DNA of 41,121 nucleotides from a virus, in IMG/VR virus record IMGVR_UViG_3300033273_000224, positions 1-41,121 of that record; one strand, 5' to 3'. The position numbers and the translations under genes are program-made. Below the pieces are notes generated by a model. It made no database searches, was not told the origin of the DNA, and saw nothing but the letters and a program-made list of their open reading frames with translations. This document shows positions 1 through 41,121 of the stretch, piece after piece. Every line of letters starts with the position of its first letter. The first letter of the stretch is position 1.

Positions 1-2
1 AC

Positions 3-218
3 AATGAGGAAGATGTTCCTATGCTGTGGCGTGAAATGGTAGAGCGTACCTATCCTCCACACGCTCGTCCTTGGGAAGCAGAAGCAACCTGGGCAGGCAA
101 GACTGAAGGTATGACACAGAAAGCACTGGAGTCTTGTGCTCGGGGAACTATGTGGACCGATTACAAACCAACACCACTGACTGAGGAGTGGTTGCGTGAA
201 GAGGGATTCATTAAATGA
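3..218 (+). CDS. Hypothetical protein, 5' end outside window
   Basis: The frame is open back to the first bases of the window, so the gene probably starts upstream; an internal ATG at 21 exists but has no reason to be the true start. The visible 71 codons are rich in Trp and charged residues, with no domain I recognise. It ends in an ATGA overlap with the next gene, so it is the first visible member of a tightly coupled run of small genes leading into the 1305-residue protein. Function unknown. Confidence 0.55.
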   Translation, partial: NEEDVPMLWREMVERTYPPHARPWEAEATWAGKTEGMTQKALESCARGTMWTDYKPTPLTEEWLREEGFIK

Positions 219-436
219 AAAAGAAACAACTGCATCAAGTCAAGAGCCGTTGGTATTATATTTTCTGGGGTGCTATGACTGCTACTGTGTTTGTTGGTCA
301 GTCACTGGTGTTCCGTGGATATATGAACATGGCATCCAGTGTAGACCTCTTGACAAGAACCATTCTTGAAGTTAACATTGCTGAGATGGAGGAAGAACTC
401 CGTTCAGAACTCAATAAGAGAGGATTTGAACTATGA
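215..436 (+). CDS. Small membrane-anchored hypothetical protein
   Basis: A 73-residue protein with a basic N-terminus (MKKKQLHQVKSR), then one hydrophobic stretch at roughly residues 15-35 that looks like a signal anchor or single transmembrane helix, then an acidic helical tail (MEEELRSELNKRG). This suggests a short inner-membrane protein with its charged tail on one side. Its start ATG overlaps the stop of the previous gene (ATGA at 215-218) and its stop overlaps the next start (433-436), so translation is probably coupled. Small membrane proteins of this shape are common in cyanomyoviruses; no function is assignable. Confidence 0.7.
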   Translation: MKKKQLHQVKSRWYYIFWGAMTATVFVGQSLVFRGYMNMASSVDLLTRTILEVNIAEMEEELRSELNKRGFEL

Positions 437-675
437 CAAAAGAAGATCGTAACTGGGAAAAGTTTGAGGAATGTGCAGCAGATTATCTCTACGCATTGAA
501 CTATGTTCGTGAAGAGATGTATGGTAAAGGTAATGGTAACTGGTCCAATCTTCCTGGATCTTGTGCCGAAATGGTTCGATCTGTTACCAATGAGATTTGG
601 TACACTGCATTTGAACGGGACTTATATACTCCTCTTCCTCTAAATAAAGAGGAAACAAAAAGTTCAGGTGAATGA
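433..675 (+). CDS. Hypothetical protein, 80 aa
   Basis: A soluble-looking 80-residue protein rich in aromatic residues and Glu, without signal peptide or membrane segment and without a recognised family. It starts in an ATGA overlap with the upstream membrane protein and ends in another ATGA overlap (672-675) with the giant gene downstream, so three start-stop overlaps follow one another here. The unbroken coupling argues that it is a real gene. Function unknown. Confidence 0.65.
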   Translation: MTKEDRNWEKFEECAADYLYALNYVREEMYGKGNGNWSNLPGSCAEMVRSVTNEIWYTAFERDLYTPLPLNKEETKSSGE

Positions 676-3600
676 CAAATAGTGGACCACACTGTTATGG
701 TGAGGACGATCTAAATCTACAACCGACTGGTGATGATGGTTCCTTAGCGACACCTAAGACAGAACCAGACCCACCAGTTGAAGAACTAACAGTCAATCAG
801 GTCATCCAAGAACTGATCGGTCGATGCTATCCAACGCAGGCACCGATCTCCTTGGGTGACCTTTATCAGCCAAGAGAAGAACCAGATACTCAGGTTGATC
901 TTGATATTACAGATCAGATTGGATGGATCTGTGACTTCTTTCCTGACCTGGGCATCTGCGAACAGATCTTTCCTAAAATAAACATCAACGTTTTCGATCC
1001 ACGCACATCAAACTGGCCATACATTGATGTCACTGGCGATTGTGCTGAGGTCGCACGTATTAGAGACGCCAACAGAGCAACCTCCCTGGGTGGTGGACGT
1101 TGGTTAGATACTGAGTCTGGCAAGGAGTATTTCTGTCAGCAGCATGATCCCAACAACGCTTGGGAAAAGTGTGTGAAGGATACTCTGGAGTGTATCTTCA
1201 AACCCTATGCCACAGGCACCTACAAACCCCCACAAGGCGACTGTGAGTCATTCCAACCCCGAGGGTGGAGTGGGAACAAGAAAACTGTTTGCGTCAAGAA
1301 CTGTTACCCCGAGCGTATCCCTGTGTGGGAATGCGTCAGCGGTAATGATGTGGGTGTTCCACAGTTAAAACCATTCTCCAATGAGAATCACAACCATAGG
1401 ATCATCACTACGAATCCAGATGGTTCTTGGAATGGTAAGAAGGTAAGGAATGAAGGTGGTAACAAATACTTCAACAGTGGTTCTACTCGTAGCGTAAGTT
1501 TTAATGGGTTTACTGTGAATGTAACACCCATCAATGATGGTGGTGAGTGGGACTCTGAATGGTGGATCTCTTCTGCACCATCTAACCCAACTATCGGACA
1601 GACATACAGTGGATCTTTTGCTGGTGGTAAGAGAACAGTAGAGGTAGAGATTGAAGTTGTTCGTGGTGGTTCAGGTACTGACCACGCCTATATCACTGCG
1701 GGTGTTGGTGAGACACCCACTCCTCCTGCAGGATATACTCTGACTAGCAACAGTCCTTCCTTCTGGATTCTTAAAGAGCAGGCAAGGGGATCTGTTCCCT
1801 TGTTCCAGTTCTATTCATCCACTTCGGTGGACTCTATGCTGACTATCAACCCTGGTGAACCAGACTCCCCTGGTGCTGGTGAACGCTCGACGATGAACGC
1901 AGCGGGCATGGCCAACGGTAAGGTTCTTGGTTATGCATTTGCAGATGCCAAGGATGGTATTCCTTACATCGGTGACAAAGAAAGTCTTGCACCGCTGCAT
2001 CGTTACTACCAGGGGTATGGAAACGTACAAGACCATGACCACCGAGTTGATATCAACGTTGATGGTGTGTCTCTGCAGGCAGTCAGACGTGGTAACAAGC
2101 AGTTGTATGAGATCCCTGGCAACCTGAAGGTGCCTATGATGATTCACTATGACGTACACAAGGGTGCTGCTGGTTATCAGAACTCTTGGGGTGTCTACAT
2201 CTCAGACCCCGATGGCAACCCTGTATGGGGTCGTGTGATCCTTGCCGATGCAACGAACAGTGTCGGTTTCGGTGAGTACAAGGTACCTCTTAGCATCCTC
2301 AGACAGTACGCTGGTGGTAATGTAGGTTTCTTCCTGGTACCAGATGGTAATCGCAATGGTGCTAGCAACGGACAATCAGTTACGTTCTCGGATACTGGTA
2401 ACGGATGGAGAAGTAGTCTCAACAGTGCTGAATCAAACTACACCCTGTTCTCAGACCATAGGATTAACTACAACAAGAAAGACTTCACTCGTTGGGAAGG
2501 TGACAACTACCAGTGGTGGGAAGATCTTCTGAATGGTGATGATGATTATGATGACTGTAAGATGTTTTACTGGGTGCAGTATGGCATCAGTACATATTTG
2601 TATGAAGGTATTGCTGCATATGTCTTCCGAGATAATGCACCACCTAGAGTAGAGATTCCCATTCAAACCAGAACACCTTGCGATGGTAGGGTGTTGCGAG
2701 AACCATTCCGAGAGGTGCACCTGATCCGTTCTGATTGTGGATCTGTAACCAAGTCAGAACAACGTGCAGACTATGAGTGTGGACCGTGCACTGGTTCTTA
2801 CATGGTTGAACTGAACAAGACTCAGAACGTTTCAGTTGTCGATGCCATGGTTGGTTATCAACTACAGGCATTTGGATCTATGATCTCTAGTTCTGAATCG
2901 GAATGTATGCAGTTTGGTGTTGTTCTCAAGAGGAATGGATCGACGATTTATTCTGAGGACTTCATCATGAAGTATTGGCCAGAGATTGGTACAGTTCTTA
3001 CCACGTTTGATGCTGCACCTGGGGATACTCTGACCTTTGAGATCACTGACATCACCAATGCAAACTTAGTATCCAACAACCAAGTTAAGTTTGGTTTGTT
3101 TGACCCAGTGGATCTGAAGTATGATTCTATTTGGCCTGTCTCTCTGGGTAGTACCAGTGACATGGACCCAGGCATGACTAACATCAACACTGGATATACA
3201 AACGGTGGTGTGGTTCATGGTCTGAGGATGGACTGTCAGTACACACAGAGAAAGGATGATGATCGTGTGTGGTCTGTATGGTCTGGTAGGAACGGTACTC
3301 CTGGCATTGGTAATAGTGACACCCGAGGGTATAAGTCTCCTCTGGTCTGGGAGAACGCTGCTCCTAGGGCATCCATTGAGGTCACTACAAGGGGTCCAGA
3401 GAGCGGTTCAAGGGGCAGAGACTCGCTCTATGCTATGTTCTATGCCGATGATCGCATTCTTACCCGTGGAGACATCCGTGCAGGTGGTATGTGGATCATG
3501 GAACCCGACTATGATGACCCGTCACACGATGACACTTGGTACTATGGCAACGAAGACAACATTGGATTCGGTAGCAAGGGTGCCAAAATGGTGTTTGGTT

Positions 3601-4589
3601 TCGGTCAGTTCTTAGTCTCCGACGGACAGTACGGTCCCCATAGAGGAACCGCACAAGAAAAACGTCTGTCCTTCCCATCATGGCCTGTTTCTAGGGTTGA
3701 GTGTTTGCCGATGCCATTCTTCGGTGAGTACAGATACTTTGACCGTGGTCTCTTTGGATGGTGGGCAGATCATCCCGACCTTGTAAGTGCTGAGGATGGT
3801 ATTGATCCTGGTCAATCAGCTGGTAGTGCTAGCGTCAGTCAGTTGTACTCTGCAGTTGAGCAGGCAGGGATGCTTCAATCGGAGCAGACCTTCTTTGGTA
3901 ACTATACCAACTGGCACCCCGATGCATGGTTCCAAGACTATTACCTGAGGGATGAGCGTCATCCTATTGGTGATGCTAAGGTTCGTGTGATGTTTATTCC
4001 TGTTCCTCTCAACGATGCGAAGTCTTCTAGAGAGTTTGTTGCTCAGGAGTCTGGGGCATATGCCAGCGGGGAAGTCACCACAGAAAACGGAAACGTTTCT
4101 TCCAAAGCATTCCGTGACCGTCAGCAAACTAAGATGGCAGTCTGGGTGGAAGTTGTAGAGATTCTGGACGCTGGTAGTGGGTACAGAACTGGTGATTCAT
4201 TCACTTTCCACTATCCTCCCAAGAGGGATAAGGATACGGAGAACCCTGCTAACACACCGTACTACCCTGATCAAGAAGCAAACTTTAACCTCCCACAGCA
4301 GTGGAAGTATCACAGCAGGGTAGAAGGACCCATTGACATCAAGAGAAATAAGAGTTATTATGCTGATGATTATGCTAGGAGAGTAGACAGAATAACTATT
4401 CCCAAGCGTACTCCTTATGAGGCTATATACCAGGAGTCCCACAACAAAAACTCAAAGGTGTGGTACTGGTGTAGTAATAAGGATGAACATCGGATTAAGT
4501 TCCGTATCAGAGTAGGTCAGACAAATCCCGAAACGGGTTCTGCATCTGACGTTGCTGAGATCCCAAATGATTTTAATGGATTTTACTAA
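672..4589 (+). CDS. Giant virion-like protein, 1305 aa
   Basis: The largest protein in the window. There is no signal peptide or obvious enzyme motif. The composition (Gly, Asn, Asp, Ser, aromatic residues; long beta-prone stretches) resembles phage structural proteins. The N-terminal 60 residues are acidic and Pro-rich. A cysteine cluster lies at about residues 155-225 with several CxxxxxC-like spacings. Two related segments end in NAPPRVEI and NAAPRASI (about residues 655 and 897), hinting at an internal domain duplication. Similar very large proteins are common in cyanomyovirus structural regions, so a baseplate, fibre or decoration role is the best inference. It sits apart from the main tail module, before early-type genes, and its start is fixed by the ATGA overlap. 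No T4 homologue recognised. Confidence 0.75.
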   Translation: MTNSGPHCYGEDDLNLQPTGDDGSLATPKTEPDPPVEELTVNQVIQELIGRCYPTQAPISLGDLYQPREEPDTQVDLDITDQIGWICDFFPDLGICEQIFPKININVFDPRTSNWPYIDVTGDCAEVARIRDANRATSLGGGRWLDTESGKEYFCQQHDPNNAWEKCVKDTLECIFKPYATGTYKPPQGDCESFQPRGWSGNKKTVCVKNCYPERIPVWECVSGNDVGVPQLKPFSNENHNHRIITTNPDGSWNGKKVRNEGGNKYFNSGSTRSVSFNGFTVNVTPINDGGEWDSEWWISSAPSNPTIGQTYSGSFAGGKRTVEVEIEVVRGGSGTDHAYITAGVGETPTPPAGYTLTSNSPSFWILKEQARGSVPLFQFYSSTSVDSMLTINPGEPDSPGAGERSTMNAAGMANGKVLGYAFADAKDGIPYIGDKESLAPLHRYYQGYGNVQDHDHRVDINVDGVSLQAVRRGNKQLYEIPGNLKVPMMIHYDVHKGAAGYQNSWGVYISDPDGNPVWGRVILADATNSVGFGEYKVPLSILRQYAGGNVGFFLVPDGNRNGASNGQSVTFSDTGNGWRSSLNSAESNYTLFSDHRINYNKKDFTRWEGDNYQWWEDLLNGDDDYDDCKMFYWVQYGISTYLYEGIAAYVFRDNAPPRVEIPIQTRTPCDGRVLREPFREVHLIRSDCGSVTKSEQRADYECGPCTGSYMVELNKTQNVSVVDAMVGYQLQAFGSMISSSESECMQFGVVLKRNGSTIYSEDFIMKYWPEIGTVLTTFDAAPGDTLTFEITDITNANLVSNNQVKFGLFDPVDLKYDSIWPVSLGSTSDMDPGMTNINTGYTNGGVVHGLRMDCQYTQRKDDDRVWSVWSGRNGTPGIGNSDTRGYKSPLVWENAAPRASIEVTTRGPESGSRGRDSLYAMFYADDRILTRGDIRAGGMWIMEPDYDDPSHDDTWYYGNEDNIGFGSKGAKMVFGFGQFLVSDGQYGPHRGTAQEKRLSFPSWPVSRVECLPMPFFGEYRYFDRGLFGWWADHPDLVSAEDGIDPGQSAGSASVSQLYSAVEQAGMLQSEQTFFGNYTNWHPDAWFQDYYLRDERHPIGDAKVRVMFIPVPLNDAKSSREFVAQESGAYASGEVTTENGNVSSKAFRDRQQTKMAVWVEVVEILDAGSGYRTGDSFTFHYPPKRDKDTENPANTPYYPDQEANFNLPQQWKYHSRVEGPIDIKRNKSYYADDYARRVDRITIPKRTPYEAIYQESHNKNSKVWYWCSNKDEHRIKFRIRVGQTNPETGSASDVAEIPNDFNGFY

Positions 4590-4915
4590 TGAGTGAAGGT
4601 TTTGGTAGAGAGAAGGCGGCAGACCGTCGCCTCTCTCAATCTATGAAGGAGTTGAAACAGATACGAGAGGTGCTGAAGAAGTATCCTAACGACCACAAAG
4701 GTCGTAAGAAAATGCTGAAGCGACTCAAGAAGTATTGGCGTTCTCCTCTGGGTGAACTGGAAAGGATCTCGATCCAACCCATGTCAGCAGAGGACTACAT
4801 CTTTGAACCAGTGACAGAACCTGTTGTCGCTGAAGATAAACCTGAGGATGATCAGGACACGCTGTCTGAAGAAGACAAGCAACTGTTACTTGATGCATTG
4901 AGAAAGAAGAAATGA
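4589..4915 (+). CDS. Charged helical hypothetical protein, 108 aa
   Basis: Starts in a TAATG overlap with the stop of the 1305-residue gene, so it is probably co-translated with it. The first 55 residues are strongly basic and helical (Lys/Arg-rich), the last 40 strongly acidic, and the protein ends in a basic RKKK. Such a bipolar, probably coiled protein could be a chaperone or scaffold-like partner of the large upstream protein, but this is inference. No known family recognised. Confidence 0.65.
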   Translation: MSEGFGREKAADRRLSQSMKELKQIREVLKKYPNDHKGRKKMLKRLKKYWRSPLGELERISIQPMSAEDYIFEPVTEPVVAEDKPEDDQDTLSEEDKQLLLDALRKKK

Positions 4916-4918
4916 AGT

Positions 4919-4947
4919 TTGACATCCCTTGAACTGGGTGCTATACT
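4919..4947 (+). promoter_or_regulatory. Near-consensus sigma-70-type promoter
   Basis: TTGACA at 4919-4924, a 17-nt spacer, and TATACT at 4942-4947. Five of six positions match in the -10 and all six in the -35. Transcription would begin near 4954 and reach the ATG at 4983 after about 30 nt. The -35 begins just past the stop of the preceding gene. This is a typical early promoter for host RNA polymerase. Confidence 0.75.
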
Positions 4948-4982
4948 TGACGAGATCTACCCTTACGCTTACTCGGAGACTT

Positions 4983-5123
4983 ATGGCGAAGAGAACACAC
5001 GTTGACAAGAACGGCAACACTTGGGAATGGGACGAGACTCCCGAAGTCGTTGCAGCAGTAAGGAAGTTGCATGAACACCAACTTCATCGTCCCAATCCCC
5101 CACGTCAGGGTTCCAACACATAA
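4983..5123 (+). CDS. Small early hypothetical protein, 46 aa
   Basis: The frame is open from a TTG at 4929, but that would place the start inside the promoter, so the ATG at 4983 is chosen; GGAG at 4975-4978 lies just upstream. The protein (MAKRTHVDKNGNTWEWDETP...) has a short Trp-rich N-terminal segment, a helical middle and a basic Pro-rich tail. Its near-consensus promoter suggests immediate-early expression, and small early phage proteins often bind host targets, but no homology supports a specific role. Confidence 0.55.
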   Translation: MAKRTHVDKNGNTWEWDETPEVVAAVRKLHEHQLHRPNPPRQGSNT

Positions 5124-5132
5124 CTGGCACAC

Positions 5133-5167
5133 TTGACAGAACTACGCTCTCTGATGTAGTATAAATA
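5133..5167 (+). promoter_or_regulatory. Composite early/late promoter upstream of beta-barrel gene
   Basis: TTGACA at 5133-5138 is followed after 18 nt by TAGTAT (5157-5162). Overlapping that -10 is a perfect T4 late octamer TATAAATA at 5160-5167. One site could therefore serve host sigma-70-type polymerase early and the gp55/gp33-modified polymerase late. It lies directly after the stop codon of the 46-residue gene and about 150 nt before the next start. Confidence 0.6.
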
Positions 5168-5205
5168 CCGAGTCGTGACAAATGTTACGATTTACAACAG
5201 ATCAC

Positions 5206-5294
5206 GATCCCTCAACTACTCGGATCGGGTCTACTGTATAATGAACAAGCGATCGGGACAACCCGATTCTCCATCTGTGGGTAACCACTCCACA
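5206..5294 (+). promoter_or_regulatory. Structured 5' leader with competing stems
   Basis: The leader of the beta-barrel gene contains several inverted repeats: GATCC 5206-5210 with GGATC 5222-5226; ATCGGG 5252-5257 with CCCGAT 5262-5267 (loop ACAA); and TGTGG 5276-5280 with CCACA 5290-5294. ATCGGGT at 5224-5230 can instead pair with ACCCGAT at 5261-5267, which excludes the first two stems. This may be a regulatory leader or simply stabilise the mRNA. No known riboswitch class recognised. Confidence 0.35.
5237..5242 (+). promoter_or_regulatory. Possible second promoter (-10 TATAAT)
   Basis: A perfect -10 hexamer TATAAT 80 nt before the beta-barrel start codon. No good -35 lies at the usual distance, so it is a weaker call than the upstream site. 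Some cyanobacterial promoters rely mainly on the -10 element, which keeps it plausible. Confidence 0.35.
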
Positions 5295-5321
5295 AGTAAA
5301 CTAACATAACAGGAAACAACT

Positions 5322-5693
5322 ATGATTAAATCCGCAATCGCAGCTGTCGCTGCTGCTCCCCTCTTCGCTGGCGCTGCCCTTGCAGGTCCCTACGTTAACG
5401 TAGAAGCGAACTCTGGTTTCACTGGATCGGACTACACTGGCACGACGACTGACCTCCACGTTGGTTATGAAGGTCCGATCGGTGAGTCTGCTTCCTACTA
5501 CGTCCAAGCTGGTGCTTCGGTCGTCTCCCCTGACGGTGGCGACGTTGATACCGTCCCTTCTGGTAAGGCAGGTCTGGGCGTCTCTGTAACCGAGAGGCTC
5601 GGTGTCTATGGTGAAGTCTCCTTCATCGGTTCTGGTGATTCCAGCATCGACCGTGGATACGGCACCAAGGCAGGTCTGAAGTATTCCTTCTGA
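5322..5693 (+). CDS. Exported beta-barrel-like (outer-membrane/porin-like) protein
   Basis: A 123-residue protein with a clear Sec signal peptide (MIKSAIAAVAAAPLFAGAALA, cleavage probable after ALA at residue 21). The mature part of about 100 residues alternates polar and hydrophobic residues with regular Gly turns, and ends in Tyr-Ser-Phe, the terminal aromatic typical of outer-membrane barrels. It resembles small OmpA/Opa-type barrels. In an infected cyanobacterium it would be exported to the outer membrane. It is monocistronic, with its own promoter(s), a long structured leader, an AGGAAA ribosome site and a strong terminator. Possible roles are superinfection exclusion, envelope modification or help in release; none is shown. 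Related short exported proteins are, as far as I recall, present in other cyanomyoviruses. Confidence 0.75.
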   Translation: MIKSAIAAVAAAPLFAGAALAGPYVNVEANSGFTGSDYTGTTTDLHVGYEGPIGESASYYVQAGASVVSPDGGDVDTVPSGKAGLGVSVTERLGVYGEVSFIGSGDSSIDRGYGTKAGLKYSF

Positions 5694-5718
5694 TCTACTG
5701 AGTAGCATGTAATATGCT

Positions 5719-5741
5719 GGGGACCTGCGGGTCCCCTTTTT
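5719..5741 (+). terminator. Intrinsic terminator after beta-barrel gene
   Basis: A perfect 7-bp GC-rich stem GGGGACC (5719-5725) and GGTCCCC (5730-5736) with a TGCG tetraloop, followed by five T residues (5737-5741). It lies 26 nt after the stop codon and isolates the beta-barrel gene from the glutaredoxin operon. Confidence 0.9.
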
Positions 5742-5742
5742 A

Positions 5743-5749
5743 CTAAATA
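5743..5749 (+). promoter_or_regulatory. Late-type promoter motif CTAAATA
   Basis: CTAAATA directly after the terminator T-run and 20 nt before the glutaredoxin ATG. It is a one-base variant of the T4 late -10 element. The same heptamer precedes several other genes in intergenic positions here. Confidence 0.5.
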
Positions 5750-5769
5750 GATTGAGTTGATGCTTTACT

Positions 5770-6021
5770 ATGAGTGCTAATCCTGGATCTGCGTTGATCT
5801 ATTCCCGTGCTGGGTGTCCATACTGCAGCAAGATTGTAGAAGTATTTCGATCGAAAGGTTGGTCCTATACTGAGTACAAACTGAACGAACAGTTTACTCG
5901 GGACCAGTTTAATAAACAGTTCGGTCCTGGTTCAACTTTCCCTCAAGTCATTCTTAACGGAAGACGCATGGGTGGTTGCACCGATACGGTAAAATACTTA
6001 CGTGAGAACAAGTTTCTTTAA
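5770..6021 (+). CDS. grx: Glutaredoxin
   Basis: An 83-residue thioredoxin-fold protein with the dithiol active site CPYC at residues 16-19, the TFPQV cis-proline segment near residue 57, and a GG-x-TD glutathione-site-like motif (MGGCTDT) after it. Length and motif order match class I glutaredoxins. It would reduce disulfides, notably to recharge ribonucleotide reductase for phage dNTP synthesis. It starts shortly after a CTAAATA motif and ends in a TAATG overlap with the next gene. Glutaredoxins are standard in T4-like phages, including those of cyanobacteria. Confidence 0.92.
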   Translation: MSANPGSALIYSRAGCPYCSKIVEVFRSKGWSYTEYKLNEQFTRDQFNKQFGPGSTFPQVILNGRRMGGCTDTVKYLRENKFL

Positions 6022-6377
6022 TGACTGACACAGAAGAACTCTACACGATCATTGATCGCGCCATCGACGAGGCGACCATCAATGGTCGTTTTTTATTCAA
6101 CATGTACACTTACCTGAAGCAGAATAAGTGGACTCGTCGGGAGACTAATGAGTTCATTGAGTCTTCTGCTGCAGCACAGATCAGCAATCTTGTCTTAGAA
6201 CTCGAAGGTTATATCAAGGGAGAAGACAAGACACTCAAGGAGGCATATGGTCACCTTTCCAAACCAAAGGCAAGGAAGATCAAGGACTATTGCTACAAGA
6301 TCCTGGAGGATGCTTGGAAGTATCATGCCGAGCGGAGACCAGGACGTAAGAAAGGTTCCAAGAATCGTCCTAAATAA
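6021..6377 (+). CDS. Conserved-type hypothetical protein, 118 aa, basic C-terminus
   Basis: Translationally coupled to glutaredoxin by a TAATG overlap. The protein looks all-helical, and its last 13 residues are strongly basic (RPGRKKGSKNRPK), resembling an AT-hook or nucleic-acid-binding tail. There is no membrane segment. Its place at the head of the replication block makes a DNA- or RNA-binding role plausible, but that is inference. Confidence 0.65.
   Translation: MTDTEELYTIIDRAIDEATINGRFLFNMYTYLKQNKWTRRETNEFIESSAAAQISNLVLELEGYIKGEDKTLKEAYGHLSKPKARKIKDYCYKILEDAWKYHAERRPGRKKGSKNRPK
6370..6376 (+). promoter_or_regulatory. Late-type promoter motif CTAAATA
   Basis: CTAAATA overlaps the stop codon of the preceding gene and lies about 30 nt before the next ATG at 6407, the spacing expected for a T4-type late promoter variant. 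Confidence 0.4.
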
Positions 6378-6406
6378 TACACATAGAGCAATCGGAGGTA
6401 TGCCCC

Positions 6407-6646
6407 ATGGCAGATGCATCGTTTTTGTACATTGCCTTTTTCCTCACGATTGGATCCTTCGTTCTGGGGTTTCTTGCATCCTGGAACCTCCGCAAGGTCT
6501 GGGACGAATGGAAAGAGCGTGCTGAGTACGCAGCAGTCGTGATGCACCCTGAAATGTATCAAGATGGAGAACCCGTCAACCCCGCTGACCTTCTCTACTT
6601 GACCTTCGGGGACGATGATGATATGATTGACGATGAAGATGATTGA
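6407..6646 (+). CDS. Small membrane protein with acidic tail, 79 aa
   Basis: CGGAGG at 6393-6398 sets the start at 6407 rather than the out-of-frame ATG at 6400. Residues about 6-27 form one transmembrane helix (FLYIAFFLTIGSFVLGFLAS). A short amphipathic region follows, then a nearly all-Asp/Glu C-terminal tail. It is probably anchored in the inner membrane with the acidic tail in the cytoplasm. It precedes RNase H by six bases. Function unknown. Confidence 0.7.
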   Translation: MADASFLYIAFFLTIGSFVLGFLASWNLRKVWDEWKERAEYAAVVMHPEMYQDGEPVNPADLLYLTFGDDDDMIDDEDD

Positions 6647-6652
6647 GGTCTG

Positions 6653-7531
6653 ATGATCCTTGTCGATATGAATCAGGTTTGCATCAGCAACCTGATGGTT
6701 TCTCTCTCCACCACGTCAAATCAAGTTGATGACGGTCTCATCCGTCACATGGTACTGAACTCCCTGTTACTCTACCGTTCTAAGTTCGGCAAAGAGTACG
6801 GGGAGTTGGTCCTTTGCTATGATAGTAAGAACTACTGGCGTCGTAAGTATTTTCAATACTACAAGTCCAACCGTAAGAAAGATCGTGAACGTTCTTCTCT
6901 TGACTGGACTGCCATCTTTGATCAGATCAATCGGATCAAAGAAGAGATTCGTACTAACATGCCCTACAAAGTTGTAGAGGTAGATGGTGCTGAAGCAGAT
7001 GATGTTATTGCTATCCTGTGTAAGGATCAGGGGCATCGTAACATCCGTCTGATGAACAACATGCAACCCCCACAGAAGGTGTTGATTCTCAGTGCGGATA
7101 AAGACTTCATGCAACTGCAGAAGTATCAGTTCGTCAGTCAGTACAATCCTATTCAGAAGAAGTTCGTTGTCTCTGATGATCCCCACCAGTATGTTGCTGA
7201 ACATATTCTCAAAGGCGATCGTTCTGATGGTATCCCCAACTTCCTGTCTGATGATGACACCTTTGTGAATGGTAAGAGGCAGCGTCCTCTGGGTAGGGGT
7301 AAGATTCAAACGTGGTCTGTACTTTCCCCCGAAGAGTTCTGCACTGAGCAAACTGCCAAGAACTATGAACGCAATCGCGTCCTGATTGACTTCGACTGCA
7401 TCCCAAAACAGGTCGAAGAGGATGTGCTAAATAAGTACGAAACAATCCAACCACCCTCGCGTGGTGCCATGTTTACATACTTCGCTCAGAACAAACTGAA
7501 CGAACTCATGAACCATATTACGGAGTTTTGA
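6653..7531 (+). CDS. rnh: RNase H / 5' flap nuclease (T4 Rnh, FEN-1 family)
   Basis: A 292-residue member of the FEN-1/T4 RNase H family. It removes RNA primers and 5' flaps from lagging-strand fragments during phage DNA replication. Visible metal-site motifs in order: ILVD at the N-terminus, LCYDSKNYWRRKYF with the family's basic helix (YKSNRKKDRE), EVDGAEADDVIAIL, and LSADKDFMQL; HILKGDRSDGIPN then forms the helix-hairpin DNA-binding element. Length is close to T4 RNase H (about 305 aa). It precedes small genes and ThyX, and gp32 lies 4 kb downstream. Confidence 0.92.
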   Translation: MILVDMNQVCISNLMVSLSTTSNQVDDGLIRHMVLNSLLLYRSKFGKEYGELVLCYDSKNYWRRKYFQYYKSNRKKDRERSSLDWTAIFDQINRIKEEIRTNMPYKVVEVDGAEADDVIAILCKDQGHRNIRLMNNMQPPQKVLILSADKDFMQLQKYQFVSQYNPIQKKFVVSDDPHQYVAEHILKGDRSDGIPNFLSDDDTFVNGKRQRPLGRGKIQTWSVLSPEEFCTEQTAKNYERNRVLIDFDCIPKQVEEDVLNKYETIQPPSRGAMFTYFAQNKLNELMNHITEF

Positions 7532-7532
7532 A

Positions 7533-7967
7533 ATGAAACTGATGTTGTCCGAGATTATTCAGAAGGTACACGGGGCAAAGACAAAGGCAAAGAAGATTGA
7601 ACTGCTTCGGCAGTACAACAGTCAGGTCCTGCGGTCTCTGTTCATCGTGAACTTTGATGAGTCTGTGCAGATTCGCATCCCTGAGGGCGATGTTCCCTAT
7701 CGTAAGAACGAAGCACCCAAGGGCACTGAGCACACGCTGCTGGAGCATGAAGGAAGGAAACTGTATTACTTTGTTAAGGGTGGTGCAGATCAGGTTCCGA
7801 ACCTGAAAATCGAATCCATGTTCATTCAGATGCTTGAAGGTCTGCATGAAGATGAGGCAGGACTTCTGATTGATGTATTCAACCGCCGACTTCACAAGAA
7901 GTATCGCATCACTAAGGCAGTGGTATCCGAGGCATTCCCCTCTATCCAGTGGGGGAACCGTAGTTGA
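7533..7967 (+). CDS. Conserved cyanomyovirus-type hypothetical, 144 aa
   Basis: Starts one base after the RNase H stop. It is a soluble mixed alpha/beta protein, with helical first 40 residues, a beta-rich middle (FDESVQIRIPEGD) and a C-terminal helix rich in Arg/Lys. In T4 the gene after rnh is 59, the helicase loader, but I see no convincing match to it. I believe similar proteins of unknown function occur at this locus in other cyanophages (possibly DUF6433), from memory only. Its position suggests a role near replication. Confidence 0.7.
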   Translation: MKLMLSEIIQKVHGAKTKAKKIELLRQYNSQVLRSLFIVNFDESVQIRIPEGDVPYRKNEAPKGTEHTLLEHEGRKLYYFVKGGADQVPNLKIESMFIQMLEGLHEDEAGLLIDVFNRRLHKKYRITKAVVSEAFPSIQWGNRS

Positions 7968-8203
7968 AGAAGATCGCAGAGAACTGCGATCCATCCTTGG
8001 CCAACGACAGATCGCTACCCTATACATCTCACCTTGTTACCTATAGAGTTGACGGGGAGATACGGTATGATCTTGTTGTGGCAAACAAAAAAGTTGATGT
8101 CTTTGATTACTACTGGGATCGTTACCGTGAAGACTTCATCACCTTCCAACAGACGGAGGGTAGAGTCAACCCTAAACTTTGGAGCGCACGGAAGAAAAAA
8201 TGA
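7964..8203 (+). CDS. Hypothetical protein, 79 aa, TTG start
   Basis: The only reasonable start is TTG at 7964, in a TTGA overlap with the preceding stop and with a GGGGGA ribosome site about seven bases upstream. The protein has a central two-strand element (LVTYRVDGEIRYDLVVANKK), then a helix with DYYWDRYRED, and ends in a basic ARKKK. It ends in an ATGA overlap with the next gene. No family recognised. Confidence 0.65.
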   Translation: MKKIAENCDPSLANDRSLPYTSHLVTYRVDGEIRYDLVVANKKVDVFDYYWDRYREDFITFQQTEGRVNPKLWSARKKK

Positions 8204-8475
8204 ATGACAATGTGTACTTTAATCCTCGCAAAGCAGCAGAGGAAGTGAAGAATGAACTGCTCGCTGAACTTGACAGGCGACAAGAAGAACAAGCAAACCT
8301 TGAAGCAGGTAAGAAAACACTCATGGTTCTTGGAACCCTTGTACTTGCACCTGTATTCATGATGCTATTATGGAACTGGTTGATGCCATACTTATTTGGT
8401 CTTAAGACTATTGGATACTTCCAAGCGTTTGGTCTCCACTTCCTTGCCCGTTTGATTTTTAAGCATGATGACTAA
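8200..8475 (+). CDS. Membrane protein, 91 aa
   Basis: The start at 8200 (ATGA overlap) is preferred to an in-frame ATG at 8179 inside the previous gene. The N-terminal 40 residues are a charged helix (AEEVKNELLAELDRRQEEQ). A transmembrane helix follows (TLMVLGTLVLAPVFMMLLWNW) and then a second hydrophobic segment near the C-terminus. It is probably an inner-membrane protein. It overlaps thyX by 11 bases. Function unknown. Confidence 0.7.
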   Translation: MNDNVYFNPRKAAEEVKNELLAELDRRQEEQANLEAGKKTLMVLGTLVLAPVFMMLLWNWLMPYLFGLKTIGYFQAFGLHFLARLIFKHDD

Positions 8476-9169
8476 AGTATGTTTGATCTCTGCTACTCCT
8501 GATGCAGAGAAGACGATGGGATATGTTGCTCGCGTAAGCAACCCCAACAATCAGGAAAACCCTAACGTTGCAGGTCTCCTGTCCTATTGTATCAAACATG
8601 GACACTGGAGCGTGTTTGAGCAGGCACACATGACCCTTGAGATCAACACTACCAGGGGCATCGCAGCTCAAATCCTGAGGCACCGTAGCTTCACATATCA
8701 AGAGTTTTCCCAGCGGTATGCTGATGCCTCTCTGCTGGGTGATGATATCCCTCTGCCAGAACTCCGTCGTCAGGATACCAAGAACCGTCAGAACTCCACT
8801 GCGGACCTTGATCCTATGGTTGTTGCTCGCTTCCAAGCAAAGATTGAAGAGCACTTCTATCATGCTCAGCACATCTATAAAGAGATGTTGGAAGCAGGTG
8901 TGGCAAAGGAGTGTGCTCGTTTTGTACTCCCCCTGGCAACGCCAACCCGTATCTACATGACGGGATCAGTTCGCTCATGGATCCATTACATCAATCTGCG
9001 TACTGCTAACGGTACACAGAAAGAACACATGGAGATCGCTGAACTTTGTAAGAATCATTTCATCTGTCAGTTCCCCACTGTCTCTAAGGCACTGGGTTGG
9101 TGTGAAGATGACTGTGACTGCCCTGAGAAAGATGATCATTGTTACCAATCTGCACTTCTTATACCATGA
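8465..9169 (+). CDS. thyX: FAD-dependent thymidylate synthase
   Basis: A 234-residue ThyX protein that methylates dUMP to dTMP using methylenetetrahydrofolate, NADPH and FAD. The signature RHRxxSxxxxSxRY appears as RHRSFTYQEFSQRY at residues 72-85 (Thr in place of the first Ser, a common variant). Other family segments are visible: the N-terminal CYRV-like region (GYVARVSNP), HWSVFEQAHMTLEI, and the C-terminal TGSVRSWIHYINLR substrate-binding region. It supplies dTTP for phage replication. A second ATG follows directly at 8468. The tail is Cys-rich (CEDDCDC). It ends in an ATGA overlap. Confidence 0.95.
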   Translation: MMTKVCLISATPDAEKTMGYVARVSNPNNQENPNVAGLLSYCIKHGHWSVFEQAHMTLEINTTRGIAAQILRHRSFTYQEFSQRYADASLLGDDIPLPELRRQDTKNRQNSTADLDPMVVARFQAKIEEHFYHAQHIYKEMLEAGVAKECARFVLPLATPTRIYMTGSVRSWIHYINLRTANGTQKEHMEIAELCKNHFICQFPTVSKALGWCEDDCDCPEKDDHCYQSALLIP

Positions 9170-9336
9170 AGCAGTATCCCTATCAGATTACCTACACCCT
9201 GAACAGCACAGGGAATCGTCATCATTTTAAGAAAGTCATGGCAGCATCTCAGAATGAGGCAAAGAAACTTTTCGAGGCAGACATGCCATCGGCAAAGTAT
9301 ATCTGTGCCATTGCACAACCACAGAATAGGAAGTAA
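9166..9336 (+). CDS. Hypothetical protein, 56 aa
   Basis: Start chosen at ATG 9166, which overlaps the thyX stop (ATGA); an upstream in-frame TTG at 9139 would lie inside thyX. The pattern (YPYQITYTL... HHFKKVMAASQNEAKKLFEADMP) looks like a small beta-alpha-beta domain of the kind seen in short phage proteins with the FkkvmAaSqnEAkk motif. Function unknown. It is followed two bases later by the FmdB-like gene. Confidence 0.6.
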   Translation: MKQYPYQITYTLNSTGNRHHFKKVMAASQNEAKKLFEADMPSAKYICAIAQPQNRK

Positions 9337-9338
9337 CA

Positions 9339-9569
9339 ATGCCTACCTACGAGTTTAGAAACAAAGAAACTAATGAGATCATTGAGGTTAGGATGTCTAT
9401 TCATGATCTTGATAAATACAAGTCAGAGCATCCAGAACTAGAACGGTATCTTGGTAACCAAACCAACGGTACTACTTATGGTAAACCAAAGCAGTCGGAT
9501 GGATTCAAGGATGTGATGTCCAAGATTCAACAGGCTCACCCTGGTGCTAACCTCAGTCGTTATATTTGA
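9339..9569 (+). CDS. FmdB-like protein lacking zinc-ribbon cysteines
   Basis: The first residues MPTYEFRNKETNEIIEV match the start of the FmdB zinc-ribbon family (MPTYEYRCxxC), but all expected cysteines are replaced and the 76-residue protein contains none. The C-terminal half (KQSDGFKDVMSKIQQAHPGANL) looks like the tail of cyanophage FmdB-like proteins. FmdB was named as a putative regulator; a DNA-binding role here is only inference. Located between thyX and phoH. Confidence 0.7.
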   Translation: MPTYEFRNKETNEIIEVRMSIHDLDKYKSEHPELERYLGNQTNGTTYGKPKQSDGFKDVMSKIQQAHPGANLSRYI

Positions 9570-9571
9570 TT

Positions 9572-10315
9572 ATGCCTAGAGCAAAAACATTACCTCGGAA
9601 AACTGTTCCTGCTAAGAAACACTTCCGAAAGAAAGCGATTAACCTTGAACATCTGAAACAGATTGAACCACTCACTCCTAATCAGGAACGAGTGTTCAAC
9701 TCTTATGCCGAAGGAAAGAACTTGGTTCTCCACGGTGCTGCGGGTACAGGTAAGACATTCATCAGTCTCTATCTTGCAATGCAAGATGTTCTCGACGAGG
9801 AATCTCCTTACGAGAAGGTATACATGGTTCGCTCTCTTGTTCCTACGAGAGAGATTGGTTTCCTTCCTGGTGACCATGAGGACAAGAGTAACTTGTACCA
9901 GATTCCGTACAAGAATATGGTGAAGTATATGTTCACCATGCCTGATGACAACAGTTTCGAGACGCTGTATGATAACCTGAGAGCACAGGAAACTGTGTCC
10001 TTCTGGTCTACCTCGTTCATTCGAGGTGTTACAATGGACAACTGTGTTATCATTGTAGACGAGTTCAGTAACCTGAACTTCCACGAACTAGACTCCATCA
10101 TCACTCGTGTTGGTGAGAACTGTAAGATCATTTTCTCTGGTGACTATTCCCAGTCGGATTTGGTCAAGATAAATGAGCGTACAGGTGTGCTTGACTTCAT
10201 GAAGATCATGCAGACCATGCCCTCAGTCGATGTCGTTGAGTTTGGCATCGATGATATTGTCCGTAGTGGTTTCGTCCGCGAATACCTCATCTCTAAAATC
10301 AATCTTGGATTCTGA
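9572..10315 (+). CDS. phoH: PhoH-like P-loop ATPase
   Basis: ATG 9572 is preferred over an in-frame TTG at 9566. This 248-residue PhoH family ATPase has Walker A GAAGTGKT at residues 55-62 and Walker B VIIVDEF ending at Asp163-Glu164. Family segments VYMVRSLVPTREIGFLPGD, VSFWSTSFIRGVTMDNC and IIFSGDYSQSDL are also present. PhoH proteins resemble RNA/DNA helicase cores and are common auxiliary genes of marine phages; their biochemical role in infection remains unclear. The basic N-terminal 30 residues may bind nucleic acid. Confidence 0.93.
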   Translation: MPRAKTLPRKTVPAKKHFRKKAINLEHLKQIEPLTPNQERVFNSYAEGKNLVLHGAAGTGKTFISLYLAMQDVLDEESPYEKVYMVRSLVPTREIGFLPGDHEDKSNLYQIPYKNMVKYMFTMPDDNSFETLYDNLRAQETVSFWSTSFIRGVTMDNCVIIVDEFSNLNFHELDSIITRVGENCKIIFSGDYSQSDLVKINERTGVLDFMKIMQTMPSVDVVEFGIDDIVRSGFVREYLISKINLGF

Positions 10316-10321
10316 TTTATT

Positions 10322-11002
10322 ATGACATTTGTGCACCTTGGTCCAGCGACAGAGATATCTGAGCTGGACTCTCAAACACTGCCTCAAGGGAGGTTTTACA
10401 AACTACCTGGAGGTCAGTGGGTGCCAAGTGTCACCACTGTGGTGAGTCACAACACCAAAGCAGGCATCCTAGAGTGGGAGAAGCGTGTCGGTTTTACAGA
10501 AGCAGAAAGGATTCGTCGTGTCGCTTCTTGGCGTGGGTCTCAGTATCATTCCATCGTTGAGCACTATCTAAACAATGACTTGGAGAAAACTAAAGAAGGC
10601 GAAGGTCTTCCCGTCTACCTTTTTAGGGCTGCTCGTAAGACTCTTGATCGTATTGGTCCTATTCACTGTCTCGAAACCCCTCTTCATTCTGCTCGCCTGG
10701 GGATCGCTGGTCGGGTTGATTGTATTGCTGAGTTTGATGGTGAGCTTGCTGTAATCGATTTCAAAACCACTACTAAACTTAAGAAACCTGAGCATCTGGA
10801 GAAGTTCTTCGTACAAGAAGCAGCATATGCTTACATGTATTATGAACTGACTGGTGTTGAGGTTGATAAACTGGTAACACTGTCTGTTGCTGAAGACGGA
10901 CAGACTCAAGTTGAACAACGTTATGACAAGATCCCCTACATGAATACTTTGATTGACTGGATCAAGGAATACCGCTATTATGCGAGGGGGATTAACAAGT
11001 GA
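10322..11002 (+). CDS. PD-(D/E)XK family exonuclease
   Basis: A 226-residue RecB/Cas4-type nuclease domain. The catalytic core is visible as GRVDCI (Asp133), then AVIDFKTTTK (Asp146-Phe-Lys148), followed by a QEAAYAYMY helix. An N-terminal LPSVTT-like element (WVPSVTTVVS) and the RGSQYHSIVEHYL helix correspond to the MGME1/Cas4-like exonuclease family. It probably trims or degrades DNA in recombination, repair or host DNA breakdown. It is encoded between phoH and gp33, with a GTGA overlap to the latter. Confidence 0.85.
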   Translation: MTFVHLGPATEISELDSQTLPQGRFYKLPGGQWVPSVTTVVSHNTKAGILEWEKRVGFTEAERIRRVASWRGSQYHSIVEHYLNNDLEKTKEGEGLPVYLFRAARKTLDRIGPIHCLETPLHSARLGIAGRVDCIAEFDGELAVIDFKTTTKLKKPEHLEKFFVQEAAYAYMYYELTGVEVDKLVTLSVAEDGQTQVEQRYDKIPYMNTLIDWIKEYRYYARGINK

Positions 11003-11244
11003 AGGAGATTGAAGAAAGGTTTATGACGCAAGCGAAGTTCTCTGCTCTCGTTGAGAAGACGGTGAAAGACTCCAACGGTTTGGTTAACTACATCGAAGCA
11101 GTCACATCTATTTGTGATGAGTATGAGATCGAAGTTGAAACCGCTAGCAAGTTGATCTCCAAACCTCTCAAGGATAAAATCAAATACAACGCACAACAAC
11201 TTAACTACATCAAACGCACAAGCAGAGGAGTTCTTCCCCTATGA
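10999..11244 (+). CDS. 33: Late transcription co-activator gp33
   Basis: An 81-residue protein that resembles T4 gp33 in pattern. The segment YIEAVTSICDEYEIE..ASKLISKPLKDKIKYNAQ parallels YLEATTAFLEENSIPETQFAKFIPSGIIEKIQ of T4, and the protein ends in a short hydrophobic tail (GVLPL), as T4 gp33 ends in a clamp-binding tail. gp33 links host RNA polymerase to the sliding clamp for late transcription. GTG 10999 overlaps the upstream stop; ATG 11023 (MTQAKFS) is an alternative start. It is shorter than T4 gp33 (112 aa). The assignment is from remembered sequence, so moderate confidence. Confidence 0.65.
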   Translation: MKEIEERFMTQAKFSALVEKTVKDSNGLVNYIEAVTSICDEYEIEVETASKLISKPLKDKIKYNAQQLNYIKRTSRGVLPL

Positions 11245-11621
11245 CTGAAGCAAATGAGTTTTTTAACTCCGATCTCGTACGAGAGGAGATCCAAGACATC
11301 CAAAACACTTACGAAGAACTCCTGAAGATGAGCAACAAGCTTCAGGAGTTTTCTCCGCAAGAGCGATTGGATCACATCAATAAAACACTTGAGTTAATCG
11401 CTAAGCAGAAGGTGTTCTACGCCCGTCTCGCACTGGCATCGCACCACGTTGAGGAGAATCAGCGTGATGGCAGCGTGTCTGAGATGAAGGATCGTATTGA
11501 CACCATGTCTCAGATGTACTCAGGTGGTCTCGACCTGACGATGGTGCTCGATCAGATGGAGAGCAAACTCAGGGAGTGGAAGTCCCAGATCCTTGAGTCG
11601 GGTCACACCTCAGAGGGTTGA
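11241..11621 (+). CDS. DUF1825-like protein shared with cyanobacteria
   Basis: A 126-residue all-helical protein. Its opening FFNSDLVREEIQDIQNTYEELLKMSNKLQEF and regular helices match my memory of the cyanobacterial DUF1825 family (FFDSEIVQQEAKQLFEDYQ...). DUF1825 is of unknown function and is found in cyanobacteria and their phages, so it may have come from a host. Its start is an ATGA overlap with gp33. It lies just before the gp32 promoter region. Confidence 0.7.
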   Translation: MTEANEFFNSDLVREEIQDIQNTYEELLKMSNKLQEFSPQERLDHINKTLELIAKQKVFYARLALASHHVEENQRDGSVSEMKDRIDTMSQMYSGGLDLTMVLDQMESKLREWKSQILESGHTSEG

Positions 11622-11647
11622 CGCTCGCCTAAATAGTGTGCTATCCT
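11618..11647 (+). promoter_or_regulatory. Promoter for gp32, sigma-70-type with late motif in spacer
   Basis: TTGACG (11618-11623), an 18-nt spacer, and TATCCT (11642-11647) with a TGC extended -10 just before it. A CTAAATA motif lies in the spacer at 11629-11635. gp32 starts 53 nt downstream. The overlap of both motif types suggests expression across infection, as expected for an SSB needed in quantity. Confidence 0.55.
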
Positions 11648-11699
11648 TACAGGGTAGTCAACCAATACAACTACACCACTCAATACGGAGAATACAAAC

Positions 11700-12596
11700 A
11701 TGTCTTTCGCATCCCTCAAAAAGTCCAGCGGTTCTTCCTTTGCCTCTCTGAACAAGGCAATCGAGAAGATGTCTTCCTCTGGTTCTAAAGTGGATGAACG
11801 CTTCTGGAAACCTGAAATGGACAAGAGCGGTAACGGTTATGCCGTGATCCGTTTCCTACCTGAGAAGGATACTGATCTGCCCTGGGCACAGGTCTGGTCT
11901 CACGCCTTCCAAGGTCCTGGTGGTTGGTACATTGAGAACTCCCTGACCACTCTCGGTCAGAAGGATCCTGTCGGTGAACTGAACCGTCAACTCTGGAACT
12001 CTGGCATCGATGCCGACAAGGAGGTTGCTCGTAAGCAGAAGCGCAAACTGTCATACTATAGCAATATATACGTCGTTCGTGACCCCCTGCACCCCGAGAA
12101 CGAGGGTAAGGTGTTCCTCTACAAGTACGGCAAGAAAATCCATGATAAGATCGTTGCCGCTGCTCAACCTCAGTTTGAGGATGAGACTCCCATCAACCCC
12201 TTCGATTTCTGGAAGGGTGCTGACTTCAAACTGAAGATCACCAAGGTTGCTGGGTTCTGGAACTACGATAAGTCTGAGTTCGATCGTCCATCTACCCTTG
12301 GTAACATGACCGACGAACAACTGGAAGAGATTTACAACCAAGAGTATTCACTCAAGGAGTTCATTGATCCTTCCAACTTCAAGTCCTATGAGGAACTGGA
12401 AGCACGTCTGAGCATGGTCCTCAACAAGAAGCAGGCACGTCCTGTGGTTGAGGATGAGGAGGATGAAGAACTGTTCGCTCAGGAAACTGTCACACCTGCT
12501 GCCCCCAGTGGGTTTGGTTCTAAGGTAGAATCATTCCAACAGGAGTCGGACGAACCCGATCTCTCTTACTTTGAAGACCTCGCTGCTGAACTCTGA
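11700..12596 (+). CDS. 32: Single-stranded DNA-binding protein gp32
   Basis: A 298-residue gp32 homologue that coats ssDNA in replication, recombination and repair. Matches to T4 gp32 are visible along the length: DKSGNGYAVIRFLPEKD, GGWYIEN, KRKLSYYSNIYVVRDPLHPENEGKVFLYKYGKKIHDKI, WKGADFKLKITKVAGFWNYDKSEF, and an acidic C-terminal tail ending DLAAEL that would recruit partner proteins. The N-terminal repeat SFASL (residues 2-6 and 14-18) replaces the T4 B-domain. It has no cysteine: the T4 zinc-site cysteines are absent, although the His in SHAF is kept. Confidence 0.95.
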   Translation: MSFASLKKSSGSSFASLNKAIEKMSSSGSKVDERFWKPEMDKSGNGYAVIRFLPEKDTDLPWAQVWSHAFQGPGGWYIENSLTTLGQKDPVGELNRQLWNSGIDADKEVARKQKRKLSYYSNIYVVRDPLHPENEGKVFLYKYGKKIHDKIVAAAQPQFEDETPINPFDFWKGADFKLKITKVAGFWNYDKSEFDRPSTLGNMTDEQLEEIYNQEYSLKEFIDPSNFKSYEELEARLSMVLNKKQARPVVEDEEDEELFAQETVTPAAPSGFGSKVESFQQESDEPDLSYFEDLAAEL

Positions 12597-12862
12597 TGAA
12601 ACTCCTTGCTCTCCCCCTGCTACTGCTCACAGCATCCCCCGCTAGCGCGATAACTTGGGGAGAGTTTTGGGAACCATTCAAAGATGATCACCACCATCAT
12701 CACCACCACTACGAGCGGCACCACCATCACATACCACGCCGTTCCTTCTGCTACGAAACTATTCACCATGAGGAGTACATCCCAGGTGACTACAGTAGAA
12801 GCGGAAGGTACAGACCAGGGTGGGTACGTCGTTGGACTGAGAGAGTCCAAGTGAGGTGCTGA
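12596..12862 (+). CDS. Secreted histidine-rich protein, 88 aa
   Basis: It overlaps the gp32 stop (ATGA). A signal peptide of 18 residues (MKLLALPLLLLTASPASA) is followed by a short mature protein with runs of seven His (32-38) and four His (42-45) and two more at 57-58. The rest is Arg/Tyr-rich with two cysteines (52 and 88) that could form a disulfide. It would be exported to the periplasm or envelope. The His clusters suggest binding of Ni, Zn, Cu or similar metals, or a pH-sensitive charge switch; no family recognised. Confidence 0.7.
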   Translation: MKLLALPLLLLTASPASAITWGEFWEPFKDDHHHHHHHYERHHHHIPRRSFCYETIHHEEYIPGDYSRSGRYRPGWVRRWTERVQVRC

Positions 12863-12888
12863 ACCAAAAACGACTTTTGATTTACAGA

Positions 12889-12919
12889 ATACCCCGAAAA
12901 AAACTCGGGGTATTTTTTT
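12889..12919 (+). terminator. Intrinsic terminator ending the replication block
   Basis: A 9-bp perfect stem ATACCCCGA (12889-12897) and TCGGGGTAT (12905-12913), with a run of T residues from 12913 to 12919. It lies 27 nt after the stop of the His-rich gene and closes the gp32 transcription unit. Confidence 0.9.
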
Positions 12920-12935
12920 GCCCCCAGGGTTTTTC

Positions 12936-12943
12936 AATAAATA
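12936..12943 (+). promoter_or_regulatory. Late promoter AATAAATA
   Basis: The T4-type late octamer (NATAAATA) lies 17 nt past the terminator and 22 nt before the next ATG. This terminator-then-late-promoter layout is the clearest unit boundary in the window. Confidence 0.65.
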
Positions 12944-12964
12944 TCTACAGTACGAGAGGTACAA

Positions 12965-13282
12965 ATGCTTTCTACGCAGTATCGTCTTCGTTTAGAAGGC
13001 ATATGTCAGAAGATTGCTTTGGGGGAGTCTGTAGACCTCCTAGATATGATATGGGCAGAAAAACTTGGTAAGGCAAATACCAGTGCTCGTGAAATGTTGA
13101 AGAAAGCACGTCGAAGAGCTGCTAACCCAGATATGGTCGAAGGTAGCATGGACGATTTTATGAATCAAATGGGATTGGGTGATCCTGACCCTTCTAACCA
13201 CCGTACAGGATTCTCTGGTGCGGATGAGATCGTAGACTGGTTCAAACAAGACAAACCCGATGATTGGAGGCAAAGAGATTGA
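12965..13282 (+). CDS. Hypothetical protein, 105 aa
   Basis: A helical N-terminal half (YRLRLEGICQKIALGESVDLLDMIWAEKL) is followed by a basic helix (REMLKKARRRAANP) and an acidic Gly/Asp-rich tail. It is the first gene after a terminator and late promoter. The pattern resembles short proteins found beside structural genes in cyanophages, but no function is assignable. It ends in a TTGA overlap with the next gene. Confidence 0.65.
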   Translation: MLSTQYRLRLEGICQKIALGESVDLLDMIWAEKLGKANTSAREMLKKARRRAANPDMVEGSMDDFMNQMGLGDPDPSNHRTGFSGADEIVDWFKQDKPDDWRQRD

Positions 13283-13491
13283 AATCTTCCTTAATCCTTG
13301 CACTCTGCTTTACGCCGATTGCAATAATCTGGATTATGATGAAACTTGCAGTATGGTTGTCCGCTAGCATTGGTGAGGCGAAGTATGTCAAACGAGAATC
13401 CAAAAAACCACACGGACCTTATGTGGCAAATGCATATGCAGACGTTGATGAAGAGGAAGAGGAGTATGGAGATCGCACAGACTATCGATGA
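13279..13491 (+). CDS. Small membrane protein, 70 aa, TTG start
   Basis: Start taken as TTG 13279, which overlaps the upstream stop (TTGA) and has GGAGG at 13266-13270 at good spacing; another TTG at 13264 is in frame but would lie before the ribosome site. Residues about 4-29 form a long transmembrane helix (LILALCFTPIAIIWIMMKLAVWL). A Lys-rich stretch and a poly-Glu/Asp tail follow. Function unknown. Confidence 0.6.
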   Translation: MKSSLILALCFTPIAIIWIMMKLAVWLSASIGEAKYVKRESKKPHGPYVANAYADVDEEEEEYGDRTDYR

Positions 13492-13612
13492 AGCTCTTGA
13501 AGAGTATTATTCGCTTCATGGTAAACCTGTGCCACAATGGAAAAGGCAAAAAGATCCCCAATGGTGGATAGACTACCTTATTTCCCTAGGACTTGACAAA
13601 CGGAATCCATAG
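13466..13612 (+). CDS. Hypothetical protein, 48 aa
   Basis: The frame opens earlier (ATG 13346 and 13385), but these lie deep inside the preceding gene. ATG 13466, preceded by purine-rich AGGAAGAGGAG, gives a compact protein: MEIAQTIDEALEEYYSLHGKP then a Trp-rich QWKRQKDPQWWIDYLISLGLD. It overlaps the upstream gene by 26 bases. Start and function uncertain; ATG 13385 remains possible. Confidence 0.5.
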   Translation: MEIAQTIDEALEEYYSLHGKPVPQWKRQKDPQWWIDYLISLGLDKRNP

Positions 13613-13622
13613 GGTATATACT
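13593..13622 (+). promoter_or_regulatory. Sigma-70-type promoter
   Basis: TTGACA (13593-13598), an 18-nt spacer, and TATACT (13617-13622), at the end of the 48-residue gene. It would drive the small gene just downstream with a very short leader. Confidence 0.6.
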
Positions 13623-13631
13623 ATTGAGAGA

Positions 13632-13859
13632 ATGACGCACATTATGCACTATCGTCCGTATTCGCCAGAATGGCATCGATATCGCTATTTGAAGGAAGCG
13701 ATCGATAAGTACCTAGATGACGGTATTGACCCAACCTTCATTATGGACGATATCCGCGATATCCTCCATATTCGCTCTGAAACCGCATATGACGAGTTTC
13801 AGCGAATCAACCAGTTGGAGCATTACCTCAGTAGCCAGAACCTGACGAACCAGAGCTAG
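13632..13859 (+). CDS. Hypothetical protein, 75 aa
   Basis: ATG 13632 lies about 10 nt past the promoter -10, so ATG 13644 (MHYRPYSPEWHRYRYL) is an equally good start with a more usual leader. The protein is helical with aromatic and acidic residues (EAIDKYLDDGIDPTFIMDDIRDIL) and a ribbon-helix-like feel, but no family is recognised. Its 3' end overlaps the convergent gp53 gene by 32 bases. Confidence 0.6.
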   Translation: MTHIMHYRPYSPEWHRYRYLKEAIDKYLDDGIDPTFIMDDIRDILHIRSETAYDEFQRINQLEHYLSSQNLTNQS

Positions 13860-14724
13860 TATCTGTAGATGCAGCAGTAGAACTGGAATCCTGTGTTCCT
13901 GCAGCAACGCCAGAAGAAGTAATCGTATCAGATACCGCTTCTTGGACTGCAAAGATGACTGCTGCAGATCCAGCAGTCTTAGCAAATGTTTTATCTGCGA
14001 AGTCTTGCTGAGGAACAGTCTTAGTGACTGCATCACGACCAATATCGGTACTATAGACTTCTTTCTCCTTGATATAGTTGTTGTCGATAACGTCAAACGT
14101 CTTCTTGATCGTTTCTTCGTCAAGTTCTTCGTTTGGTAGATATTCGACCAGTTCGCTAAACTCCGCAATGAAGTTAGAGAGGTATTGGGGTTTTAGAAGG
14201 TAGATATTGCGTTTATAGTCGTTTTGCTCGATTTCGTAATCGTAGTTTGAGACGGGTCTGACGCATTCCGAAACAGGTCTGACCACACCATGACTATCGG
14301 TGTATTGATAGTTAAAGTTACACTCCACACCTGCAGGTATAAGAACAGTTCCCTTAGAATCGGTGATTTCAAGGGTTTCGTAGTGATGAACTGAACCTGC
14401 ATCATCACCATACTTATTTTGCACATGAGTCATGAGTTCATCCTCATGCATTGGCCATTCGTTGTAGATATTGATGATATTATTGGCAATAAGCACAGTC
14501 CAGTCTAACTGAGGGTCACCATATGCCTTGTTGGCAACCTCATCGGGTCTTTCGTTAGCACCAATAGAATACTGCTGGAAACCAAGCACCGCACCAGAGA
14601 GATCATCTCTGATTTTGATGCGACGGAAGATATTCTTTGCTTGAATATACGGATCTACGCCTTGCTTGAAAAAACTGTCAAGACGAACGTATACGTCAGG
14701 TAGATATGAAAAGTATGTGCTCAT
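13828..14724 (-). CDS. 53: Baseplate wedge protein gp53
   Basis: A gp53-type protein of 298 residues. The core LSGAVLGFQQYSIGANERPDEVANKAYGDPQLDWTVLIANNIINIYNEWPM matches the T4 gp53 pattern (..YYIKGSPRPEELANAIYGNPQLYWVLLM..). gp53 completes the six wedges of the baseplate around the hub. T4 gp53 is 196 aa; the extra length here is a central beta insert and a C-terminal tail of about 50 residues that is almost only Ser, Thr, Ala, Gly. It starts in an ATGA overlap with the gp48 stop, so both minus-strand genes form one operon. Confidence 0.85.
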   Translation of the reverse strand: MSTYFSYLPDVYVRLDSFFKQGVDPYIQAKNIFRRIKIRDDLSGAVLGFQQYSIGANERPDEVANKAYGDPQLDWTVLIANNIINIYNEWPMHEDELMTHVQNKYGDDAGSVHHYETLEITDSKGTVLIPAGVECNFNYQYTDSHGVVRPVSECVRPVSNYDYEIEQNDYKRNIYLLKPQYLSNFIAEFSELVEYLPNEELDEETIKKTFDVIDNNYIKEKEVYSTDIGRDAVTKTVPQQDFADKTFAKTAGSAAVIFAVQEAVSDTITSSGVAAGTQDSSSTAASTDTSSGSSGSGY

Positions 14725-15695
14725 CTTAGCATTTCGCGTGTAAGGAAGGCAGTTTCGTTGAACTGAAGGGACAGTTCGTATGCGGTCGGACCATAATCAT
14801 AGGTGTCGTTCTTAGAATCACCATTTTTCAAGGTATTCAGGTGACCGTCAGGGGTCATGTTCACTGACATGTTGGTTAGAACGCATTTTGTCGGGAACTG
14901 CATCAGGAACGACAATGTTTCAGGAGGTGCCATGTCATCGTCCAGAGTTTCATTCGCACCTTTGTATCTGACAATGCTCAACTGGAAGAAGTCGGGGATG
15001 GTCAACCAACGATCGCCTCTACCGCGACCACTATCAATCTGTGAGAATATATCGTTACCACCAGCATCACCACCACCTGAGGTACCAGGGAGCATAGACA
15101 CACGCAGGGACTGGATGATCTTGGTGATTGATACTACATCTTGAGGACTTCTGGGGACCAGTTTGAAGTTGAAGGTGTGAGTTCTATAGTCAACACCCTG
15201 GAATGTGGTCTCTTCATAAGGGTTCATGATTGCTCTCTTAGCAAGAGCAGCAAGGTCATTAGCAGTAATGTTGCTGTTTCCCATATTTGCAATGTTCATG
15301 GCACTCGCTGCCACGTTACCTGCTATTTGGGTTTTGCCTTGTTCTGCTGCTTGGGAGATCATAGTGCCAGCATCTTGAGTATTCCCCTGCTGGAACATTT
15401 GTGTACCAGCAATACCAGCAGCACCAAGACCCACTTGGTTGTATTTTGTGGTATACTGTTCACTTAAGTTCGCAGGAAGATATAGAAAGATAGATTCTTT
15501 CGATTTACCTTTCGATCTTCCTGTTCCCGCTCCACTACCTACATAGTTATACGGACTTGTCTTCCTGGAATCGAAGATATCGATTTTCAGGTAGTCCATC
15601 GCTTCAGTTGGAAACGATGCTGTGTTTCCAATCGCTTTTCTGCTACTTACCGAACTGGTGCCGAGCGGTTTTACTCTCGGGAATACTAATGCCAT
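14721..15695 (-). CDS. 48: Tail tube cap protein gp48
   Basis: A 324-residue homologue of T4 gp48, which sits on the baseplate hub and starts the tail tube. Family-type segments: MALVFPRVKPL, ESIFLYLPANLSEQYTTKYNQV, NPYEETTFQGVDYRTHTFNFKLVPRSPQDVVSITKII, DFFQLSIVRY and TKCVLTNMSVNMTPDGHL. The centre is an Ala/Gln-rich helical stretch. Its start codon shares the CATG at 15693-15696 with the divergent gp4 gene. A GATAAATA on the minus strand 64 nt upstream, inside gp4, is its likely promoter. Confidence 0.87.
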   Translation of the reverse strand: MALVFPRVKPLGTSSVSSRKAIGNTASFPTEAMDYLKIDIFDSRKTSPYNYVGSGAGTGRSKGKSKESIFLYLPANLSEQYTTKYNQVGLGAAGIAGTQMFQQGNTQDAGTMISQAAEQGKTQIAGNVAASAMNIANMGNSNITANDLAALAKRAIMNPYEETTFQGVDYRTHTFNFKLVPRSPQDVVSITKIIQSLRVSMLPGTSGGGDAGGNDIFSQIDSGRGRGDRWLTIPDFFQLSIVRYKGANETLDDDMAPPETLSFLMQFPTKCVLTNMSVNMTPDGHLNTLKNGDSKNDTYDYGPTAYELSLQFNETAFLTREMLR

Positions 15696-16128
15696 GAGTT
15701 ACTCTGGAAGGTTTAGACCATCACATACTCAAAAATATAAGGGGGATCCTACAAACATTATTTATCGTAGTTTGTGGGAAAGAAAGTTCATGGTTTGGTG
15801 CGACAAAAATGACAATGTTCTTGAATGGGGTTCGGAAGAAATCGTTATCCCCTATGTTAGTCCTGTTGACAATCGGATTCATCGCTATTATCCAGACTTC
15901 TACGTCAGAGCACGGACCAGGAGTGGAAGGATTGAGAAGTTCATTATTGAAGTTAAACCAAAGTCGCAGATACATCCCCCCAAAAAACAAAAAAGGGTAA
16001 CGAAGAAATACCTGACTGAGGTCAAAACCTATGCTGTCAACGAAGCGAAGTGGAAGGCAGCAGAAGAGTATTGTGCTGATCGCAGAATGAGTTTTATGAT
16101 ACTCACCGAAAAGGAACTCAAGGTATGA
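15694..16128 (+). CDS. 4: Head completion protein gp4
   Basis: A 144-residue protein close in length to T4 gp4 (150 aa), needed to complete the head after DNA packaging. The sequence SGRFRP.HTQKYKGDPTNIIYRSLWERKFMVWCDKNDNVLEWGSEEIVIPYVSPVDNRIHRYYPDFYV has the TnsA/Vsr-like nuclease layout: a Glu in SLWERKFM, Asp in YYPDFYV, and IIEVKPK (Glu-x-Lys) after it. An in-frame ATG at 15622 lies inside the opposite gp48 gene and is rejected. It ends in an ATGA overlap with the next gene. Confidence 0.88.
   Translation: MSYSGRFRPSHTQKYKGDPTNIIYRSLWERKFMVWCDKNDNVLEWGSEEIVIPYVSPVDNRIHRYYPDFYVRARTRSGRIEKFIIEVKPKSQIHPPKKQKRVTKKYLTEVKTYAVNEAKWKAAEEYCADRRMSFMILTEKELKV
15759..15766 (-). promoter_or_regulatory. 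Late promoter for gp48-gp53 (GATAAATA, minus strand)
   Basis: The plus strand reads TATTTATC, so the minus strand has the late octamer GATAAATA. It sits 64 nt upstream of the gp48 start codon and within the gp4 coding sequence, as it must because the two genes have no intergenic space. Confidence 0.6.
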
Positions 16129-16598
16129 GCATTTACACAGATGTATTGGATGCCACAGGAAGCAAAAGAAGATCACGTCCTTGGTACCGTGATCAAGTCC
16201 GCTCTCTACTTGAACCTTTGGATCGTTTGCCTGCTGTTGGCGATGTGGTTTTCTACAACTACAGTGCCCAAACAGCAGAAAAACTAAAGTTTTGGGATAA
16301 GTTCCCCATGACACTAATCACAGACATTAGTCTTGCTGACAACAGGTTTGAGGGAGGCAATCTACACTACTTAAGACCTACAACAAGGATCACCGTAGGA
16401 GCATCAATCAAGGCGGGAGGAATGTCATATCCTCGTCGCTGCCATCATAAATACTTCTTAAGTGCGGCGGGATCTATGTATTTGGTCCCCAAAGAGGAAC
16501 TGGACAGTATTGGCAAACTGCCACTAGAACAGTTCACAACTACTGTTATGGGTCGGCAAATCGACATACCTAGTTCTCACGTTTGGAGTAGATTATAG
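16125..16598 (+). CDS. Hypothetical virion-associated protein, 157 aa
   Basis: Coupled to gp4 by an ATGA overlap and to the next gene by TAGTG. Conspicuous features are DRLPAVGDVVFYNYSAQTAEKLKFWDKFPMTLITDI followed by GGNLHYLRP. A beta-rich domain of the form (Y/F)xYxA...WDxFP...GxNLHYL is, as far as I recall, seen in uncharacterised proteins of many T4-like phages. Given its neighbours (gp4, tail tube-like), a role in the head-tail joining or baseplate region is plausible. Confidence 0.65.
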   Translation: MSIYTDVLDATGSKRRSRPWYRDQVRSLLEPLDRLPAVGDVVFYNYSAQTAEKLKFWDKFPMTLITDISLADNRFEGGNLHYLRPTTRITVGASIKAGGMSYPRRCHHKYFLSAAGSMYLVPKEELDSIGKLPLEQFTTTVMGRQIDIPSSHVWSRL

Positions 16599-17347
16599 TG
16601 CCATATTCAGCACCAAACTCATTTACAGAGTTTAGAGATTGGATCCGTAGCGGTGGAGCAGAACCCGCACGTTCCAACCTATATTCTGTGTTTGTGGGTC
16701 TGCCCCGTTGTGTTCGTGCCGCTGGGTTCAGTGAGTTTCGTACCTGGACCGAGTATGTGAACTTTGCTGCTGATGATGTAACCGTACCTAGCAGACAGAT
16801 CACTACTGCACAGGTCAAAGACTTTGGTATGCAGCGCAACTATGCCACAGGTCAGGTTAACAGTCCTATCACCGTTTCCTTCCTGGTGACTAAGGATCTG
16901 ATGATGCGACATGTATTTGAACTGTGGATGAATAGTGCTGCAGGTGACCAAGAGAACCGCACATCATTTTACGATCAATACACTACCAACATCATCATCC
17001 AGAAGTGGGAGTTGGGGAGTAACGTTGTATATAAAGATCACAGGGATCCTAGGATTCAGCAGAGATTGAATCGTTGTACTGGTGCTTGGCAACTGATTGG
17101 TGCATTCCCAACCAACATCAGTGTGATGCAACTCAACAACGAGGCAACAAGTCTCATGAAGATGGACATTGAGTTCAGTTATGAAAGATACAGATTTGAT
17201 CAGGTTCTTGAGAACCTTGGTTGGGCAAATATGCCTGATAAGTATATTGATCTTTTCACTCAGGCAGGTGTCAGTCTTGGTGTTCTCAACGATATTGGAA
17301 TCGGCGGAGATTACGGTCAAAACGAAGTAAATGACTACGGGATTTAA
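16598..17347 (+). CDS. Tail tube-fold protein (gp54/gp19-like)
   Basis: A 249-residue protein with a GTG start in a TAGTG overlap. The order of elements is that of T4-type tail tube proteins: SNLYSVFVGLP, a FAADDVTVPSRQITTAQV strand, RNYATGQVNSPITVSFLVTKDLMMRHVFELWM, then GAFPTNISVMQLNNEATSLMKMDIEFSYERYRFD. The gp19, gp48 and gp54 proteins share this fold. Position among baseplate genes and beside gp48 favours gp54, the tube initiator, over the main tube protein. Assignment to gp54 itself is inference. Confidence 0.6.
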   Translation: MPYSAPNSFTEFRDWIRSGGAEPARSNLYSVFVGLPRCVRAAGFSEFRTWTEYVNFAADDVTVPSRQITTAQVKDFGMQRNYATGQVNSPITVSFLVTKDLMMRHVFELWMNSAAGDQENRTSFYDQYTTNIIIQKWELGSNVVYKDHRDPRIQQRLNRCTGAWQLIGAFPTNISVMQLNNEATSLMKMDIEFSYERYRFDQVLENLGWANMPDKYIDLFTQAGVSLGVLNDIGIGGDYGQNEVNDYGI

Positions 17348-17350
17348 CCG

Positions 17351-17357
17351 CTAAATA
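17351..17357 (+). promoter_or_regulatory. Late-type promoter CTAAATA
   Basis: Lies in the 37-nt intergenic gap, 27 nt before the gp26-like start. The extended sequence CCGCTAAATAC (17348-17358) is repeated exactly at 23372-23382, 60 nt before the gp27-like gene, which supports a functional element. Confidence 0.6.
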
Positions 17358-17384
17358 CCTATACTGAAGTCGTAATGCCACATT

Positions 17385-18089
17385 ATGCCCTTACCTAAAC
17401 TTGTTGTACCTGAATATACATGTACACTTCCTATATCGGGTAGAAAGGTCAAATACAGACCTTTTCTAGTCAAAGAAGAAAAACTCTTGTATCTCGCCAT
17501 GGAGTCCCAAAAGGAATCCGAGATGGTGAGTGCAGTAAAGACCATTATCAAAAACTGCACTGATATCAAAAAAGATATCGACAAACTCCCCACCTTTGAG
17601 ATTGAATATATCTTCCTTCGCATTCGCGCAAAGGCAGTTGGTGAGGTGAGTGAGTTTGTTGTCACATGTCCAGATGATAATGAGACAACCGTGGAAGTTC
17701 GTCTTCCTCTGGAACAGATTGATGTTGTTGTTGATCCAGATCATACCAATATGATTGACCTGGGTGGTGACATCAAAATGGAAATGAAGTATCCGTCCGT
17801 GGATGTGTTCATCGACCAGAACATGAAGGATAATCCTAACATCGAGGATATGTTCAAACTCGCAGCATCATGTATCGATAAGGTATATGACGCTGAAGAG
17901 ATCTACGAGTCTTTCACACAGAAAGAAGCACTGGATTTCTTGGGTGAGTTGAACTCTGAGCAGTTCCAACAGGTTCAGAAGTTCTTCGACACGATTCCCA
18001 AACTGAAGCATGATCTTGTGGTTACTAACCCCAAGACTAAGGTCGAAAGCACTATTCCTCTTGAGGGTCTTGCTGCTTTTTTCGGATAG
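17385..18089 (+). CDS. 26: gp26-like baseplate hub / tail-assembly chaperone protein
   Basis: A 234-residue protein of the T4 baseplate hub assembly type (gp26/gp51 family, T4_baseplate in Pfam by memory): MPLPKLVVPEYTCTLPISGRKVKYRPFLVKEEKLLYLAMES, then a helical body with PTFEIEYIFLRIRAKAVGEVSEF. It is encoded directly before two giant tape-measure-like genes, as tail-assembly chaperones are in other tailed phages. Its last codons GCT TTT TTC GGA TAG contain a -1 slippery heptamer, so a minority of ribosomes could extend it by the short downstream frame (see the frameshift entry). Confidence 0.75.
   Translation: MPLPKLVVPEYTCTLPISGRKVKYRPFLVKEEKLLYLAMESQKESEMVSAVKTIIKNCTDIKKDIDKLPTFEIEYIFLRIRAKAVGEVSEFVVTCPDDNETTVEVRLPLEQIDVVVDPDHTNMIDLGGDIKMEMKYPSVDVFIDQNMKDNPNIEDMFKLAASCIDKVYDAEEIYESFTQKEALDFLGELNSEQFQQVQKFFDTIPKLKHDLVVTNPKTKVESTIPLEGLAAFFG
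18077..18083 (+). other. Probable programmed -1 ribosomal frameshift site (T_TTT_TTC)
   Basis: The heptamer TTTTTTC at 18077-18083 is in the correct phase (T TTT TTC) of the gp26-like frame, two codons before its stop. The -1 frame is closed by TGA at 18062-18064 and then open from 18065 straight into the short frame ending at 18277. The two frames thus share only 25 nt, and that stretch contains the slippery site. Slippage would yield a 297-residue fusion crossing as AAFF-RIALMHDN. An 8-bp stem AACCTTAT/ATAAGGTT (18104-18111 and 18120-18127) follows 20 nt later, farther than a usual stimulator. Confidence 0.75.
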
Positions 18090-18094
18090 CACTC

Positions 18095-18277
18095 ATGCAT
18101 GACAACCTTATGAACATGTATAAGGTTAACTTTGCTTTGATGCAGCATCACAAGTACAGTCTAACTGAACTTGAAGATATGATCCCCTGGGAACGTGATG
18201 TATATGTGAACTTACTTATCGCTCACCTTCAAGAAGAGGAGCGTAGGCAAAAGGCACAAAATAGACAATCACTCTAA
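18095..18277 (+). CDS. Short -1 frame ORF, C-terminal part of frameshift product
   Basis: 60 codons counted from the ATG at 18095, but that ATG lacks any Shine-Dalgarno sequence (TTTTTCGGATAGCACTC precedes it). The frame continues upstream to the slippery heptamer of the gp26-like gene, so expression as a fusion is more likely. The sequence YKVNFALMQHHKYSLTELEDMIPWERDVYVNLLIAHLQEEERRQK has the look of the T part of lambda-type G-T chaperones: a helix, then an MIPWER motif, then a charged helical tail. It ends in a TAATG overlap with the first giant protein. Confidence 0.7.
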   Translation: MHDNLMNMYKVNFALMQHHKYSLTELEDMIPWERDVYVNLLIAHLQEEERRQKAQNRQSL

Positions 18278-20877
18278 TGGCAAAAATAAAAGTCAGAGAA
18301 TATGTTGCGGTGCGTCCTCCTAAGGATAGCACAGGACTTTCTGTGGGTTTTACTAGCACTATTAGACAGGTTAACCGTCTAGGCACCACTCTTACGGGGA
18401 TTGGCAGAAGCATTGGTCAAATCCACACATTGCATGAGTTCTCGGAAGAGTGGTTGGACAGTTCGGGTGACCGACGTTCAAGAAAGATTCGTCGTGACGA
18501 TAATCAAGCACACAAACGCTGGTTAGAAAAAGGACGAGTCGAGGAGAAGTTAAAGAATAAGAAGCAAGACCAAGATGCAGAGGATGCACAGGAATCCGAT
18601 GCTGATGGTGAAGAAGTTATTGATGAGAGTAAACTCAAAGATAACGTAAGAAAGGAGAAGGGGGGTCGTCTTAAGGGATTCCTCGGTCTCTTTAAGGCGA
18701 TCGGCGGTCTACTTGCACCGTTTATTGCTCAACTAGGACTATTTGCTGGACTTGACTGGGTATCTAAGAACCCTGAGAAAGTTCAGAAAGTTATCGACTT
18801 CCTCGTTGGATGGGGTAAGTTCGGATATAAGATATTGTCGTTTGGTATCGACAAGTTCCTGACTGGGGTCACTGACCTCATGGGAGCAGGCGATCCAAAT
18901 AAGACAGTGGGTGAGCGAATCTGGGCTGGTGTCAAGGGCATCGGCGGACTCATCGTGGGTCTGGGTGGTCTATGGGCTGCTTCTAGGGTGTTCATGCCTT
19001 GGAAGTTGATCAATGACACCAGACGTTTCATGCAACTCTGGGATATTTTCAATGCTCAGGGTGAGGATCGGGATCAACAACGTGATCGCCCCAACCGCCG
19101 CCAACGCCCCACAAGACGCCAAAGAACAGCAAGAGCATCCAAGGCAGCGAGACAGAGATATGCTCGCCGCTATGGTGGTGACGCTGCCCGTAGAAGATTC
19201 CAAGGGAATGTAAAAGGCAGAGGTCCGCTCAATAAGATGCGTGCCACTGCGAGTAAAATAAACCAGGGTGCGAAAAAGTTATCTGGCGGTCTTAAGAAAC
19301 TGACTGGAAAACTTGGTAGGATGAAAGGTCTTACCAAGGGTTTGACCAGGATTGCTGGACCCGCCATGGCAGTCCTGAGTGGTGTGAATGCCTATCAGGA
19401 TGCACTTGCAGCAGGTAAAACAAACAGTGAAGCGGTTGGTATTGGTGTAGGTAAGGCAGCAGGAGGCACGCTTGGTGCCGTTGTCGGTACTGCACTGCTT
19501 GGTCCATTCCTCGGTCCCTTTGCTCCCATCATCGGTGGTATTATCGGTGACTGGTTAGGTGGTTGGGCAGGCGAAAAACTTGGACCTATTGTAGAGAAGG
19601 CGTTTAAGAAAGTCTTCGAGTTCTTGAAGAAGGCAAAGACCTTTATCAAGGACACCATCAAGAAGGTGTTGAATATCCAACTGAAGTTTATCAAACCCTT
19701 CCTTGACTTCACCTTCTATTGGGTTGATCTCCTCGCTGATGCGGTAGATCAACTTAACAAGTTTAATGACTTTATTATGAACGCTGTTCTTGACAGCGTT
19801 ATTGAAACCATTACTAATATCATTGGTGGTGCTCAGTTCCTGGCAAATAAAGCAGGACAAGCATGGAATGCCATCACAGGATTCTTTGGATTCTCTCAGG
19901 GTGGTCCAGTTACCAATAAGAACCAAGTATACAGAGAGGTTCACCAAAGAAAGAGAACAGAACAGAATAAGTTACCCAAGAAGGCATCGGGTGGTAAGAT
20001 CCGTGCTTGGTACACCACTGGTACTGGTGGTAAATCTAAGAAGTTGCCCATGGGTAAGGAGATTAGCTATGGAATGCTCTACCCGCACCATAGTCAACCT
20101 ACGACATTCAGATCGTATGGTTCTCACAAGATTGGTTATCCCAAGGACTACAACTTCAGTAACACCACAAGTGGTGATCCTTGGCCCTCTTCTGGTAGAG
20201 ATGTAGGCATCCCAACTCCACTGGATGCTGAGGTTATCTATAAAGATCCCACATCTCGTTCTGGTGGTTACGGTAACACCGTGGTCGTCAAGACGAAGCA
20301 GGGGTTCATGCAGTATTCTCACCTGCATTCGTTTGGTAACTTCAGACCTGGGGATAAGATCAAAGCAGGTACGATTGTTGGTGGTCAGGGTGACACAGGC
20401 ACACCTGGATCTTGGCACCTGCATATGAACGCACCCAAGAGATTGCATGAGGTATTCTCAAACTATATCTCTATGGGTAAACCTGTCAGTGGTAGCACTG
20501 GCAAAACTCCTTCTCAGGAAGAAGACGGAACCGAATCTCAAACTGATAGTGGAGCGGCATCGGCAGGACCGTCGATGGACTTGTCCTTCTTGAAAGGTGG
20601 AATCATTGGCAATGATCCAATGGCAGCAGGTCAAGAGTCTGAATACTTCGGATCTCTGGAATCTGCAGTTGGCGCTATCAGTCCGACCGCCTCTAGTGGA
20701 GCACTAAATAAGGTTGGGTCCTTGTCTGTATTTAGCAGTCAACAATCTATGAATAGGGCACTTGCCCCTGGTGGAAGCACCATTATGATTCAGCAGATTC
20801 GCAACGCTGCTAATGGTTCAACACAGTCGGTGATTGTGTCTCAACCAAACCCATCACCGTTAATCAATAAGTGTTAA
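18277..20877 (+). CDS. Tape-measure-like tail protein 1 with M23 peptidase-like domain
   Basis: 866 residues. Residues about 1-130 are basic and helical. At 159-186 lies LDWVSKNPEKVQKVIDFLVGWGKF, shared with the next gene. A very Arg-rich stretch follows at about 265-310, then Gly/Ala-rich hydrophobic helices (GKAAGGTLGAVVGTALLGPFLG) typical of tape measures. Residues about 600-735 form a LytM/M23 domain: GRDVGIP with Asp642, GYGNTVVV, YSHLH with His682, and WHLHM with His714 and His716. The usual first zinc ligand His is Ser638. It probably spans the tail or hub and acts on peptidoglycan at entry. Coupled by TAATG to the frame before it. Confidence 0.75.
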   Translation: MAKIKVREYVAVRPPKDSTGLSVGFTSTIRQVNRLGTTLTGIGRSIGQIHTLHEFSEEWLDSSGDRRSRKIRRDDNQAHKRWLEKGRVEEKLKNKKQDQDAEDAQESDADGEEVIDESKLKDNVRKEKGGRLKGFLGLFKAIGGLLAPFIAQLGLFAGLDWVSKNPEKVQKVIDFLVGWGKFGYKILSFGIDKFLTGVTDLMGAGDPNKTVGERIWAGVKGIGGLIVGLGGLWAASRVFMPWKLINDTRRFMQLWDIFNAQGEDRDQQRDRPNRRQRPTRRQRTARASKAARQRYARRYGGDAARRRFQGNVKGRGPLNKMRATASKINQGAKKLSGGLKKLTGKLGRMKGLTKGLTRIAGPAMAVLSGVNAYQDALAAGKTNSEAVGIGVGKAAGGTLGAVVGTALLGPFLGPFAPIIGGIIGDWLGGWAGEKLGPIVEKAFKKVFEFLKKAKTFIKDTIKKVLNIQLKFIKPFLDFTFYWVDLLADAVDQLNKFNDFIMNAVLDSVIETITNIIGGAQFLANKAGQAWNAITGFFGFSQGGPVTNKNQVYREVHQRKRTEQNKLPKKASGGKIRAWYTTGTGGKSKKLPMGKEISYGMLYPHHSQPTTFRSYGSHKIGYPKDYNFSNTTSGDPWPSSGRDVGIPTPLDAEVIYKDPTSRSGGYGNTVVVKTKQGFMQYSHLHSFGNFRPGDKIKAGTIVGGQGDTGTPGSWHLHMNAPKRLHEVFSNYISMGKPVSGSTGKTPSQEEDGTESQTDSGAASAGPSMDLSFLKGGIIGNDPMAAGQESEYFGSLESAVGAISPTASSGALNKVGSLSVFSSQQSMNRALAPGGSTIMIQQIRNAANGSTQSVIVSQPNPSPLINKC

Positions 20878-20880
20878 TAG

Positions 20881-23442
20881 ATGGCAAACGCACCAACAGG
20901 AGTACCAAGAGCTAAACTCTTTAAGATGATCTCCACTAAGGGGATCTCTAAGAGATCAGTGACCAACAGCGATTTCGGCACACTTATCGACGTGCAGAAC
21001 TCTGGTTTCATGCAGATGGGCAAGGCACTGAATAGCATTGGTGCGTCTGTTAATAGTATTGCTATCATGCTGGAAGGCATGAATGCATCCTTCCGAGATT
21101 CTGTTCAGGCACAGATCAAATCTCAAGAGAAGATTGCGGATGCTCAGGATGATGCTGAGAAAGCAGCACGAGTAAGAGAAGAGAAAGATATTAGGGCAAA
21201 GAGAAAGGAAGCAGGTAGACAAGCAGACGATCTTGCGGAAGCGAAACAAGAGAATAGATTTGCCAAGGCGGCAGGCAAGGTTGGTTTTGCTGCTGGTCTA
21301 GTTGTAGGTAAGGTGGCGAACGGGTTAATGAACCTGTTGGCAAACCTAGGTTCGTTGTTTATGAACCTAGTTGGATTTGCTGCACTAGACTGGATATCAA
21401 AGAATCCAGAAAAAGTACAGAAGATAACTGACTTCATAGTCACCGCAGGTAAGTTTATATACAACATTGCCTCATGGTTGGCTGGTGTTGCCTTGGATGG
21501 CATCACTGAGTTTATGGAGAACCCATGGTCCTTGAAGGGATTGTTGGGTATTGGTAAGTTCTTCTTGGTTCTTGGAGCAGTATTTGCGGGACCAACACTT
21601 GCCAAACTTGGTCTGAAACTACTCCTTAAGGGTGGTTTCAAACTTATCATTAAACCAGTCTTCCAACTCTTAAAGGGGGTTGGAAAACTACTCTTCAATA
21701 TGGGGAAGGTTGCCGCTAAAGGCATCTTCAAAGCAGGTAAGTTTTTAGTCAAGAATCCTAAAGTTGCTCTAGGTCTTGGGGTTGCTGCGGGTATTGGATT
21801 CCTCGCTAAGCAGGCGTATGACGCCAACCAACCCGACACTGGAGTAGAGAAAGGCAAGTCTCAAGCAGAAGAGACGAATGCCTTTGGTGGTATGATTGGT
21901 GACCCGATGTCTATGCTGGCAATGCCAGACATAAACTTCGAGGACATTGAAATGCCCGAAATGCCTGACCTCACGGCAGGCATGGATCCAAAGGTACTGG
22001 AAGAACTTGCACAGAAGCAAGTAGCAGAGAAACTGATGTACTCTGCTGATGAGATTAAGCAGCAGACTGAGGACGATTCCCAGAAAGCAGCAGAATCTCA
22101 GAAGAAGAAAGGTGGCGACTTCTGGAATGCTCTGAAACCCATTTTCCAACCCATCATTGACTTGTTCAATGGTGTGAAGGATATGTTCATGAAGGTCGTT
22201 GGATTCTTCAAGAGCGAACTTGACGACACTATTGGTTTCTTTGGTGAACTGTTCGGAACCGTCAAGGAGTTCATCTCTCCTTACGTCGATAAACTAAAGC
22301 GATTGGGTGGTGGTCTTCTCAAGACTATCTTCCGCCCGTATATCACGATGTTTACGGCGGTCCAGAAAGTTCTGGAGATGTTCAAGAAGAAAGATGATGA
22401 GAAGAAAAACAATGAGATGGCAAGGGGTGGTCCTCTGCCACAGAAAGCGAAAGGTGGATGGATCAGCGGTCCCCAGTCGGGATATCCTGTCTCACTCTCA
22501 GGTAACGGCGTAGATTTTATCGGTCACGGTACCGAATGGGTTGGCATGAAGGGATATGCCAGCGGTGGATCTGCATTCGTTATTCCATTTGACACCCCTG
22601 CAACTAGAGCAAACCCAGGTCTCACCAACCAACGTTGGGGTGAGGCAATGCGTGGTGGTTACCAGTTGCCTGGTTTTGCCGATGGTGGTGTGTTTGACTT
22701 CGCCAAGAAAATGATCAAGATCCACGAGGGATCTAACATCGTTGGTGGTAGACACAAAGCATATAAGGATAGCGAGGGATACCCGACGATTGGTTATGGT
22801 CACATGATCAAACCAGGCGACGGATACAGCATGGGATCTGTCATCTCCCAGGCAGAGGCAAATAAACTGTTTGATAAAGACTTCAAACACCACCTTGCAC
22901 AGGCACAAAGAATCCCTGGATACAAGAAAGCACACCCACAGGCAAAGGCAGCACTGATTGACCTTGCCTTCAACATGGGTGGTGGATTCTATAAGGACTT
23001 CCCTAAGTTCACTGCAGCACTCAAAGCAGGAAACTACGAGAGAGCAGGTGAGGAACTCAGGGATAGTGCATGGTACTCTCAGGTAGGACGTAGAGCAGCG
23101 CCGATCATCAATCTGATCAAGGGTAAGGGCACTGGTGGTGCATCTCATCTTAGAAGTCTTAAGGCACCTGCTAACACTGGTACAGGTGGTGATCAACTGT
23201 CATCCCTGCAGCAGGGGCAGGAAGCACGCATTGAGTCTGCTTCTGCATCCCGTAGTCAAACAACTGTCGCACAGGCACCTACAGTCACCCAGAAGGCGCA
23301 AGGAAGCAATGGTGGGCAATCTGATGGTGGTAAACCTGCATTTGTGGGTCTGCCTCAGCGTGAACAGGCTGCCGCTAAATACATGATACCTAGGTTTGGT
23401 CTGATGAACGAGATCAACACACCACCCACGATGTTAACGTAA
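20881..23442 (+). CDS. Tape-measure-like tail protein 2 with C-terminal GH24 lysozyme domain
   Basis: 853 residues, beginning three bases after the previous stop. A coiled, charged N-terminal region (about 55-125) is followed by LDWISKNPEKVQKITDFIVTAGKF at about 169-194, paralogous to the previous protein. Long hydrophobic and amphipathic helices rich in Gly and Lys come next. Residues about 605-760 are a T4-lysozyme-type muramidase: Glu616 in IKIHEGS, Asp630 in YKDSEGYPTIGYGH, Thr636, and the AALIDLAFNMGGG segment. It would cut peptidoglycan glycan strands during DNA entry. The tail after it is Gln/Ser/Gly-rich. Such a lysozyme in T4 is part of gp5 instead. Confidence 0.8.
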   Translation: MANAPTGVPRAKLFKMISTKGISKRSVTNSDFGTLIDVQNSGFMQMGKALNSIGASVNSIAIMLEGMNASFRDSVQAQIKSQEKIADAQDDAEKAARVREEKDIRAKRKEAGRQADDLAEAKQENRFAKAAGKVGFAAGLVVGKVANGLMNLLANLGSLFMNLVGFAALDWISKNPEKVQKITDFIVTAGKFIYNIASWLAGVALDGITEFMENPWSLKGLLGIGKFFLVLGAVFAGPTLAKLGLKLLLKGGFKLIIKPVFQLLKGVGKLLFNMGKVAAKGIFKAGKFLVKNPKVALGLGVAAGIGFLAKQAYDANQPDTGVEKGKSQAEETNAFGGMIGDPMSMLAMPDINFEDIEMPEMPDLTAGMDPKVLEELAQKQVAEKLMYSADEIKQQTEDDSQKAAESQKKKGGDFWNALKPIFQPIIDLFNGVKDMFMKVVGFFKSELDDTIGFFGELFGTVKEFISPYVDKLKRLGGGLLKTIFRPYITMFTAVQKVLEMFKKKDDEKKNNEMARGGPLPQKAKGGWISGPQSGYPVSLSGNGVDFIGHGTEWVGMKGYASGGSAFVIPFDTPATRANPGLTNQRWGEAMRGGYQLPGFADGGVFDFAKKMIKIHEGSNIVGGRHKAYKDSEGYPTIGYGHMIKPGDGYSMGSVISQAEANKLFDKDFKHHLAQAQRIPGYKKAHPQAKAALIDLAFNMGGGFYKDFPKFTAALKAGNYERAGEELRDSAWYSQVGRRAAPIINLIKGKGTGGASHLRSLKAPANTGTGGDQLSSLQQGQEARIESASASRSQTTVAQAPTVTQKAQGSNGGQSDGGKPAFVGLPQREQAAAKYMIPRFGLMNEINTPPTMLT
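23375..23381 (+). promoter_or_regulatory. Late-type promoter CTAAATA inside end of upstream gene
   Basis: Part of CCGCTAAATAC (23372-23382), identical to the site before the gp26-like gene. It lies 63 nt before the gp27-like start, a suitable distance, although within coding sequence. Confidence 0.45.
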
Positions 23443-23443
23443 T

Positions 23444-24844
23444 ATGGCAGAAGCAAGGGGTTACGAACTAAAAGATCTAACCATTACGATTCCTAAAACG
23501 GGTGGCAACCGACAGGCGACTGGTGACATTGCTGCGAGATTCAAGAAAGATGCAAAGAACTCTTTCGATCTCAGACAAGTTGCTGCAAGTTTCACATGGT
23601 ATGAATCTGTTGACTCACCGTTCTGCAGACTAGACATTGCTGTTATTGAATCTGTTGACTTTCTCAACCTCTTGAGGGGTGGTGAGATTATTCACCTAGA
23701 GATCGTAACAGATGCATCTAAGGGTCAATCACTAAAGTGGGAAGGACAAGTATTTAAGGTCGCTGATGTTGTCAAGACTGAGAGAACATGTTCTTACAAC
23801 CTACACTGTGTAAGCACAGAGTCATTCAATAATGAAGTGAACCGAGTGTTTGGTTCTTTTGGTCCTGCTACCAAGACTGGTCAAAAGAAAGAGAATATTG
23901 TTGCACATGTCATCAAAGATCATCTGCAGGGGCAGAAAAAACTGAAGCATAAGGGTGCTATTGAACCACACTCCAAGATTAACTTCGTTGCTCCCAACTG
24001 GAGACCTGTGGATCTTCTGAACTATATGTGCGATAAGGTTACCAGATCCAACAAAGGCAAAGGTAGCGAAACACAATCAGGATTTCTGTTCTATGAGAAT
24101 CGTAAGGGTTTCAACTTCCACAGCATCGACTATCTCTGCGAGCAACCACCTGTCGAGTTTGAATATGTGTACGAGCAAAGCAATGTGCAAGAAAGTGACA
24201 CCGAACGTAACTACTATCTCATCAACAACATCGCTTTCCCTGACCGCACACACATCCTGGAAAAGTTAAGAACAGGCACAATCTATAACGTTACTGCAGG
24301 TATTATGATGCCTGTTATGACCCGCTCAGCAGTATCTCAGGACACCTCTGGCGGTGGTGGTGGAACTATTACTGGACCTAGAGAATCGAAATATAGTGCC
24401 ATGTTTGGTAAGATGTCAACCCTAGAGAAGGGTAATCCGATGGCATTTATGAAGGAATATGAAGACTATTTTCCTTCTCGTGCCAAGTTAAGAATCCTCC
24501 CTGGATTGAAAGATCAGAAGGAGCAGAATGGTAGACCTGCAGGTGATCCAACAGCAGGTGCACCTACCGCTGACGGGGATACTCTGGAGGTTGGAACCTA
24601 TGCAATGGCACGCTACGAGGCAATCAGAGCAATCTGTTTGAGGATTGAGGTACCTGGAAATACTGCACTTGCAGCAGGAGATGTTCTCAAGGTTTTGATT
24701 CCCCTAGGTCGTTCTGAAGGCAACAAAGTGGAAGAAGATAAGACCTATTCTGGTAAGTATTTGGTTGCTGGAATCGCTCACACATGGACGAAAGAAGGTG
24801 TTAGCACTACTCTAGAACTGATTAGAGACAGTGTTAAGGGATAA
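23444..24844 (+). CDS. 27: Baseplate hub protein, gp27-like
   Basis: A 466-residue protein with the layout of gp27/gpD-type hub proteins. It has an N-terminal barrel with VAASFTWYESVDSPFCRLDIAVIESVDFLNLLRGGEIIHLEI, then KWEGQVFKVADVVKTERTCSYNLHCVSTE, then a helical part with HVIKDHLQG and WRPVDLLNYMCDKVTRS, then GFLFYENRKGFNFHSIDYL. A second barrel follows (YAMARYEAIRAICLRIEVPGNTALAAGDVLKVLIP...YLVAGIAHTWTKEGVSTTLELIRDSV), which is the hallmark of late-control-D proteins. T4 gp27 has 391 residues. It would form the trimeric hub on which the gp5-like protein sits. Confidence 0.8.
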   Translation: MAEARGYELKDLTITIPKTGGNRQATGDIAARFKKDAKNSFDLRQVAASFTWYESVDSPFCRLDIAVIESVDFLNLLRGGEIIHLEIVTDASKGQSLKWEGQVFKVADVVKTERTCSYNLHCVSTESFNNEVNRVFGSFGPATKTGQKKENIVAHVIKDHLQGQKKLKHKGAIEPHSKINFVAPNWRPVDLLNYMCDKVTRSNKGKGSETQSGFLFYENRKGFNFHSIDYLCEQPPVEFEYVYEQSNVQESDTERNYYLINNIAFPDRTHILEKLRTGTIYNVTAGIMMPVMTRSAVSQDTSGGGGGTITGPRESKYSAMFGKMSTLEKGNPMAFMKEYEDYFPSRAKLRILPGLKDQKEQNGRPAGDPTAGAPTADGDTLEVGTYAMARYEAIRAICLRIEVPGNTALAAGDVLKVLIPLGRSEGNKVEEDKTYSGKYLVAGIAHTWTKEGVSTTLELIRDSVKG

Positions 24845-24847
24845 ATA
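24840..24847 (+). promoter_or_regulatory. Late promoter GATAAATA
   Basis: The octamer overlaps the stop codon of the gp27-like gene and lies 25 nt before the cp12 start. It suggests cp12 is transcribed with the late programme. Confidence 0.6.
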
Positions 24848-24871
24848 GTATCGTACTAATACTTTATTACC

Positions 24872-25099
24872 ATGGAAAACATCGAGAAGCACATCGAGTC
24901 AGATCGTGCTGAGTTGATGGATCCCACAATCTCTGCTCAGCGTCGTCGTCACATTGAAGGCGAACTAGCAGAACTAGAAGCGTACGCTGAGAATCATAAA
25001 GAAGAGATTGCTGCTGGAGACCATCACGATCCCAACCCACTAGAACTCTATTGCGACTCCAATCCTGATGCCGACGAGTGCCGCGTCTACGACGTATAG
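24872..25099 (+). CDS. cp12: CP12-like Calvin cycle inhibitor
   Basis: 75 residues. The C-terminal half has the CP12 signature DPNPLELYCDSNPDADECRVYD with the cysteine pair Cys61 and Cys70; the N-terminal cysteine pair of plant CP12 is absent, and the helical region RRRHIEGELAELEAYAENHKEE stands where the AWD-VEEL motif normally is. CP12 binds phosphoribulokinase and GAPDH under oxidising conditions and stops the Calvin cycle. Phage CP12 is thought to redirect NADPH and carbon to the pentose phosphate pathway for nucleotide synthesis. It is inserted between two hub genes with its own late promoter. Confidence 0.9.
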   Translation: MENIEKHIESDRAELMDPTISAQRRRHIEGELAELEAYAENHKEEIAAGDHHDPNPLELYCDSNPDADECRVYDV

Positions 25100-25100
25100 C

Positions 25101-25129
25101 TTGACAAGATTCCAATAAATGATTATGAT
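25101..25129 (+). promoter_or_regulatory. Near-consensus sigma-70-type promoter for 2OG oxygenase
   Basis: TTGACA (25101-25106), 17-nt spacer, TATGAT (25124-25129), in the 53-nt gap after cp12. The next gene starts 24 nt past the -10. This is an early-type promoter within a late structural region. Confidence 0.75.
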
Positions 25130-25152
25130 TAACACTGTGAGGGTTCAAAGGA

Positions 25153-25785
25153 ATGGCTCTAGAGCTTATTGAGATTAACCACCCTAAGAGTTTCATCGCT
25201 GGGGCAAAGATTGACCCCTTGATTTGTGATGGAGTCATTGATTTCTTCAATGAATGTGACTACTTAGAAAAAGAACCTGGGCACACGGGTGCTGGAGTCA
25301 ACCCAAGTGTCAAGGATTCTATTGACATGACCATCCCAGTGCATCTTAGGGATCCTAGGATTCAGACATATATTGAAGCACTGGCAGAAGCAACGATCAC
25401 ATATATTTCAAAGTATCCTGGGTTTGGAAAGATTTCCTGGGATCTCATTACGCCATTTAACATTCAACAATATCCTCCTGGTGGGGGTTATTTTGCTATG
25501 CACACTGAGAAGATGACTAACGAGGTTGCATCTCAGCATCGTGTCATGGCATGGATGACTTATCTAAATACAGTGGAAGAAGGTGGGCACACATATTTCC
25601 CACTGCAAGAGGCAATGATCAAACCTGTGAAGGGATTGACATTACTATGGCCTGCTGATTGGACACATTTCCATCAGGGAAAGGTTGCACCAAATGAAAC
25701 GAAAATGATTGTGACTGGTTGGTATGATTATGTGGCATCAGATGGTGCTGGGGCACTACAGCAACAAACGCCAAGCGCAGAGTAA
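25153..25785 (+). CDS. 2-oxoglutarate-Fe(II) oxygenase (prolyl hydroxylase-like)
   Basis: A 210-residue double-stranded beta-helix oxygenase. The iron site is seen as His117-x-Glu119 (AMHTEK, Glu in place of Asp) and a distal His in WTHFHQG (His174), with Lys184 (NETKMIVTGWY) to bind 2-oxoglutarate. Other family features are QQYPPGGGYFAMHTEK, VMAWMTYLNTVEEGGHTYFP and KGLTLLWPADW. Cyanomyoviruses carry several such genes; the substrates are unknown (protein, nucleic acid or lipid hydroxylation). Driven by its own promoter. Confidence 0.88.
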   Translation: MALELIEINHPKSFIAGAKIDPLICDGVIDFFNECDYLEKEPGHTGAGVNPSVKDSIDMTIPVHLRDPRIQTYIEALAEATITYISKYPGFGKISWDLITPFNIQQYPPGGGYFAMHTEKMTNEVASQHRVMAWMTYLNTVEEGGHTYFPLQEAMIKPVKGLTLLWPADWTHFHQGKVAPNETKMIVTGWYDYVASDGAGALQQQTPSAE

Positions 25786-26197
25786 TCCCTCTGCATGGCC
25801 CCACATCCATGTAAGATATTCTGAGAACGAAGATGGTACGATAGACTTTAAGTCTTGGTATAAGTATCAAGGTGAAAACACGCCATATCGACACTTTCGT
25901 ATAGAATATAGATATGATAGGCATTTGAACTGCTTCACTACATCAACTAACCTGAAGACTGACGAAGCGTCATGTCCCTTTCAGTGGGGATTCTTTGATG
26001 GTTGGTGGTGGGGTGAACCGCAGGGTGACTGTATCCTACGGGATACGAAAGTTATCTCTCATGTTCGATTCAACGGTGAAGAATATCGGTCTAGAGATAC
26101 AGGTGTGGATCCGAAGACTGGTGAGTTTCGTTGGGGTTTGGACATCTCTGATGATCCATCGAAAGAGTTCCGATTTGTCAAGATAAATAATCCGTAA
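25739..26197 (+). CDS. Hypothetical Trp-rich protein, about 152 aa
   Basis: The frame is open from ATG 25724, with further candidates at 25739 (ATG) and 25742 (GTG). All overlap the oxygenase by 44-62 bases and none has a clear ribosome site, so the start is uncertain. The protein is beta-rich (WPHIHVRYSENEDGTIDFKSWYKY, FRIEYRYDRHLNCF) with a striking PFQWGFFDGWWWGEPQGDC. It may be functionally coupled to the oxygenase by overlap. No family recognised. Confidence 0.6.
   Translation, partial: QMVLGHYSNKRQAQSNPSAWPHIHVRYSENEDGTIDFKSWYKYQGENTPYRHFRIEYRYDRHLNCFTTSTNLKTDEASCPFQWGFFDGWWWGEPQGDCILRDTKVISHVRFNGEEYRSRDTGVDPKTGEFRWGLDISDDPSKEFRFVKINNP
26182..26189 (+). promoter_or_regulatory. Late promoter GATAAATA for gp5-like gene
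   Basis: The octamer lies 23 nt before the gp5-like ATG, overlapping the end of the previous coding sequence. Confidence 0.6.
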
Positions 26198-26211
26198 AAA
26201 GACATTCGTTC

Positions 26212-28953
26212 ATGGAAGGACTACAAGGATACAGGACTGACTTTGCAGGTCGTGATGGATTTGTCTGGTGGGTAGGTGAGGTTGAGAACATCGACGACCC
26301 GTCCCAACTTGGGCGTGTCAAGGTGCGTATCGTTGGTTGGTACACTGGTAACAAATCCAATAAAGGTGCTGATTCATATACCAAAACACTTCCTACAGAA
26401 AACCTTCCGTGGGCAACAGTCCTTCTGCCTACAGATAAAGCTCAGATCAAGGGCACGGGTTCTACTACAGAACTGCAACCTGGCGCATTTGTTATGGGTT
26501 TCTTCCTGGATGGGGATGAAGCACAACTACCTGTGGTCATGGGTGCATTCCGTGGTTTCAAGCAGGCAGATGATCAGAAGTCTGCATCTGGTAAAGGCAA
26601 GGGTGCTCAGGAGACCACCAAGGCAACTACCATTGCTGCAATCGACAACGCTCAAAAGCACGAGACCAATACACCTCAGCAAGCAACCATGGCAGGGGAG
26701 AAGAACCATGGTGGTGCACCGTTTGCTAAGGATCAGCAACAGTCAGTTGCATCTCCTGCTGGTGCAGTAGAGGAAGCACGCGGTGGTGGTATTACCAGTG
26801 CTGAAGCATGTACTCCTGGTAACGCAGTTAGTAACCCACTCAAACCACCCACCGAGTCTCAGGAAGTGGCGGACGGTGCGAACGGTCCTGCTGGTGAGGG
26901 ATTTGAGAAAGGTCTGACCCGTATGCTCACAGAGTTGGGCACTATGGCAGCATCGATTGCTAGTGGTAGTGACGGTCAGTTCATCTCACTGATTACTGGT
27001 AAGAGAATCAATGGTGACAAGATTCTTGAGCACCTAGGTAATCTTGCAAACTATATCTCTTCTGGTATCTCTGCAATCCTCGCACCACTGAAAGAGTTCT
27101 TGGCGGAGATTACGGTCCAGATCATCAACGCAATCGTTAAGATTATTTCCTCGTTCATTCCCCTGTCTATCTTCCTGGCGATTCTGGATCTAATCAGTTT
27201 CATTCTGGATCTGTTCTGTTTACCACACCCACAGTGGTTAAGTATAGTGCAGTCAGCACTAACAGACATCACTGGATTTGCTGACCAGATCGTTGGTATG
27301 GTGGTGTCTCAGGTTAGTAACGTTGTATCTTCCATCGTTTCTAAAGTTCAGGGCATCACTGATAGGATCCTTTCTAACATCAATCAGACGATTCAGAAAG
27401 TACGAGACGTTGCACAGGTTGTGGTCTCTGCTGTCAACTCTTTGAAGCAGGGTGTTGAGTTTATCGGTAAGGCAGCATCCACTCTGCAAATGCTATTCAA
27501 GGTTGACTTCACCAAACTGGATTGGGGTTCTCTGATTGCTATCTTGAAAGCACTTCTTGGTCTGCTATTCCAGAAAGACTGTGGACGAAAGATCAAGAAA
27601 CCAAAAGCGAAACAATGGTTCCCACTATTAGGTAGTACCACTTGTGATGACGTATCGGAGTTCGTTACTGGTATGGGTGGTGGGGGTGCTAGTCTCCCAA
27701 CCAGTCTAAAAGAGTGGAATGATTCCACATCATCGGCAGGATATGTTGATAACCTATTTAAGGGAATCAATACTCGTGTGATGGAGGTTCAGTCCTTCCT
27801 TGATGGTTCGCGTGTCATTCACAACGCAACTAAGGGTAAGGAATGGGCAGCAACACAGGGTCCTGGTGGTGTATCTAACTTCCAAGATAACCAAGGTAAC
27901 CAGCACACCAGTGTTCCTAATAATGAAACTAAGATCATTGCAAGGGACAAGTGCACCACAGTTAAGAAGAACCGAATCGATACTATCGAGGGTGACTACT
28001 ACCTGAAGGTGCATGGTAACTGGCACATTGAGGTTGAGGGTGCAATCAACAACTCTCAGGGTAATGGTCCTCAGGCATCTGCCTCTGGTAGCAGCAAACC
28101 AACTGCAAAGGTTGGTGACTCTGGTTCTTCTACAAGTGGTGGTAGCACATCTACATCTGACAACACCCAGAACATGATCATCAGTGCTACTGATTTGGTC
28201 AGCATGAAGGGTAGAATCGAATCACTGGAGGAACGTATTCGCAGAGAAGATGAGGAGTTCTACTCCAATCTGAAACCCATCAATCCTCCTAGTGGTGTAG
28301 GTGTTTGCACACCTCAGATGAAGTACACCAATCTTGCAACATCTGTTGACGATGACAACGAGCAGAAGTCTGCAGATCGTAAGTCTGGTGACCACAACAT
28401 CGCATACTCTGGTGACGTTCGTATTCAAGGTAACCAAGTTAGTATCAACGCTATTTCTAACCTGAAACTGAACGGCAACCAGATCAAGATGGAAGGCAAC
28501 AACATCGGCATCACTGCTGATGGTGAGATTACACAGGAAGCAAACTGGATTACATCGTTCCTGAACTGTGGACGATTTGAGTTTGTGGCACTGTTTAATC
28601 CTCTTGCCGCTATCTCGGGTCAGTTCAACATCGTGAAGGGTGCGATCATCGATGTTACAACTGACCTCCCTTTCCCTGGTGCTACACCTCCCGCACACGT
28701 CCGCATGTCGGTGGCACAGTCAATGCCCACCACCATGGCAGACATCATCACTGGATCCTCTGCTGGTGTGCACTTCACCTTCGTGGCATCTCCCACTGGT
28801 GGCATCGGTGAGATCGTGGCATCCAGCAGCGGTGCTATCGTGAACCAAGTCACCACTGGTCTGGCATCCTACGGCGTGGGCACTGGTTTCATGGCAACGG
28901 GTTGTGCGGTCGGACCCCATCAGGTCTACGGTCTGCCCCTGCTGCTTAACTAA
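26212..28953 (+). CDS. 5: Baseplate hub spike protein, gp5-like without lysozyme domain
   Basis: 913 residues. The N-terminal OB-fold domain is clear: GFVWWVGEVENIDDPSQLGRVKVRIVGWY...LPWATVLLPTDKAQIKGTGS...LQPGAFVMGFFLDGDEAQLPVVMGAF, as in T4 gp5 and VgrG. No GH24 lysozyme domain follows. In its place are an Ala/Gln-rich linker (about 130-235), then strongly hydrophobic helices (about 275-350, NAIVKIISSFIPLSIFLAILDLISFILDLF), then a region ending in the gp5 C-terminal beta-helix pattern (TVKKNRIDTIEGDYYLKVHGNWHIEVEG; INAISNLKLNGNQIKMEGNNIGITADGEITQ). The last 130 residues are Gly/Ala/Ser/Thr-rich. Confidence 0.85.
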   Translation: MEGLQGYRTDFAGRDGFVWWVGEVENIDDPSQLGRVKVRIVGWYTGNKSNKGADSYTKTLPTENLPWATVLLPTDKAQIKGTGSTTELQPGAFVMGFFLDGDEAQLPVVMGAFRGFKQADDQKSASGKGKGAQETTKATTIAAIDNAQKHETNTPQQATMAGEKNHGGAPFAKDQQQSVASPAGAVEEARGGGITSAEACTPGNAVSNPLKPPTESQEVADGANGPAGEGFEKGLTRMLTELGTMAASIASGSDGQFISLITGKRINGDKILEHLGNLANYISSGISAILAPLKEFLAEITVQIINAIVKIISSFIPLSIFLAILDLISFILDLFCLPHPQWLSIVQSALTDITGFADQIVGMVVSQVSNVVSSIVSKVQGITDRILSNINQTIQKVRDVAQVVVSAVNSLKQGVEFIGKAASTLQMLFKVDFTKLDWGSLIAILKALLGLLFQKDCGRKIKKPKAKQWFPLLGSTTCDDVSEFVTGMGGGGASLPTSLKEWNDSTSSAGYVDNLFKGINTRVMEVQSFLDGSRVIHNATKGKEWAATQGPGGVSNFQDNQGNQHTSVPNNETKIIARDKCTTVKKNRIDTIEGDYYLKVHGNWHIEVEGAINNSQGNGPQASASGSSKPTAKVGDSGSSTSGGSTSTSDNTQNMIISATDLVSMKGRIESLEERIRREDEEFYSNLKPINPPSGVGVCTPQMKYTNLATSVDDDNEQKSADRKSGDHNIAYSGDVRIQGNQVSINAISNLKLNGNQIKMEGNNIGITADGEITQEANWITSFLNCGRFEFVALFNPLAAISGQFNIVKGAIIDVTTDLPFPGATPPAHVRMSVAQSMPTTMADIITGSSAGVHFTFVASPTGGIGEIVASSSGAIVNQVTTGLASYGVGTGFMATGCAVGPHQVYGLPLLLN

Positions 28954-28967
28954 CTGGCACACTGGGG

Positions 28968-28996
28968 TTGCGAATCCCACACACACTTGCTATGAT
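28968..28996 (+). promoter_or_regulatory. Sigma-70-type promoter with extended -10
   Basis: TTGCGA (28968-28973), 17-nt spacer, TATGAT (28991-28996) with TGC before it. Drives the cluster of small genes starting at 29020. Just upstream, TAACTGGCACACT (28951-28963) repeats the 13 bases at 5121-5133 in front of another promoter. Confidence 0.65.
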
Positions 28997-29019
28997 ATGG
29001 GGTAACGAGGTTCCCCCCT

Positions 29020-29211
29020 ATGTCTGACAACTCTCTGCTCCAACACTGCTGGATCCACGTTTCCCAACGTCGGATCGTTCTTCAAGATGACGAAGGTTAT
29101 CAGGAGGAGATCCAATGGAAGTTCGATAGTGAAGGTAGCGAAGGGTTCAGCGAGACTATCGAAAACATCAGGGCAGCAGTCCCTGAAGAAGATCTCTGTT
29201 TTGTCCTATGA
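29020..29211 (+). CDS. Hypothetical protein, 63 aa
   Basis: First gene after the promoter at 28968. The ribosome site is probably GAGG at 29007-29010, within a possible small hairpin (GGGGTAAC/GTTCCCC). The protein is acidic and beta-prone (CWIHVSQRRIVLQDDEGYQEEIQWKF) with a C-terminal helix (FSETIENIRAAVPEED). No family recognised. It overlaps the next gene by ATGA. Confidence 0.65.
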   Translation: MSDNSLLQHCWIHVSQRRIVLQDDEGYQEEIQWKFDSEGSEGFSETIENIRAAVPEEDLCFVL

Positions 29212-29489
29212 ACAACGTAATCGAAGTAACCGAACAAGAAGCACAAGAGAACTTTGACTTCCTGTTCAACCTTGTCTGTCGTGGTACTTCCATCAAAATC
29301 ATTCGAGAAAATGGCACACGAGTGATGATGGTACCTCTTCCCACTTACAAGGAAGCAACCTCTTTCAATCCTCCTATTGGCGGAGACTTTACCCTGCCCA
29401 CCGATCCTGAATCATTTGTTGACCCCGTAGCTACCCGAGATTATGTCCGAGAACAACTCCAAGAAATGCAGACAGAACTTGAATCTTGA
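29208..29489 (+). CDS. Phd/YefM-like (antitoxin-fold) protein
   Basis: 93 residues. The first half has the Phd/YefM layout: VIEVTEQEAQENFDFLFNLVCRGTSIKIIRENGTRVMMVPLPTY, i.e. a strand, a helix beginning at a conserved EA-x-x-NF, a strand pair and a Val/Pro end. The C-terminal 45 residues could be the flexible toxin-binding or other tail. Such proteins bind DNA as dimers and repress their operon. No toxin of a known family is obvious next to it. A lone phage antitoxin could neutralise a host toxin; this is inference. Confidence 0.65.
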   Translation: MNNVIEVTEQEAQENFDFLFNLVCRGTSIKIIRENGTRVMMVPLPTYKEATSFNPPIGGDFTLPTDPESFVDPVATRDYVREQLQEMQTELES

Positions 29490-29658
29490 CATCAAGATCT
29501 GGTATAGTGAGATCGATTGTCTATTTCACTGGACGCTAATCTCACACGAACAGCATTTTAAGGTTGGTAAGTGTGCTACAGTTTCTGAATGTCTTTATGA
29601 GATTGAGCACTACTCCGAAGTGATTATGCACGAGGAGACCGCTCGTGTACATAAATAA
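29443..29658 (+). CDS. Hypothetical protein, 71 aa
   Basis: Overlaps the Phd/YefM-like gene by 47 bases from ATG 29443; no ribosome site is visible there. Later residues look well conserved in style (DIKIWYSEIDCLFHWTLISHEQHF...GKCATVSECLYEIEHYSEVI), a beta-hairpin then a helix. The true start may be later at a non-ATG codon if the weak promoter at 29479 is used. Function unknown; the place next to an antitoxin-like gene is worth noting. Confidence 0.5.
   Translation: MSENNSKKCRQNLNLDIKIWYSEIDCLFHWTLISHEQHFKVGKCATVSECLYEIEHYSEVIMHEETARVHK
29479..29508 (+). promoter_or_regulatory. Weak sigma-70-type promoter
   Basis: TTGAAT (29479-29484), 18-nt spacer, TATAGT (29503-29508). It would start transcription within the 71-residue gene and reach the gene at 29679. 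Moderate match only. Confidence 0.35.
29650..29657 (+). promoter_or_regulatory. Late promoter CATAAATA
   Basis: The octamer overlaps the stop of the preceding gene and lies 22 nt before ATG 29679, matching the spacing of the other late promoters here. Confidence 0.55.
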
Positions 29659-29678
29659 TCTCGTACAGGTGTAGGACT

Positions 29679-29951
29679 ATGGTAAAGTATAAGATCCATA
29701 GTGGTTTCGGACTTCTAGAGAACGTCGGTATCGTCAAGTTCTGGTTTATCAACGGAGTTCCGTTTACCTTCGATGAACTAGATGACATCAATCTAACAGT
29801 TGATGACATTCCAGAAGACCAAGCAGCAAACATATCCTATGATATGGATGCCATGTATCGATACTCCTCCTACCTAATAGAAGAAGGATGCCATCCTATT
29901 CTATTCTGTATCGATGAAATGATTGAAAACTATCAAGACATTCCTTTATGA
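29679..29951 (+). CDS. Hypothetical protein, 90 aa
   Basis: Acidic protein with a beta-rich start (YKIHSGFGLLENVGIVKFWFINGVPFTFDEL) and helical acidic second half (YSSYLIEEGCHPILFCIDEMIEN). Preceded by a late promoter and followed by an ATGA overlap. No recognised family. Confidence 0.65.
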   Translation: MVKYKIHSGFGLLENVGIVKFWFINGVPFTFDELDDINLTVDDIPEDQAANISYDMDAMYRYSSYLIEEGCHPILFCIDEMIENYQDIPL

Positions 29952-30154
29952 GTAAAGAGTTTACTTTTGGAGGACTTGACAGACACTCGGTCAACATACT
30001 AAGATTACTCAGTGAACTTGAGGGGTCTTATCAACTCCTTAAGTACATGGGTTTCCAAGAAGACATGGATATAATAAATGAGATGAAGCAGAGGTATTAC
30101 AAACTCTACTTCAAAACATCTAAAGAAGAACGCCAAACTAGCTCAGCTGGATAG
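29948..30154 (+). CDS. Hypothetical protein, 68 aa, overlapping tRNA-Thr
   Basis: Starts in an ATGA overlap with the preceding gene. The protein is helical (SVNILRLLSELEGSYQLLKYMGFQEDMDIINEMKQRYYKLYF). The reading frame ends with TAG inside the D-arm of the following tRNA, so its last codons (TSSAG) are encoded by tRNA sequence; 23 bases are shared. A transcript cut at the tRNA 5' end would lose the stop codon. Confidence 0.6.
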   Translation: MSKEFTFGGLDRHSVNILRLLSELEGSYQLLKYMGFQEDMDIINEMKQRYYKLYFKTSKEERQTSSAG

Positions 30155-30205
30155 AGCAACGGTTTTGTAAACCGTAGGTCATCGGTTCGAGTCCGATGTT
30201 TGGCT
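30132..30205 (+). tRNA. tRNA-Thr (anticodon TGT)
   Basis: Full cloverleaf visible: acceptor GCCAAAC/GTTTGGC; D-arm TAGCTCAGCTGGATAGAGCA; anticodon stem ACGGT/ACCGT around loop TTTGTAA, giving anticodon TGT (reads ACA, ACG by wobble); T-arm ATCGG-TTCGAGT-CCGAT. CCA is not encoded. Three bases separate it from tRNA-Ala. Confidence 0.92.
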
Positions 30206-30208
30206 CTC

Positions 30209-30281
30209 GGGGGTTTAGCTCAGTTGGTAGAGCGCCTGCTTTGCAAGCAGGATGTCAGGAGTTCGAGTCTCCTAATCTCCA
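30209..30281 (+). tRNA. tRNA-Ala (anticodon TGC)
   Basis: Acceptor GGGGGTT pairs with AATCTCC using two G-U pairs; TAGCTCAGTTGGTAGAGC D-arm; anticodon stem CCTGC/GCAGG around TTTGCAA, anticodon TGC; T-arm AGGAG-TTCGAGT-CTCCT. Discriminator A at 30281; no encoded CCA beyond the adjoining CCA-like TCCA. Confidence 0.93.
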
Positions 30282-30304
30282 TTCGCTATTCGCAAATAGC
30301 GAAT
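30281..30304 (+). repeat. Perfect inverted repeat right after tRNA-Ala
   Basis: ATTCGCTATT (30281-30290), CGCA loop, AATAGCGAAT (30295-30304): a 10-bp perfect stem without T-tract. It may protect or mark the 3' end for tRNA processing, or lie in the leader of the next gene. It is not a standard terminator. Confidence 0.7.
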
Positions 30305-30336
30305 ACATTCCTCTATATCTCAAAGGAAGTGTTTCA

Positions 30337-30708
30337 ATGGGAATGTTTGACACAATCCGTTCTTCATACAACCTTGGAAAAGGTATGGAAGGAGAACTGC
30401 AAACCAAATCTATGCATTGCTTGATGCAGGATTATTGGATATCCCCCACAGGTCAACTCTATGAGATTGACTACAGCGGAACTCAGGATTTTGTAATGGA
30501 TCCTGAGAAGGATACTGCTTTCCTGAAGGGTATTACATGGGTTCCCAATGGTAACCACGGAAGGGTCAGGGCAAGCCGACACTATGGTGTTGTGGAGTGC
30601 TACCCTTCTAAATGGTCTAGAGAGGACGACTGCTTCTACACTTGCCAAATCACCTTTTGTGATGGTATGATAGTCTCAGTCGTTCACCGCAAATGTCCCT
30701 CACTCTAA
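30337..30708 (+). CDS. Hypothetical protein, 123 aa (MGMFDTI family-like)
   Basis: The open frame extends through the tRNA-Ala gene, which cannot be coding, so ATG 30337 with AAAGGAAG at 30321-30328 is chosen. Starts MGMFDTIRSSY; Cys- and Trp-containing beta-rich protein (DYWISPTGQLYEIDYSGTQDF, NGNHGRVRASRHYGVVECYP). Proteins starting MGMFDT(I/V) are frequent in phages and bacteria and of unknown role. It shares 16 bases with the next gene. Confidence 0.7.
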   Translation: MGMFDTIRSSYNLGKGMEGELQTKSMHCLMQDYWISPTGQLYEIDYSGTQDFVMDPEKDTAFLKGITWVPNGNHGRVRASRHYGVVECYPSKWSREDDCFYTCQITFCDGMIVSVVHRKCPSL

Positions 30709-31097
30709 AGTATCAACATCTGGACCCCTATCCTGATCCTGTCAGCATCCCTGAGCAGACGATCACTGTAGAGGTGCCGACCTCTGACTTGCATCCGTAT
30801 CAGGCGATGCGTGTGTTTGCATCCTTTATGCGATCCATGGGATACTCTGACTATGAGGTCATGGATGCAGGTATGCACATTGCTACCTATGAGGACAATG
30901 ATGATAGACTGGTTCAAAAAGTATTGACCGAGTATGAACTCTGCAAGAATGAGGACTACCTTGATCTCAAGTATGAGAATGCAGATCTCAAAGCAAAACT
31001 TTCTCGTGTATCGAATCCCGATGCTCCCAACTACACCGATGAAGAGATCGCTGCAATGACCTTGGAGAATACTTATGAGTTTGGACTTGATGCTTGA
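30693..31097 (+). CDS. Hypothetical protein, 134 aa
   Basis: Pro-rich N-terminal third, a helix (HPYQAMRVFASFMRSMGYSDYEVMDA), and a helical coiled section (YLDLKYENADLKAKLSRVS). Begins 16 bases before the end of the preceding gene and overlaps the HNH gene by 23 bases. Function unknown. Confidence 0.65.
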   Translation: MSLTLKYQHLDPYPDPVSIPEQTITVEVPTSDLHPYQAMRVFASFMRSMGYSDYEVMDAGMHIATYEDNDDRLVQKVLTEYELCKNEDYLDLKYENADLKAKLSRVSNPDAPNYTDEEIAAMTLENTYEFGLDA

Positions 31098-31650
31098 TAA
31101 GTTTGTCGAAGCAGCAAAACTGTTGCGAGACAAATACAACGTTGACATCCAAGAAGTTCTGGAGCGTAACGAAATCATCACACCTAACAACATTAGGTGG
31201 AGGATTAAGTTAGACGATCTACTCAACGACTACGAACTACGCGATGATGTAATCGATCACTATAAGTGGAAGACCACCAAGAACAGGAAACTGGTTCAGT
31301 GTCGAGGTAACATCTATCGAAAGAGTGATGGTAAACTCATGCTGGGTGGATGGGATGGTAAGAAAGAGTATCGTGTTGTGTCAGTAACATGTAACACAAT
31401 CGATGGCAAGAGAGAACCATTCAAGATGCAGTATCACACGCTAGCATTTACTCTCTACAACAAACGTTGGCCACGGACTCCAGTGGTGGACCACGATGAT
31501 GACAACAAGTTGAACAACTCTGGCACCAACCTCAACGAATCTGACCACAGTGATAACAATCACAACCGTAAGAGGAATCGTAGATTGACCGAAATGCCCA
31601 AAATGCCCAAACCTGCCCCTCAGAGTCCTATCTTAAGTCTGTATAAATAG
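31075..31650 (+). CDS. HNH homing-type endonuclease
   Basis: 191 residues. The N-terminal half is helical with a strand section RGNIYRKSDGKLMLGGWDGKKEYRVVSVTC as in NUMOD-like DNA-recognition segments. The nuclease motif is QYHTLAFTLYNKRWPRTPVVDHDDDNKLNNSGTNLNESDHSDNNHNRKRNRR, with VDH as the first His of the HNH motif and NNxxxNL after it. The tail is basic and Pro-rich. A GGAG at 31064 supports ATG 31075. Likely free-standing; no intron is seen nearby. It lies between tRNAs and tail fibres. Confidence 0.82.
   Translation: MSLDLMLDKFVEAAKLLRDKYNVDIQEVLERNEIITPNNIRWRIKLDDLLNDYELRDDVIDHYKWKTTKNRKLVQCRGNIYRKSDGKLMLGGWDGKKEYRVVSVTCNTIDGKREPFKMQYHTLAFTLYNKRWPRTPVVDHDDDNKLNNSGTNLNESDHSDNNHNRKRNRRLTEMPKMPKPAPQSPILSLYK
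31642..31649 (+). promoter_or_regulatory. Late promoter TATAAATA for tail fibre genes
   Basis: Exact T4 late consensus, overlapping the HNH stop codon and 27 nt before the GTG start of the first fibre gene. Confidence 0.7.
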
Positions 31651-31675
31651 ACCAGAAGAATCGTGCTGTTTCGTA

Positions 31676-33010
31676 GTGGCAACTAAAAGAATATCCCAGT
31701 TAGATACGATTGCGGACGGATTGGTGACAGGTGAGGCAGTTCTGCCTATTGTTATCTCCGACCCTCTGATTCCTAACAGGAAGGCAAAAGTAAACCAACT
31801 GTTCCGTGGTGTTGCTGCGGGATCTCAGTCTGCTCCTGGATTGGCGTTTGACTTGGACCGTGATACTGGTATCTACCAGTCTGCGGTTGATGAACTGGGA
31901 TTGACTTTTGGTTCAACTTCGGTATACCATTCTAGAATCGCTAATACCGATGGTTCTAGTACAATAAACGCTCGTGTCATCGACACTGCTGCATCCAACT
32001 CTAACTACCAGATCTCTCCTCAGGGTTCTGGTTATTTTACTGTTAATGGTGTATCAAACTTCATCGACCAGAATACTATTTTCATCGGTGCACAAAACCC
32101 TGGCAAGAAAGTATATTTCAACGTCGATACTGTGTCTCTCCAGACTGGTACTCGCCGCCTGGATATGCCCGACTTGGGTACACTGACATCTTCAGTTCTT
32201 CTTGCTGATAACACTGTCCAGACTGTCTCTAACAAGACAATCATCATCAAGGACTCTGAACTCAGCATCATTGGTTCTTCCAACGCATCGAAAGTTGCAA
32301 AGTTTGAGGTTGACACCTGGGAATCTCCTGGTACTCACTCCTACAAACTGCCCGACTTCGGTGCTGCTGTTGTTACATCTACACTTCTTGACGATGTAAC
32401 CGAGCAGGATGTGTATAACAAGAACATGGTTAATCCCACGTTCTCTAATACACCTTCTACCGATCCCAACAATCCCACACGTTACGTCATCTTTGACCAG
32501 TCAGGTCTGACTCAAGATAGAACCGTAACATTCCCTGACTTGAATGTCATCGTTGTTGGTGAGGCAGCATCACAAACACTGAGCAACAAATCATATAAAG
32601 GTGCGGTGCTTGAGGACATCGCTGATGAAACGAAGAAGATCTTCTTCAACCTCACAAACCTCAACTCAAACAGCACTCTGGACTTCACCTTCCCAGAGGG
32701 CAGTATTGCATTCCCGCTAAATAATGGCGGTAACAGTAATGTACTGGTTGCTGAGCAAGCAACTCAGATCGTTAATAACAAAATCCTTCAGAACGCGAGT
32801 TTTGATAACCCGAATGAACTGAACGGACGAGTTAATATCGATACCTCCAACATCACAGAGACAGTGAACATTCAGTTCCCTAACGCTGACGCTACACTGT
32901 TGTCCACAAACAACATTAGTGATGTTGCTATTACCTTCGGTGGTCCTCTGGCGGCACCGACATTAGGTGGTTCTATTAGACTTCAATCTTATTTCCAAGC
33001 AGGTTGGTAA
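31676..33010 (+). CDS. Tail fibre-like structural protein with internal repeats, 444 aa
   Basis: GTG start (MATKRISQLDTI), the usual opening of cyanophage and other tail fibre proteins. Residues about 163-410 hold at least four copies of a repeat of about 60-65 residues: a (F/L/M)PD segment, a variable strand, then (T/E)Q-x-(V/L)-x-NK and a polar stretch (TVQTVSNKTI, TEQDVYNKNM, ASQTLSNKSY, ATQIVNNKIL). Such repeats build trimeric beta-fibres. The last residues (PTLGGSIRLQSYFQAGW) are Gly-rich. It heads a fibre operon under a late promoter. Confidence 0.75.
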   Translation: MATKRISQLDTIADGLVTGEAVLPIVISDPLIPNRKAKVNQLFRGVAAGSQSAPGLAFDLDRDTGIYQSAVDELGLTFGSTSVYHSRIANTDGSSTINARVIDTAASNSNYQISPQGSGYFTVNGVSNFIDQNTIFIGAQNPGKKVYFNVDTVSLQTGTRRLDMPDLGTLTSSVLLADNTVQTVSNKTIIIKDSELSIIGSSNASKVAKFEVDTWESPGTHSYKLPDFGAAVVTSTLLDDVTEQDVYNKNMVNPTFSNTPSTDPNNPTRYVIFDQSGLTQDRTVTFPDLNVIVVGEAASQTLSNKSYKGAVLEDIADETKKIFFNLTNLNSNSTLDFTFPEGSIAFPLNNGGNSNVLVAEQATQIVNNKILQNASFDNPNELNGRVNIDTSNITETVNIQFPNADATLLSTNNISDVAITFGGPLAAPTLGGSIRLQSYFQAGW

Positions 33011-33016
33011 TCAAAC

Positions 33017-35257
33017 ATGACAGCAGGAAGACTCGCAGCAAAATATCTGTCTGCAACTACAAACACTGTAGTTTATGGTGCAGACATTGATAGCACCGCA
33101 AGTGTGATGGTGACTGCCGCCAACTGGTCTGGTGGTGCAGCAACCTATCGCTTGGCACTTAGAGATTATGATCAGATCCTGAGGGTATCTGGTCCCCAAA
33201 TCAATAGCAATGGTGGTGTTGCATCTACACACCAGTTTGCTAAGGGTAACCCAGTTAGTTCATATAAACTCAAGGTAAGTCCTGGATTTACATATGATGA
33301 AGCGGTCCCTGGCACAACTATCACTACTGCACTTGGTTCTACTGCCAAACTGCTGGATGTCTACAAACCTACAGACACCATCAACTACTATGTGAAGTTT
33401 GAGGAGATCTCAGATCTCGTTTTTGCTACTGAGACTGTTGTTGGTCAACCTGTTGGTGGTGAGACAATCACTGGTGCAACTTCTGGTTTGGTTGCTACAA
33501 ACCGTGGTTTCATCACTGAATCAAATCTTTCTCACGTCAACATTCCCGATGTTGGTGCTGCTGCAACTTCTATTAAAGTTTCCAGAAACACTGGTCTTGC
33601 TGATGGTCAGATTCTGACAGTTGGTCCTTCTTTCCCCCCTACTGGTCAAGCATCGACAACCGAACTGGTCACCATTGATGCATCTGGTATCAATACTACA
33701 AACAATACTCTGACTATTACTCGTGGTGCGTATGGTACTACTGCTCGTGCAGTCAAGTCTGGTGAGTTTGTAACTGCATTCACTATCTCTGCAACCACAA
33801 CAACTATCAACGAGGGTGCAACCTTTGCTGCTGGTGATGTTACTCTGACTGTGACAGATTCGACTGGTTTCTTGACTGGTGCATTTATTGTTATTGACAA
33901 CGAACTGTTGGAAGTTACCGACGTTAATGGTAATGATCTGACAGTTACTCGTGCAGCATATGGTACTGCTGATGTTGATCACAACGATGGTTCTACTATT
34001 ACTGTTCTGACTGATTCGGGTCAGTATCTGTTGAACTACTTCACTGAGGACGAGAACGTTACCTTCGGCACAAGTAATGCAACTGCAACTCTGGGATTCA
34101 GTGTTGCCCAAAGCATTGCAATCACCCCTAGTTTCATTCTCTCTCAGACCAGTGCTGTTGCAACTGATCACGAGATTGTTGAACCGATTGCTGCAAACAA
34201 CGAAAGAACATATCGTTTCGATCAGTCTGATGCTTCTAATGCTGGTCACCCACTGAAGTTCTCAGGTGATAACGAAGAAGGTTCAAACTCTCAGACAGGT
34301 ACAGAATACACTGCAGGTGTTCTCAAGGTTGGTACTGCTGGATCTTCTGGTGCATATTCAGAGATCACCATTGATGACAATATCCCCACCACACTGTTTG
34401 CATTCTCCGATGCTGGTGTTGATGCTGAGGGTACTGCTAATGATAATGGTGCTGGTTTCACATTTGAACCCGTGCTTTCACCTCTTTATGAAGAGATCTA
34501 TGTCTATAAAGTAGCAGGAGAATCATTCACCGCTGCTGATACATTCACTGTTGGCACTGTAACTCAAACCATTCAGCAGAATGGTAACATCCCTGGTCCT
34601 TATGGTTATGTTCATGACTGGGATGCAGATAATGCACTGTTGAAAGTATCCCTGGATATCGGATCTGCAGCGTTTGCTGATAACGATTACTTTTACACCA
34701 CACCTACACAGAACAACGCAAACAGAACACTTGTTCAAGCAGTTGATGGTAAGATTCTGACGATTGCTTCTCTGAGTGGTGCTGATGCTTCTCGTGTTAC
34801 TGGTTCATATGAAGCAGTTGCATGGTCAACTGATGGTTCTGGTGTAGATGCAGTCTTCAATGTTGATGTTGATGGTTCTGGCGCAGTAACCCTTACCATT
34901 GTTGATGGTGGTTCAGATTTTGTTGGTAGTAATGCTGAAACTATTACTATCAATGACTCTGTATTGGGTGCTGGTGGTGCAGCAAACGTAACATTCACTG
35001 TTGCTACTGTCACTAATGCAGTACATGTGGATGTAGATGGTGCAGAGAGTCAAGATTATCTGCTCTATGATAAGTCTATTGCTAACAACGATCAGCAACG
35101 CGATACTGCAATCGTAGTTGGTCCTGGTCAGAACTTGCTTGCATATGCTTCTGCACAAGTTGCGGTGCATGTTCAGGGGTTTGAAACTGCATCTTCGGAC
35201 TATGAACTTGTTCACCTTCCGAAGGAGGTTGAAGAGGGTGGCACTCCTTCCCCCTAA
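33017..35257 (+). CDS. Virion structural / fibre-associated protein, 746 aa
   Basis: Beta-rich, low-charge protein beginning MTAGRLAAKYLSATTNTVVYGADIDSTASVMVTAANW. Two related domains lie at about 190-255 and 270-335 (NTLTITRGAYGTTARAV and NDLTVTRAAYGTADVDH), a repeated Ig-like or carbohydrate-module type. Another segment (about 590-680) has DGSGAVTLTIVDGGSDF. It starts seven bases after the first fibre gene. It is probably part of a fibre or a short appendage; specific role unknown. Confidence 0.7.
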   Translation: MTAGRLAAKYLSATTNTVVYGADIDSTASVMVTAANWSGGAATYRLALRDYDQILRVSGPQINSNGGVASTHQFAKGNPVSSYKLKVSPGFTYDEAVPGTTITTALGSTAKLLDVYKPTDTINYYVKFEEISDLVFATETVVGQPVGGETITGATSGLVATNRGFITESNLSHVNIPDVGAAATSIKVSRNTGLADGQILTVGPSFPPTGQASTTELVTIDASGINTTNNTLTITRGAYGTTARAVKSGEFVTAFTISATTTTINEGATFAAGDVTLTVTDSTGFLTGAFIVIDNELLEVTDVNGNDLTVTRAAYGTADVDHNDGSTITVLTDSGQYLLNYFTEDENVTFGTSNATATLGFSVAQSIAITPSFILSQTSAVATDHEIVEPIAANNERTYRFDQSDASNAGHPLKFSGDNEEGSNSQTGTEYTAGVLKVGTAGSSGAYSEITIDDNIPTTLFAFSDAGVDAEGTANDNGAGFTFEPVLSPLYEEIYVYKVAGESFTAADTFTVGTVTQTIQQNGNIPGPYGYVHDWDADNALLKVSLDIGSAAFADNDYFYTTPTQNNANRTLVQAVDGKILTIASLSGADASRVTGSYEAVAWSTDGSGVDAVFNVDVDGSGAVTLTIVDGGSDFVGSNAETITINDSVLGAGGAANVTFTVATVTNAVHVDVDGAESQDYLLYDKSIANNDQQRDTAIVVGPGQNLLAYASAQVAVHVQGFETASSDYELVHLPKEVEEGGTPSP

Positions 35258-35263
35258 TAAATA
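35256..35263 (+). promoter_or_regulatory. Late promoter AATAAATA
   Basis: Lies at the stop codon of the 746-residue gene, 32 nt before ATG 35295. Fits the octamer seen before other late genes. Confidence 0.55.
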
Positions 35264-35294
35264 GTCAAACGGCACCTAGTTGGAAACCGAATAA

Positions 35295-38200
35295 ATGGCA
35301 CTTACTCGTCTTAAGAATATCATCACGTCGAGGACGGGACGTATTATCTACGTCAACCCCGACGACTTCGATGCATCGGATGCATATGATAACAGAGGAA
35401 ACTCCGCACTGCGTCCCTTTAAGACGTTGCAACGTGCCTTCCTTGAGGTGGCACGATTCTCGTATCGTGTTGGTCTGAGTAATGACGAGTTTGACGCATT
35501 CTCGATCTATCTGTATCCATCAGAGTACGTTATTGACAACCGCCCTGGGGTAACAGACTACAACTCCATTCAACCTTTTGATGCCAACACTAACTTCGAT
35601 CTTACAAGTTCTGCGAATGTGCTTTACAAGTACAACTCAGCAAGTGGTGGGGTTATCGTACCGAGAGGTTGTTCTGTTATTGGTAGTGACCTCCGTCGCA
35701 CTAAGATCGTACCTAAGTACGTTCCATACCCAACAACATCAGGTACCTTAGGTATCACTGCTGCCAACGAACCTACCAAGTCTTCAATCTTCTTGCTTAC
35801 AGGTGCCGCATACTTCTGGCAGATGTCATTCTTCGATGGCGATAACAATGGAGTTTATTATCGTGGTGATGACATTGCAACTATTGCTCCCAACTATTCG
35901 CACCACAAACTAACTTGTTTCGAGTTTGCGACCTCTAACGATCTGGATCTGTACTACCAGAAGATCTCTAAAGGTTACGCAACTATTCCTGACTCCTCTG
36001 GTATTGTTGCTCAGGACCAGATTCAGGCACGAGTCGAAGAAAACAGAATCGTTGGTCCGATTTCTGACGAGTTTGCTGTTTCTCAGATTGTAAGAAATGG
36101 TCAAACTGCTACTGCATTCACAGTTGACGAACAAGGTAATCCTAAGAATCATGGATTCTCAGTGGGCGTTGCTGTCAATATCTCAGGTGTTACTGGACCA
36201 ACTGAGCAGGATCAACTGCTTTACAATGGTTCGTTCCTGATCACATCTGCACAAGGTAACCAGTTCACCTATCAGATGGCAGCAGAACCATCAGGCAATG
36301 CTCTTGGTTCTAACATTCTCGTTAAAGTTGAGATTGATACAGTTGACTCTGCATCACCATATGTGTTTAACTGTTCATTGAGATCTGTTTGGGGCATCAA
36401 TGGTATGCACGCAGATGGTTCTCGTGCAACTGGTTTCAAATCGATGGTGGTTGCACAGTTCACGGGTATCTCTCTGCAGAAAGATGACCGTGCATTTGTT
36501 CTATATAACCAGTCAACTGGTGCATATGAAGCACAAGCGCAAGGATCTGGAGCACATATTAACGGTCTGGCGAAGTTTCGTAAAGGATGGCGTCATTGCC
36601 ACATTCACGCATCCAACGGCAGTTTCATTCAGGTTGTTTCTGTGTTTGCTGTGGGATTTGGTGACCATTTCTTTAGTGAGTCTGGTGGTGACCTTTCCAT
36701 TACTAACTCAAACTCGAACTTTGGAAACACTTCGCTGCGTTCAAAGGGATTCTCCAGCACCGCATTCACTAAGGATAAGGCAGGTGCCATCACGCACATC
36801 ATTCCACCGAAATCTCTGTCAGATGTTGTGGAGGTTCCAGTAAACTGGGTCTCTCTCGATATTGCAAAGACTCGTGCTGCTGCTAATAGTTCTAGACTGT
36901 ATCTGTATGGTTATAGTGTAGAAACAGCACCCCCGCCGTCTAAGGTTCAGGGTTACACAATCGGTGCTCGTAGAGATTCTGCATCACTTCCCGACCAAGT
37001 ATTTGTGCTCCTGAAAGCATCGGGTGCTGCTGATCCTACAACTCACTATGCACATATCAATCCCGCTGGTCCTCAAGTAACAGGTACAAAACCCAACGAT
37101 ATTGAAGGTCTGAACCCTATCAAGTGGGACCCTGCACAGAATAACTGGTATATTCAAGTTGATCCCAACAACAATACAATCTATACCACACTTCTGGCGA
37201 ACTCGTTGTATCAGAACTTGGCATTCTCTCCGCCGAGTTTCATTCGTCGTGTTCCCGACCCCCGTAACCTTGTTGACAGAACATATCGTTTCCGTTATGT
37301 ACTGGACAAGGATGCATTCCCCGTTCCTCGTGAACCCATCACTGGTTTCGTTCTGCAACCTAGATCGTCAGAAACTAACTCACCTTCATATAGCAAGGTG
37401 TACTACATCTACGCTGTAGAAACATTCCAAGAGTTTGTTCGTGGTGAAGCAGATGGTATCTATTACCTGACACTTCTGTCTGCGTCGGTTACTCCTTCCA
37501 CGGATAACTTTAACGACATGGCATTCTCTCAGAAGACACAGGATGTTTATCCTGCATTCGATAGAGATAACCCTGCTGCTGATCCTGCTGCTGCTGTGTC
37601 TGTTGCTGACAACGAGACTATTGGTCTGGTTAAGACAACTGACGGTGCCACACCTACACCCAATGTTGACACACTGCGTTCTGTTACTAGAGAAGCAGCA
37701 CAGTTCTTCCTGCTTGAAGGTGAGAATAACCTGGGATACAACACTATATCTAACACACTGAATAGTGTTTCTGTTACTGCACGTCTGGGTGACGAAGAAG
37801 AACGTAAGATTGCACTGAAACTGAATGCTGACCAGTCAGTCGCACCTCTGCTGATTGAACTGCGTCGTTATTCTATTCTCCGTGCATCTGGTCACACGTT
37901 TGAGTATCTTGGATTCGGTCCTGGTAACTACTCAACTGCATTCCCCTCTACTCAGGTACAAGTTCTGAGTGAAGATGAAGTGAGATTGTCTCAGCAGTTG
38001 AAAGAAGAAGCAGGCGTTGCATACTTCACTGGTGTCAACTCTGACGGTGAACTCTACATTGGTAACCAAGTTATCAACCCAGTTACGGGTGCGATTACAT
38101 CCGAAGATATTGCACAACTGAACGTTGTTGGTGAGGAAGGTGAGATTGAAACCTTCTCTGAGATTGTGCTTACCGACAAACTGACTGTTATCGGTGGTGC

Positions 38201-38873
38201 ATCTAACCAGTTGGAATCTGTATTCTCTGGTCCTGTAACCTTCCAGAAGAAGATTACATCGCAGGAGAATATTCAGACTCTGAAGCAGACGTTCTCCAAC
38301 GATGATGGTACTGTGCTGAAGCAGTTCTTCCTCGCTGAAGAACTGCTTAATGGTGATCCTGATGTTACTGCTGGCACTGCATTTAATAATGGTGACATTT
38401 GCTATAACATTGACTGGACACCTGGCACACCTCTGGGTTGGATCTACGATAACGCTATCTGGTATAAGTTTGGTGTGTCTGATTCTGGTGAGATCTACAC
38501 AGGTAGATTTAATGGCAACACTCACTTCGGTCTGGGTGAAGCAGCAGATGCATCTTGGAGACTGAAAGTAAATGGCAACACCAAGATTACTGGTAACTTT
38601 GATGTAACTGGTACATACGGTTGTGCTGATAAATACTCTTTAGCAACTGGTGTTGCTAATGGTAATGCTGGTGTGACATATGCAGGTGATGGTACTACCA
38701 CGTCCTTCGCTATTACTGCTGGTCATACTGCGTTCTCTGTTCTTGTATTCTTGAATGGTGTTTGTCAGGTTCCTGGCGTTGATTACACCGTCACTGGTAA
38801 TGCTGTTGACTTCAGTGTTAGTACACCTCCTGCCACGGGAGATACACTGCAGATCCGTGAACTCGTAATCTAA
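35295..38873 (+). CDS. Large tail fibre / pectin-lyase-like structural protein, 1192 aa
   Basis: It opens with MALTRLKNIITSRTGRIIYVNPDDFDASDAYDNRGNSALRPFKTLQRAFLEVARFSY, the entry motif of phage parallel beta-helix fibres in which a 'YV..-DD--D..G...PFKTLQ-A' segment precedes helical coils. Long beta-rich body follows with many Asn/Ser/Thr. The C-terminal part (about 975-1192) has fibre-like sections: VSGNTKITGNFDVTGTYG-type strands and a final LVFLNGVCQVPGVDYTVTGNAVDFSVSTPPATGDTLQIREL, a domain common at fibre ends. Virion role by structure and neighbours. No enzyme residues identified. Confidence 0.8.
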   Translation: MALTRLKNIITSRTGRIIYVNPDDFDASDAYDNRGNSALRPFKTLQRAFLEVARFSYRVGLSNDEFDAFSIYLYPSEYVIDNRPGVTDYNSIQPFDANTNFDLTSSANVLYKYNSASGGVIVPRGCSVIGSDLRRTKIVPKYVPYPTTSGTLGITAANEPTKSSIFLLTGAAYFWQMSFFDGDNNGVYYRGDDIATIAPNYSHHKLTCFEFATSNDLDLYYQKISKGYATIPDSSGIVAQDQIQARVEENRIVGPISDEFAVSQIVRNGQTATAFTVDEQGNPKNHGFSVGVAVNISGVTGPTEQDQLLYNGSFLITSAQGNQFTYQMAAEPSGNALGSNILVKVEIDTVDSASPYVFNCSLRSVWGINGMHADGSRATGFKSMVVAQFTGISLQKDDRAFVLYNQSTGAYEAQAQGSGAHINGLAKFRKGWRHCHIHASNGSFIQVVSVFAVGFGDHFFSESGGDLSITNSNSNFGNTSLRSKGFSSTAFTKDKAGAITHIIPPKSLSDVVEVPVNWVSLDIAKTRAAANSSRLYLYGYSVETAPPPSKVQGYTIGARRDSASLPDQVFVLLKASGAADPTTHYAHINPAGPQVTGTKPNDIEGLNPIKWDPAQNNWYIQVDPNNNTIYTTLLANSLYQNLAFSPPSFIRRVPDPRNLVDRTYRFRYVLDKDAFPVPREPITGFVLQPRSSETNSPSYSKVYYIYAVETFQEFVRGEADGIYYLTLLSASVTPSTDNFNDMAFSQKTQDVYPAFDRDNPAADPAAAVSVADNETIGLVKTTDGATPTPNVDTLRSVTREAAQFFLLEGENNLGYNTISNTLNSVSVTARLGDEEERKIALKLNADQSVAPLLIELRRYSILRASGHTFEYLGFGPGNYSTAFPSTQVQVLSEDEVRLSQQLKEEAGVAYFTGVNSDGELYIGNQVINPVTGAITSEDIAQLNVVGEEGEIETFSEIVLTDKLTVIGGASNQLESVFSGPVTFQKKITSQENIQTLKQTFSNDDGTVLKQFFLAEELLNGDPDVTAGTAFNNGDICYNIDWTPGTPLGWIYDNAIWYKFGVSDSGEIYTGRFNGNTHFGLGEAADASWRLKVNGNTKITGNFDVTGTYGCADKYSLATGVANGNAGVTYAGDGTTTSFAITAGHTAFSVLVFLNGVCQVPGVDYTVTGNAVDFSVSTPPATGDTLQIRELVI

Positions 38874-38894
38874 TAACCACTCCGAAGGGATAAC

Positions 38895-39770
38895 ATGACG
38901 ACAAAGATTATCGGTAACCAGATAAATGCGGTGACACGAGGCATCGTGGAATCGTGGGATGTTACTGAACAAATCAATCTTCCTGATCTCAACCAAACGC
39001 AAGTTGATGCTCTTGGCACACCTGCGTTTGGTACGGTTGTGTATAACACAACTGAGGATGAAGCACAGATCTATAAGCAAGATGCTCGTCAAGGTTTGCC
39101 TGGTTGGGCATCAGTAGGTGGCGGTGGTCCTAGTCTTGGTGAAGGTTCAATCATTCGTACGAATGGTACAGTCATCCAAGAAAATATCACTGTTGGTTCT
39201 GTTGCTAATGGTGGAGATGAGTTCACTAATGGTTTCACCTTTGGTGAGGTTGAGATTCAGAACGGATACACCGTAACTGTTGAGAACGGTGCATCATGGA
39301 CTGTGTTCTCAGATAAGCAGACTGATACCTATGAGTATAAGAGATACCTCGCTATCGCCTCTGATGGTCATCTTCGTCTGGACCCTGGTGCAGGGTTTGA
39401 ATCAGCAGCAAGAAGAAGTCACAGAGAATACTTCTATCGTGGTGGCACAGTTCCTATCGATGTAACGAGATCATCGTATTGGTACTCTGATGGTGGTAAT
39501 GGTTCTAACTACACTATTAACTTCACCAATGTACCTACAGGTGGTGAAGAGATTACGACAACTGTTTTCCACTTTGTATTCATTGTCCGTGGTGGGTTCG
39601 GTTCTCCATCTGGATATATTACAGGCGTTCAGGTCAATGGTAGTGGTATTCCTTGGTGGAGTATTTCTAACAATGGCAACCCTTCTACATATGATAGAAT
39701 CGAATGTGAACTCTGGTACGATGCAAACGCTGCAGGTTGGCGTATGATCGGTCGCCGTATTGGTTATTGA
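38895..39770 (+). CDS. Tail fibre-like protein, 291 aa
   Basis: GAAGGGATAAC precedes ATG 38895. Beta-rich with WDVTEQINLPDLNQTQVDALGTPAFGTVVYNTTEDEAQIYKQ, a common tail fibre module (Pro-Asp-Leu then 'GT(V)VYNT'), then a Gly-rich linker and a lectin-like domain ending YDANAAGWRMIGRRIGY. Probable receptor-binding or distal fibre component. Confidence 0.7.
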   Translation: MTTKIIGNQINAVTRGIVESWDVTEQINLPDLNQTQVDALGTPAFGTVVYNTTEDEAQIYKQDARQGLPGWASVGGGGPSLGEGSIIRTNGTVIQENITVGSVANGGDEFTNGFTFGEVEIQNGYTVTVENGASWTVFSDKQTDTYEYKRYLAIASDGHLRLDPGAGFESAARRSHREYFYRGGTVPIDVTRSSYWYSDGGNGSNYTINFTNVPTGGEEITTTVFHFVFIVRGGFGSPSGYITGVQVNGSGIPWWSISNNGNPSTYDRIECELWYDANAAGWRMIGRRIGY

Positions 39771-39774
39771 TCTG

Positions 39775-39782
39775 TATAAATA
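39775..39782 (+). promoter_or_regulatory. Late promoter TATAAATA
   Basis: Exact T4 late octamer in the intergenic gap, 25 nt before the glycine-rich tip gene. Gives that gene an individual late promoter. Confidence 0.7.
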
Positions 39783-39806
39783 AGTTTGTAAAGAGGTTTC
39801 AAAAGA

Positions 39807-40610
39807 ATGAGTACCCTAAAAGTTGCATCTGTAAAAGACCTCGCTGGTCAAGGTGGTTTTTCCTTCTCCAGTGGTTCTATCACTGCAAACGGAACTCTCA
39901 CTGTTTCTAACATCCAGATTAACGGAACTATTTCTGGTTCTTCTGGTCAGATCATCCCCTCTCAGAGTGGTCAATCTGGCAAGTTCCTGACAACTAACGG
40001 CAGCACATTGTCGTGGGGAACTATTGAAGCAGGTGGTGGTCCTGTTTCTATCAACACCTACAATAACAACAACACTTGGAACAAACCCAGCGGCGTTAAG
40101 CGTATCTGGGTGAAGTGTACTGCTGGTGGCGGCGGTGGATCAGGTTATGGCGAATCTGGTGGTGCTGGTGCACACACAGAGCAGATTATTGACGTTACTA
40201 ACATCAACTCCATTAGCGTAACTGTTGGTGGTGGAGGTGGTGGCGTTAACTACTCCAATCGTGCTGGTAACGGTGCCAGTTCTTCTTTTGGTAACTATTG
40301 TTCATCAGGTGGTGGACAGGGTGCTAACCGTCAGCGTCAACACGCTGGTGCACTCGGCGGAACACCTTCTCAGGGTGCTGTGCAGGTCTATGGTGGATCT
40401 GGTGATGGTCACAAGAACGGTCAACCTGGCATGGGTTTCGGTGGATCCTCTTTCTGGGGTGGTGCTTCTCCCACATCTCACTACCAACAGCAGTGGTCTC
40501 AGAACCACCGTGGTTATGCTGCATGGGGTGCTGGTGGTTCCGCTGGTCGTAACAATGAGCGTGGTGGCGATGGTCGCCAAGGTTATGTGGTAGTCTACAA
40601 CTTCGACTGA
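39807..40610 (+). CDS. Glycine-rich tail fibre tip / adhesin, 267 aa
   Basis: N-terminal fibre segment (MSTLKVASVKDLAGQGGFSF, TVSNIQINGTISGSSGQIIPSQSGQSGKFLTTNGSTLSWG) then a glycine-rich domain: IWVKCTAGGGGGSGYGESGGAGAH, VTVGGGGGG, GNYCSSGGGQGANRQ, MGFGGSSFWGG, WGAGGSAGRNNERGGDG. Final strand YVVVYNF. This is the layout of the Gly-rich domains at fibre tips (as in T4-like gp38 adhesins), with polyglycine sheets and receptor-binding loops rich in Asn, Gln, His and Ser. It probably contacts the host cell surface and is likely to vary between related phages. Confidence 0.75.
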   Translation: MSTLKVASVKDLAGQGGFSFSSGSITANGTLTVSNIQINGTISGSSGQIIPSQSGQSGKFLTTNGSTLSWGTIEAGGGPVSINTYNNNNTWNKPSGVKRIWVKCTAGGGGGSGYGESGGAGAHTEQIIDVTNINSISVTVGGGGGGVNYSNRAGNGASSSFGNYCSSGGGQGANRQRQHAGALGGTPSQGAVQVYGGSGDGHKNGQPGMGFGGSSFWGGASPTSHYQQQWSQNHRGYAAWGAGGSAGRNNERGGDGRQGYVVVYNFD

Positions 40611-40617
40611 TATTCAA

Positions 40618-41121
40618 ATGAAAAGAGCACTTATTTCCGTAACAGGATTTCCTACAGACATTGCTAACCCAGGCGAGGAGTTTGAGATCTACACTGGTCC
40701 TGGTTCTAAACTTCGCTGGGTAGATGCACCCGATGAGGTAACACTCGATTGGAAACTTGAGTTTAACGAGTGGATTCCTGATCAGGGTCATGTTGATCCT
40801 CATGAAGCAAGAATCATTGGTTATGGTTCATCTGGCGCACAGTTTGCTAGACTGTTTGATGACATCAAGGCAGGACTGTTTGGTGAGGCAGCAAAAGAAG
40901 GTAAGTTCTACAGGGCAATCCAATCTGTCAAGGATGAAACTCTTGCCAAGTACGGTGAGTTAGAGTATGATGAGAACGGTAATCCCATCGATAAGTATAA
41001 GCCCTGGGCACATGACGAGTTGATTCCTGCATGGATGACTCGTGAAGAAGCAGAGGCAGCATACCCCGATCTGGTCAATGATTCTGATTACAAACTCTAT
41101 ATTGAGTATGTTGTCGAGGGT
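40618..41121 (+). CDS. Hypothetical protein downstream of fibre tip, 3' end outside window
   Basis: An ATG at 40618 opens a frame that runs without stop to the window end (168 codons). It begins MKRALISVTGFPTDIANPGEEFEIYTGPGSKLRWVDAPDEVTLDWKLEF; later part helical and acidic (GKFYRAIQSVKDETLAKYGELEYDENGNPIDKYKPWAHDELIPAWMTREEAEAAYPDL). Genes with such a short beta N-terminus are often found after phage tail fibre genes; a fibre-assembly chaperone role is plausible but not shown. ATG 40757 is out of this frame. Confidence 0.75.
   Translation, partial: MKRALISVTGFPTDIANPGEEFEIYTGPGSKLRWVDAPDEVTLDWKLEFNEWIPDQGHVDPHEARIIGYGSSGAQFARLFDDIKAGLFGEAAKEGKFYRAIQSVKDETLAKYGELEYDENGNPIDKYKPWAHDELIPAWMTREEAEAAYPDLVNDSDYKLYIEYVVEG

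Follow-up and report, generated by a model that had tools for sequence, protein, structure and literature searches.

A candidate frameshifted tail assembly chaperone gene with flanking signals in marine T4-like viruses

Does the short open reading frame (ORF) that follows a gp26-like gene in an IMG/VR virus record encode a protein of its own, or is it the end of a longer protein reached by a ribosomal frameshift? The record is 41,121 bases long and was analyzed over its full length, referred to here as the window. A 2016 review describes a short form and a -1 frameshift form in lambda, encoded ahead of the tape measure gene, and calls such G-T frameshifting widely conserved in long-tailed phages "except T4" (PMC5009743). 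Two later papers cite the work of Vladimirov, Gautam and Davidson (2022), one for slippery poly-T stretches within the TAC-N genes of T4-like phages (PMC12846349) and the other for the occurrence, in some T4-like phages, of a short gene together with a longer fused one (PMC10885494). At least as these accounts present it, a frameshifted tail assembly chaperone (TAC) pair is already known in kind for T4-like phages. A reading of the locus made from sequence alone had proposed a system of the lambda G/GT type and knew of no report for T4-like cyanophages; the second point has to be qualified, T4-like TACs with poly-T sites being credited to the 2022 work. The comparisons given below indicate that the gp26-like gene very probably encodes a TAC-N/TAC-NC pair via programmed -1 frameshifting.

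Overlapping reading frames at the end of the gp26-like gene

The features of the locus are as follows.

16598-17347, + strand: tail-tube-like gene directly upstream, 249 aa (phrog_45 tail tube, 5.3e-39)
17385-18089, + strand: gp26-like gene, proposed TAC-N ("G" part), 234 aa (PF12322, phrog_150, predicted fold)
18077-18083, + strand: slippery heptamer T TTT TTC, in phase (T TTT TTN in 166/166 genes)
18087-18089, + strand: TAG stop of the 0 frame (read from the sequence)
18083-18277, + strand: proposed TAC-C ("T" part), the -1 frame downstream of the slip up to and including its TAA (phrog_634, C-terminal part of phrog_150, hhalign to T4 gp51)
18277-20877, + strand: next gene, 866 aa, proposed tape measure with an M23 peptidase domain (phrog_167, PF01551)

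The 3' end of the gp26-like gene reads GCT TTT TTC GGA TAG, and the first T of the heptamer is the third base of its codon. The -1 frame has a TGA at 18062-18064, is open from 18065, and ends in a TAA stop at 18275-18277. A -1 slip would give a predicted product of 297 aa with the junction AAFF-RIAL. The sequence-only reading had placed T TTT TTC at 18077-18083 in the correct phase ahead of the TAG, the open -1 frame at 18065-18277 after the TGA, and a 297-aa fusion with this junction, and direct checks returned the same coordinates and product. At the sequence level, a -1 slippery site near the 3' end joins a short and an extended product that share their N-terminus. TTTTTTC occurs once on the + strand of the window, and the count for both strands is at chance level (5 vs 6.7 expected), so the motif by itself is no proof. 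The heptamer is more than chance because of its phase, its position and, above all, its conservation.

The gp26-like gene is flanked by the tail-tube-like gene upstream and, downstream, by a gene that matches the phrog_167 tape measure family (9.5e-13), with four unknown-function or endolysin families scoring better, and also PF01551 (5.3e-9). The genes at 18277-20877 (866 aa) and 20881-23442 (853 aa) carry wall-degrading domains (M23 peptidase and phage lysozyme); the tail lysozyme of T4 is gp5, according to a 2010 review (PMC3004832). Further upstream, a TnsA-like endonuclease N-terminal domain (PF08722, 6.7e-23) is encoded at 15622-16128, where relatives including S-WAM1 and P-SSM7 carry a gene for head completion.

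Conservation of the slip site and of the -1 frame

Relatives were gathered in two scans. The best 80 of 597 relatives were taken from a first scan of viral contigs, and a second scan with a Sinorhizobium phage phiM7 query yielded 78 more loci. Together with eleven further loci and the window these make 170 genes, of which 166 are complete; the other four (L133, L154, L155 and L170) had no stop within the fetched stretch and were left out. Kept outside the set of 166 were gene 26 of T4 and of CC31, FKP14, 18 Ackermannviridae loci, nine loci of the T4 gp51 type, the phiM7 GenBank record (L083; its site is identical to that of L093), and the later-fetched S-SZBM1, P-RSM6 and P-TIM40, all three with TTTTTTC. 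A relatives scan with the Vibrio K567 protein as query found nothing. Each of the two large scans returned near relatives of its own query, and since the relatives are also of common ancestry, naive p-values overstate their independence.

The heptamer occupies a single alignment column in 166/166 complete genes, window included, as T TTT TT followed by C (150), T (15) or G (1), and it is present in 115/115 clusters at 90% identity. The column is written TTT in all 115 clusters, making it the sole single-codon column among those at least 85% conserved. The codon preceding this TTT ends in T in 115/115 clusters vs a mean expectation of 0.53. In 340 other ORFs from the same loci, the spelling T TTT TTC or T TTT TTT accounts for only 23 of 302 Phe-Phe pairs. 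TTTTTTC lies 10 nt ahead of the 0-frame stop in all of the best 80 of 597 relatives (46-67% identity). In some more distant relatives the stop is nearer or further, but the heptamer keeps its place relative to the beginning of the -1 domain. The alignment of relatives was the check proposed from sequence alone, and both the heptamer and the -1 domain are kept; the accompanying judgment that a chance heptamer was unlikely is borne out by the conservation in 166/166 genes, not by the motif count in the window.

An in-phase heptamer was identified in 12 of 15 named phages. These are the cyanophages S-B68, S-WAM1, P-SSM7, S-SZBM1, P-RSM6 and P-TIM40, together with Pelagibacter phage HTVC008M, Sinorhizobium phages phiM7 and phiM9, Stenotrophomonas phage Ps15, Vibrio phage K567 and Aeromonas phage phiAS5. 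No in-phase heptamer was found within 60 nt in T4 gene 26, CC31 gene 26 or Klebsiella phage FKP14. In T4 and CC31, genes 26 and 51 are separate.

A first alternative is that the short ORF is a separate gene 51, translated from the ATG at 18095 or by reinitiation after the TAG. Public records of relatives do annotate the short ORF as a separate gene, and the window's ATG lies 5 nt past the TAG and six codons past the first slip codon. It had been described from sequence alone as having no ribosome site. That description is weakened by an SD pairing of -3.3 kcal/mol, no worse than the median for the starts of the upstream gp26-like gene; because the two values are equal, the window alone is compatible with separate initiation, against which the relatives argue. 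The first ATG is likewise found at codon offset 4-8 from the first slip codon in 71/114 clusters, and at offset 11 in one. In 39/114, in contrast, it comes at offset 17 or later, within the conserved domain, and 26/114 lack any ATG, GTG or TTG through codon offset 12. The first ATG is upstream of the slip in 3/114 clusters, and in 4/114 the open -1 frame contains a start codon of any kind at the slip or before it. Anti-SD pairing at the first start codon reaches -6 kcal/mol or better in a single cluster of 114. Pairing is only moderate even at the starts of the gp26-like gene itself (median -3.3 kcal/mol, 25% at -6 or better), so the SD test by itself is no bar to separate initiation.

The -1 protein itself speaks against a separate start, being conserved in the relatives' alignment from the slip site onward and so also ahead of the ATG. 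At +10 and +16, both of them second codon positions of the -1 frame, T is present in 114/115 clusters each, and the conserved +10 position precedes the first ATG in 111 of 114. The heptamer, moreover, is invariant at the codon level, and the annotated starts of gene 51 vary by record, with none in S-WAM1. We consider a separate gene 51 very improbable.

In public records the -1 tail is without annotation in S-WAM1, and its annotated length is 31 aa in P-SSM7, 48 aa in P-TIM40 and 63 aa in both S-SZBM1 and P-RSM6. A frameshift would explain such inconsistent annotation.

Signals flanking the slip site

Candidate stimulatory elements were identified on either side of the slip site.

18063-18067, + strand: proposed upstream stimulator, an SD-like GAGGG separated from the heptamer by 9 nt (conservation among clusters, anti-SD pairing, codon choice)
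18084-18088, + strand: 5-nt spacer before the stem (pairing profile, 114 clusters)
18089-18143, + strand: nested hairpin, proposed downstream stimulator (MFE, clade pair counts, synonymous null)
18089-18099 and 18133-18143, + strand: outer arms of the hairpin, imperfect in the window
18104-18112 and 18119-18127, + strand: inner stem of the hairpin, 9 bp, AACCUUAUG/UAUAAGGUU (direct check and folding)

The GAGGG element was absent from the sequence-only reading. G is present at -11 in 115/115 clusters and at -10 in 112/115. Anti-SD pairing has a mean of -7.19 kcal/mol vs -5.58 kcal/mol in synonymous shuffles (115 clusters), and is stronger than the shuffle mean in 88 clusters and not stronger in the other 27. 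Codon choice points the same way, GAG making up 71 of 96 Glu codons at the site vs a background of 33.5% before GG (naive p 6e-16).

Downstream, 60-nt folds starting at +12 have a mean z of -2.0 relative to synonymous recoding (114 clusters), and control folds at +72 and +120 have z values of -0.34 and -0.07 in the same clusters. When counted by lineage (35 groups at 60%), the mean z at +12 is -1.43, with 29/35 negative (p 7e-7) and six of the 35 showing no pairing excess; the lineage-level controls are -0.33 (p 0.054, borderline) and -0.27 (p 0.32). Pairing falls under the synonymous null at +6 to +11 and rises over it at +12 to +23 (114 clusters), a profile that suggests a spacer of 5 nt between heptamer and stem.

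An 8-bp stem at 18104-18127 had been noted from the sequence as a possible weak stimulator. The stem is present and has 9 bp, and in the window's clade it is part of a larger, statistically supported element; for the window alone the hairpin has an MFE of -16.4 kcal/mol and a modest z of -1.80. The window's best fold additionally pairs spacer bases 18085-18087 with 18147-18149. Within the clade, the inner stem has compensating changes, the window's AACC/GGTT among them, and the outer helix pairs in 78% of cells. RNAalifold on the 17 sequences of the clade recovers mainly the inner helix. The hairpin as named was drawn from one of these 17 (L010), a choice that favors it. In a shuffle control, the observed value was reached by 1 of 500 shuffles for cells paired, 8 of 500 for pairs changed on both sides, 0 of 500 for cells changed on both sides, and 32 of 500 for the covariation score. 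Further pair types showed no excess, all 500 shuffles being as high. Because these four measures exceed the shuffles and further pair types do not, the covariation is only partial. A search of Rfam with 17300-18500 gave no match up to E 1. Between lineages, the downstream stem differs.

On this statistical support, the SD-like and stem signals look selected to promote the slip. We found no report of SD-like and stem elements at a gp26-like slip site in a literature search with most subscription papers outside its coverage. The E. coli dnaX cassette consists of an SD-like element, an A AAA AAG heptamer and a stem. The arrangement in the window is similar, with an SD-like element about 10 nt upstream, a heptamer, and a stem a few nt downstream, here on statistical support. 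It differs in gene and purpose, in a heptamer that is T TTT TTC and not A AAA AAG, and in a downstream stem that varies between lineages.

These flanking elements also bear on a second alternative, that RNA polymerase slips on the T run and produces mixed mRNAs. Each of the 166 genes has a run of at least six T, and some have seven or eight, a point in favor of this alternative; six T is short for such slippage. Ribosomal slippage agrees with the presence of both an SD-like element and a stem set off by a short spacer, neither of which, to our knowledge, plays a part in transcriptional slippage. We judge this alternative very improbable, and slightly more so than a separate gene 51. A chance heptamer ahead of an unrelated or vestigial ORF, with which a TTTTTTC frequency neither above nor below chance in the whole window would agree, is ruled out to a negligible residue by the 166/166 conservation, the conserved -1 protein domain and the 23/302 Phe-Phe background.

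Protein family, chaperone reading and distribution

The gp26-like protein matches Pfam PF12322 (T4_baseplate, 6.8e-66) and phrog_150 (1e-73). For the -1 ORF the matching families are phrog_634, annotated "baseplate hub assembly catalyst" (4.7e-31), and phrog_150, in the C-terminal end of that family (2.9e-7). The profile built from relatives of the -1 ORF aligns with the final ~51 residues of proteins of the T4 gp51 type (hhalign probability 95.9, E 5.7e-9). The locus has both the PF12322 domain and the gp51-type C-terminus of the gp26/gp51 family. Residues 1-201 of T4 gp51 cover PF12322, and residues 147-246 cover phrog_634. Judged by sequence homology, T4 gp51 corresponds to the whole "fusion" in one frame, and T4 gp26 to its first part only. 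T4 gp26 and gp51 resemble the window's proteins in that both have PF12322 and that gp51 ends in a homolog of the -1 ORF. They differ in being encoded by two one-frame genes on opposite strands, with no in-phase heptamer near the end of gene 26.

A structural model of the gp26-like protein was built from 79 sequences (pLDDT 87.4); an alignment-free prediction was poor (pLDDT 41.6) and was set aside. The top PDB match to the model is 2OB9, the HK97 tail assembly chaperone (Foldseek prob 0.84, E 0.86). It covers residues 1-85, and the solved matches reach residue 87 at most. The Z scores are 7.6 over 83 residues for 2OB9, 7.0 for 3KLU (protein yqbn, which we take to be a related chaperone) and 2.3 for the next unrelated row, with the proviso that Z below 8 can reflect a common arrangement. 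The model gives moderate support to a TAC-N fold as in HK97 gp13. Among predicted viral structures, the 50 of 300 matches listed mostly carry baseplate hub names or no name and add nothing on chaperone function. A sequence search of solved chains with the profile and with T4 gp51 gave no chaperone match up to E 1.

The locus is like lambda G/GT in having a short and a predicted -1 frameshift form before the proposed tape measure gene, and like HK97 in that 2OB9 is the nearest solved fold to the predicted model. Unlike both, the window's gp26-like protein has a longer N-terminal part, and it has no sequence-level match to solved chaperones up to E 1. The lambda slippery site is G GGA AAG vs T TTT TTC in the window, and the size of the lambda protein is the basis of the length comparison. 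The work of Vladimirov, Gautam and Davidson (2022; Virology 566:9-15) reportedly deals with T4-like tail assembly chaperones and names genes 26 and 51 for T4. The G/GT-like interpretation first put forward from the sequence is supported, at the level of sequence and model, by the heptamer conservation, the -1 domain, the T4 gp51 homology, the TAC-like fold and the gene neighbors. A chaperone role for the gp26-like products, which we infer from this evidence, is well supported.

The T4 literature bears on this role in both directions. The 2010 review describes T4 gp51 as an essential protein whose function is unknown, names both gp26 and gp51 among the chaperones of hub assembly, with gp51 not in the final particle, and reports that genetic studies support gp26 in the hub (PMC3004832). 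As reported there, a place for gp26 in the hub is unlike a chaperone absent from the virion and counts against the TAC reading.

Under programmed frameshifting, the gp26-like gene would yield a short TAC-N of 234 aa. A minority of ribosomes would slip back one base on T TTT TTC, bypass the TAG and read 64 more codons in the -1 frame, for a predicted TAC-NC of 297 aa. The GAGGG 9 nt upstream and the stem ~5 nt downstream probably increase or adjust slippage. On the model of lambda G/GT, TAC-N would coat the tape measure protein and TAC-NC would recruit the tail tube subunit via its gp51-like end. T4 would make the same two products from two genes, gp26 being the short form and gp51 the one-frame equivalent of the long form.

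The gp51-like tail also lies in the -1 frame after the gp26-like gene in Ackermannviridae (L180-L197, e.g. L180:2289-2462; L086), and one of these -1 peptides matches the tail profile (hhalign E 7.9e-6). No in-phase X XXY YYZ heptamer was found within 90 nt in 18/18 of these loci, and 15/18 have no start codon before +32.

From its wider spread, the frameshift appears to be an older state than the two genes of T4. We tentatively suggest, as a model that may well prove wrong in part, that marine T4-like viruses set the ratio of TAC-N to TAC-NC by a three-part cassette (SD-like GAGGG, T TTT TTY, and a stem after a short spacer) in which the stem has been re-invented in each lineage, that gene duplication made this cassette dispensable in T4, and that Ackermannviridae use another slip signal. 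The flanking signals would then provide a concrete account of how the short-to-long ratio is set in a widespread group of marine viruses, and the "gp51" scraps annotated separately in cyanophages would become the end of one frameshifted protein.
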